Assembly: GCA_018005585.1 (NCBI GenBank)
Contig: JAGMZX010000041.1
Coordinates: 1-40,723, forward strand
Direction: 5' to 3'
From: Candidatus Hydrogenedentota bacterium
GTDB lineage: Bacteria; Hydrogenedentota; Hydrogenedentia; Hydrogenedentales; JAGMZX01
Length of the DNA stretch: 40,723 nucleotides
Each line of letters opens with the position of its first letter. Position 1 is the first letter of the stretch. Shown here piece after piece: positions 1-40,723 of the stretch. Below the pieces are notes generated by a model, which worked only from the letters and a program-made list of their open reading frames with translations, made no database searches and was not told the origin of the DNA. Both the position numbers and the translations under genes were made by a program.

Positions 1-132
1 ATTGCTGATACGCGTCTGACCGTGATGGGCCGCCGCAGCCCTTTCAAACGCGCGCCGCACCAGCGCCTCATCCTCTTCGCCCCGGTACCGTTTCTTCAGC
101 AGCTTCCGTACCCGCGCAAACCGCCTTTTCAT
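1..132 (-). CDS. RelA/SpoT-type (p)ppGpp synthetase/hydrolase, N-terminal fragment (runs off window)
   Basis: Only the first 44 codons are inside the window and the gene continues beyond base 1. The translated end reads basic residues, then EALVRRAFERAAAAHHGQTR. This matches the start of the RelA/SpoT HD hydrolase domain, where a helix of the type (I/V)xxAxxFAxxAHxGQ precedes the first metal ligands. Family members make or hydrolyse the alarmone (p)ppGpp in the cytoplasm. In-frame ATGs exist further upstream at 177 and 195. The start at 132 was preferred because the extra residues do not resemble the family and no start has a strong Shine-Dalgarno. Too little is visible to tell a full bifunctional enzyme from a single-domain hydrolase. 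Confidence 0.6.
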   Translation of the reverse strand, partial: MKRRFARVRKLLKKRYRGEEDEALVRRAFERAAAAHHGQTRISN

Positions 133-269
133 AGATCCATCGCCCGTACGCCGGGGAGCGGCGTAGTGCCGCTCCATGATCCATTTTAGCAGCATCCCCG
201 GATAGATGCATGCCGCGCCGCCCGAACGTTACACGGCGCCCCGGTTTCCGCCGTGCCTCGTTTTCTGTT

Positions 270-299
270 CTCGTTCCCAAGGCGCACTCAGGGAACGAG
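270..299. repeat. REP-like hairpin, CTCGTTCCC / GGGAACGAG
   Basis: A perfect 9-bp inverted repeat (270-278 with 291-299) encloses a 12-base loop. It lies in the leader upstream of the acyltransferase gene. A near-identical stem (CTCGTTCC/GGAACGAG) occurs at 14188-14217 in another intergenic space, so it is more likely a dispersed palindromic repeat than a gene-specific terminator. No T-tract follows. Confidence 0.6.
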
Positions 300-379
300 C
301 CAAACCACGCCAGATTCGTCCGGCCCGCTTGATTCCCGCCGGTTGGCCGCCGATACTTGAGGGCTTTGGAGGAATCTCC

Positions 380-1504
380 ATGAGCACACAGGAATCTGCA
401 CCGAAGGAGCAAGCCGCGGCGCCGGAACGCATCATGTCAGTGGACGCGCTGCGCGGGTTCGATATGTTCTGGATTATCGGCGGCCAGGGTCTCGTCCTCT
501 CGTTTCTCCGGCTGTTCTGGGACCCGCTGCCGGCGGCGGTCGAAGCGCAATTCGACCACGTCGCGTGGGCAGGTTTCTCGGCTTGGGACATGATCATGCC
601 GTTGTTCCTGTTCATCGTGGGCGTGTCGATGGCGTTCTCGTTCGGGCGGCGCGCGCAGGAAGGACAGGGCCTCAAACGCATCTACGCCAAGATTTTCCGG
701 CGCGTCCTCCTGCTCTGGCTGTTCGGAATGATGGTGCAGGGCAACCTGCTGGCATTCGATTGGGATAAGCTGCACCTGTACAGCAACACGCTCCAGGCGA
801 TCGCGGCGGGCTATCTCATTGCGGCGGTGGCGCTCTTGCACCTGCCGCTCGTGGCGCAGGCCGCGGCGGCGGCGGCCTTGCTGGCCGTCTACTGGGCGCT
901 GCTGATGTTCTTGCCCGTGCCCGGCCACGGCGGGCCCGTGCTCGAGCCAAAGGCGAACCTCGCGCTGTACGTAGACGAACTCATCCTGCGCGGGTTCCGC
1001 GACGGCACTACCTACACGTGGATACTGAGCAGCCTCGGTTTCGGCGCGACGACGCTGCTGGGCGTGTTCGGCGGGCGCGTGCTGAAGGCGCAATGGAACG
1101 CTGCACTGCGGTTTCTCGCGCTCGTCGCGATGGGCGGCGCGTGCCTCGCGGGCGGCTGGTACTGGAGCTATCATTTCCCCATTATCAAGCACGTGTGGAC
1201 CAGTTCGATGGTCCTCTGGTCCGCCGGGTGGAGCTACCTGCTGCTCGCGTTCTTCTATCTCGTGATCGACGTGATCCGTTTCCGCATCTGGGCGTTCCCG
1301 TTCGTTGTCATAGGCATGAACGCCATCGCGGTCTACGTCGGCACGCACGTGCTGCCCATCGACGCCGTCGGCGTGGCGCTCGCGGGCGGCTTGGCGAAAC
1401 ACCTGCTCGGCGCCGGCGCGTTCCTGCTTGCCGCGGTCAACTTCGCCATCGTCTGGTTCATCCTCTATTATATGTACCGGAACAAGACATTCTTGAAAAT
1501 ATGA
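380..1504 (+). CDS. HGSNAT/DUF5009-like integral membrane acyltransferase
   Basis: This 374-residue, very hydrophobic protein resembles bacterial relatives of heparan-alpha-glucosaminide N-acetyltransferase (COG4299/DUF5009). Such proteins are thought to pass acyl groups from acetyl-CoA across the membrane to sugars. Visible family features are SVDALRGFDM near the N-terminus, then a His followed by WAGFSAWDMIMPLFLFIVG, matching the H...D..P.FLFIVG signature in which the conserved His is the proposed acetyl carrier. About ten membrane segments follow, ending in a short basic tail. The frame is open upstream to 206, but ATG 380 is preceded by TTGGAGGAA at good spacing and is where family similarity begins. 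The next gene starts 73 bases downstream on the same strand. The acceptor sugar cannot be read from sequence. Confidence 0.8.
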   Translation: MSTQESAPKEQAAAPERIMSVDALRGFDMFWIIGGQGLVLSFLRLFWDPLPAAVEAQFDHVAWAGFSAWDMIMPLFLFIVGVSMAFSFGRRAQEGQGLKRIYAKIFRRVLLLWLFGMMVQGNLLAFDWDKLHLYSNTLQAIAAGYLIAAVALLHLPLVAQAAAAAALLAVYWALLMFLPVPGHGGPVLEPKANLALYVDELILRGFRDGTTYTWILSSLGFGATTLLGVFGGRVLKAQWNAALRFLALVAMGGACLAGGWYWSYHFPIIKHVWTSSMVLWSAGWSYLLLAFFYLVIDVIRFRIWAFPFVVIGMNAIAVYVGTHVLPIDAVGVALAGGLAKHLLGAGAFLLAAVNFAIVWFILYYMYRNKTFLKI

Positions 1505-1577
1505 TTCCGGAGGCAATGACAGCGGTTCGCTACACGCAGTTGCGGGACTGGAATAAGGCGAAACAAGGAGTGCCGTC

Positions 1578-2774
1578 ATGAAACCCGATTGGGACATAGT
1601 AGCGGCGATTGAAGCGCAACTGGACCCGTCCGTGCGCGAGCGGATCGCGCAGGCGGCGGACCGAATCGTGGAGGCGCGGCAGCGCGGCGGGCGAATCGTC
1701 GTCGTGACGGGCAGCGGCCCGAACCTGCACGAAGGCGTCACGACGCTCATCGCCGAATTGATGCGCGCGGGCATCGTGCACGGCGTCGCCACCAGCTCAG
1801 CTGTGGTCGCGCACGAGATGGGCGGCGCGCTCGACAAGGTCAAGCGCTGCGACGGCGCAGCGCTGGGCGTTCCGGCGCATCTGCTGCCGCTGAGCGGCGA
1901 ATTCGAACTCACGGAGATGGATGACGCCGTGTTGCGCGAGATTGCGGCGGATATCCAGGTGGATTCTGCTTTGATCGAGCGGCTCAAGCGCGCACCCGGC
2001 AAGACCATCATCAAGGCGGCGGGCAACCTTGGCTATCCAGTGGGCCTCTGGCTCGAACGCATTGCCCGCGACGTGCTCGAACTTGCGCGGCAGCGTGGCG
2101 CGTCCTTCGAGGAGGTCGCCGGGCGCGGCGCGGACCTGCGCACCATGATCGGCATTGGCGCGCGCGCGGGCCTGCCCGTGCTCGTGACGATTCCGCAACT
2201 GGTCGGCGGAGGCGCGGTCGGCCTGTGCATCGGGGACAGTCTCAGCATCAGCGCGCGCGCGGAGCGGCTGGCGCGCATGCTCGACAGTGCAGACGTGATT
2301 GTCGAGTCCGGCCTTGCCTTGGCGCAGGAGGTGCACGACGGCCCCTTCGAATGCTACACGGGACACGGGCTCTGGGCCGGGTGGCAGGGCGAATTCACGT
2401 ACCGGCTCGAAGGCAAGACCCTCGTGCGCATCGACCTCGACCCCGCGCTCGACGCCGTGTGGCGCGCGCAGCGCGAGGGCGGCGCGGTGCAGCAGGCCAT
2501 CGCCGACGGACAGCCGAAAACGAAGCTGTTCAAGGTCCCCTTCCGCATGGAGATGTCCGGGTTCGCGCGGCACCCGAGAAGCATCCCCATCGTCGCCGAC
2601 CTGGGCGCCGTGTGGCCCGTGCTGGCGCGCCGCGTCGCGGAGCGCCTCGGCGTTGAATTGCAGTTCGTCTCCTATCCGCAGCAGACGCCCGAAGGCCAGG
2701 CCATGCGCGAGTGGATCGCGCGCGACATCCGGCCTTTTTCGCGTAAGGAGTTGCCGCTCCCGGCGTCCTGTTGA
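1578..2774 (+). CDS. Conserved protein of unknown function, possible Rossmann/DHS-like fold
   Basis: I do not recognise this 398-residue soluble protein with certainty. The N-terminal part has a beta-strand and glycine-rich turn (VVVTGSGPN, residues 41-49) followed by a helix, and then ATSSAVVAHEMGGALDK. This looks like a nucleotide-binding Rossmann-type fold and faintly recalls deoxyhypusine-synthase-like or TIGR00300-type domains. A second glycine-rich stretch, PQLVGGGAVGLCIGDS, lies around residue 210. There is no signal peptide or membrane segment. The start is well supported by AAGGAG seven to eight bases before the ATG. It may be cotranscribed with the upstream acyltransferase. Function is unknown and the fold assignment is inference. 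Confidence 0.7.
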   Translation: MKPDWDIVAAIEAQLDPSVRERIAQAADRIVEARQRGGRIVVVTGSGPNLHEGVTTLIAELMRAGIVHGVATSSAVVAHEMGGALDKVKRCDGAALGVPAHLLPLSGEFELTEMDDAVLREIAADIQVDSALIERLKRAPGKTIIKAAGNLGYPVGLWLERIARDVLELARQRGASFEEVAGRGADLRTMIGIGARAGLPVLVTIPQLVGGGAVGLCIGDSLSISARAERLARMLDSADVIVESGLALAQEVHDGPFECYTGHGLWAGWQGEFTYRLEGKTLVRIDLDPALDAVWRAQREGGAVQQAIADGQPKTKLFKVPFRMEMSGFARHPRSIPIVADLGAVWPVLARRVAERLGVELQFVSYPQQTPEGQAMREWIARDIRPFSRKELPLPASC

Positions 2775-2810
2775 CACGATCTCGCGCGCTTGCCCACAAT
2801 GATGCCGTGG

Positions 2811-2871
2811 CATGGGCATCTTGCCCATGTATTAGTTTATTGAAATGGCTTCACGGGTTTGGCACCCGTGA
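2811..2871. repeat. Tandem intergenic hairpins upstream of the YifB gene
   Basis: Two perfect 8-bp stems lie in a row: CATGGGCA/TGCCCATG with a 3-base loop (2811-2829), and TCACGGGT/ACCCGTGA with a 5-base loop (2851-2871). No T-run follows either, so they resemble REP-like palindromes rather than an intrinsic terminator. A GGATACCCCGGCAACA segment follows at 2880-2895. A partly similar arrangement is present near 18409-18457. Confidence 0.55.
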
Positions 2872-2894
2872 CATGGGGAGGATACCCCGGCAAC

Positions 2895-4436
2895 ATGCTC
2901 GCCCGAGTGCAGTCCTGCGCGGTATTCGGGATCGACGCCTACCCGCTGGCCGTCGAGGTAGACGCCGTTCCCGGCCAGAACAAGATAGAGGTCGTGGGCC
3001 TGCCTGACGCCGCCGTGAAGGAAAGCCGGGACCGCGTCTGGTCGGCCATCCGCAATTCCGGGTTTCGCGGGCCACGCGGGCGCGTGCTCGTGAATCTCGC
3101 ACCCGCCGACATGCGCAAGGAGGGCAGCGCGCTCGACCTGCCCATCGCGATGGGCATCCTCGCGGCGACCGAACAGCTTGCGGGCGAGCGGCTCGCGGAC
3201 TACATGCTCGTGGGCGAACTCGCGCTCGACGGCTCGGTCCGTCCCGTGGCAGGCGCGCTCGCCATGGCCATCGCCGCGAAGGAACATCAGCGCCGCGGTA
3301 TCCTGCTGCCCATCGAGAACGCGGAAGAGGCAGGCGTCGTGCGCGGCGTTGACGTCCTGCCGGTGAACACGCTGCGCGACGCCGAGGCCTTCCTCGCGGG
3401 CGAGACCGACTTGCGTCCGTATCAGACCGACGTCGCCCGCGTGTTCGCCGCGGCCGGCAACACGTACCCAGACCTCACCGAGGTCAAGGGTCAAGCGCAC
3501 GTGAAGCGCGCGCTCACCGTCGCCGCCGCGGGCGGCCACAACCTGCTCATGCAGGGACCGCCCGGCACCGGCAAGACCATGCTCGCCTCGCGCCTGCCCG
3601 GCATCCTCCCGGACATGACCTTCGAGGAAGCCCTCGAAACGACTCGCGTCTACAGCGTCGCAGGGCATCTCGACGGCAAGCGCTCGCTCATTGTGCAGCG
3701 CCCGTTCCGCAGCCCGCACCATACCGCCACCACCGTGTCCATCGCGGGCGGCGGCGCGGGCCAGCAGCCCATGCCCGGCGAGGTCAGCCTCGCGCACAAC
3801 GGCGTGCTCTTCCTCGACGAGTTCCCCGAATTCAACCGCGCCGCCCTCGAAGTGCTGCGCCAGCCGCTCGAAGAGGGCCTTGTCCATATCCGGCGCGCCA
3901 ACTACGCTGTCACCTATCCGAGCCGGTTCATGCTCGTGGCCGCGATGAACCCCTGCCCCTGTGGCTGCCTCGGCGACCCGCACCGGTCATGCCGGTGCAG
4001 CGCCGGCACCGTCGAGCGCTACGTGGGCCGTATCTCCGGCCCGCTCCTCGACCGCATCGACATCCACGTCGACGTGCCCGCGCTCTCGTTCGACCAGTTG
4101 CTCGACCACCGGCCCAGCGGCCCGGCCACCACCGAAGTGCGCGCACAGGTCCAGGCCGCGCGCGAACGCCAGCGCGCCCGGTACAAGGGCCGGTTCACCT
4201 GCAACGCCCACCTCGACAGCAAGGCCATCCGCCAGCATTGCACGATGACCGACTCCGCCCGGCTCATGCTCGAATCCGCCCTCGAACAGCTCGGTCTCAG
4301 CGCGCGCGCCTACGACAAGGTGCTCCGCGTCGCACGGACCCTCGCCGACCTCGACGCCGCTTCCGCCATCGCCGAGAGCCATATCGGTGAAGCTGTTCAG
4401 TACCGCCCCCAGTACCGGAGCCGGGACGCAAGTTGA
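2895..4436 (+). CDS. comM: YifB/ComM-family Mg-chelatase-like AAA+ ATPase
   Basis: This 513-residue protein has the full YifB/ComM architecture. The N-terminal ChlI-like domain contains VEVDAVPGQNK, EVVGLPDAAVKES and NLAPADMRKEGS. A central AAA+ module follows, with Walker A GPPGTGKTM near residue 220 and Walker B LFLDEFPEF. A cysteine-rich NPCPCG...CRC insertion and a C-terminal helical domain complete it. In ComM the hexamer is a helicase that drives branch migration during integration of transforming DNA. The same frame can start at TTG 2859, but ATG 2895 (MLARVQSCAV) is the family N-terminus. The GGGGAGG before it is about 13 bases away, slightly long. Length is normal for the family and no lesion is seen. 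The gene stands alone between a hairpin-rich spacer and a convergent regulator. Confidence 0.93.
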   Translation: MLARVQSCAVFGIDAYPLAVEVDAVPGQNKIEVVGLPDAAVKESRDRVWSAIRNSGFRGPRGRVLVNLAPADMRKEGSALDLPIAMGILAATEQLAGERLADYMLVGELALDGSVRPVAGALAMAIAAKEHQRRGILLPIENAEEAGVVRGVDVLPVNTLRDAEAFLAGETDLRPYQTDVARVFAAAGNTYPDLTEVKGQAHVKRALTVAAAGGHNLLMQGPPGTGKTMLASRLPGILPDMTFEEALETTRVYSVAGHLDGKRSLIVQRPFRSPHHTATTVSIAGGGAGQQPMPGEVSLAHNGVLFLDEFPEFNRAALEVLRQPLEEGLVHIRRANYAVTYPSRFMLVAAMNPCPCGCLGDPHRSCRCSAGTVERYVGRISGPLLDRIDIHVDVPALSFDQLLDHRPSGPATTEVRAQVQAARERQRARYKGRFTCNAHLDSKAIRQHCTMTDSARLMLESALEQLGLSARAYDKVLRVARTLADLDAASAIAESHIGEAVQYRPQYRSRDAS

Positions 4437-4499
4437 GAAACGGGGCCGGAGGCGGTGCGACCCCGGCAAGGGATTCCGTTCCCGTTTTGCGCGGGTTTC

Positions 4500-5291
4500 C
4501 TATGCCCCTTCTTCCAGCCCCTCCGTGGGTTCGGGGGCGAAGAGGACGTCGCTGCCGGCGGCGCGGCCAAGGCCGAAGGCGCGAAACGTGGCATCGACGT
4601 GACGGATCACCGTGATTTCGGCGAGGGCGGGGTCGCGCTGGCGGAAAGCTTCTTCCAGCCGCTCGAAGATTTTCTGGGTCTGCTCGAAACTGACGGTGGG
4701 CAAGTCGACGAGCGCCCGCAGGCGGCGCGTCACACGCTCAACCGAATTGAAAAGCATCTGACAAATCTGGTTGTGCGTGGCGCGCGCGATTTCGCGAAAG
4801 ATCTGGAGCGTGACCTCGTTTTCAAGCGCGGGATCCGCGGCAGCGTCGCGTCGTTCGGCGACCAAACCGCCGAACCGGGCGAGTTCCGCGTCCGTCCGGC
4901 GCAACGCGGCGAGGCGGACCATCATCCGGAAAATGTGGCCGCGGAATTCGAGCACATCGCGGAGGAACGCCGCGTTGAGGGACCCGTCTTCGATGCCCAT
5001 CAGCACATCGAAGAACTCGACGCCGGCCGTCAGTTGCGGGTTGTCGGCGTAGACGCCGGAACCGCGCCGGATCTGCACCAGCCCGCCCGTCTCGAGCCGC
5101 CGCAGGGCCTCGCGGATAACGTTGCGTGTAGTGCCGAACCGCGCCGCAAGTTCGCGCTCCGTCGGCAGCCGGCTGCCCACGGGGAATTCGCCGTCTACGA
5201 TCCGGCGCGCCAAGTCACCCGCGATTTTCCGGGACCGGGTCGGGGTGGTTTCTTGTTCGAGTTTTCCGGTAATGACCATGGTCGTAACCAT
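4500..5291 (-). CDS. FadR-type GntR-family transcriptional regulator
   Basis: This 263-residue regulator has an N-terminal winged helix-turn-helix (about residues 18-85: SRLPTERELAARFGTTRNVIREALRRLETGGLV, then RRGSGVYV-like wing residues) and an all-helical FCD effector domain. The FCD domain carries the scattered His/Asp residues (ATHNQ, IRHVDATF) typical of a metal-assisted ligand pocket. FadR-type proteins usually bind TNGTNNNACNA operators and release them on binding a small organic acid or sugar acid. It is transcribed divergently from the prepilin-like gene, and the shared spacer holds two fitting operator sites. Local repression and autoregulation are therefore likely. A second ATG at 5279 is an alternative start with a slightly better upstream purine stretch. 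The ligand is unknown. Confidence 0.88.
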   Translation of the reverse strand: MVTTMVITGKLEQETTPTRSRKIAGDLARRIVDGEFPVGSRLPTERELAARFGTTRNVIREALRRLETGGLVQIRRGSGVYADNPQLTAGVEFFDVLMGIEDGSLNAAFLRDVLEFRGHIFRMMVRLAALRRTDAELARFGGLVAERRDAAADPALENEVTLQIFREIARATHNQICQMLFNSVERVTRRLRALVDLPTVSFEQTQKIFERLEEAFRQRDPALAEITVIRHVDATFRAFGLGRAAGSDVLFAPEPTEGLEEGA

Positions 5292-5332
5292 TTCCGTCAG
5301 CTGGGTTCGGGTCCTGCACAGGCCCGCCCAAT

Positions 5333-5343
5333 GGGTACCACCA
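5333..5343. promoter_or_regulatory. Candidate FadR-type operator, site 1
   Basis: On the minus strand this reads TGGTGGTACCC, a near-perfect match to TNGT-N3-ACNA with the last base off. It shares 10 of 11 bases with site 2 in the opposite orientation. It lies on the regulator side of the divergent spacer and could mediate autoregulation. Confidence 0.55.
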
Positions 5344-5359
5344 AATCAGGATCAGCCGC

Positions 5360-5388
5360 TTGACTTTAGTCCAGAATTCCGCCAGAAT
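5360..5388 (+). promoter_or_regulatory. Sigma70-type promoter of the prepilin-like gene
   Basis: TTGACT (5360-5365) is followed after exactly 17 bases by CAGAAT (5383-5388). It is the best promoter match in the spacer. Transcription would begin near 5395, placing operator site 2 on the start point, so bound regulator would block initiation. Confidence 0.5.
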
Positions 5389-5396
5389 GCAAACTG

Positions 5397-5407
5397 TGGT
5401 GGTACCA
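5397..5407. promoter_or_regulatory. Candidate FadR-type operator, site 2
   Basis: TGGTGGTACCA matches the FadR-family consensus TNGT-N3-ACNA at every fixed position. Its centre is 64 bp from site 1, roughly six helical turns. It covers the predicted transcription start of the prepilin-like gene. Confidence 0.6.
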
Positions 5408-5433
5408 AACCGTAATCATGGGAGGTCTTTATC

Positions 5434-6411
5434 ATGAAACGACGTGGTTTTACGCTCATCGAACTGCTGGTGGTGATTGCCATCATCGGCATCCTGGCGG
5501 CCATCCTGCTACCTGCCCTCGCCCGTGCGCGCGAATCGGCGCGGCGCTCGAGCTGCCAGAACAACCTGAAGGAATGGGGGCTCGTGTTCAAGATGTACTC
5601 GGGCGAGGACCCGGGCGAACGCTACCCGACTATCGCGGTCAAGAACGCGGAGCAGTACAACTGCGCCGTGAGCCCGCTTGCGCCGACGGGCGGGCGCGGC
5701 ATCATCGCGGGCGGTCCATGGCCGCCGGCGATTTATCCGGAATACCTGAACGACCCGGCGATCGCGTTCTGTCCGTCGGATTCGGAGCAGACGCCGGCGC
5801 TGATCGAGAACCCGGCAACGGGGCAGCCCGACCTGGCGGTAAACTGCGGTTCCGACACGGAACGGGGCATCGGTCTCATTGACTCGAGCTACATCTACCT
5901 TGGCTGGGTCTTTGACCAGACGGACACGGAGGATCCGGCCATTGACGTATCCGGAATCGCAAGCGTTATCGGCGCTACGGGCGTGACGGGCCAGATGCCG
6001 GCGCAGGTTTCCTCGGCGCTCTTCACAATCGTCGGCGACATGGTCGCCAACAACTGGGCCGCGGCCGAAAAGAAGGCGGACGAAGACATCGAAGTGGCCG
6101 TACCGCTGGGCAATGGCGGAGGCGCGACGATCTACCGTCTGCGCGAGGGCATCGAGCGCTTCCTGATCACGGACATCAATAATCCGGCGGCGACCGCCCA
6201 GGCCCAGAGCACGGTCTTCATCATGGCCGACAACTTCTCGGCCGGCGTGGATGCCTTCAACCATGTGCCGGGCGGCGCGAATGTGCTGTTCCTGGATGGC
6301 CACGTGGACTTCTTCCGCTACATCCAGCGCGGTCCGGGGCCGGTGAATGGCGGTCTCGCGAATGCGCTGACGCTGGTGGACGCGGCTATCGACCTGTTCG
6401 GCGCGTCGTGA
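5434..6411 (+). CDS. Prepilin-like (type II pseudopilin) protein with C-terminal H-X10-DG motif
   Basis: The protein (325 residues) opens with a type III prepilin signal. MKRRG precedes the peptidase cleavage point, then [24 protein letters not shown] provides the glutamate at mature position 5 and the hydrophobic spine. The C-terminal domain contains [19 protein letters not shown], the His/Asp-Gly signature of the DUF1559/TIGR04294-type proteins abundant in planctomycetes and relatives. Here ten residues separate His and Asp-Gly, one more than the family name H-X9-DG implies. Such proteins are probably processed at the inner membrane and assembled into or displayed by a pseudopilus. GGGAGG lies 10-15 bases before the ATG. 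The gene is monocistronic, between an operator-bearing promoter and a strong terminator. Confidence 0.88.
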
Positions 6412-6441
6412 CCCGTTAAGAGTGGACCTTTCTTCTAGGAG

Positions 6442-6488
6442 CGATGCGCGCGGGGAGGGCAGGCGCTCTGCCGCGCGCATCGTTTTTG
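6442..6488 (+). terminator. Rho-independent terminator after the prepilin-like gene
   Basis: A perfect 12-bp stem (6442-6453 with 6471-6482) is directly followed by TTTTTGTCTTTTG. It ends the prepilin transcript and separates it from the E2-like gene. Confidence 0.9.
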
Positions 6489-6524
6489 TCTTTTGCCTGC
6501 GCCGCAACAAGGGAGAGCCCGGCC

Positions 6525-7505
6525 ATGTCGCACCGCGATAGCGACGGCGTGCCCATGCTGTCGGACACGCACGTGTCCCTGTTCGACATCCAGCGGCGCG
6601 TTGTGGCAAACAAGACGCTCGAGGGCTGGCGCACGGCGCCGCACGCCAGCATCGGCGTGGATTTCGACGTGACGCCGCTCCTGTCGTTCGTCGATGAACT
6701 GCGGCAGCGTCCCGTCGCCCTTCCGCGCGTGACCGTGAATTCGGTGTTGGTCAAGATTATCGCCGAAGGCGTAAAGGCATCGCCGGAGATGAACGCGCAC
6801 ATCGACTACCGGCCCATTAGCGGCGTGGGCAAACTGGTCTTGCATCGCGCGATCAATATCGCCGTGCCGCTGCGCATGCCAGACGGACGCACCGTCACGC
6901 CGACGCTGCAGGATTCCGGAAGGCTGTCGCTGCTCGAAGTGTGCGTCGCGATGGAGGACCTTAAGCGGCGCACGCGCAACACCAACCTCGATATTCTGCT
7001 GCGCGAAGCGGCCCTGCGCGATACGTGGCTGCGGCTGCGCGGCGGGGACTGGCGCGTGTTATTGCGGCTCTACCCCAATCTGCTCGGCCGGGACCGGCTC
7101 CCGCGCGTGCCCAGGCACGAGCGTAGACGCTACCGGAGCATTCCGGAAAGCGACCGGATTACCCCGGAGAACCTGGTTTCGGCGACGCTGCTGGTATCGA
7201 ACGCGGGTACGCTGCTGCAGCGCCGCCACGTCACGATCCAGATGCTCGAGATCATCCAGCCGCAGACCACCGCCGTCGCGCTGGGACCCATAGTGCGCAG
7301 GCCGCTCGCCGTTCAAGACCGGGAAGGCCGCGAACGCGTCGAGGTGCGCAGCGTGCTGCCCATGACTATCTGCATCGATCATCGGGCCATGGACCTGGAA
7401 CATGTGCGCGGCTTCATCGACACGGTGGAGGGGCTGTGCGCCAATCCCTGGCAATTGCTGGAAGCGCACAGCGGAAACGGACGCGCGGCAGCGGTGCCGG
7501 TCTGA
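6525..7505 (+). CDS. Stand-alone 2-oxoacid dehydrogenase E2-like acyltransferase
   Basis: The 326-residue protein aligns by eye with the catalytic domain of dihydrolipoamide acyltransferases (chloramphenicol-acetyltransferase-like fold). Recognisable pieces are VTVNSVLVKIIAEGVKASPEMNAHI, the NIAVPL strand, and a C-terminal SVLPMTICIDHRAMD block. The catalytic motif is normally HxxxDG. Here His286 and Asp290 are kept but the glycine is replaced (HRAMDL). The N-terminal lipoyl domain and the E1/E3-binding segment are absent, and an arginine-rich insertion of roughly 45 residues interrupts the middle. It is therefore unlikely to belong to a classical complex and may acylate a small molecule. The frame opens at 6444 inside the upstream terminator; ATG 6525 with AGGGAGAG before it is the credible start. 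No E1 or E3 gene is nearby. Confidence 0.75.
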   Translation: MSHRDSDGVPMLSDTHVSLFDIQRRVVANKTLEGWRTAPHASIGVDFDVTPLLSFVDELRQRPVALPRVTVNSVLVKIIAEGVKASPEMNAHIDYRPISGVGKLVLHRAINIAVPLRMPDGRTVTPTLQDSGRLSLLEVCVAMEDLKRRTRNTNLDILLREAALRDTWLRLRGGDWRVLLRLYPNLLGRDRLPRVPRHERRRYRSIPESDRITPENLVSATLLVSNAGTLLQRRHVTIQMLEIIQPQTTAVALGPIVRRPLAVQDREGRERVEVRSVLPMTICIDHRAMDLEHVRGFIDTVEGLCANPWQLLEAHSGNGRAAAVPV

Positions 7506-7506
7506 A

Positions 7507-9747
7507 TCACGGCGCCGCGATGAGGACGGAGATATCGCCGGAATCGCGGTTCGCGAACACGGCGTCGGGCCTTCCATCACCGCTCACGTCGGCGAGGATG
7601 CCGCCAATCGGGCTCGCACCCGCCCGGTACACCAGGGGCGACCCGAACACCAGGCTCCCGTGATTGCGCACCACCGAGACGCTGTGCTCCTCATTCGTGG
7701 TCACGATGTCATTGCGCCGGTCGTTGTCCACGTCTCCAAGGGCCACGGAGTTGGGGGAGTCGCCGGTACGGTGCGGCGAGCCGGCAATGAACTTGCCATC
7801 GCCTTTCCCCTGCAGGACATTCGCGCTGTTCCGGCTCGGATGCGCGGTCACGGCGTCTATGCCGCCGCTTCCGTTCAAGTCGGCCAACGCGAGCCCGCGC
7901 GGGTCCGGGTCAATCAGGTAGGGACCGAAATTGGACCGTTTCTCGAGCGTGCCGTCGCCAAGGCCGAACAGCGTACGGACGCGCGGCTGCTGGTTCGGGG
8001 CCGGGTCGTCCTGGTCATAACCATTCAGAAAGACCACGTCGCGGAAGGCATCGCCATCGAGGTCGACGGCCTGCACATCAAGCGGGAAATTGCCTACTGC
8101 GTCTGAACCGGTGTGCGTGGCCGCGCCGAACAAGCCGCCGCCCGTCCCCAGCAGCACAGAAAGGCTGTCCGTGGCGGAATTGCCCACGACCAAGTCCGCA
8201 TCGCCGTCGTTGTCCATGTCGGCGATGGCAACCGAACGCGGCCTGCTGCCCGGTCCCCGCACCAGGAAGCGGCGCTCCATGCCGAATGTCGCGCCGGCCA
8301 TCCCCGCGAACACCGACACGTAGCCGCCGTCGTAGTCCACCGCGACCAGGTCGAGGAAGCTGTCGTTATCGAGCATGCCGAGCGCAATGGCGCGCGGCGT
8401 GCCCGTCACGTCGACGGTCACCCCGCGCTGCAGCGTGCCGTCGCTGCGCCCCAGGAAAATCGTGACGTCGCCCGAATCAAGGTTCGCCACGGCAAGGTCC
8501 GTCCGCGCGTCGCGGTTCAAGTCGCCCGCGGCTATGCTGCGAGGGCGCGCCCCGGCGGCGAACCGCTCGTCCGTTTCGAAGGTTCCGTCGCCGCGCCCCA
8601 GCAGCACCGAGATATCGTCTGTAGCGCTGTTTGCCGTCACCAGGTCCGGTTGCAGGTCGCCGTTGCAGTCAGCTGCCGCCACGTCGATACTCCGGCCGCG
8701 CGCGCCGAAATAGCGCGGCGCACCGAAGCCGCCCGCGCCGTCGCCCAGCAAGACGGCTATTTTCCCCAGCGCCACGGGTTCCGCGCCGGAGCTGTAGAGA
8801 ATTGCGGCGAGGTCGGGGACGGCGTCGCCGTCAAGGTCGTTGACGGCGAAGCGTGTGGGCAGATAACCGGCGTCCACCCGTGTCTGGGCCGCGAACGCGC
8901 CCGCGCCCAGCCCCAACAATACGGAGAAATCGCCCGACCCGGGATTGGATACGACGAGGTCCAGCACCGTATCGCCGTCGAGGTCAGCCAAGGCGAGCGA
9001 GCGCGGGTTTACGCCCGCCGCAAGCGACGCCGGCGGCTCGAACCCCGACGCTTGGGTCAGCAGCAGCCCCACATTATTCGCATCCCGGTTCGCGGCCAGG
9101 ATATCCGCGCGTCCGTCGCCATTCAGGTCCTCGAGCAGAACCGCGCGCGTGCCTGGCCCGGCGGGCAGGTCGACAGGCGCGCCAAACGTGCCGTCGCCCA
9201 AGCCCATGAACACGGAGACGCCGCCCGCGCCCGAGTTCGCGGTCACGATGTCCACGAACGTATCGCCGTTCGTGTCCCCGGTCGCAACGTCCAGCGGCGC
9301 GGCCCCCGCGGCGAGGGCCAGCCGCGTTTCCGCGGCAAACGTGCCGTCGCCGGCGCCCAGCAGCACCGAAATATCGTTCGAGGTGCTGTTCACGACCACC
9401 ACGTCGAGCGCCGTATCGGCGTTGAACAGGCCCACGGCAGCCGAGACAGGACCGTCGCCCGTGGCGTACGCCTGTTGCGCGGCAAAACTGCCAGACGCGA
9501 GCCGGATGAGCACGCTGATGGTGTCTGCCTGCTCGTTCGGCGTAATGACGTCGGGCAGGCCGTCGGCGTTCAAGTCCGCCACAACGACGGCGAAGGGTTG
9601 GTCGCCCGCGGGATAGATGAATTGCGCGTCGAAGAGCCGTTGCGCGGGGTTCGGGTCCGGGTCCGGGGTTGATTCGGGCGGGCAGCCCGCAACGAGCGCA
9701 ACCCACGCGAGGGCCCCGACTAGAAGGAACGGTGTACGTGCGTGCAT
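7507..9747 (-). CDS. FG-GAP/VCBS-repeat lipoprotein, 14 repeats
   Basis: This 746-residue exported protein begins with a short signal peptide ending in a lipobox (VALVAGC), so it should be lipidated on Cys22. A proline/aspartate spacer follows. The rest is 14 tandem repeats of about 50 residues of the form ADLNGDGxxDLVxxNxxxxxxSVLLGxGDGTF. These are FG-GAP/VCBS units carrying Asp-rich calcium loops, enough for about two seven-bladed beta-propellers. Repeat 6 and repeat 11 carry short insertions. No enzymatic domain is visible. Such proteins are usually surface adhesion or binding proteins. A GGGAAGGG ribosome site lies about eight bases before the ATG. The stop is one base from that of the convergent E2-like gene, with no terminator between. 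Confidence 0.9.
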   Translation of the reverse strand: MHARTPFLLVGALAWVALVAGCPPESTPDPDPNPAQRLFDAQFIYPAGDQPFAVVVADLNADGLPDVITPNEQADTISVLIRLASGSFAAQQAYATGDGPVSAAVGLFNADTALDVVVVNSTSNDISVLLGAGDGTFAAETRLALAAGAAPLDVATGDTNGDTFVDIVTANSGAGGVSVFMGLGDGTFGAPVDLPAGPGTRAVLLEDLNGDGRADILAANRDANNVGLLLTQASGFEPPASLAAGVNPRSLALADLDGDTVLDLVVSNPGSGDFSVLLGLGAGAFAAQTRVDAGYLPTRFAVNDLDGDAVPDLAAILYSSGAEPVALGKIAVLLGDGAGGFGAPRYFGARGRSIDVAAADCNGDLQPDLVTANSATDDISVLLGRGDGTFETDERFAAGARPRSIAAGDLNRDARTDLAVANLDSGDVTIFLGRSDGTLQRGVTVDVTGTPRAIALGMLDNDSFLDLVAVDYDGGYVSVFAGMAGATFGMERRFLVRGPGSRPRSVAIADMDNDGDADLVVGNSATDSLSVLLGTGGGLFGAATHTGSDAVGNFPLDVQAVDLDGDAFRDVVFLNGYDQDDPAPNQQPRVRTLFGLGDGTLEKRSNFGPYLIDPDPRGLALADLNGSGGIDAVTAHPSRNSANVLQGKGDGKFIAGSPHRTGDSPNSVALGDVDNDRRNDIVTTNEEHSVSVVRNHGSLVFGSPLVYRAGASPIGGILADVSGDGRPDAVFANRDSGDISVLIAAP

Positions 9748-9792
9748 GATGTAGCCCTTCCCGGTACTGTGATGCCGGCGCTTTGTCCCAAG

Positions 9793-9798
9793 TATAAT
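9793..9798 (+). promoter_or_regulatory. Possible -10 element for the phosphoesterase gene
   Basis: A perfect TATAAT occurs in the spacer between the divergent lipoprotein and phosphoesterase genes. No convincing -35 box is found 16-18 bases upstream, so the call rests on the hexamer and its position alone. Confidence 0.35.
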
Positions 9799-9873
9799 AC
9801 CTGTAACGCCGGGTCGGTATCACAAAGGCGCAGGCTGAAACGCCCCGCGCTCGCCGCGGCGAGGAAGAATGGC

Positions 9874-10578
9874 GTGGAAATCGCTGTCGTATCGGATTTG
9901 CACATCTTCTGCGGGCGCTCGCGCTGGCGCGAGCACCTGGACGCCGTCCATGACGCGGCGGCATCCGCCGACATGGTGGTCCTGAACGGCGACATCTTCG
10001 ATTTCAAATGGAGCCGCCACGCCACGGAAACGGCCGCCGTGGCCGAAGCCATCCGTTTGCTTGACGAATGGACGGCGCGGCACGGGCGCTGCCGGTTCCA
10101 CGTCAACCTCGGCAACCACGACCATTTCGCGCCGTATCTGGAAGCGCTGAACGCGCTTGCGAAGACGCGGCCCAACCTTACTTGGGATGCCTATTTCCTC
10201 CGCGTCGGAAAGGTTCTGTTCCTGCACGGCGACGCCGCGGCCGGCGCAATCAGCCCGGACGCACTCGCCGCCTACCGCGCCCGATGGCTGCACAAGAAAC
10301 GGCCACACGCGCTGATGGGCCGCGCGTACGACGCGGCATTCCTGTGTCGTGCTCACCTCGCCCTTTCACGCCTTTTTTTCCCCCGGGGACGGACCCTGCG
10401 CAGGCTGTACGCCTACCTCGCGGCAGCCGGGCACGGGCCGGGCACGGGCCTCGAACAAGTGTATTTCGGGCACACGCACGTGCCATTGCGCGCGCGGCAA
10501 TACCGGGGCGTCACCTTCCACAACGGCGGCGCGCTTCTCCGTCACGTGCGCTTTTCGGTGCTCCGCGTCCGCGTCTAG
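9874..10578 (+). CDS. Calcineurin-like metallophosphoesterase (LpxH-like)
   Basis: The product (234 residues) carries all five motifs of the binuclear-metal phosphoesterase fold in order: SDLH, GDIFD, GNHD, LHGD and GHTH. The arrangement resembles UDP-2,3-diacylglucosamine diphosphatase LpxH and related broad-range phosphoesterases. A basic, helical insertion sits between the fourth and fifth motifs. The open frame extends back to 9742, overlapping the divergent lipoprotein start. GTG 9874 (VEIAVVSDLH) was chosen because GAGGAAG lies seven bases ahead and because it starts directly at the first strand. No lipid A gene is adjacent, so the substrate remains open. It ends 80 bases before the convergent secreted-protein gene. 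Confidence 0.82.
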   Translation: MEIAVVSDLHIFCGRSRWREHLDAVHDAAASADMVVLNGDIFDFKWSRHATETAAVAEAIRLLDEWTARHGRCRFHVNLGNHDHFAPYLEALNALAKTRPNLTWDAYFLRVGKVLFLHGDAAAGAISPDALAAYRARWLHKKRPHALMGRAYDAAFLCRAHLALSRLFFPRGRTLRRLYAYLAAAGHGPGTGLEQVYFGHTHVPLRARQYRGVTFHNGGALLRHVRFSVLRVRV

Positions 10579-10658
10579 CTCCCGTTTCCGGCGTAATCGA
10601 CCGCCCCCCCGCTGCCGTCCCCGCAAACGCGCCCGCCGTCTACGTCGAGGACCTGCGC

Positions 10659-11996
10659 TTATTCGCCGCCCATATCGAGGAGACTGTAAAGAAGAGGCAC
10701 GTCTAACCGGAAGGTCTCGCAGCCAAACAGGCAGTCATAGAAACTGAAGCTTCCTTCGAGCCGCATGATCTGGAGCATGAGCCCGGAGAGATAAATCCCC
10801 CCGGACTCCCCAATGATGTGGTAGTCGGTGTCGTCCCGCAAGCCGAGAACGGGGTCGTAGAAATAGCAGTCCATCGCCACAATGTCGACACAAGGGACCG
10901 CGGGGTCATCCGACCGGGCTTCAGCCTTCGCGAAACGGGGCCTCCACGACTTTCCGCAGCCGAAGATGTTCTTTGCGGGCCCGCCGGCATGCTTGTATTC
11001 ATAACAGGAGGGCAGGTACTGCACGATGTCGGCCATGGCGCGGGCGAGGTCCTGCCCGTCCAGTGTGCCGCTGTCATCTTCGTCCGGGTTGGTCCGATCG
11101 TAGCCGATCGCGTCTTCCTCTTCATCGGTCAGGTAATCGCCATCGGAATCGCCCGCCAGCGCGACCAAGTGCGTGCCGGCCAGATTCTCCGGGACCATGT
11201 AGATCAGGTAATAGAGGAAATGCGCGGGGGTCCGCTCGATTTGCTCGGGCAGCCAGTCGCAGTCGTCGTTGACGGCCATGTAGCTGAACGAGCCATGCTC
11301 GAGAAAATGCAGTGCGCCGCGCGGAAGACCGGCATATCCGGTGATTTCATCGGTAAGCAGTTCGTTTTCCAGCCAGTTCGCGCTCAGCGTGACTGCTTCT
11401 TCCGAGAAGGGCGCCGTGGCCGTACAAAGTTGCCCGACGTAATTGCGGCGCCATTGCCCCTCGGAGTATTCCTGCGGTAGTACGGCAATTTCCCGCGCGA
11501 GCGACACGGCAAGCGCTGCGCCGTCCGCTACGCCGTCGCCGTCTTCGTCACTCACATCCGGGTTCGTGCGCAGATATGCTTCCTCCTCGTCGGTAAGATA
11601 GTCGCCGTCCCGGTCCCCATCGACGGGAAGCAGATATGGGTTGCCTCCTTGCCCCGGCGCATACCCGTCTTCCGAGAAAACCGGGCCATAGCAGCCCCCG
11701 GCGTTATAGAACTGCACGAAGCGGAGCAACTCGGAAAGTCCGATGGCCCAATCCTGCGGCGCGTAGTCGCTATCGTGCGGCGCGGATGATGGGCTGCCCG
11801 GACCCGGCGCATACCCGTCTTCCGTGCCGGCCGTGGCGGCATGGTAGCCGTCTGAATTGTAGAACTGGACGACCCGCAGCAGTTCAGACAGGCTGACCCC
11901 GCCATCGCGGTTGCTGTCGCCGCTGTGGTTCGCGGCCGCCGCGGCCGCGGTTATCCACGCCAACGCCAAGACTGCCGAGTGGACTCTTCCCACCAT
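10659..11996 (-). CDS. Secreted EF-hand protein with duplicated SELLR-QFYN/DGYAPG module
   Basis: A cleavable signal peptide (about residues 1-22) precedes two copies of a 40-45 residue module. Copy 1 (about 25-67) has a canonical calcium loop DSNRDGGVSLSE running into SELLRVVQFYN, then TEDGYAPGPG. Copy 2 (about 74-118) has a weaker loop, then SELLRFVQFYN and SEDGYAPGQG. Two further Asp-rich segments, DGDRDGDYLTDEEE and GDSDGDYLTDEEE, look like thrombospondin-type-3/dockerin-like calcium sites. The C-terminal half (about 170-445) is Cys-containing, matches no family I know, and lacks a membrane anchor. An extracellular calcium-stabilised protein is likely; attachment to partners through the SELLR module is speculation. 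GGGGGA precedes the ATG. Confidence 0.75.
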   Translation of the reverse strand: MVGRVHSAVLALAWITAAAAAANHSGDSNRDGGVSLSELLRVVQFYNSDGYHAATAGTEDGYAPGPGSPSSAPHDSDYAPQDWAIGLSELLRFVQFYNAGGCYGPVFSEDGYAPGQGGNPYLLPVDGDRDGDYLTDEEEAYLRTNPDVSDEDGDGVADGAALAVSLAREIAVLPQEYSEGQWRRNYVGQLCTATAPFSEEAVTLSANWLENELLTDEITGYAGLPRGALHFLEHGSFSYMAVNDDCDWLPEQIERTPAHFLYYLIYMVPENLAGTHLVALAGDSDGDYLTDEEEDAIGYDRTNPDEDDSGTLDGQDLARAMADIVQYLPSCYEYKHAGGPAKNIFGCGKSWRPRFAKAEARSDDPAVPCVDIVAMDCYFYDPVLGLRDDTDYHIIGESGGIYLSGLMLQIMRLEGSFSFYDCLFGCETFRLDVPLLYSLLDMGGE

Positions 11997-12064
11997 GGCG
12001 CATCCCCCATTCTTTCAGATGCCACGAACATTCCTATCGTAGCACGCGAGACATCCGGGGGCAA

Positions 12065-12096
12065 GACGCGTCTCACCTGAGACGCGTCTCACCTGA
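12065..12096. repeat. Two tandem 16-bp units containing a palindrome
   Basis: The unit GACGCGTCTCACCTGA is repeated exactly twice. The junction creates the 14-bp palindrome TGAGACGCGTCTCA (12078-12091). It lies between two divergent exported-protein genes, about 55 bases upstream of the TATAAT at 12152. It could be an operator pair or simply a palindromic repeat. Confidence 0.6.
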
Positions 12097-12151
12097 GGCA
12101 TGAACCCAAGACCGTTCACGTTCCGGACCTGGTTCCGCCCGCTTGGGCGTG

Positions 12152-12157
12152 TATAAT
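12152..12157 (+). promoter_or_regulatory. Probable -10 box for the glycoside-hydrolase-like gene
   Basis: A perfect TATAAT stands 43 bases before the chosen start codon. No clear TTGACA-like box is seen at the usual distance, which would fit activator-dependent expression. Confidence 0.45.
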
Positions 12158-12199
12158 GAAAGCCCGGCAAGGCCGGGACGCGTGGAGGGAGTTTGGCCT

Positions 12200-14116
12200 A
12201 TGGGTATGCGCCATTCGCTGTTTTGCTTCGTTACGGCGCAGGCGTTGTCAGCCGCTGCGGCGGCGGCCGGGGATGCAGGCATCATGGCAGGTGAACGTGG
12301 CGAACCGCTGTTCTTCAGCGTTTACGTGGTGGCAGGGCAAGTGCCCGAAGTCCTGGCCTCGCCTCAAGCGGCCGTGGACGCATTGCGCCGCCTCGAAATC
12401 CGCAAGGTATACCTCGAATTCTGTCGCGCGGGCACGGTAATCGACCGCGGCACGCTCGATAGGGCGCGCGATCTCCTGCTCGAACGGGGCTTTGCCGTGG
12501 CGGGCGGCATTGCGACCGTGCCAGGGGCCGGGTTCGGCACGGCGTCCGACGGACAACTGAACTGGTTCCAGTATGAGGACGAGAAGACGCGCGCGGACCT
12601 CGAACGGGTGATGCGCGACGCGGCGCCGGTCTTTTCCGAGATCATCGTGGACGACTTCCTCTGCACGGACGACACGAGTGTACCGTCACAACAGGCGCGG
12701 GGCTCGCGCTCCTGGAGCGACTACCGGCGCGACCTGATGCTGGACGTGGCGGAGCGGACACTCATCGCGCCCGCAAGGGCCGAAAATCCCGGAATTACCC
12801 TGGTCATCAAGTATCCGCAATGGTACGACCGCTATCACCTGCACGGATACGATGTGGCCCGCATGACCGAACAGTTCGACCGCGTCCGGGTCGGCACGGA
12901 GACGCGCGGCGCGGATACGCAGCGCTTCGGGTTCGTCCAGCCCTACGAAGGATTCGTGAGTTTCCGCTGGATGCGCGACGTGGCGGGCGCGAAGCTGGGC
13001 GGCGCATGGTTTGACCACCTCGATTGCGACGCGGACGCTTTTCTGGACCAAGCCTATCAGACCGTTCTGGCTGGCGCGCATGAGATTATCCTCTTCAATT
13101 TCGCCGACATAATCGAGGGCCACCCGGGCCACGAACTCCTGCGCCGGGACGCCGCGCGGCTCGCCGCACTTGCTGCCGCCGTGGACCCCGATGCGGACCG
13201 CGGCGCGCGTTGCTACAAACCGCCGCACAGCGACGCGGGCGGCGACATGTATCTTATGGATTATCTGGGCATGCTCGGGATTCCGCTATTGCCCGTCTCG
13301 CAGTTCCCCGAGGAACCCGGCGTGCTGGTTCTGCCCACGCAGGCCGCCGCCGACCCTGCCGTCACGGCGACGGTGACGGAACGCTTGTCCGGCCTCGACG
13401 CGCTGTTTATGACCGCGGGTTTTCTGGCCGCACCGGCGGGCGAACCCGGCCTCAGCGCGCTCGCGGGTGTCGAGAAACCCGTTGCGCAGGCGCCGCTCCT
13501 TGCCGAAAGCGCGGTCGTCGACGGGATTGAGACCCGGTTGCCGTGTCCGCTCGAGCTCGCCGCCGATTTGTCGCTCCGCGACGCGGCGACGGTCCTCGAG
13601 GCCGTCGTGGCAGGCCGGCGCGTGCCGTTTCTGACCAAAGTCACGCGCTGGGGCACGCCCGTGTACGTGCTCAATGTTCACACGTTTACCCAGGCGGATT
13701 TCGACGCCGTGGGCGAGGTGCTCCTCGCGCCGAAACCCGCCGGACTGCTCGAACTGCCGCAGGCGTGGGCGGACATCCTGCGAGACGCATTCATTGCCGA
13801 CCTGGGCATAGCGCTGAGTGCGCCTCCGCGCGTCGCGTTGCAGTCCGTGGGTGAAAACGCCTGGTTCCTTCAGAACTACCGCGAAGAGCCCGTCGATGCC
13901 GTGTTGTCGTTCGATGCGTTGCCCTGGTGCCGCGTGCGCGACGGTTTCGGCGGGCGCGGGAGAGAGGCGTTTCCCGGCGCAACCGTGACAATCGACGGCG
14001 CGCGCGCGGAAATGCGTCTGGAACCGCGCGCACGGGTCTGGTTCGCCATCGACGAGCCCCTGATTGTTGATCCGGTCTACGAGGAACCGCCGGCACAACC
14101 GGAGGAGAATCAGTGA
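12200..14116 (+). CDS. Exported protein with glycoside-hydrolase-like barrel and GATase-like domain (putative)
   Basis: The 638-residue product starts with a probable signal peptide (residues 1 to about 22). The first 340 residues alternate strands and helices as in a (beta/alpha)8 barrel, with acidic residues at strand ends such as EIIVDDF and GGAWFDHLDCDAD, suggesting a glycoside-hydrolase-like active site. Residues of about 350-450 resemble the glutamine-amidotransferase-like domain found behind the barrel in GH42-type enzymes. The rest is beta-rich. No specific family is recognised. ATG 12200 is preceded by GGAGGGAG; the frame is open to 12143 but would add residues before the signal. A sulfatase and a lyase-like gene follow on the same strand, so a role in carbohydrate breakdown is likely but unproven. 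Confidence 0.65.
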   Translation: MGMRHSLFCFVTAQALSAAAAAAGDAGIMAGERGEPLFFSVYVVAGQVPEVLASPQAAVDALRRLEIRKVYLEFCRAGTVIDRGTLDRARDLLLERGFAVAGGIATVPGAGFGTASDGQLNWFQYEDEKTRADLERVMRDAAPVFSEIIVDDFLCTDDTSVPSQQARGSRSWSDYRRDLMLDVAERTLIAPARAENPGITLVIKYPQWYDRYHLHGYDVARMTEQFDRVRVGTETRGADTQRFGFVQPYEGFVSFRWMRDVAGAKLGGAWFDHLDCDADAFLDQAYQTVLAGAHEIILFNFADIIEGHPGHELLRRDAARLAALAAAVDPDADRGARCYKPPHSDAGGDMYLMDYLGMLGIPLLPVSQFPEEPGVLVLPTQAAADPAVTATVTERLSGLDALFMTAGFLAAPAGEPGLSALAGVEKPVAQAPLLAESAVVDGIETRLPCPLELAADLSLRDAATVLEAVVAGRRVPFLTKVTRWGTPVYVLNVHTFTQADFDAVGEVLLAPKPAGLLELPQAWADILRDAFIADLGIALSAPPRVALQSVGENAWFLQNYREEPVDAVLSFDALPWCRVRDGFGGRGREAFPGATVTIDGARAEMRLEPRARVWFAIDEPLIVDPVYEEPPAQPEENQ

Positions 14117-14187
14117 TTGCAGGCCGGGACAGGCACGTCTTTCTCGAAGACTCGCTCGCTTGTGCCAGTCCCCGATCCTGTAGCTTC

Positions 14188-14217
14188 CTCGTTCCGCTGA
14201 CCGCTCGGTGGAACGAG
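14188..14217. repeat. REP-like hairpin, second copy (CTCGTTCC / GGAACGAG)
   Basis: An 8-bp perfect outer stem encloses a smaller ACC/GGT stem. The outer stem is the same as that of the hairpin at 270-299. It lies 41 bases before the sulfatase start, in the 142-base gap after the glycoside-hydrolase-like gene. Confidence 0.6.
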
Positions 14218-14258
14218 AATTGCCGTTCTGCATACTGCGCAAGGGAGTGGTGAGAAAT

Positions 14259-15692
14259 ATGGACCGGCGTGATTTTCTTCGCATCTTGGGCGCAGGCGCG
14301 GCGGCCGCGCTGCACCCCGCGGGCGCAGCGGGCAACCCGGAACAGCCGCGCGCCGCGGCGCCGAACATCGTACTCATCCTCATAGATGACCTCGGGTGGG
14401 CCGACCTCTCCTGTTACGGCAGCACGTTTTACGAGACACCGCATCTGGACCGGCTCGCCAGCGAGGGCGCGCGTTTCACGAACGGGTACGCCGCCTGCGC
14501 GGTGTGCTCGCCAACGCGCGCGGCGGTGCTTACCGGGCGCTATCCCGCCCGCATCGGCGTCACGGACTGGATTCGCGCCGGGTTCCAGCGCGGGGCCGAC
14601 GCCACGCTGACGGAATACCCGGGCGGCTACGTGGGCGCGCCGGGCCGCAGCTTGATTTGCCCGCGCAATCCCTACTGGCTCGAACTGGACGAGGTGACGC
14701 TCGCGGAGGTGCTGAAAGCGCGCGGCTACTCCACGTGCCATGTCGGGAAATGGCACCTGGGCGATGAACCCTGGTACCCCGAGCATCAGGGGTTTGACAT
14801 CAACATCGGCGGCTGCGACTTCGGCCATCCGCCGTCCTATTTTGACCCCTATTGCCGCGAACATCAGGGTTGCATCGAGAACCTGCCCTCCCGCCGCGAG
14901 GGCGAATACCTCACCGACCGGCTCGCCGGTGAAGCGGCGCGGTTTATCCGGGATCATGCGGACCGTCCCTTCTTCCTCTATATGGCGCACTACGCGGTGC
15001 ATACGCCGTTACAGGCGAAGGAAGCCATGGTCGCGAAATACCGCGCGAAACCGCCCACGCATCAGAAAGACCCGGTGTACGCGGCCATGGTCGAGAGCAT
15101 GGACGAGGCCGTAAGGGCCGTGCTCGCCGCGCTCGAAGAGAGCGGCGTGGCGGACCAAACGATTGTGATCTTCACCTCGGACAACGGCGGGTTGACCGGC
15201 AAGACGAGCAACGCGCCGCTCCGTGCGGGTAAGGGCACGCCGTACGAGGGCGGCATTCGCGTGCCGCTAATCGTGCGGTGGCCGGGCGTCGTGGAAGCGG
15301 GGCGCGTGAGCAATACCCCCGTGTGCAGCATAGATTTTCTGCCCACCTTGTGCGCGGCGGTGGAGGCGCCGCTGCCCGCGGGCCGCCCGATCGATGGAGA
15401 AAACCTCGTTCCCCTGCTGGCGGCCGCGGAAGACCTCAACCGCCAAACCCTTTTCTGGCATTTCCCGCACTATCGCGACGAGAAACAGGGGCCCTACAGC
15501 ATCGTGCGCGACGGCCCGTGGAAATTGATCCGCTGGTACGAGGGCCCGCGTCATGAACTGTACCGCCTCGACGAAGACCCCGGCGAAGAGCGCGACCTTG
15601 CCGCGCAGAGCCCGGGACAGTGCGCGGATTTGGCCTCAAGCCTGGATGACTGGCTCGCGCGCACGGGCGCCAGATTGCCCCGGCAAGCCTGA
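14259..15692 (+). CDS. Tat-exported type I sulfatase (arylsulfatase A-like)
   Basis: This 477-residue enzyme has every signature of the alkaline-phosphatase-fold sulfatases. The metal site is IDDLGWAD (Asp43, Asp44). The maturation motif CSPTR (Cys83, converted to formylglycine by an FGE enzyme or anaerobic sulfatase-maturating enzyme) is followed by the TGRYP region. GKWHLG and SDNGG provide further ligands. The N-terminus DRRDFLRILGAGAAAAL is a twin-arginine signal, implying folded export to the periplasm. ATG 14259 is the start that places this signal at the N-terminus; an upstream frame to 14208 is ignored. It removes sulfate esters, plausibly from sulfated glycans given the neighbours. 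The exact sulfatase subfamily is not determinable by eye. No maturase gene is in the window. Confidence 0.93.
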   Translation: MDRRDFLRILGAGAAAALHPAGAAGNPEQPRAAAPNIVLILIDDLGWADLSCYGSTFYETPHLDRLASEGARFTNGYAACAVCSPTRAAVLTGRYPARIGVTDWIRAGFQRGADATLTEYPGGYVGAPGRSLICPRNPYWLELDEVTLAEVLKARGYSTCHVGKWHLGDEPWYPEHQGFDINIGGCDFGHPPSYFDPYCREHQGCIENLPSRREGEYLTDRLAGEAARFIRDHADRPFFLYMAHYAVHTPLQAKEAMVAKYRAKPPTHQKDPVYAAMVESMDEAVRAVLAALEESGVADQTIVIFTSDNGGLTGKTSNAPLRAGKGTPYEGGIRVPLIVRWPGVVEAGRVSNTPVCSIDFLPTLCAAVEAPLPAGRPIDGENLVPLLAAAEDLNRQTLFWHFPHYRDEKQGPYSIVRDGPWKLIRWYEGPRHELYRLDEDPGEERDLAAQSPGQCADLASSLDDWLARTGARLPRQA

Positions 15693-15748
15693 ACAAGGCC
15701 TCGCCGGGGTGTATGGACATTCCGGTCAAAAGGTAGTAGCCTCATCAT

Positions 15749-16234
15749 ATGGCGGATGTGACCCTGCATATCGACGACCCGGCAACGCGGATATCGGTCA
15801 AGACGATGCTCGAGGCCGCAGGCCATCGCATCGTGCCCGGCACGTCCGAAATCGTCGTCTCGGACTTGAACGATCCCGCCGTCCTGCGGGCAAACGAGAT
15901 TCCCACGCTGGTGCTCTGCACCGCCGCGGAGCTGCCCCGCGCCGTCAGCGCCATGCGCCGCGGCGTTTTCGGATACGTCTTCCTGCCCCTGCAGCCGGGC
16001 GAGGTTGAGGTGATGGTCGAGCGCGCGCTCTCGTGGCGCACTCCGGAACCGAAACCGGAGTCCGAGGCCTTGCAGGACGGCTCTGTCGCCACCCTCGCCG
16101 ATATCGAGCGCGAGCATGTCCTGCGCGTGCTGCGCGCCTGCAAGTTCAACCGGTCGGAGGCCGCGCGCGTCCTCGGCATCGGACGCAATACGCTCTGGCG
16201 TAAACTGCGGCAATATAAGCGCGAAAAGACGTGA
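15749..16234 (+). CDS. Small regulator: shortened receiver-like domain plus Fis-type HTH
   Basis: This 161-residue protein combines a receiver-like N-terminus with a C-terminal Fis/NtrC-type helix-turn-helix (residues about 118-157: HVLRVLRACKFNRSEAARVLGIGRNTLWRKL). The receiver keeps the acidic pair (Asp9-Asp10), a possible phospho-acceptor Asp39 in VVSDLNDP, and Thr58. However, the segment between helix 1 and strand 3 is about 20 residues shorter than usual, removing strand 2 and helix 2. The conserved Lys is replaced by Leu79 (FLPLQPGE). It therefore looks like a compact ActR/PrrA-type regulator with a doubtful phosphorylation site. Its stop is one base from the lyase-like start, so it is almost certainly cotranscribed with and likely regulates this locus. 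No histidine kinase is adjacent. Confidence 0.78.
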   Translation: MADVTLHIDDPATRISVKTMLEAAGHRIVPGTSEIVVSDLNDPAVLRANEIPTLVLCTAAELPRAVSAMRRGVFGYVFLPLQPGEVEVMVERALSWRTPEPKPESEALQDGSVATLADIEREHVLRVLRACKFNRSEAARVLGIGRNTLWRKLRQYKREKT

Positions 16235-16235
16235 C

Positions 16236-18188
16236 ATGATGCGGCGATGTCTTGCCCTGCTCGCGACCTTCTCGTGGCCGTGGCTGGCCACCGCCTGGGC
16301 GCCGTTGCCCATGTGCCCTCCGGCGGATGCGCCCGGCCCCGCCGACATGCCCCGTGTGCTCGACCGCCTGTACGCCGCGATCGAGGGCCAGGCGCGTCAA
16401 CTGCTGACGACCGTCCACCCTTGGGACAGTGATCCCCAGTTCAAACTGCTCACCGAGAGCCGGCACGACGAGCACTGGGTTCGTCCGAACACGGGCGCAT
16501 TCGCGGGATTCTGCTTTCTGTGCCGGTTTGGCGCGTATGACGCCGCCCGCACCGGCGTTACGCGCGAGGAATTGCTCCAAAGCGCCGTAATCCCGATGGG
16601 CCGGTATCTGGTGGCCACGCATGTGACCGGGTCGCGCGCGACCGGCGACGGCGAGCCCTGGGGTGACCAGTGGCAGTCGGCGCACTGGGCGCACATGCTC
16701 GCGCGCGGCGCATGGTGGGTGTGGCACAGCCTGCCGGAAGACCTGCGCGAGGGCGTGTGCCGCGTCATCGCGCATGAGGCGGACCGTTTCGTCCACGAGG
16801 CGCCGCCCCACAATCTGGCCGACGACACGAAGGCCGAGGAAAACGCCTGGAACTGTCAGGCGCTCTCGACGGCTATTGTCCTGATGCCCGATGACCCGCG
16901 CCGGCCCGATTGGGAGCGCGCGTTCCAGCGCTGGGCCTTGTCGTCGTTCCTGCGGCCGGCCGATGCGGCGTCGGACGCGGTCATGGACGGCAGGCCGTTG
17001 TCTGAGCAGTTCACCGGCGCAAACATCTACGACGATTTCACGCTCGAAAACCACGGCCGCATTCACCCAGACTACATGTCCACGTTCCTGCTGTCGGCGG
17101 GTTGCGTCCTCGACTTCGCCATGACCGGGCGCACGCCGCCGCAGGCCCTCTTCCACAATGTGCCGGGACTGTACGAGAACCTGAAATGGTTCTCGCTGCC
17201 GGGCGGCGGGTTCGTCTATCCCAACGGCCAGGATTGGGAACTCTTCCGCGACCCCGAGTGGCTGGTGGTCCACATGCTCATGGCCGCGCACGGCGGCGAC
17301 CCGGACGCGTGGAGCCTGCTGCGGTGCTGCCTCGATACTCAGGACAAGATGCAGGCCCGCACGCCGTCGGGCGCGGTCTATCTCGACAGCGAGTTCTTTT
17401 TCCCCTCGACCCGGACGGACCAGTTGTACTACAACGTGCTCGCGTGGCTTTTCGGGCAATACCGTAACCCCACCGTGGACGCGCCGCGCGCGCGTCTCGG
17501 CGTGCTGGCGCTTGAGAAGGGGCGCATTCTGCTTCACCGCACGGCTGATGCCGTCCATACGATAAGTTGGGGCGCGGAAATCATGGTCCAGTTCGTGCCG
17601 CAACGGCTCGACCGGGTCACCTCGCCTTGCCCACAAAGCGGGATCGGCCATATCCGCCTCGCGGGCGCGAAGGAGGCGCTGCCCGTGCAGGTGCGCCGTA
17701 TCGCCGTAGACAGAGAAGACGGTTTTTCAGCCGGGCTCGACCTCGTGTACGGCGATGGCCTTGCAGCGGCGCGGTGGCGCGTGCGGTCCACGCCCGACGG
17801 CGTCATGCGCTGGCAGGCCACGCTCACGGCTCTCCAGGACATCGAAACGGAAGAAGTCGCGGCGGGCCTGATTGGCGTTCTCAACAACGCGACGTGGGTA
17901 TACGAACGCGGCGTGCGCAACATCGGCATAGACGGCGCGAACCATGCCGTCGCCTGCGGCAGCGGCGAGGTGGTCCGCCGCGACGGCGCGCACGCCGTGT
18001 CCGTTGACGATGTGGTCCACATCACATCGGAAAGGCCGCTTTCGTGCTGTTACAGGGCGGCGGTCAAGCCTGATCGCGCCCGTTTCACGGATGAACTGTA
18101 CTTGATCTATCATGACGCGCGAACGAAGTGGCCAAGCGGCGCGGTAATCGCCGAACTGGACGCGCGCCTGACGGCGGCGCCGGAGTAG
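16236..18188 (+). CDS. Exported alpha/alpha-toroid protein, heparinase/alginate-lyase-like (putative)
   Basis: The 650-residue product begins with a signal peptide (about residues 1-22, MMRRCLALLATFSW...). The first 400 residues are helical with many Trp, matching the toroid of heparinase/alginate-lyase-type polysaccharide lyases. Conserved-looking active-site candidates are KAEENAWNCQAL and ENHGRIHPDYM, where Asn, His and Tyr recall the lyase Asn/His/Tyr arrangement. The C-terminal 220 residues are beta-rich, as in the lyase beta-sandwich. Family identity is inferred from pattern, not alignment. ATG 16236 follows the regulator stop by one base; an overlapping upstream start is unlikely because it would remove the signal peptide from the N-terminus. 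With the sulfatase upstream, degradation of a sulfated uronic-acid polysaccharide is a reasonable hypothesis. Confidence 0.65.
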   Translation: MMRRCLALLATFSWPWLATAWAPLPMCPPADAPGPADMPRVLDRLYAAIEGQARQLLTTVHPWDSDPQFKLLTESRHDEHWVRPNTGAFAGFCFLCRFGAYDAARTGVTREELLQSAVIPMGRYLVATHVTGSRATGDGEPWGDQWQSAHWAHMLARGAWWVWHSLPEDLREGVCRVIAHEADRFVHEAPPHNLADDTKAEENAWNCQALSTAIVLMPDDPRRPDWERAFQRWALSSFLRPADAASDAVMDGRPLSEQFTGANIYDDFTLENHGRIHPDYMSTFLLSAGCVLDFAMTGRTPPQALFHNVPGLYENLKWFSLPGGGFVYPNGQDWELFRDPEWLVVHMLMAAHGGDPDAWSLLRCCLDTQDKMQARTPSGAVYLDSEFFFPSTRTDQLYYNVLAWLFGQYRNPTVDAPRARLGVLALEKGRILLHRTADAVHTISWGAEIMVQFVPQRLDRVTSPCPQSGIGHIRLAGAKEALPVQVRRIAVDREDGFSAGLDLVYGDGLAAARWRVRSTPDGVMRWQATLTALQDIETEEVAAGLIGVLNNATWVYERGVRNIGIDGANHAVACGSGEVVRRDGAHAVSVDDVVHITSERPLSCCYRAAVKPDRARFTDELYLIYHDARTKWPSGAVIAELDARLTAAPE

Positions 18189-18208
18189 CGCCGCATGCGG
18201 GAACTCGG

Positions 18209-18349
18209 ATGAGCGACGACAACGACAGCCAGTTTTCTTTCCCTCTTGCCTGGGTCTTCCTGGCCCCGTACTACTTCGCGTACTATGTCATCCCGCAGTT
18301 GCTGGGCTATGCCGTGGCCCGGATACAGGAACAACTCGGCATCGATTAG
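18209..18349 (+). CDS. Small single-pass membrane protein (46 aa)
   Basis: A short acidic N-terminus (MSDDNDSQ) precedes one hydrophobic stretch rich in aromatic residues (FPLAWVFLAPYYFAYYVIP). An amphipathic tail, YAVARIQEQLG, follows. It lies 20 bases after the lyase-like gene on the same strand, behind a GGGAACTCGG stretch that could serve as ribosome site. No family is recognised. The longer frame from 18128 overlaps the lyase gene and is less likely. Confidence 0.5.
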   Translation: MSDDNDSQFSFPLAWVFLAPYYFAYYVIPQLLGYAVARIQEQLGID

Positions 18350-18398
18350 AACTTCGGTTGCAGCGGCCATTTCCGATGGGCGCCCTCTTTCGCATCGG

Positions 18399-18457
18399 GG
18401 CCGGCCCGGCCATCTTGCGCGCGTGTGCGGAACACAGGCAGGATACCCGCGCAACAC
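18399..18457. repeat. Degenerate copy of the GCATCTTGC / GGATACCC intergenic element
   Basis: GGCCGGCCCGGCCATCTTGC, a GTGTGCGGAACAC hairpin and GGCAGGATACCCGCGCAACAC occur in the same order as the hairpin pair and GGATACCCCGGCAACA tail near 2811-2895. It fills the 123-base gap before the thioredoxin-like gene. Similarity is partial and was judged by eye. Confidence 0.35.
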
Positions 18458-18472
18458 GAAAGGAGAAATCTT

Positions 18473-19048
18473 GTGCCGCGGCCGGGAAAAACATTCCTGT
18501 TCGGATGCCTGACCGGAACCCTGCTCGGCGTGTTGTTGGCCGCAGGCGGGGCTGTATCCGCCGTTTTCCTGTTCAAGGACCAGATTATTGGACTCGCGTC
18601 GAAACAGCTCAAGCCGCCGCCCATCACGATCGACGAGAAAGCGGACTACAACTGGGAGGTGGAAACGCCGGCGGGTTCGACGTTTGACCTGCGCACGCTC
18701 GCAGGCAAACCCGTCTTTCTGCATCTCTGGAGCGGCGAATGCTATTCGTGTCTGACCGAACTTGCGGGAATCGGCCGGCTTTACGGCCAGTTTGCGGGGA
18801 AAGGGGTGGAATTCTTGTGCATTGCGCGCGCGGGCATTGAGGAAGCGCCCCGGGCAGCCAGCGAAGCCGGCCTTGCCGCGCCTATCTATGTGTATGAGGG
18901 CGCGCGGCCCGCGCCGTTCGACGACGACGTGGTGCCTGCAACTTACATCATGGCCCATGACGGACGGATTGTCTTCAAGCACCTGGGCAGCGCGCAGTGG
19001 GACGCGCCGGTCGTGGCGGCGTTGCTCGAACGCATTGCCGCGCCGTAG
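18473..19048 (+). CDS. Membrane-anchored TlpA/thioredoxin-like protein
   Basis: The product (191 residues) has an N-terminal membrane anchor (about residues 8-36) and then a periplasmic thioredoxin-fold domain of the redoxin/TlpA type. The active site is WSGECYSC with Cys90 and Cys93. The usual WCxxC tryptophan contact is altered, because three residues separate Trp from the first Cys. The cis-proline is seen in VPATYIM. Function is probably thiol-disulfide exchange on exported proteins. The start is GTG 18473, supported by AGGAG seven bases upstream; the frame is open from ATG 18425, but that would add an unlikely basic leader in the repeat region. It is the last plus-strand gene of the carbohydrate block and faces a convergent HD-GYP-like gene 12 bases away. 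Confidence 0.82.
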   Translation: MPRPGKTFLFGCLTGTLLGVLLAAGGAVSAVFLFKDQIIGLASKQLKPPPITIDEKADYNWEVETPAGSTFDLRTLAGKPVFLHLWSGECYSCLTELAGIGRLYGQFAGKGVEFLCIARAGIEEAPRAASEAGLAAPIYVYEGARPAPFDDDVVPATYIMAHDGRIVFKHLGSAQWDAPVVAALLERIAAP

Positions 19049-19060
19049 GCGGGCTGCCCG

Positions 19061-19825
19061 TCAACCCGCCTTCATTGGCTTCCCGACTTCCTCCCGAATG
19101 AATACGTCGAGTAATTCCGGGTCGAAATGCTTGCCGCGCTCGCTCTTGAGATACGCGACGGCCTGCTTGTGCGTGCTGAACCCCTTGCGGTAAATCCGCG
19201 GCGTGGTCATGGCACAATAGACGTCGAGAATGCGCATGGCGCGCGCCAGGCGCGGAATGGCGTCCCGCTCCAGCCGCTCCGGGTAACCGGTGCCGTCGTA
19301 ACACTCATGGTGATAGCGGAGGATATCGGCGCATTCGACGAAGATATCCCATTCCTGCAGGAGTTCCGCGCCCAGCGTGGTGTGAGACTGGAGCTGCGTC
19401 CATTCGTCGTAGGTCAGCAGCGATTTCTTGGTCAGCACGTCATTGCCTATACGGAGTTTCCCGATATCCATCAGATAACCCGCGTGTTCGAGCGCGAGCC
19501 GCGCGTCCGCGTCCAGTTCCAGGGCCTGCGCGAACCGCACCGCATGTTCGTGGACGCGGCCGGTGGTGCCCGGCGCCTTGCCTTCCCGCATATCCAGCGC
19601 CAGGCCGATCAGGCGCAGTTGCGTCTCGTAACGCTTGCCCAGCGCGACGGCGGCATCCATGAGGGGCTGCACATCCTTCGCTGCGGTCGCCAGGGCCGTT
19701 ACGGCGTCCGGAAGGCGCTCGCCCTTCACCGCCGTGCGCACGAGCAGGTCCTTGCCCTGTGCCGCCGCTTCATATTTTTCCGTGTTCTTCGCGTTGCCGC
19801 CGATCACGAGTACGCGCTTTAGCAT
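19061..19825 (-). CDS. HD-GYP-like protein with altered HD motif
   Basis: The C-terminal two thirds of this 254-residue protein match the HD-GYP domain of cyclic-di-GMP phosphodiesterases. It has a helix with His92/His94, a core LMDIGKLRIGNDVLTK, a His148 region, and ILRYHHECYDGTGYP followed by RAMRILDVYCAMTT. The normal HDIGK is MDIGK here: the first metal-binding His is replaced by Met119, although His114 lies five residues earlier. The GYP triad is intact. The N-terminal 80 residues are not a receiver domain and are unrecognised. It may be catalytically weakened or act as a sensor. The start has no strong ribosome site. The gene is convergent with the thioredoxin-like gene and divergent from the alcohol dehydrogenase. 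Confidence 0.8.
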   Translation of the reverse strand: MLKRVLVIGGNAKNTEKYEAAAQGKDLLVRTAVKGERLPDAVTALATAAKDVQPLMDAAVALGKRYETQLRLIGLALDMREGKAPGTTGRVHEHAVRFAQALELDADARLALEHAGYLMDIGKLRIGNDVLTKKSLLTYDEWTQLQSHTTLGAELLQEWDIFVECADILRYHHECYDGTGYPERLERDAIPRLARAMRILDVYCAMTTPRIYRKGFSTHKQAVAYLKSERGKHFDPELLDVFIREEVGKPMKAG

Positions 19826-19988
19826 GGCCTAACCCTTTCCGTTGCGGGTATCTCAACCGAGGGGCATCTTATCAATCTGGCCTGTTTACGGCAATCCGTG
19901 CCCGGGGGGCGCGCAGTCGTGGGGCAAGCCCCCGAACGGGTGCGGCATCCCCCCCGGCTGGGGTATCCTTGACATGCGAGGAGACGCA

Positions 19989-20993
19989 ATGCGCGCGATG
20001 TTGTTGGAGGATATCGCTCCTATCGGGGCCGCGCCGCTGCGGCGGCGGGAGTTGCCAGACCCCGAACCGGGCCCGGGCGAGGCCCGGCTGCGCGTGCGCT
20101 GTTGCGCCATCTGCCGGACGGACCTGCACGTGGTCGAGGGCGACCTGCCGCGCGCGCGGCTGCCGCTCATCCCCGGCCATCAGGTGGTGGGCGTGGTCGA
20201 TGCGCTCGGGCCGGACTGCCGCACGCTGCGCGTGGGCCAGCGGGCCGGCGCGGCGTGGTTGCGACACACGTGCGGCGCATGCGGCTGGTGTCTGCGCGGA
20301 CAGGAAAACCTCTGCGAGGCGTCACGTTACACGGGCTATCACGAACATGGGGGCTACGCGGAATATGTGGTCGTGCCCGAGGTATTCGCCTACCCGATTC
20401 CGGACGTGTTCAGCGACGCGGACGCGGCGCCGCTGCTCTGCGCGGGGATAATCGGGTTCCGGGCGCTGAAACGGGCCCGTGTGCCCGAGGGCGGGACGCT
20501 CGCACTGTACGGGTTCGGTTCGTCCGCGCATGTGGTTCTGCAACTGGCGCGGCGGCGCGGCTGCCGGGTGTATGTGGTCTCGCGCGGCGGCGCGCACCTG
20601 CGCCATGCCGAGGAAATGGGCGCCGATTGGGCCGGGAGCGACCCCCAGGACATGCCCTCCAAGCCGGATAGTGCGATTATTTTCGCCCCGGCCGGCCGGC
20701 TGGTGCCGCAGGCGCTGGAATCGCTGCGCAAGGGCGGCGCCTTGGCGCTGGCAGGCATCTACATGTCGGAAATCCCGGCCTTGGACTATGAACGGCACCT
20801 GTTCTATGAGCGGGACATTCATTCCGTGACCGCGAACACGCGGGAGGACGGCCGGGAATTGCTCGCCGAGGCCGCTGCCATACCCCTGCGCCCCACGACC
20901 ACCGCGTATCCGCTGCATGAGGCCAACCGCGCCCTGGAAGACCTCAAGGCGGACCGCATCGCGGGCGCCGGGGTGCTCCTGCCCGGGGGCTGA
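19989..20993 (+). CDS. Zinc-dependent alcohol dehydrogenase family protein (TIGR02822-like)
   Basis: A 334-residue medium-chain dehydrogenase. The N-terminal GroES-like domain carries the catalytic zinc region CCAICRTDLH and PGHQVVG, where the usual Glu after GH is Gln. The structural zinc site has four Cys in CGACGWCLRGQENLC. The third catalytic ligand is probably the Cys in APLLCAGIIGFRAL, a pattern typical of the TIGR02822 group. The Rossmann half has YGFGSSAHVVLQLA, with a modified GxGxxG nucleotide loop. It likely oxidises or reduces a simple alcohol/aldehyde with NAD(P). ATG 19989 with GAGGAG 6-10 bases ahead is preferred over the longer frame from 19842. It stands alone; the 249 bases after it hold no further gene I can support. 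Confidence 0.87.
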   Translation: MRAMLLEDIAPIGAAPLRRRELPDPEPGPGEARLRVRCCAICRTDLHVVEGDLPRARLPLIPGHQVVGVVDALGPDCRTLRVGQRAGAAWLRHTCGACGWCLRGQENLCEASRYTGYHEHGGYAEYVVVPEVFAYPIPDVFSDADAAPLLCAGIIGFRALKRARVPEGGTLALYGFGSSAHVVLQLARRRGCRVYVVSRGGAHLRHAEEMGADWAGSDPQDMPSKPDSAIIFAPAGRLVPQALESLRKGGALALAGIYMSEIPALDYERHLFYERDIHSVTANTREDGRELLAEAAAIPLRPTTTAYPLHEANRALEDLKADRIAGAGVLLPGG

Positions 20994-21242
20994 AGTGGTG
21001 CCGTGCCCATGCGAGGCCCGCGTCCCAGCCAGGCCGTCCAACATACCGCGCCCGCCGGAACAGGAGTTGCCGCCGCAGGGCCGGAACCGTCATAATCTCA
21101 ATCGCGAAACCCTCTTTTTCAGGCGCAAGGCGCGTCTCATTGACAAGGGGAACTCCGTATTCTTGGACGCGGGACGCGGAAACGGTGCCCGTAACATCCC
21201 GCATTTGTCAAGACCGGCGCGCCCGGGAGCAGGCAACAAGGC

Positions 21243-22412
21243 ATGAAAGCAGAGACCCTCATGATCGGGACTGAGCTGCTGCTGGGGCAAATTCAGGACA
21301 CGAACGCCACATGGATGGCGCAGACCCTGGCGGCACACGGCATCCATCTCTACCAGAAGACGACGGTGGGCGATAACCCGGACCGAATCCGGGCGGCGCT
21401 CGAAGCGGCCCTGAGCCGGGCCGACACCGTGCTCTGCAGCGGCGGACTCGGCCCCACGGAGGACGACATCACCCGGGAATGCGTCGCGGCGGTGTTCGGG
21501 CGGCCGCTGGTGTATCACGAGGAGCTGTTTGAGCGGGTGCTGGCGCGGTTCGCCCACCTGCAGATGAAGATTACGGATAACAACAAGCGGCAGGCGTACA
21601 TTCCGGAGGGGGCGCTCGTGCTGGACAACCCCAACGGCACGGCGCCCGGTTTTCTCGTCGACGACCGGCGCGGGTTAGTGGCGTGCATGCCCGGGGTGCC
21701 TTGGGAGCTCAAGCCCATGATGGAAGCCCGTGTAATCCCGTACCTGCGCGGGAAATTCGGGCTGAGCGGCGTGCTGCACTACCGCGTGCTCAAGGTCTGT
21801 GCCATGGGCGAATCGCGGGTCGATGCGGCCATAGGCGACCTCATCACTCAGGGCAGCAACCCTACCATCGGTTTACTCGCCGGGCCGGATGCTGTCCGCA
21901 TTCGGATTGCCGCCCACGCGGGGTCGGTCGAAGCGGCGCGCGAACTGATCGCGCCGATCGAGGCGGCTGTCCGCGAGCGTCTGCCCGGCCTGGTCATGGG
22001 CGTGGACGACGAAACGCTCGAGGGTGTGGTGGACCGGCTGCTTGCTGAGAGGGGCTGGACGCTGGCCGTGGCCGATGCCGCAACGGGCGGGACCGTGACG
22101 GAGCGGCTGACGGGGGCGGGGGCGAGGCAGTTCGCCGGGGCGAGGATCCTGCCCGGCGTAGCGGAGGCAAGCGAGACAACGGCGCTTGACGTGGCCCAGC
22201 GCCTTTTGGTAGAGTTTGGAGCTCACTGCGCTTTGGTCTTGTTGGGGGAGCCGACGGTGGAGAGCGTGTTGGCGCTCTTTGTCAGTCCGGCGGGAAGCGC
22301 AACTTGGGCCATTGGGCGGCATCCGGACCCCGTTCGGGGCCGGGTACGGACGGCGGTCGTGGCGCTGGAGCATATCCGGCGGCGGCTCTCAGGCTATGCC
22401 AAGGAGTCGTGA
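21243..22412 (+). CDS. cinA: CinA-family protein with degenerate C-terminal domain
   Basis: The N-terminal 165 residues are a typical CinA/COG1058 domain (GTELLLGQIQDTNA, CSGGLGPTEDDITRE, NPNGTAPGF), which in relatives hydrolyses ADP-ribose or related nucleotides. A middle linker domain follows. The last 130 residues occupy the place of the PncC nicotinamide-mononucleotide deamidase domain. They lack its signatures: the catalytic ESCTGG is DAATGG (residues 278-283), and the AYSNEAK Tyr/Lys segment is not recognisable. The MAEG and TGIAGPGG segments are likewise absent or eroded. Total length 389 is slightly short. The start is the first ATG in the frame; no ideal ribosome site is present (GGGAGCAGGCAACAAGGC upstream). 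The C-terminus may have only a structural role. Confidence 0.85.
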   Translation: MKAETLMIGTELLLGQIQDTNATWMAQTLAAHGIHLYQKTTVGDNPDRIRAALEAALSRADTVLCSGGLGPTEDDITRECVAAVFGRPLVYHEELFERVLARFAHLQMKITDNNKRQAYIPEGALVLDNPNGTAPGFLVDDRRGLVACMPGVPWELKPMMEARVIPYLRGKFGLSGVLHYRVLKVCAMGESRVDAAIGDLITQGSNPTIGLLAGPDAVRIRIAAHAGSVEAARELIAPIEAAVRERLPGLVMGVDDETLEGVVDRLLAERGWTLAVADAATGGTVTERLTGAGARQFAGARILPGVAEASETTALDVAQRLLVEFGAHCALVLLGEPTVESVLALFVSPAGSATWAIGRHPDPVRGRVRTAVVALEHIRRRLSGYAKES

Positions 22413-22414
22413 CT

Positions 22415-22445
22415 GCCGCGTGCGGCGTTGCTTAAGTTTTTATTG
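22415..22445 (+). terminator. Weak hairpin and T-rich tract after cinA
   Basis: A short GCCG/CGGC stem (22415-22426) is followed after a few bases by TTGCTTAAGTTTTTATT. The stem is only four to five base pairs, so termination efficiency is doubtful. The rest of the gap to 22680 has a TATATA stretch near 22611 that could be a -10 region for the next gene, without a clear -35. Confidence 0.3.
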
Positions 22446-22679
22446 CAGAACGGTTTGTGCGGAGTTGTGGATGTGGCCGCCCGGGCCGGAATGGCCCGGA
22501 CGCGCAAGAGGGATGCTGAACGGTCCGGCGGGACGCCAGGAGGGCGTCTTGGTCCGGTGAGTCGCACTGCGGTGCGGCGTCGCGGGAAAGCACTGTGGCC
22601 TCCCGCGTATATATAACCTCCATTGGCGCCGGCTCCCGATGCTAAGCGTTACGGCGAAAATAAGGAGCACCGACCCAAT

Positions 22680-23045
22680 ATGCTAATCGAAGTTGTGGCC
22701 CTGTTACTGGTGTCGCAGCAACCGATGCAACCTTTCAAAGAAGGCATGGCCTCGTACTACACGGTCGAGAGCAGCAGCCGTCAAACCGCTTCCGGAGAAA
22801 ACCTGGCGAACAACGAATACACGTGCGCCATGCTGGACGGTGAATTCGGCGAGTATTTCTTGGTCGTGGCCGACAACGGTAATTCCGTGATCTGCCGGCT
22901 CAACGACCGCGGCCCCTATGTCGAGGGGCGCGTCATCGACCTGTCGCGGGCAGCCATACGCAAGTTGCATCCCAGCAAGGGGTTGCTGCACGTCAAAGTG
23001 TACCGGCTCGGCAAGACCCCGCCGAGCGCATCCTCTCCCCGCTGA
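22680..23045 (+). CDS. RlpA-like double-psi beta-barrel protein
   Basis: This small exported protein (121 residues) has a short hydrophobic N-terminus (LIEVVALLLVS) and an RlpA-type double-psi beta-barrel. Its family markers are GMASYY, TASGE, EYTCAM and CRLNDRGPYVEGRVIDLSRAAIRKL. RlpA proteins are lytic transglycosylases acting on peptidoglycan lacking peptide stems, often at the septum. The SPOR domain seen in E. coli RlpA is missing, giving a minimal form. The usual AAH after TASGE is changed to a Thr-Cys-Ala context. ATG 22680 is preceded by TAAGGAG about 12 bases away, slightly long. The signal segment is short for a lipoprotein and has no lipobox Cys, so it may be membrane-anchored or cleaved at low efficiency. 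Confidence 0.8.
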   Translation: MLIEVVALLLVSQQPMQPFKEGMASYYTVESSSRQTASGENLANNEYTCAMLDGEFGEYFLVVADNGNSVICRLNDRGPYVEGRVIDLSRAAIRKLHPSKGLLHVKVYRLGKTPPSASSPR

Positions 23046-23389
23046 CCTGACAGAGACTTGTCCGGCTACCCGGTGGATTCTACTCCACGGGGCATCTGCG
23101 GGTGTTTCAAGCCATCTCATTTTGGCTTCCCTAGCCCCGGCGCCGGGGCGTGAGTCCTTTTCTTCCGCAGGGCCTGCACGCCGCACTGCCGCCCGCCCAG
23201 ACGCGCCGTATTGCACTGCTTTTCAGGTTCGCGAACGTATTGCCGCGTTTCCTGGGGAGTGTGTAAGTTTACCACCGCTCATCTTGGCACGGCTTGCTGC
23301 CTGACGCCCCTTCTGTCGCGGAGCAAGCCCCGCGAAGAGCGAGCAGGGCTGCGGGCCCCGCACGTGACCGTATTTCTCTTGTGGAGTAT
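23046..23389. other. Gene-free 344-bp spacer with a string of hairpins
   Basis: No credible gene is seen. The spacer holds a GTGGA/TCCAC hairpin (about 23071-23086), an AAGCCA/TGGCTT hairpin (23109-23128) and a 16-bp perfect palindrome GCCCCGGCGCCGGGGC (23134-23149) trailed by CCTTTTCTT. The last may terminate the RlpA-like transcript. The right half is GC-rich without other clear structure. Confidence 0.5.
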
Positions 23390-25192
23390 TCAGAACGGCC
23401 AGGCAAGCGGGATGAGCAGGGTGCCTAGCGCCCACACCAGCAGGCTGAGGGGGAGGCCGACGCGGGCGAAGTCCGTGACTTTGTAGCCGCCGGGCCCGAG
23501 GACCATGAGATTGGTCTGGTAGCCGATGGGGGTGACGAAGCTTGCCGAGGCGGCGAAAGCCACTGCCATGACGAAGGGGCGCGGGCTCAGGTGGGCTTGT
23601 TCCGCCATTGAGACCGCAAAGGGGAACATGAGCGCGGCGGCGGCGTTGTTGGTCACGAGTTCCGTGAACACCGCCGTCACGAGAAACACCCCGGCCAGCA
23701 TGACGTGGGGCCCGTATTGTCCTGCGGTGACGGCAAGCAGGTGGGCAGCTTGCTCCGCCAAGCCCGAGTTTACGAGGGCTTTGCTGACCCCAAAGGCGGC
23801 GCAGATGGTCAACAGGGTCGAGAGGTCGATGCTCTCGCGCGCATCGCCAAGGGAGATACAGTTGGTCACGATCATCAGGCTGGCAACGATGAAGGCCGCC
23901 AGGACGATGGGTACGACGTTCGCCGCCATAAGCACCACCAGGAGCCCGAGCAGCAGCAGGGACATCACGGCGCGGTCGTCCCGGACCGAGCGCGAGTCGT
24001 CGACGCCGCTTACAAGGTAGAAATCGGGGTTGCTGCGGTACGCGGCGCGGAAGTGGGGGCCCGCCTGAAGCAATAGCGTGTCGCCGGGGCGCAGGACGAT
24101 ATCGCCCACGCGGCCCTTGAGCCGCTCGCCGCCGCGGTTCACGGCCACGACGGCGGCATTGAACCGGGCGCGGAAGTTGCTGTCGCGTATCGTCTGGCCG
24201 ATGAGCGGGGAGCGGTTGGACATGACGGCCTCGTAGAGCATGTGTCCCCGGCGCTCGGCGGCGCGATGCTCATAATGGGGATCCGCCACAGGCACCAGAC
24301 CCGAAATTCTTTCGAGGTCCACGATGTGCCGCACCGCGCCGGTAAAGGTCAGCACGTCTTGTTCGCGCACGATGACGTTCGGCTCGACCGGGGCAATGAC
24401 CTCGTCGCCACGCTGAATCTCGAGGAGGAACAGACCGTCGAGACGGCGCAGACCGGCGTCGGCGACGGTCTCGCCGACCAGGCTGCACCCAGTTCGCACT
24501 TCCATGTTGGCCAGATACTCGCGGACGGCCTCGTTCATCTGTTCCATGAACCCCTTGCGCTCGGGGAGCAGGCGCCGCCCGAGCAGGAGAAGATAGGCGA
24601 TGCCCGCGACCGCGCAGGGCACGCCCACGACGCTCATCTCGAACAGACCCATGGGCCGCAAGCCCGCGTTCGCCGCGGGGTCCGCATGGTAGGCTTCCGT
24701 CATCATGCCATTGACCACGAGGTTGGTGCTCGTGCCGATCAGGGTGCAGGTGCCGCCGAGGATCGCGAAGTAGGAAACGGGAATCAGCAGGCGAGACGGG
24801 GCCTTTCCATGGGCCTTGCACCACTGGTTTACCACAGGGATGAACATGGCCACGATCGGCGTATTGTTCAAGAACGCGCTGGACGTGGTAATGGACAGGG
24901 ACATCCGCGCGAGGACGGAAGTCTCGGTTTTCGCGCGGCCCAGGAACCAGCGCCCGAGCACGGCAAGCGCACCCGTTTCGGCAAGCGCGGCCGTCACGAC
25001 GAACAACGCGGCGATCGTGAGCATGCCGTGGTTCGAAAAACCCGCGAAGGCTTCGTCGGGGCTGATCACCCCGGCGACGCACAACAAGACCGCTCCGGCG
25101 ATGAACAAGGCGTCGGCGGCGTAATTCATGACCAGTCCGGCGAAGATACAGGTCAAGATTGCCAAGGTGAAACCGGCTTGAAACCAATCCAT
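23390..25192 (-). CDS. SLC13/DASS-type transporter with central RCK-C (TrkA-C) domains
   Basis: A 600-residue inner-membrane transporter. Two halves of about five to six membrane segments flank a soluble central region (about residues 210-385). The family hairpin motifs are present in both halves: SAFLNNTPIVAMFIPV in the first and ELVTNNAAAALMFP in the second. The central region contains two TrkA-C/RCK-C-like segments (VREQDVLTFTGA and LRPGDTLLLQAG), as in SLC13-related sulfate or dicarboxylate carriers of bacteria and the algal SAC1 type. The substrate is therefore an anion, possibly sulfate or a dicarboxylate. Sulfate would fit the sulfatase in the same window, but that is inference. It is divergent from the DUF115-like gene, with 145 bases between. 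Confidence 0.88.
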   Translation of the reverse strand: MDWFQAGFTLAILTCIFAGLVMNYAADALFIAGAVLLCVAGVISPDEAFAGFSNHGMLTIAALFVVTAALAETGALAVLGRWFLGRAKTETSVLARMSLSITTSSAFLNNTPIVAMFIPVVNQWCKAHGKAPSRLLIPVSYFAILGGTCTLIGTSTNLVVNGMMTEAYHADPAANAGLRPMGLFEMSVVGVPCAVAGIAYLLLLGRRLLPERKGFMEQMNEAVREYLANMEVRTGCSLVGETVADAGLRRLDGLFLLEIQRGDEVIAPVEPNVIVREQDVLTFTGAVRHIVDLERISGLVPVADPHYEHRAAERRGHMLYEAVMSNRSPLIGQTIRDSNFRARFNAAVVAVNRGGERLKGRVGDIVLRPGDTLLLQAGPHFRAAYRSNPDFYLVSGVDDSRSVRDDRAVMSLLLLGLLVVLMAANVVPIVLAAFIVASLMIVTNCISLGDARESIDLSTLLTICAAFGVSKALVNSGLAEQAAHLLAVTAGQYGPHVMLAGVFLVTAVFTELVTNNAAAALMFPFAVSMAEQAHLSPRPFVMAVAFAASASFVTPIGYQTNLMVLGPGGYKVTDFARVGLPLSLLVWALGTLLIPLAWPF

Positions 25193-25337
25193 GCGCTATT
25201 TCCACTATGTTTGCCGGAATTGTATCCATAGCGGGTGCGCGAATAAAGACCGCTCCCATTCCTGACAGTTCCCATTCCTTGCACTTGCCCGGCGAATCCG
25301 CGATGCTGTACGTTCAGGCGTCAGGCGAGGGCGACGG

Positions 25338-26528
25338 ATGCAAGCTTGTCTTTATCTTGACGGCGAGGGCGCGTTCCTGGCGGAGCGCTGGTTGCGCGCG
25401 CACGGTGCGCGCGCTTCCGTGGTCCTGTACGCGGAGCGCGGCGCGCTGCCCCTGGCCCAGTCGCTGCAGTCGCGGTTCCCCATGATTGCCTCCGTGCAAG
25501 ACGCGGATTCGGGGGAACCGGCTCCGGCTCCGCGAATTGTAGTGCCGCTGCACGTGGACGTCTCGCCGCTGGAACATCAGTATCCCGTCCGGTTGCCGCA
25601 GTTGGCGCCCTGCTACGACACGTTCGCGCGTCTGTGGCGGCGCGGCTTCCGCGAATTTGAGTGCTTCCATCTCGGGGGCGGCCGAGTGTTGCGCGTGCCC
25701 CATCTCCTGGACGCGTTCCAAGACAAGCACAAGGGGCGCCGCTGTTTCGTCGTGGGCAATGGGCCCAGCCTGAACGAGATCGATATGACGCGCCTGCGCG
25801 ACGAGGTCGTGCTGGGCTCAAACCGATGCTATCTCGGATTCCAGGAATGGGGCTTCGTGTTCCCATACTGGGGCGTCTCCGACAAACTGCAAATAGAGGT
25901 GTACGGGCCGGAATACGAGGAGCGCGTGCCACGGGACACAGTCACGTTCTTTCCCTTCGAGTACCTGCCGCTGCTCGACTTCGACGGGGCGTGCCCGATC
26001 CGGTTTGACTGGCCGCGCGAAGCGAACCGCCAGTTTTCAAATGAGCCGGGGCGTCTCTTTCTCGGATACACGGTGACGTACATGTTGCTGCAAATCGCCG
26101 CGGTCATGGGGTGCGACCCGATAATCCTGATCGGCGTTGACCACCGCTACGACCTTCGCAAGACCCAGCGGCTGCGGCGCATGGTCCGCCTCTGCGGCCG
26201 GTGGCTCGCGCGGCACTACGACCATGCGACATGGTACAAGGCGGGCCGGGCCGCCGCGGAAGAGGTGATCAAGGCGCGCCGCGCGGCGGGCAAGGGTGGT
26301 CCCCGTCGTTTCTGGGAGTCGAAAGACGCGGCGCACCCCACGCACTTTGACGCACGCTATGCCGCAGGGGAGGAAAAACGGTTCCTGATGCCGCGCCCGC
26401 TCGACGCGGAGAAGGATTTCGCGTGTGCGGCGCGTTGGGCGGAAGAACACGGAGTCCGCATCCTGAACGCGACGCCCGGTTCGGCGCTGACGGCGTTTCC
26501 GATGGTGGCATTCCATAGCCTTTTCTGA
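25338..26528 (+). CDS. DUF115/MptE-like protein, possible sugar-transferase-type fold
   Basis: The central domain of this 396-residue cytoplasmic protein has CFVVGNGPSLNEIDMTRL (GNGPSL at residues 140-145), then LGSNRCYL and, later, IILIGVDHRYDL. This pattern is shared by the DUF115/6-hydroxymethylpterin-pyrophosphokinase-MptE-like family and by bacterial sialyltransferases of the Cst type, both of which bind a nucleotide-linked substrate there. The first 125 residues are unrecognised, and the C-terminal part is basic with a long helix. A role in decorating surface glycans or flagellin is common for relatives but no glycan gene is adjacent. The start is the first ATG with a purine-rich GCGAGGGCGACGG upstream. 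The M20 peptidase gene follows 37 bases later and is probably cotranscribed. Confidence 0.72.
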   Translation: MQACLYLDGEGAFLAERWLRAHGARASVVLYAERGALPLAQSLQSRFPMIASVQDADSGEPAPAPRIVVPLHVDVSPLEHQYPVRLPQLAPCYDTFARLWRRGFREFECFHLGGGRVLRVPHLLDAFQDKHKGRRCFVVGNGPSLNEIDMTRLRDEVVLGSNRCYLGFQEWGFVFPYWGVSDKLQIEVYGPEYEERVPRDTVTFFPFEYLPLLDFDGACPIRFDWPREANRQFSNEPGRLFLGYTVTYMLLQIAAVMGCDPIILIGVDHRYDLRKTQRLRRMVRLCGRWLARHYDHATWYKAGRAAAEEVIKARRAAGKGGPRRFWESKDAAHPTHFDARYAAGEEKRFLMPRPLDAEKDFACAARWAEEHGVRILNATPGSALTAFPMVAFHSLF

Positions 26529-26565
26529 GAGGGTGGGTCCCCCGCCGGATGGAGAGTGCAAGCGC

Positions 26566-28029
26566 ATGAGAAGACGGCTGTCATATGCGGCGGTGATGCT
26601 CATGGCGCTGTTCGCGGGCGTGTTGCTCGCGCGCACGGCGTCGTTCTCGTCGCGCCAAGTCAAACCCGGACCCTTTTCTCCCGTGAATGTCGACCGGCAG
26701 GCCGCAGCAGAGCGGTTGGCGCAGGCGGTGCGCATTCAGACGATTTCACACCAGGACAAGCAACAGGTCGAGACCGCCGCCTTCGAACAACTGCACGCGT
26801 TGCTGGAAACGGCCTTTCCGCGTGTTGATGCGACGCTCACGCGCGAGCGCGTCAACGGCTTGTCGCTGTTGTACACGTGGCCGGGCCGCGATCCCGCGCT
26901 GCCGCCGGTGTTGCTCCTGGCGCATCAGGACGTCGTAGACGTGGCGCCGGGCACGCAGGAGGACTGGACGTATCCGCCATTTTCGGGGACGATTGCGGAC
27001 GGTTTCGTCTGGGGCCGGGGCACGCTCGACGACAAGGGCAGCCTTCTGGGGACTCTCGAAGCGGCGGAAGCGCTTCTGGCGGAAGGGTTCACGCCACGGC
27101 GCACCGTCTATTTTGCGTTCGGCCACGACGAGGAAGTGGGCGGCGAGACAGGCGCGAAACTGGTCGCGGAAACACTCCGTTCGCGGGGCGTGCGGGCGGG
27201 GTTCAGTTTCGACGAGGGGCTCGTTATCACGCAGGGGATTGTCCCCGGCGTGACGGCGCCGGTCGCGCTAATCGGTATCGCGGAGAAAGGGTACCTCAGT
27301 GTCGAGCTGACCGTCGAGCTAACCGGCGGCCATTCCTCCGCGCCGCCGCGTAACACGGCGATCGGCACGCTGGCCAAGGCGGTCGCGGCGCTTGAAGCGC
27401 ATCCGCTGCCGTCGCGCCTCGACGGGCCCGCGGTCGAGATGCTCGCCTATGCGGGGCCGGAAATGACGTTTCCGATGCGCCTCGTCATGGCGAACCTGTG
27501 GCTGTTCGGCGGCCTGGTGCGCGCCCGGCTCGAGGCTGCGCCCGCGACCGCCGCGGCGATTCGCACCACGACGGCCCCGACCATCTTCGAGGCGGGCACC
27601 AAGGAAAACGTGTTGCCGGGCGTCGCGCGGGCCGTCGTGAATTTCCGTATCATGCCGGGCGAGAGCGTGGACAGCGTACTGGCGCACGTACGCGACACCA
27701 TCGCGGATGAACGGGTCGCCGTATCGGTCATCCCGCCGGCGAATGAGCCGTCGCCGGTGGCGTCGCTCGACACGCCTGCCTTCGAAGCGCTGAGCCAGAG
27801 CCTGCGTCAGGTCTTCCCGGAGGCGGTCGTGGCGCCGGGACTGTTGCTGGGCGGCACGGATACGCACCATTATGCCGCCGTGGCCGAGCATGCGTACCGG
27901 TTCATTCCGTTCCTGTTCCGCGAGGAGGACCTGGCGCGCCTGCACGGCACGGATGAACGGGTTTCGGCCGAAGCCTACGAAAAAGCGATACAATGTTACG
28001 CGCAAGTGATACGTAATGCCGCCGGATGA
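26566..28029 (+). CDS. M20-family metallopeptidase, PM20D1/CPS1-like, membrane-anchored
   Basis: The 487-residue product has an N-terminal signal/anchor (about residues 5-24) followed by a complete M20 peptidase. It shows LLLAHQDVVDV with the first zinc ligand (His120) and the catalytic Asp122, and GRGTLDDKGS with the bridging Asp. GHDEEVGG has the general-base Glu, and GGTDTHHY has the last zinc His. The lid/dimerisation domain carries the GGHSSAPP signature. Length and spacing match carboxypeptidase S/PM20D1 relatives, which cleave or condense N-acyl amino acids and dipeptides. Residue evidence suggests an active enzyme acting outside the cytoplasm. ATG 26566 is favoured by GGAGAG upstream; the frame opens at 26533. 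The next gene is 54 bases downstream. Confidence 0.88.
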   Translation: MRRRLSYAAVMLMALFAGVLLARTASFSSRQVKPGPFSPVNVDRQAAAERLAQAVRIQTISHQDKQQVETAAFEQLHALLETAFPRVDATLTRERVNGLSLLYTWPGRDPALPPVLLLAHQDVVDVAPGTQEDWTYPPFSGTIADGFVWGRGTLDDKGSLLGTLEAAEALLAEGFTPRRTVYFAFGHDEEVGGETGAKLVAETLRSRGVRAGFSFDEGLVITQGIVPGVTAPVALIGIAEKGYLSVELTVELTGGHSSAPPRNTAIGTLAKAVAALEAHPLPSRLDGPAVEMLAYAGPEMTFPMRLVMANLWLFGGLVRARLEAAPATAAAIRTTTAPTIFEAGTKENVLPGVARAVVNFRIMPGESVDSVLAHVRDTIADERVAVSVIPPANEPSPVASLDTPAFEALSQSLRQVFPEAVVAPGLLLGGTDTHHYAAVAEHAYRFIPFLFREEDLARLHGTDERVSAEAYEKAIQCYAQVIRNAAG

Positions 28030-28083
28030 TGGTATGGACATACAGGAACCCGCGCGGATGCGCACAGGGAAAGGACCTTGACA

Positions 28084-29343
28084 ATGCGATTCTTGATTCC
28101 GTTGCTGTTGCTGACGATCCTGCTTTCTCCCATTGCTGGCAGCCAGACAGACCCCTACCTGCGGCTGCCGGTTCATGCCTATCTGGACAAGATGAAGGCG
28201 GGCTGGGTGGGACAGATGGCCGGAGTGGGCTGGGGCGGGCCGACCGAGTTCCGGTTCAACGGCGTCATCATGCCGGCGCCGGAGATGCCCGAGTGGCGTC
28301 CGGAGATGGTGAACCAGTTCATGCAGGACGACCTCTACGTCGAGATGACCTTCCTGCGCACGCTCGAGATGCACGGCCTGGACGCGCCGACGCGCCAGGC
28401 GGGCATCGATTTCGCCAACAGCGGCTACAAGCTCTGGCACGCGAACCGCGCCGGACGCGACAACCTGCGCAACGGCATCGCGCCGCCCGACTCGGGCCAC
28501 CCGTCGTTCAACAGCCACGCGGACGACATCGACTACCAGATCGAGGCCGATTTTTCGGGTCTGATTGCGCCCGGGATGCCGAACACCGTCATCGAACTGG
28601 GCGAGAAATTCGGCAGGCTCATGAATTACGGCGACGGATTGTATGGCGGCCTGTTCGTCGGCGGCATGTACGCGGCGGCGTTCTTCGAGACCGACATCGA
28701 GGCGATCGTCCGGGCGGGCCTCGCCTGCATCCCCGAAGGCAGCCAGTATCACGCCTGCATCAGCGACGTGCTGCGCTGGCATCAGGAAGACCCGGAACAC
28801 TGGGAGGCCACCTGGCAGCGCATCAGCGAGAAGTACCACCTGAACCGCGAATTCCGCAGGTTCTCCTGTTCCAAGCCGGACGACGCCTTCAACATCGACG
28901 CGAAGATCAACGGCGCCTACATCGTCATGGGCTTGCTCTACGGCAAGGGCGATATCGACCAGACGGTCATCATCGCCACGCGCTGCGGCCAGGATTCCGA
29001 CTGCAATCCGTCGAACGCGGCGGGCGTGCTTTTCACCACGCTCGGTTTTTCGCAACTGCCCGGGCGGTTCACCGAGGCACTGGACCCCGAAGGCACGTTC
29101 AGCCACACCCCATACAATTTCCCGAAATTGATCGACGTGTGCGGGCAGTTGGCGCGACAGGCCGTCGTGCGCGCGGGCGGAACCATCGAGACAAACTTCG
29201 AAGGCGACGAAGAATTCGTCATTCCGCGCCGGGAACCGAGCCCGCCGCCGCTGGAACAATGCTGGGAGCCCCGCCCTCCGGCAGACAGCCGCTTCACGGA
29301 CGCGCAGAAGGCGCGGATTAACCCGCCCAAGGAGAGCGACTGA
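28084..29343 (+). CDS. Exported ADP-ribosylglycohydrolase-family protein
   Basis: The 419-residue product carries a cleavable signal peptide (about residues 1-20) and then an all-helical ADP-ribosylglycohydrolase fold. The binuclear magnesium site is recognisable in two places: MQDDLYVEMTFLRTLE, equivalent to the TDDT-type motif, and CGQDSDCNPSNAAGVLFT, equivalent to the GxDxD motif. The first motif lacks the usual Thr residues. The family removes ADP-ribose from proteins or dinitrogenase reductase in the cytoplasm, so export is unusual and suggests a different substrate such as a glycoside or nucleotide sugar. ATG 28084 with GGGAAAGGA upstream was chosen over TTG 28078. The C-terminus is a proline-rich 60-residue tail. 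It is convergent with tyrS, 16 bases away. Confidence 0.82.
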   Translation: MRFLIPLLLLTILLSPIAGSQTDPYLRLPVHAYLDKMKAGWVGQMAGVGWGGPTEFRFNGVIMPAPEMPEWRPEMVNQFMQDDLYVEMTFLRTLEMHGLDAPTRQAGIDFANSGYKLWHANRAGRDNLRNGIAPPDSGHPSFNSHADDIDYQIEADFSGLIAPGMPNTVIELGEKFGRLMNYGDGLYGGLFVGGMYAAAFFETDIEAIVRAGLACIPEGSQYHACISDVLRWHQEDPEHWEATWQRISEKYHLNREFRRFSCSKPDDAFNIDAKINGAYIVMGLLYGKGDIDQTVIIATRCGQDSDCNPSNAAGVLFTTLGFSQLPGRFTEALDPEGTFSHTPYNFPKLIDVCGQLARQAVVRAGGTIETNFEGDEEFVIPRREPSPPPLEQCWEPRPPADSRFTDAQKARINPPKESD

Positions 29344-29359
29344 GACGCGGTTGGCGCCG

Positions 29360-30634
29360 TCACTCGGTAAAGCGGAGCAGATGGTAACTCCGTTTTCCGG
29401 TTCGTATGACGGCCATATCGCCCGTCAGGCACGTTTCGCGCGTGACCTTGCTCTCTTCCGCGTCGACGCGTTCGTTGTTCAGGTAAAGTCCGCCGTTCTT
29501 GACCAGGCGACGGGCCTCGCCTTTGCTCTTGAAGACACCTGTTTCGACCAGCACATCGAGCAACAGCCTGTCGCCGCTCAAGACAGACCGGGGCAGCGTC
29601 GCACTGGGCACCTCGCTGAAGATGTCCTCGAGCGTCGCGGCGTCCAGCCCGCGCAGGTCGCCGCCGAACATGGCTTCGGATGCCTTGACGGCGTTCGCCA
29701 GCGCTTCCTCGCCGTGCACCAGGCGCGTGGCCTCCTCGGCGAGACGGCGCTGCGCCGCGCGCTTGTGAGGCTCTTCGGCCACGGCGCGGTCGAGCGCCGC
29801 GATCTCGTCCTTGCCCAGGAATGTGAAGAAGCAGAGCAAGCGCGGCGCGTCCGCGTCGGCCTGGTTGACCCAAAACTGGTAGAAGCGGTAGGGCGAAGTG
29901 CGACGGGAGTCGAGCCAGACGGCCCCGCTCTCGGTCTTGCCGAATTTCGTGCCGTCTGCCTTTGTAATCAGGGGGAAAGTCAGGCCGAATGTGTCCTTTC
30001 GAAGGAGGCGCCGGGTGAGGTCCATGCCCGCGACGATGTTACCCCACTGGTCGCTGCCGCCGATCTGGAGCCGGCAGTCATGGTGCTCGCACAGATACAG
30101 GAAATCATAGGCCTGCAGGAGGCTGTACGAGAATTCGGTGTAGGAAATGCCGTGCTCGCGGTCTTCGAGGCGCTGGCGCACCGATTCCTTGGCGAGCATG
30201 ACGTTCACGCTGAAATGCTTGCCGATGTCGCGCAGGAAGTCGACTAACGGGAGTTCGCAGAGCCAGTCGGCGTTGTTACGCAGGATGGCGGCGTGCGCGC
30301 CTTCGAAATCGAGGAAGCGTTCGAGCTGGCGGCGGATGCCCGCCGCGTTCGCCTGCACCTGTTCCTTCGTGAGCAGGCTGCGCTCGTCCGTCTTGCCGCT
30401 GGGGTCGCCGATGAGCCCCGTGCCGCCGCCCACAAGCGCGATGGGATTGTGTCCCGCCCGCTGGAACCGGGCGAGGCCAAGCGCCGGCAGCAGGTGCCCG
30501 ATGTGCAGGCTGTCCGCCGTCGGGTCGAATCCGCAGTAGAGGGATATCGGCCCTTGTTCGAGTTCCTCGGCCAGATGTTCGTGGGTCACCTGATTGATGA
30601 TGCCCCGCCAGCTCAGGTCTTCAAAGAGAGTCAT
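29360..30634 (-). CDS. tyrS: Tyrosyl-tRNA synthetase
   Basis: A 424-residue class Ic aminoacyl-tRNA synthetase. The Rossmann domain has CGFDPTADSLHIGHLLP, with HIGH at 44-47 and the Asp of the tyrosine-binding DPT motif, plus GGSDQWGNI for substrate recognition. The KMSKS-like loop is KFGKTESG, as in TyrRS of this subgroup. A C-terminal S4 RNA-binding domain (GEARRLVKNGGLYLNNERV) ends the protein. It charges tRNA-Tyr in the cytoplasm. The frame extends upstream to 30805, but ATG 30634 (MTLFEDLSWRGI) matches the family start and has GGAG about eight bases upstream. No T-box leader is seen. Length is normal. Confidence 0.95.
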   Translation of the reverse strand: MTLFEDLSWRGIINQVTHEHLAEELEQGPISLYCGFDPTADSLHIGHLLPALGLARFQRAGHNPIALVGGGTGLIGDPSGKTDERSLLTKEQVQANAAGIRRQLERFLDFEGAHAAILRNNADWLCELPLVDFLRDIGKHFSVNVMLAKESVRQRLEDREHGISYTEFSYSLLQAYDFLYLCEHHDCRLQIGGSDQWGNIVAGMDLTRRLLRKDTFGLTFPLITKADGTKFGKTESGAVWLDSRRTSPYRFYQFWVNQADADAPRLLCFFTFLGKDEIAALDRAVAEEPHKRAAQRRLAEEATRLVHGEEALANAVKASEAMFGGDLRGLDAATLEDIFSEVPSATLPRSVLSGDRLLLDVLVETGVFKSKGEARRLVKNGGLYLNNERVDAEESKVTRETCLTGDMAVIRTGKRSYHLLRFTE

Positions 30635-30833
30635 GGGTCCCACTCCGTGCGCCACGCCGACACGCTTCCCGCTACAGTGACCGAAGTTATGCTTATCGCG
30701 CGGGCGGGATGAACGGCGCCTGAAACGGGGGTACTTTAACAGAGGTCTGCAAACGTGCGCAAAAGGCCCGCATGGGCATGTGCGTGCCGGCCCGCATTTC
30801 CACAAGGGCTGGTCTCGATGGGCATTCGCAGTT
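30635..30833. other. Divergent spacer between tyrS and the SCP2 gene, left part
   Basis: No gene is seen. This part must hold the tyrS promoter on the minus strand, but no convincing hexamer pair is recognisable. Codons upstream in the tyrS frame lack similarity to TyrRS. Confidence 0.4.
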
Positions 30834-30862
30834 TTGACAGGGCGGAATTCCTATGCTAGAGT
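30834..30862 (+). promoter_or_regulatory. Sigma70-type promoter upstream of the SCP2-like gene
   Basis: A perfect TTGACA (30834-30839) is separated by 17 bases from TAGAGT (30857-30862), a 4/6 match to TATAAT. Transcription would start near 30869, giving a leader of about 100 bases before the SCP2-like start codon. Confidence 0.6.
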
Positions 30863-30968
30863 ACACTCCCGATTCGGTTAGTCAGGGGAGGGCGTACGAA
30901 CGCTTGGTCCGGTCGTGGCTCTCTGAAGACATGTAAAACGTGTATAGGAATGAGTAAGGAGAAGTAAC

Positions 30969-31295
30969 ATGGCGGGTTCGGTTGCTGAATTCTTCGCGGA
31001 AGTGCCCAACAAGGTAAATAAGGACAAAATCGCCGGGATGGAGAAGATCTTCCAGTTTAATATCACCGGCGAAGGTGGCGGCGAATGGAACGTCACTATC
31101 GCGAACGGCGGGGCCGCGGTTGCTCAGGGCAAGGCGGAAGCGCCCAATATTACCTTGACGGCTTCCGCGGAAGACTGGATGAACATTGCCACCGGCAAGT
31201 TGAACGGTCAGACGGCCTTCCTCACGGGCAAGCTGAAAATCCAGGGCGACATGACGCTGGCTATGAAGCTCGCCACGGTGTTCTCGTTCAGTTGA
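30969..31295 (+). CDS. SCP2 sterol-carrier-domain protein
   Basis: A single-domain cytoplasmic protein of 108 residues. It matches the SCP2 fold: an N-terminal helix (VAEFFAEVPNKVNKDK), strands GVYQFNITGEGG-like and WNVTI, then ASAEDWMNIATGKLNGQTAFLTGKLKIQGDMTLAMKLATVFS. The latter is the classic SCP2 stretch surrounding the lipid tunnel. Members bind sterols, hopanoids or fatty acyl lipids non-covalently. The start is clear: AAGGAGAAGT lies five to ten bases before the ATG. It sits under a good promoter and its stop overlaps the start of the following lipoprotein by one base (TGATG), so the two products are translated coupled and may work together on a lipid. Confidence 0.9.
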   Translation: MAGSVAEFFAEVPNKVNKDKIAGMEKIFQFNITGEGGGEWNVTIANGGAAVAQGKAEAPNITLTASAEDWMNIATGKLNGQTAFLTGKLKIQGDMTLAMKLATVFSFS

Positions 31296-32128
31296 TGCGA
31301 TCTTTCCGGGGGCGGCCCGCGCGGCCGTCCCCGAGTTCTGTCTTGCGCGCCGTGCACGCCGCGGCGCGTGTATTCGTGATTGTGCTGCTGGCAGGTTGCG
31401 GCGGCTCTTCCGCGCCGCTGGCCGCCGGTGAACGCAGACTTGCGCTGCAGACGGAGGACGGGCTGCAGGTGGCGGCCACGCTGTATCCGGTGCCTGCGGC
31501 GCAGCCGCCCGGTTTGATCCTTGCGCACCGTTATGGTGCGGATGCCGTTTCTTGGCGTTCCTTTGCCCTCGCCGCGCAACAGGAGGGGTATCAGGTCATC
31601 GCAGTGGATCTGCGGGGCCATGGGAGCAGCACCCAGCGGGGAGAAGGGCGCCTGGACTATCGCGATGTTTCCGGCGTGGAATGGCTTGCGGCCGTGGCTG
31701 ACCTGCGTGCGGCCAGGGACGCCCTGCTCGCCGCAGGCACAGACCCGGAGAACCTCGCCGTGCTCGGCGAGGGGCTGGGCGCCAATCTTGCCCTGCGGTA
31801 TATGCGCATAGATCCGGTTATACAAGCGGCCGTGATGGTCTCGCCGGTATTGGACGAGTACGGTTTTGACAGCGAGGCGGATGTGCGCGCGCTGCGGGCG
31901 CGGCCTGTGCTGCTGGTCGCGGCGGAGAACGACGGCCCGGCCGCTGGGGCCGCGACGGCTCTGAAACAGACCGCGCCGGGGTTTTCCGAACTGCGGTTAT
32001 ATCCCGGCGCCGCCAGCGGCACGGATGTCCTGGCCGCGTCCGAGGCGGCGCAGGTCCAGGTGCTGGGCTGGTTGCAGGCCATCATCGGCAAGCGCCTGGC
32101 CGCGGGCGCCGGAACACCCGGAAGTTGA
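31295..32128 (+). CDS. Lipoprotein with alpha/beta-hydrolase fold lacking catalytic Ser and His
   Basis: This 277-residue protein has a basic signal peptide and a lipobox (LLAGC, Cys35), predicting lipid anchoring outside the cytoplasm. The mature part is an alpha/beta-hydrolase: LILAHRYGAD (oxyanion region), VIAVDLRGHGSS, a nucleophile elbow, and the late strand VLLVAAENDGPA with the third-strand Asp213. The elbow GxSxG is GEGLG, with Gly160 at the nucleophile position. The catalytic His expected near residue 241 (LYPGAASG) is Ser. Two of three triad residues are missing, so it is probably a binding pseudoenzyme. It is translationally coupled to the SCP2 gene. No separate ribosome site is evident because of the overlap. 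Confidence 0.82.
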   Translation: MRSFRGRPARPSPSSVLRAVHAAARVFVIVLLAGCGGSSAPLAAGERRLALQTEDGLQVAATLYPVPAAQPPGLILAHRYGADAVSWRSFALAAQQEGYQVIAVDLRGHGSSTQRGEGRLDYRDVSGVEWLAAVADLRAARDALLAAGTDPENLAVLGEGLGANLALRYMRIDPVIQAAVMVSPVLDEYGFDSEADVRALRARPVLLVAAENDGPAAGAATALKQTAPGFSELRLYPGAASGTDVLAASEAAQVQVLGWLQAIIGKRLAAGAGTPGS

Positions 32129-32240
32129 CAGGCCCCGTTGTGGGGCATAGAATAGAGCCATGGCGCACGTTTGGGGCTGGCGGGCGCGCGTCGCAGGGCG
32201 CCATGCAGCCTGAGCCCCCAATGTTCGCCGGGAGAATTGC

Positions 32241-32699
32241 ATGAAGACAACGCTGACCGAACTGGTCGACGTGATTATTGAACGCATCGAGCAACATCCC
32301 GACACGGCTCCCACCGAACACGGCATACGCTCCTGGCTGGTCCGGCAGGGCTATAACAAGCGCGACATCGAGGCGGTCCTGAAGCTGGTGCGGCCGCGTT
32401 TCGAAGCGCTGCGGCATATGGGACGCCGGGGTCTGGGCACGGTGCGGCAATTAACCCCCTACGAGGAGTACAAGCTGTCGCCGGAAGCACGGGACACGCT
32501 CGTGCGCCTCGAGTTGTTCGGGCTTATCGAGCCGTACGAAAGAGAAATGATCCTCGACCGTCTGGCCCAATTCGAGGGCGAAGTCGGGATGGATGAGCTT
32601 GACTATCTCCTGTCCTGGCTGGTGTACAGCTCCCGTGACGTCGAGTCGCAGCAGACGATCTTCAACGTGTTCGAAGGCAATCAGAAGACCATACACTAG
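32241..32699 (+). CDS. smg: Smg/DUF494-family protein
   Basis: A 152-residue all-helical cytoplasmic protein resembling Smg (DUF494), a conserved protein of uncertain role found near dprA/topA in many proteobacteria. The recognisable part is LSPEARDTLVRLELFGLIEPYEREMILDRLAQF, corresponding to the family core, with an N-terminal helix VDVIIERIE. GGGAG is present about six to ten bases before the ATG. It is 112 bases downstream of the hydrolase gene and the next gene is ruvA. Association with DNA recombination genes fits earlier genomic neighbourhood but its function is unknown. Confidence 0.8.
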   Translation: MKTTLTELVDVIIERIEQHPDTAPTEHGIRSWLVRQGYNKRDIEAVLKLVRPRFEALRHMGRRGLGTVRQLTPYEEYKLSPEARDTLVRLELFGLIEPYEREMILDRLAQFEGEVGMDELDYLLSWLVYSSRDVESQQTIFNVFEGNQKTIH

Positions 32700-32810
32700 C
32701 GGCGGGGGGTAACCGCGGCCGGCGGGCCGCTGCCTGCGTTTGGATAGGCCAGCGCTCTTGACTTACCATGACGGCGTGTCCACAAGCATAAAGTGCCGGG
32801 GTCAACCAGT

Positions 32811-33416
32811 ATGTTCGCGTTTCTCAGGGGTACGGTCGAGCACAAAGGGGCCGGCCAAATCGCGTTGGATGTGGGCGGCATCGGCTATGCCGTGCTTGTT
32901 CCCGATACGGTGCACCGCAGGCTGGCGCAGCATCAGGAAGTCAAACTGCTGACGTATTGCCACATTCGCGAAGACGCCTTCCAGATATACGGCTTTCTCA
33001 AGGAAGAAGAGCGTTCGCTCTTCATGACCCTGCTTGAAATCAACGGGGTCGGCCCGCGCGTGGCACTCGCGGTGGTGTCGTTCCTTGCCCCGGCGGCGTT
33101 CGGGCGCGCGCTGCTCGAGAACGACTTGAAAGCGTTTACGGGCGTGCCCGGCGTCGGCAAGAAACTCGCCCAGCGCATCCTGCTCGAAATGAAGACGAAA
33201 CTCGGCCAGGACACCGAACTGAGCGCCATTCTCGGGGAACCGGCCGCGGAGGCCGCGCCGGGCGAAGGCGACGACGTGTATGAAGCGCTGATTTCGCTCG
33301 GGTGCACCCCCGCGGAAGCCCGGAACGCCGCGCTCCACGCGCGCAAGAAACTGGGCCCCGATGCTCCGGCCGAAGAACTGGTGCGCGCGGCGCTGCGTTC
33401 GATGGCGAGGGCCTAG
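32811..33416 (+). CDS. ruvA: Holliday junction branch migration protein RuvA
   Basis: A 201-residue RuvA with its three domains: the N-terminal OB fold (MFAFLRGTVEHK..., DVGGIGYAVLVP), two helix-hairpin-helix motifs (LEINGVGPRVALAV and FTGVPGVGKKLAQRILLEMK), and the mobile C-terminal domain (EALISLGCTPAEARNA) that contacts RuvB. The tetramer holds the four-way junction while RuvB pumps DNA. The frame extends 6 codons upstream to GTG 32793, but ATG 32811 is the family start. No clear ribosome site exists. RuvB follows with three bases between, confirming the ruvAB operon. Confidence 0.95.
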   Translation: MFAFLRGTVEHKGAGQIALDVGGIGYAVLVPDTVHRRLAQHQEVKLLTYCHIREDAFQIYGFLKEEERSLFMTLLEINGVGPRVALAVVSFLAPAAFGRALLENDLKAFTGVPGVGKKLAQRILLEMKTKLGQDTELSAILGEPAAEAAPGEGDDVYEALISLGCTPAEARNAALHARKKLGPDAPAEELVRAALRSMARA

Positions 33417-33419
33417 TCC

Positions 33420-34445
33420 ATGGCCGACATGGAGATCGTAAGCCCGCAGCCGGTCGACGACGACCGCGTCTTCGACGAACAGATACGCCCGCAGCGCTTC
33501 GAGGATTTCCCCGGCCAAGACCCTATCAAGGAGAAGCTGCGCATCGCGATTGCGGCGGCCAAACAGCGGGGCGAGCCGCTGGACCACCTGCTGCTGAGCG
33601 GCCCGCCGGGGCTGGGCAAGACCACCCTGGCCCGGATCATCGCGAACGAAATGGGCGTGAACATCCGGCAATCGACGGGTCCGGTGATCGAAAGACAGGC
33701 CGATCTCTCGGCCATGCTGACAAGTCTTGAAGAGTTTGACGTGTTCTTCATCGATGAAATCCACCGGCTCAACCACGCGGTCGAAGAAACACTCTATTCC
33801 GCGATGGAGGATTTCGAGGTCGATATCATGCTCGGCAAGGGTCCGACGGCCCGTTCGATGAAGATCGGCCTCAAGCCGTTCACGCTCATCGGCGCCACAA
33901 CGCGCGCCGGCCTGCTGACGCCGCCGTTGCGCGCGCGCTTCGGCGACACCTGCCGGTTCGAGTTCTATTCGCCCGCGGAGCTTCAGCGCATCGTCGTCCG
34001 CGCGGCGCGCATTTTGAAGGTCGAGGTCGACAACGACGGCGCGCTCGAGATCGCGACGCGCTCGCGCGGCACCGCCCGCATCGCAAACCGCCTGTTGCGC
34101 CGGGTGCGCGATTACGCGCAGGTCAAGGGCGACGGCGTCGTGACGCGCGAGGCGGCGGACGCGGCGCTGCACATGCTGCGCATCGACGCGCTGGGCCTCG
34201 ACGACATGGACCGCGCCATCATCCGGACCGTCATCGAGAAGTTCAGCGGCGGGCCGGTGGGTGTCTCGTCGCTTGGGGTCGCCGTGGGGGAAGAGCGCCA
34301 GACGCTCGAAGAGGTTCACGAGCCGTATCTCATCCAGGTCGGCTTCCTGAAACGCACGCCGCAGGGCCGCGTGGCCACGCCGCTCGCATACCGCCATATG
34401 GGCCTCGAGCCGCCGCCCGCGGCCGCGCAGCCGCACCTGTTCTGA
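33420..34445 (+). CDS. ruvB: Holliday junction branch migration ATPase RuvB
   Basis: A 341-residue RuvB. It has Walker [10 protein letters not shown] (61-69), Walker [10 protein letters not shown], sensor-1 [12 protein letters not shown] with the RuvB signature, the arginine finger/AAA lid residues, and a winged-helix C-terminus ([22 protein letters not shown]). The beta-hairpin region that contacts RuvA is intact. It is the hexameric motor pulling DNA through the RuvA-junction complex. The start is three bases after the ruvA stop. The gene ends 11 bases from the convergent alkyltransferase-like gene. Length and motifs are normal. Confidence 0.97.
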
Positions 34446-34456
34446 CGCGGCGCGCC

Positions 34457-34816
34457 TCAGATAAACGGCCAGTCGGCCTCGGTGACGAAGAGATAGGCGT
34501 CGGGGCAGGGCGGTTCCCAGCGGTACCGGGTGAGGTCGCAGGTTTCCGACGCGTCAAAGCGGATGCCCTCGGCTTCCAGGAGCATGCGCTGGAGGATGGG
34601 CCTCTCCACCTCGCTGTGGGCGCTGATGCCGCCGCGGCTGTTGATGACGCGGTGCCAGGGCACGTCGCCGCGTGGCCCGGCGGCGCGCATCGCGTAGCCA
34701 ACGGCGCGCGCGGCGCGGGGACAGCCCAAGATCGCCGCGATCTGGCCATAGGTCATGACGCGGCCTTGGGGGATCTCCCGCACGAGGCGGTATACGGCTT
34801 CGTAAAATCTTGACAT
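34457..34816 (-). CDS. Alkyltransferase-like protein (ATL; MGMT fold without acceptor Cys)
   Basis: The protein (119 residues from ATG 34816) is the DNA-binding C-terminal domain of O6-methylguanine-DNA methyltransferases: RVMTYGQIAAILGCPRAARAVGYAMRA carries the recognition helix. The active site PCHRV is PWHRVINSRGG, so Trp54 replaces the acceptor cysteine. ATL proteins keep lesion binding and signal bulky or alkyl lesions to nucleotide excision repair instead of repairing them. The frame can start at ATG 34831 (MLPWA...), five codons earlier; neither start has a convincing Shine-Dalgarno. It is convergent with ruvB, and a genome-maintenance cluster is plausible. Confidence 0.88.
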   Translation of the reverse strand: MSRFYEAVYRLVREIPQGRVMTYGQIAAILGCPRAARAVGYAMRAAGPRGDVPWHRVINSRGGISAHSEVERPILQRMLLEAEGIRFDASETCDLTRYRWEPPCPDAYLFVTEADWPFI

Positions 34817-34894
34817 AGCCCACGGTAACATGTGGTAGTATGGAGTTTACACATATGCAGGGCAAGGGGGCTCGCGCATGAAGAGGATAGGCAA

Positions 34895-36028
34895 ATGAGC
34901 GAACCGGCTGTGAGCTTCGCGGAGACCGAGGCCCCGCTCGCCGCGCTGGTGCTGCATCCGGTCCATGGAGACGAGAAGGACGCGTTCACCGTTTCCCTGG
35001 AACAAGACGTGATGTCGTTGATCTCGCCGGATGAACGGCTGGTTTTGATGCTGCCGCGCGAGGAGGCGGCGCGCCACATCCGTTTCAATTACGACGTGTT
35101 TCACGGGCGGACGGTCTCGTTTGTCATTGTCGAGGGTCTTAAGGCGCACACGTTCAAATGCCCGCTTCTGGAACTCGAGCAGCTGCTGAACTGGCTACCG
35201 CAGAAGCCGCGCGAGGAACAGGAGCGCGAAGTGCGCCGGTACGGCGTGGCCATCGTACTGCTGGGCGCCGGGCTGCTCCTGTTTCCGCAGTATTTCTTCT
35301 GGGTATGGGGCCTGGCGCTGGTCTTCCTCGGGCTGGCGGACATCTGGTGGTCCCGAGACATGTTCTATGGCGTCAATGCCGCCGCCATGTTCGTGGCAAG
35401 CCTCGTGCTCCTGTTCGCGCCCGTGCCGCTGGGCCTGCGCAGCGGCGCGGACCTGGAAACGGCGCGGTTGCTGGCGACGGGGCTCGGCAGCCTGCTCATC
35501 ATCTGGAGCGTGCAGCAGGCTTCCCTTTTGGGGCCGATCCACCGGCTGCGTCTGGCGCGGGCGCACCGGGACGCGCGCAACGCCCGCGAAAGGGCGCCGT
35601 CCTCCGCCGTGAAGGCAATCGCCTGGACCGTGGGCGCGCTGGGCGTCTTCTTCCTGGCGCACCTGGGATGGCTGGGCATGCAGGCGCGCGCGGGCGCGGG
35701 AGAGGGCCTCATCGAAGACTGGATCCTCCACGGGGTCGTCAGCGGCACGTTGTTGCTGCTCGCGGGGTCGATGTGGGTGCGCGGTTTCCGCTCGTACGTC
35801 GAGGCGAAACTCGCGGCGCAGTTCGCGCTGATGCTGGCCGTGTTCTACGCCGCCGGCGCAGGCACGATGCTTTGGTCCGCTGAGGCGCTCGGGCCGCAGG
35901 TGCTGCGCATGGGGTTCCTCGCGTGGTCGCAGGTTTACGTCTGGGCGCCGCTGGTGGTGCTCGTAGTCGTATTCAACCGCTGGCTCGCGGGCCGGGTCGA
36001 GCGGGAACTGGAAGAAAACCGGGGATAG
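34895..36028 (+). CDS. Multi-pass membrane protein of unknown function
   Basis: A 377-residue protein with an N-terminal cytoplasmic domain of about 110 residues, rich in strands, containing DERLVLMLPREEAARHIRFNYDV and VEGLKAHTFKCPLLELEQLLNWLPQKP. Roughly nine hydrophobic segments follow from about residue 112, with a basic cytoplasmic loop near 245-265 (RLARAHRDARNARER). No family is recognised. ATG 34895 is preceded by GAGGATAGG; the open frame runs to 34832. A TTGACA at 34810 precedes a TAGTAT (34836), but the 20-base spacer is long, so the promoter is uncertain. It is the sole gene between the alkyltransferase-like gene and the oxidoreductase promoter. Confidence 0.7.
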   Translation: MSEPAVSFAETEAPLAALVLHPVHGDEKDAFTVSLEQDVMSLISPDERLVLMLPREEAARHIRFNYDVFHGRTVSFVIVEGLKAHTFKCPLLELEQLLNWLPQKPREEQEREVRRYGVAIVLLGAGLLLFPQYFFWVWGLALVFLGLADIWWSRDMFYGVNAAAMFVASLVLLFAPVPLGLRSGADLETARLLATGLGSLLIIWSVQQASLLGPIHRLRLARAHRDARNARERAPSSAVKAIAWTVGALGVFFLAHLGWLGMQARAGAGEGLIEDWILHGVVSGTLLLLAGSMWVRGFRSYVEAKLAAQFALMLAVFYAAGAGTMLWSAEALGPQVLRMGFLAWSQVYVWAPLVVLVVVFNRWLAGRVERELEENRG

Positions 36029-36053
36029 GCTGCGTTGGCGGGATCGCGCGCAC

Positions 36054-36080
36054 TTGGCATGCGCGCGCGCACGCCCTATA
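36054..36080 (+). promoter_or_regulatory. Probable promoter of the oxidoreductase/isomerase operon
   Basis: TTGGCA (36054-36059) and a perfect TATAAT (36075-36080) are separated by 15 bases, shorter than the optimal 17. The TATAAT lies 48 bases before the start codon. GGAGGGAG at 36117-36124 serves as ribosome site. Confidence 0.5.
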
Positions 36081-36128
36081 ATAGCGCCCGTGTTGTCCAA
36101 TCCTATTCGTATTGATGGAGGGAGAATC

Positions 36129-37295
36129 ATGGCGAAGAAAACGGTGAATGTGGCGATGATCGGCGGCGCGTTCATGGGCAAGGCGCACAGCAACGGCTGG
36201 CGCCAGGTCGGTATGTTTTTCGACCCGCCCGTCAAGCCGGTCATGAAGGTCATGTGCGACAAAGACCCGAACGTGCTCAAGAACGCGGAACGTTACGGCT
36301 GGCAGGAAGCCTCGACCGACTGGCAGGAGGTAATCAATCGGCCGGACATCGACATCATCGATATCTGCACGCCGAACTTCCTGCACCCGCCCATCGCGGT
36401 CGCGGCCGCGAAGGCCGGCAAGGCGGTCGTCTGCGAGAAACCGCTCGCGAACACACTGAAGGAGGCCAAGGAGATGCTTGCCGCCGCGCAGAAGGCCGGC
36501 GTAAAGCACATGTGCGGCTTTTCGTACCGTTTCGCGCCCGCGGTGCAGACGATCAAGGGCATGATGCAGAAGGGCATGCTCGGCGACATCTTCCATTTCC
36601 GCGCGGCTTATCAGCAGGACTGGATCGTCGACCCGGATTTTCCCATGGTGTGGCGGCTCAAGAAGGCGAGCACGGGCTCCGGCGCGCTTGGCGACATCGG
36701 CGCGCACATCACGGACCTGTGCCACTTTCTCGTCGGCGAAGTCTGCGAGGTTGCCGCAGCCATGGAAACGTTCATCAAGCAGCGCGTCATCGCGGACAGC
36801 GACTCGGGAGCGTGGGGCGCGAAAGGCAGCCAGAAGAAGAAGCGGTATGACGTCGTCGACGTGGACGACGCCGCCATTTACCTGGGCCGCATCAAGGGCG
36901 CGAATACGCTGGCCACGTTCGAAGCAACGCGCTTCGCGCCAGGCCGCCGCAATTACAACGCCATCGAGATCTACGGCAGCAAGGGCTCCATCCTGTGGAA
37001 TCAGGAAGAGATGGACGTGTTCCACTATTTCGACCGCGGGGACCCCGCCACGCTCCAGGGTTTCCGCAGGGTGCAGGCGTGCGACATGGGCCATCCCTAC
37101 GTGCACGCATGGTGGCCGCCGGGACACATCATCGGCTACGAACACCTCTTCGTGCACGAATTGTACGAGTTCCTTTGCGGCCTCAATAAGGCCAAGGGCA
37201 ATCACCCGACCTTCGCGGACGCCGTGGCCTGCCAGAAGGTGCTCGATGCCGTCGAGCGGGCCGCCCAGACCAGGAAATGGGTGAAGGTACAGTAA
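36129..37295 (+). CDS. Gfo/Idh/MocA-family oxidoreductase
   Basis: A 388-residue NAD(P)-dependent sugar or inositol dehydrogenase-type enzyme. The Rossmann N-terminus has VAMIGGAFMGKAHSNGW, IDICTPNFLH and AVVCEKPLA, the classic EKP motif with the catalytic Lys. The C-terminal domain has GALGDIGAHITDLCHFLVG with the catalytic Asp/His pair of this family. No signal peptide. It is followed 55 bases later by a sugar isomerase-like gene, and both are closed by a strong terminator. This suggests a two-step pathway such as oxidation at a sugar carbon followed by keto-sugar isomerisation. The substrate is unknown. GGAGGGAG precedes the ATG. Several long open frames on the opposite strand are coding shadows. 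Confidence 0.92.
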   Translation: MAKKTVNVAMIGGAFMGKAHSNGWRQVGMFFDPPVKPVMKVMCDKDPNVLKNAERYGWQEASTDWQEVINRPDIDIIDICTPNFLHPPIAVAAAKAGKAVVCEKPLANTLKEAKEMLAAAQKAGVKHMCGFSYRFAPAVQTIKGMMQKGMLGDIFHFRAAYQQDWIVDPDFPMVWRLKKASTGSGALGDIGAHITDLCHFLVGEVCEVAAAMETFIKQRVIADSDSGAWGAKGSQKKKRYDVVDVDDAAIYLGRIKGANTLATFEATRFAPGRRNYNAIEIYGSKGSILWNQEEMDVFHYFDRGDPATLQGFRRVQACDMGHPYVHAWWPPGHIIGYEHLFVHELYEFLCGLNKAKGNHPTFADAVACQKVLDAVERAAQTRKWVKVQ

Positions 37296-37350
37296 CGCCC
37301 GCCGCGCGCGGGAACGGCGCCGTTGCGGCGCGACATAGGAGATTCAGACC

Positions 37351-38316
37351 ATGAAACTGGGTTTGCTCACCGTCATGTTCGGCAACAAGCCGCTGAAGGA
37401 CGTGCTCGAACTCGTGCGGCCGCTCGGCCTGGATTGCGTCGAACTGGGCACGGGCAACTATCCGGGCTGCGCGCATGCGCCGCTGGACGAACTGCTCGCG
37501 TCGAAACCGAAACGGAACGAACTGCTCGCGCTGCTGAAGGGCGAGGGCCTGTCGATCAGCGCGCTGAGCTGCCACGGCAACTGTCTGCACCCGGACGCGG
37601 TCTTCGCGAAGAAGAACCAGCAGGTGCAAACGAAGACAATCCGCCTGGCCGAGATGATGGGCATCAAAGTCGTCATTGATTTCTCGGGCTGCCCCGGCGA
37701 GAGCGACAAGGCCAGGAAACCCAACTGGGTGACCTGCGCGTGGCCGCCGGATTACCTCGAAGTGCTCGAATGGCAGTGGTCGAAGAAGGTCATTCCGTAC
37801 TGGACGAAGCAAGCGAAATTTGCGCGCGACCACGGTGTCTCCGTGGCATTCGAGATGCACCCCGGCTTCGTCGTATACAATCCCGAGACGCTGCTCAAGC
37901 TGCGCAACGCCTGCGGCGCGAATCTGGGCGCGAACTTCGACCCAAGCCACCTCTTCTGGCAGGGCATGGACCCATGCGAAGCGGTGAAACTGCTGGGCGG
38001 CAAGGCAATCTTCCATGTGCACGCGAAGGATTCGCGCGTCGACCCGGTCAACGCGTCGCGCAACGGCGTGCTCGACACCAAGCACTACGGCGATGAAGCC
38101 AACCGCTCGTGGATTTTCCGCACCGTTGGCTATGGCCACAGCCTCGAGTGGTGGAAGGACTTCTTCTCCACGCTGCGGCTCGTCGGCTACGACGGGGCCA
38201 TCAGCATAGAACACGAAGACAGCCTGATGTCGAGCTGGGAAGGCCTGACCAAGGCGATCGCATTCCTCAAGCAGACGATGATTTTCGAGAAGCCCACGGC
38301 CATGACTTGGGCATAG
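37351..38316 (+). CDS. Sugar phosphate isomerase/epimerase-like TIM-barrel protein
   Basis: A 321-residue AP-endonuclease-2-type TIM barrel, the fold of xylose isomerase-like epimerases and inositol catabolism proteins. Metal ligands occur in order: VAFEMHPGF (Glu), NFDPSHLFWQG (Asp and His), IFHVHAKDS (His/Asp) and AISIEHED (Glu). No signal peptide. AGGAGATT lies about ten bases before the ATG. It is paired with the Gfo/Idh/MocA gene, a pairing frequent in carbohydrate or inositol catabolism clusters. A terminator follows within 25 bases of the stop. Confidence 0.9.
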   Translation: MKLGLLTVMFGNKPLKDVLELVRPLGLDCVELGTGNYPGCAHAPLDELLASKPKRNELLALLKGEGLSISALSCHGNCLHPDAVFAKKNQQVQTKTIRLAEMMGIKVVIDFSGCPGESDKARKPNWVTCAWPPDYLEVLEWQWSKKVIPYWTKQAKFARDHGVSVAFEMHPGFVVYNPETLLKLRNACGANLGANFDPSHLFWQGMDPCEAVKLLGGKAIFHVHAKDSRVDPVNASRNGVLDTKHYGDEANRSWIFRTVGYGHSLEWWKDFFSTLRLVGYDGAISIEHEDSLMSSWEGLTKAIAFLKQTMIFEKPTAMTWA

Positions 38317-38340
38317 GCGGTTTGTTTCACGCCCATTCGA

Positions 38341-38370
38341 GGGAGCCGGCTGCGCGGCCGGCTCCCTTTA
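38341..38370 (+). terminator. Rho-independent terminator after the isomerase gene
   Basis: A perfect 10-bp GC-rich stem (GGGAGCCGGC with GCCGGCTCCC, 6-base loop, 38341-38366) is followed by TTTATGTAT. It ends the oxidoreductase/isomerase transcript and faces the minus-strand ruvC. Confidence 0.9.
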
Positions 38371-38491
38371 TGTATGGCTTGAGCGCAACGTTGATGACGC
38401 AGAGGCCCGCGCAGGCGTGTGACCGTCCATGCAAGTCCATGGCGTCCAGGACGCCACTTCCCGGACCCATGCCCGCGCACGATCAGGGCCG

Positions 38492-38983
38492 CTACTCGCG
38501 AAAGCGCCCTTGCAGCGCGCCGGCCTGTACCTGGCAAATCGCGAGGGCGAGCGCGTCGGCTGCGTCGTCGGGCCGCGGCGGGGCGTCGAGATTGAGCAGT
38601 ATCTTGATCATGTCCTGCACCTGCCGTTTCTCGGCGCGGCCATAGCCCACGATGGCGGTCTTGGTTTCGGTGGGGCTGTATTCGGTGACGGGCAGGCCGG
38701 CTTCTACGGCGGCCAGTGCGAGCACGCCGCGTGCCTGCGCCACGGCGATGCCCGTGGTCACGTTCTGTTTGAAATAGATGCGTTCGAGGACGACGATGTC
38801 TGGCCGGTAGACACGGAGGAGCCCGCGCGCCTCGTCATAGATAAGCTTCAACCGGGTCGCGAAGTGGTCCCCGGCGGCGGTAGAGATAACCCCATGCGCC
38901 ACGTGGCGCAAGCGGTTTGCGTCGCCATCCACGACGCCGTAGCCTGTCGTGGCCGTGCCGGGATCAAGCCCGAGCGCGCGCAT
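38492..38983 (-). CDS. ruvC: Holliday junction resolvase RuvC
   Basis: A 163-residue RuvC with its acidic active site: Asp7 in MRALGLDPG, the Glu in IVVLERIYF, and the Asp pair in PPRPDDAADALALAI. The aromatic and polar residues for junction recognition (IYFKQNVTTGIAVAQARGV) are also present. The dimer cleaves four-way junctions symmetrically after RuvAB migration. The start abuts the yebC stop with no gap, the arrangement of the widespread yebC-ruvC operon. Separation from ruvAB by several kilobases is seen here. Length is slightly shorter than E. coli RuvC but complete. Confidence 0.95.
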   Translation of the reverse strand: MRALGLDPGTATTGYGVVDGDANRLRHVAHGVISTAAGDHFATRLKLIYDEARGLLRVYRPDIVVLERIYFKQNVTTGIAVAQARGVLALAAVEAGLPVTEYSPTETKTAIVGYGRAEKRQVQDMIKILLNLDAPPRPDDAADALALAICQVQAGALQGRFRE

Positions 38984-39736
38984 TTACTCCGCCATGATCG
39001 CGGCCATGGCCTCGTCGGTGATGTTGATGTTCGAGTAGACGTTCTGCACGTCGTCGTGGTCTTCGAGCGTTTCCATGAGCCGCAGCACCGTCGTGGCCGC
39101 CTTCGTATCGAGCGTGACCGTGGTCTTCGGCGCCATGGTCAATTTCGCTTCGCCGACTTCGACGCCCGACTTGCCCAGCGCCGTGACCACTGCGTGTAAT
39201 TCGGACGGCGCGGTGGACAGTTCGTACAGGTCTCCGTCCGTGTCCACGTCTTCCGCGCCCGCCTCGATCGCCTTCTCGAAGATGGCCTCTTCGTCGAGAC
39301 CTTCCTTCGAAACGGCGACAATCCCCTTCTGTTCGAAGTTCCACGCGACTGCGTTCGTCTCGGCCATGCTGCCGTTATGCCGCATCAGGATATGCCGGAT
39401 TTCCGCGACGGTGCGGTTCTTGTTGTCCGTGAGCACGTCGATAATCAGCGCGACGCCGCCGCCCGCATAGGCTTCGTAGCGCACTTCCTCGAAAGTCTGC
39501 CCCTCGAGTTCGCCCGTACCCTTCTTGACCGCGCGATCGATATTGTCGCTGGGCATGTTCGCGGCGCGCGCGGCCAACAACACGGTGCGCAGACGCGGAT
39601 TGAATCCCGGGTCGGCGCCGCCGAGTCGCGCGGCCACGGAAATTTCCTTTGCGAGCTTCGAGAAGATCTTGCCGCGCTTCGCGTCGAGCGCGCCCTTCTT
39701 ATGCTTGATCGTGCTCCATTTAGAATGACCGGACAT
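38984..39736 (-). CDS. yebC: YebC/PmpR-family protein
   Basis: A 250-residue YebC/TACO1-type protein. It begins MSGHSKWSTIKHKKGALDAKRGKIFSKLAKEI, the strongly conserved basic N-terminus, with NPRLRTVL, the KKGTGE hinge and EEVRYEAYAGGGVALIIDVLTDN. The acidic C-terminal domains end in DDVQNVYSNI. Members are ribosome- or DNA-associated regulators; recent work links them to translation of proline-rich stretches. It lies immediately upstream of ruvC on the same strand. Confidence 0.95.
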   Translation of the reverse strand: MSGHSKWSTIKHKKGALDAKRGKIFSKLAKEISVAARLGGADPGFNPRLRTVLLAARAANMPSDNIDRAVKKGTGELEGQTFEEVRYEAYAGGGVALIIDVLTDNKNRTVAEIRHILMRHNGSMAETNAVAWNFEQKGIVAVSKEGLDEEAIFEKAIEAGAEDVDTDGDLYELSTAPSELHAVVTALGKSGVEVGEAKLTMAPKTTVTLDTKAATTVLRLMETLEDHDDVQNVYSNINITDEAMAAIMAE

Positions 39737-39795
39737 GGGGTGCGTGCTCCTGGCGTCGTGTCCCTAAACGCATGAATAACAGCGACTTCCAGGTA

Positions 39796-40050
39796 TTATA
39801 TCAATTGGCGGCCAAACCGCGCAATGGCAGCGTCCTGCATCGGGACGGCCCCGGCAAGAACGTGGTCCTGGATGTGCCAGTGCAGCGAACGCGCGTTTAC
39901 GACATCCACCTTCCTTCCCAAGCGGTCTTCCAGGTCTTGGATGAGGCCGGCGCCGTCAAGCAGACTGCAACCCTCTTCCAGCGTGACCAGAAGATCGATG
40001 TCGCTGTCGTGGCGCGTGTCGCCGCGCGCCACGGAATCGAAGACGCGCAC
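39796..40050 (-). pseudogene. Truncated MNT-type nucleotidyltransferase remnant
   Basis: The reading frame contains FDSVARGDTRHDSDIDLLVTLEEG, clearly the nucleotidyltransferase pattern GSxARG...SDID of minimal nucleotidyltransferases (MntA-type antitoxins or tRNA/aminoglycoside transferase-like). The start helix normally in front is missing and no ATG exists; GTG at 40050 would start only four residues before this motif. The first motif glycine is Asp here. It sits just after the metG stop and has no HEPN-toxin gene beside it. Either a decayed gene or a very short protein starting at a non-standard codon. Confidence 0.5.
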
Positions 40051-40106
40051 GTTTTCGGGCGAGGGTGCTGCCGCCGCTCCGGGGGTGCGCCGCGGGAGCA
40101 GTGATT

Positions 40107-40723
40107 TTAGAACGCCTCGCCGCGCACGTGGGCCTCGGCGAGTTCGGCGATGCGGTCCTTGTCGAGTTTCGGGAAGAGCACTTCCGGCGTCTGGAGCGGG
40201 CTGCCCGCGGGCAGCGGCGTCTTGGCGGCGTTCCAGCCATCCGGCCCGCCGTCCGGACTGCCCTGGGGCAATTCCACGTTGAGGATGCGGCCGAGCGTGC
40301 GCGCGCCGCCAGGCAGGAACGGAGCCATGGTATGGCACAGCGCCTTGACGACCTGGCAGCAGACATGGAGCGTCGCGCCGGTGCGGGCCAAGTCGGTTTT
40401 GCGCGTGACCCAAGGCTGTTTCATGTCGAAGTACACGTTCGCCTTGCGCCCAAGGTCGATGAACCGTTCAAGCGCTTGGCGGAACCGGAATTCCTCCAGC
40501 GATTCGGCGATCGCGTCTACCTGCGCGGGGATCGCGCCGAGCATGGCCTCGTCTTCGGCGTCCAAGGCCGCCGCTTCGGGCACCCTGCTATCGAAATTCT
40601 TCACGGTCATCGTGAGCGAGCGGTGCACGAAGTTGCCGACGACGTCGCACAGTTCGCCGTTGTACCGGTGCATGAAATCGTCCCAATCGAAGGCGGAATC
40701 CTTCGATTCGGGCGCAATGGCGC
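40107..40723 (-). CDS. metG: Methionyl-tRNA synthetase, C-terminal fragment (runs off window)
   Basis: About 205 codons are visible; the frame is open across the right window edge, so the gene starts outside. The protein reads KDSAFDWDDFMHRYNGELCDVVGNFVHRSLTM, the junction of the catalytic core with the anticodon-binding domain of MetRS. Helices follow (RKANVYFDMKQPWVTRKTD, the anticodon-loop contact segment with Trp). The stop is at 40107. The usual C-terminal tRNA-binding domain is absent, and the end is the AELAEAHVRGEAF helix, so this is the short form. The catalytic HIGH/KMSKS motifs are outside the window. Confidence 0.88.
   Translation of the reverse strand, partial: AIAPESKDSAFDWDDFMHRYNGELCDVVGNFVHRSLTMTVKNFDSRVPEAAALDAEDEAMLGAIPAQVDAIAESLEEFRFRQALERFIDLGRKANVYFDMKQPWVTRKTDLARTGATLHVCCQVVKALCHTMAPFLPGGARTLGRILNVELPQGSPDGGPDGWNAAKTPLPAGSPLQTPEVLFPKLDKDRIAELAEAHVRGEAF

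Follow-up and report, generated by a model that had tools for sequence, protein, structure and literature searches.

A compact pseudo-receiver with a Fis-type output domain, kept in single copy across the Hydrogenedentota

Does a small regulator encoded directly upstream of a lyase-like gene serve the polysaccharide locus in which it appears to lie, and does it work by phosphorylation? This question is raised by a stretch of 40,723 nucleotides from a Candidatus Hydrogenedentota bacterium (contig JAGMZX010000041.1), referred to here as the window. A regulator gene in the window is flanked by a sulfatase gene and by a gene for a 650-residue protein (Table 1). A preliminary description of the sequence had taken the regulator to be a receiver joined to a Fis-type helix-turn-helix, and had proposed that it acts without phosphorylation, or by sensing a ligand directly, as the local regulator of a polysaccharide locus.

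Table 1. Features of the regulator locus, in window positions.
Feature	Position	Strand	Basis or remark
Sulfatase with TAT signal, upstream neighbour	14262..15692	+	PF00884 E=4.6e-62, with TAT_signal
-35-like element, TGGACA	15714..15719	+	T/G positions conserved in a motif-anchored upstream alignment of 41 orthologues
-10-like element, TAGCCT	15737..15742	+	consensus TGTAGCCT; ends 6 bases 5' of the ATG (15749)
Regulator reading frame	15749-16234	+	161 aa; TGA stop at 16232-16234
Compact pseudo-receiver, residues 1-97	15749..16039	+	AlphaFold2 model, Foldseek, profile-profile alignment E=1.3e-13
Variable linker, residues 98-114	16040..16090	+	least conserved segment; pLDDT down to 53
Fis-type helix-turn-helix (HTH_8), residues 115-161	16091..16231	+	PF02954 E=1.7e-16
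Unclassified 650-aa protein	16236..18188	+	no Pfam or NCBIfam family

The layout of the locus is as first described on the downstream side, where a single base (C, 16235) separates the regulator stop from the next ATG at 16236. On the upstream side, 56 bases lie between the end of the sulfatase gene and the regulator start. Two other genes of the window were noted in passing. A 657-residue protein is encoded 5' of the sulfatase (12143-14116, + strand) and has no Pfam or NCBIfam match. An HD-GYP-type protein (19061-19825, - strand; HD_5 E=3.4e-31) has an N-terminal part of about 75 residues without a Pfam match.

The shortened receiver and its output domain

A Pfam search of the regulator returns the Fis helix-turn-helix alone and no receiver match. 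PF00072 is matched weakly by 20 of 45 family members, and the NCBIfam response-regulator matches, which span the receiver's second half and the helix-turn-helix, are weak and all far under their cut-offs. Structure prediction, a check that had been proposed at the outset, yields a receiver-type fold from which helix 2 is absent; a full receiver fold is not predicted. In the AlphaFold2 model (45 orthologues, mean pLDDT 92.6), the receiver part consists of β1 (residues 3-7), helix 1 (11-23), a strand 2 of about two residues, β3 (35-38), helix 3 (41-48), β4 (53-57), helix 4 (59-70), β5 (75-78) and helix 5 (85-97). Foldseek matches the model to receivers and to the full-length response regulators FixJ, NtrX and NtrC1, and isolated receivers align with it at 2.0 Å, with a target TM of about 0.7 and E-values down to 3.6e-07. 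A profile alignment (hhalign) of the regulator family with receivers of its own genome gives E=1.3e-13; the reference set holds 27 same-genome sequences, of which 26 are clear receivers and the last, L192, an evident mis-extraction.

The domain has lost about 23 residues in two deletions. Thirteen are missing at helix 2, between strands 2 and 3, and 10 directly after Asp39, which takes out the β3-α3 loop and the start of helix 3. The preliminary description had placed a loss of about 20 residues at strand 2 and helix 2. The shortness stands, and its location is refined, in that a second site includes the β3-α3 loop and strand 2 persists as about two residues. The short receiver is not the product of chance or of a frameshift, since 54 orthologous loci share the same start and the same length, which is 95-100 residues when counted to the equivalent of residue 97 in the window protein.

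The catalytic positions were read from the profile alignment across 55 orthologues. The first acid is replaced by Ile8, a position that is hydrophobic (I, V or L) in all 55, and the second falls on residue 9, which is variable (Asp in 14, Glu in 12, the rest varied). This loss of the acidic pair adds to the absence of the conserved lysine, which had been recognized before and is borne out: its position is Leu79, and Lys occurs in none of the 55 (Leu 31, Val 19, Ile 3, Ser 1, Thr 1). The threonine position is residue 57, with Ala in 32, Thr in 7 and Ser in 6. The phospho-acceptor is Asp39, an Asp in 47 of the 55 (otherwise Gly 3, Glu 2, Gln 2, Ser 1), while the switch tyrosine, Tyr76, is retained in 53 and Pro80 in every one. 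From the residue set of a phosphorylatable response regulator (acidic pair, Asp, Thr/Ser, Lys), the Asp alone is mostly kept.

A pseudo-receiver is one in which any one of the five conserved residues is missing (PMC12632262). Having a receiver fold and having lost conserved residues, the regulator is a pseudo-receiver by this published definition, which makes action without phosphorylation likely. The earlier proposal on this point is strengthened by the loss or lack of conservation of four of the five catalytic residues, by the deletion of the β3-α3 loop, and by the absence of the Asp itself in 8 of 55 orthologues. Phosphorylation may survive substitutions of the acids, Thr or Lys (PMC12632262). 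Since Asp39 and the switch tyrosine are so widely kept, and Pro80 is invariant, the regulator could conceivably be phosphorylated weakly, in which case an orphan kinase would donate phosphate to Asp39 and the tyrosine would serve for readout. However, the first metal-binding acid and the lysine are lost throughout the family, the β3-α3 loop is deleted, and eight members carry Gly, Gln, Ser or Glu in place of the Asp; we regard a weakly phosphorylatable response regulator as very unlikely.

The C-terminal part is a Fis-type helix-turn-helix. PF02954 scores 60.1 bits against a Pfam cut-off of 22 and is matched in 45 of 45 orthologues, and the Fis helices are modelled at residues 116-160. The recognition helix, GIGRNTLWRKL, is nearly invariant within the family. 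Conservation peaks in β5 and the β5-α5 loop (3.9 and 3.3 bits; GYIFLPLQPG) and in the recognition helix (3.6 bits); the least conserved segments are the linker and helix 3. The closest paralogue in the own genome, by E-value, is the C-terminus of a 442-residue protein whose recognition helix, LGISRSTLWRKM, is similar. A redox switch at Cys131 (48 of 55 orthologues) was considered and dropped; this cysteine is not a family signature, because several NtrC-type proteins elsewhere have the same residue in their Fis domains.

Outside the phylum, the Fis helix-turn-helix nearest by sequence belongs to NtrC-type sigma-54 activators (at most 76% identity, the GIGRNTLWRKL helix included). In contrast to these, the regulator has no AAA+ domain, having a 17-residue linker without a match, and its receiver is shortened and degenerate, which places it outside that class. 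A protein without an AAA+ domain cannot itself drive sigma-54 open-complex formation. The probable ancestor of the regulator is an NtrC-type activator (receiver, AAA+, Fis), from which it would have descended by loss of the AAA+ domain and shrinkage of the receiver. The redox response regulators RegA/PrrA/ActR (NF033791) are likewise small two-domain proteins with a receiver and a Fis helix-turn-helix. The regulator scores 28.7 bits against their cut-off of 250 and, unlike them, lacks an intact phosphorylation site and helix 2.

The regulator also resembles the pseudo-receivers, or atypical response regulators, such as HP1043, ChxR, RitR, FleQ and JadR1 (PMC12632262). In these proteins, several of the five catalytic residues are also missing next to a DNA-binding domain, and phosphorylation-independent action is expected. 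Differences in helix 2 and the loop are on record for pseudo-receivers (PMC12632262). What sets the regulator family apart is that both are deleted throughout, that the output is of Fis type, and that the family is confined to one phylum in single copy. No description of a pseudo-receiver form with helix 2 and the loop deleted was found in the literature searched. The regulator is a new, phylum-restricted and compacted member of the pseudo-receiver class.

Distribution and gene neighbourhood

A colinear orthologue, equally short in every case, is present in 55 of 67 genomes of the same order of Candidatus Hydrogenedentota, with a maximum of one per genome; the count of 55 takes in a contig-edge fragment (G003) and a copy split across two frames (G033). 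The split copy (G033:C21:29302-29677) runs in two overlapping frames that cover residues 1-93 and 122-157, and reflects either a sequencing frameshift or a pseudogene. Some fairly complete genomes (G008, 95%; G041, 92%) have no full-length copy, so the gene may be non-essential. Among 32 genomes of other lineages, the search gave partial matches over the helix-turn-helix only and no colinear orthologue. A scan of one genome for each of 84,980 species found no full-length match outside Hydrogenedentota-type loci, with the limit that it was seeded from two peptide patterns, so that distant forms could escape it. Its full-length matches lie in records labelled Hydrogenedentota or in other bins that correspond to same-order genomes. 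The remaining matches cover the Fis helix-turn-helix, and NtrC-type proteins or their fragments account for all nine that were inspected. The regulator is a single-copy gene that is kept across the phylum Hydrogenedentota and is specific to it. Ordinary two-component signalling coexists with it, as the 65 receivers above the Pfam cut-off in its own genome indicate.

The gene downstream of the regulator had been called polysaccharide-lyase-like, an identity that the searches do not uphold. In addition to the missing Pfam and NCBIfam matches, the best PDB match of a 10-sequence profile is alginate lyase A1-III (PL5), which aligns over a short NHGxVxPDY-like stretch and is not significant (E=0.11). 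Kinship with heparinase II/III was tried and rejected, as the hhalign probability, 0.5%, did not exceed that of an unrelated control. The model of the protein, built from two sequences only, has a pLDDT of 35.5, too low to be usable. Its hydrophobic N-terminus suggests that it is probably secreted. Asn, His, Tyr and Asp residues, including N203, H273, Y280 and D333, are conserved across its homologues, and a distant homologue (L045) carries a GH39-like domain; a polysaccharide-active enzyme is a reasonable guess. The window protein and those of L040-L047 have 650-900 residues and share a region without a Pfam match, in which ENHGxxHPDY and NGQDW stretches are conserved. They possibly represent an undescribed carbohydrate-active family.

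Both sequenced species of the genus, that of the window and its genus mate (G001), have the regulator in a tight pair with the lyase-like gene, with gaps of 1 and 4 bases respectively. Together with the sulfatase upstream in the window, this pairing would be consistent with a dedicated regulator of a lyase/sulfatase polysaccharide locus that senses a local ligand. However, the lyase-like family is found in 9 of 100 relatives searched and adjoins the regulator only in these two genomes, whereas the regulator is present in 55 genomes of the order. Four genomes (G015, G021, G033, G047) have both genes on different contigs. The upstream sulfatase is absent from the G001 locus and is not conserved as a neighbour in the neighbour tables. 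Sulfatases are the nearest downstream neighbour in 1 of 50 loci and the nearest upstream neighbour in 2 of 47. With a background of 46 matches in 6.08 Mb, about 5 of 55 loci would have a sulfatase within 6.5 kb by chance and six do (main sulfatase cluster), so that sulfatases are about as frequent beside the regulator as the background predicts. The downstream enzyme, moreover, is unclassified. The preliminary description had itself named missing linkage of homologues to lyases and sulfatases as refuting, and in the genomes searched the regulator does not adjoin the lyase-like gene outside the two genomes. It is by local accident, in one genus, that the regulator sits beside the lyase-like gene. 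Since orthologues in other genera do not adjoin that gene, the reading as a local polysaccharide regulator is unsupported; the regulator is probably not dedicated to such a locus, and we consider a ligand-sensing role there highly improbable.

The neighbours were picked from mechanical open reading frames, and a few picks may be wrong. Upstream, MatE (9) and GH20 (5) proteins are found among the 47 loci, and no histidine-kinase family is among the 25 commonest neighbour families listed. Downstream, Fe-ADH_2 proteins take the nearest position in 18 of 50 loci (L053, L055, L060, L062, L063, L087 and 12 others), which makes this the commonest neighbour. These genes are co-directional, come from six families of the order, and mostly start between -47 and +95 bases from the regulator stop, with two at 239 and 317. 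Their closest solved relatives are glycerol-1-phosphate (G1P) dehydrogenases (PDB 9h4x, E=3.4e-36), and the G001 regulator has a divergent Fe-ADH_2 gene immediately 5' of it. Such an arrangement would suit a regulator tied to G1P and membrane-lipid metabolism, ancestrally co-transcribed with the dehydrogenase-like enzyme and either controlling it or answering its product. However, the enzyme is encoded elsewhere in about two thirds of the loci, including the window, whose genome has a 67% identical copy on contig C93, and the adjacency may be a mere ancestral neighbourhood. A tie to G1P metabolism seems rather unlikely. Further downstream of the regulator, 11 loci encode an uncharacterised protein of about 370 residues without a Pfam match.

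Promoter and proposed mode of action

The upstream regions of the orthologues align as a TTGGA-like element, about 17 bases, TGTAGCCT, 6 bases and the ATG; in the window, the spacer between the -35-like and -10-like elements is 17 bases. Of the 55 orthologues, 34 agree with the -10-like motif at no fewer than 6 of its 8 positions; when all 55 are taken, the best match stands 6 bases from the ATG in 24 of them and 7 bases away in 6. A leaderless mRNA is predicted for about half of the orthologues. The regulator thus appears to have its own promoter, which would make its transcription independent of the sulfatase gene. A leaderless arrangement with an adjacent -10 element is described for Deinococcus-Thermus (PMC12340547, PMC3160421), and the layout is similar to it. 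As a regulon marker, the motif was tried and rejected. An exact search of 20 genomes gave 2 matches, of which one is a regulator gene, and a shorter version has 2 matches in the own genome and 4 in the control. In its exact long form the motif scarcely occurs elsewhere in the 20 genomes; it is gene-specific and defines no regulon. Palindromic operators upstream of 54 regulator genes were also sought; their counts are barely over those of shuffles, with no clear enrichment.

Pseudo-receivers can be constitutively dimeric or ligand-bound, most of their dimers use part of α4-β5-α5, and phosphorylation-free dimers include ChxR and HP1043 (PMC12632262). Taken with this known interface, the conservation of β5 and its loop favours a constitutive, DNA-bound dimer. 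We infer that the degenerate receiver may be a dimerisation module that uses its conserved α4-β5-α5 side to keep two Fis-type heads on their DNA targets. The regulator would then be a housekeeping repressor or an architectural factor, and its activity would be set mainly by its concentration, through its own conserved and often leaderless promoter. A ligand or a protein partner may also adjust this activity, and direct ligand sensing, as first proposed, is possible. We hold this account as a whole, in which a single-copy pseudo-receiver-Fis protein of the Hydrogenedentota acts as a dimeric housekeeping regulator without phosphorylation, to be moderately probable. A bolder version, in which the removal of helix 2 and the phosphorylation loop rebuilt the receiver as the minimal ligand-gated dimerisation module of a phylum-defining housekeeping regulator, with a small, possibly G1P-linked metabolite in the vacated pocket, is unlikely.

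What turns pseudo-receivers on and off is an open question (PMC12632262). In the version that the Hydrogenedentota carry in single copy, deletions have removed the helix and loop in which pseudo-receivers often differ, and part of the usual dimer surface is the most conserved of the domain. The regulator offers a clean and small test case of whether the α4-β5-α5 surface alone can drive DNA binding. The Fe-ADH_2 neighbourhood bears on ether-lipid or G1P metabolism in the Hydrogenedentota. Among the records found, the phylum is known almost wholly from metagenomes, and the regulator provides it with a lineage-wide regulator.
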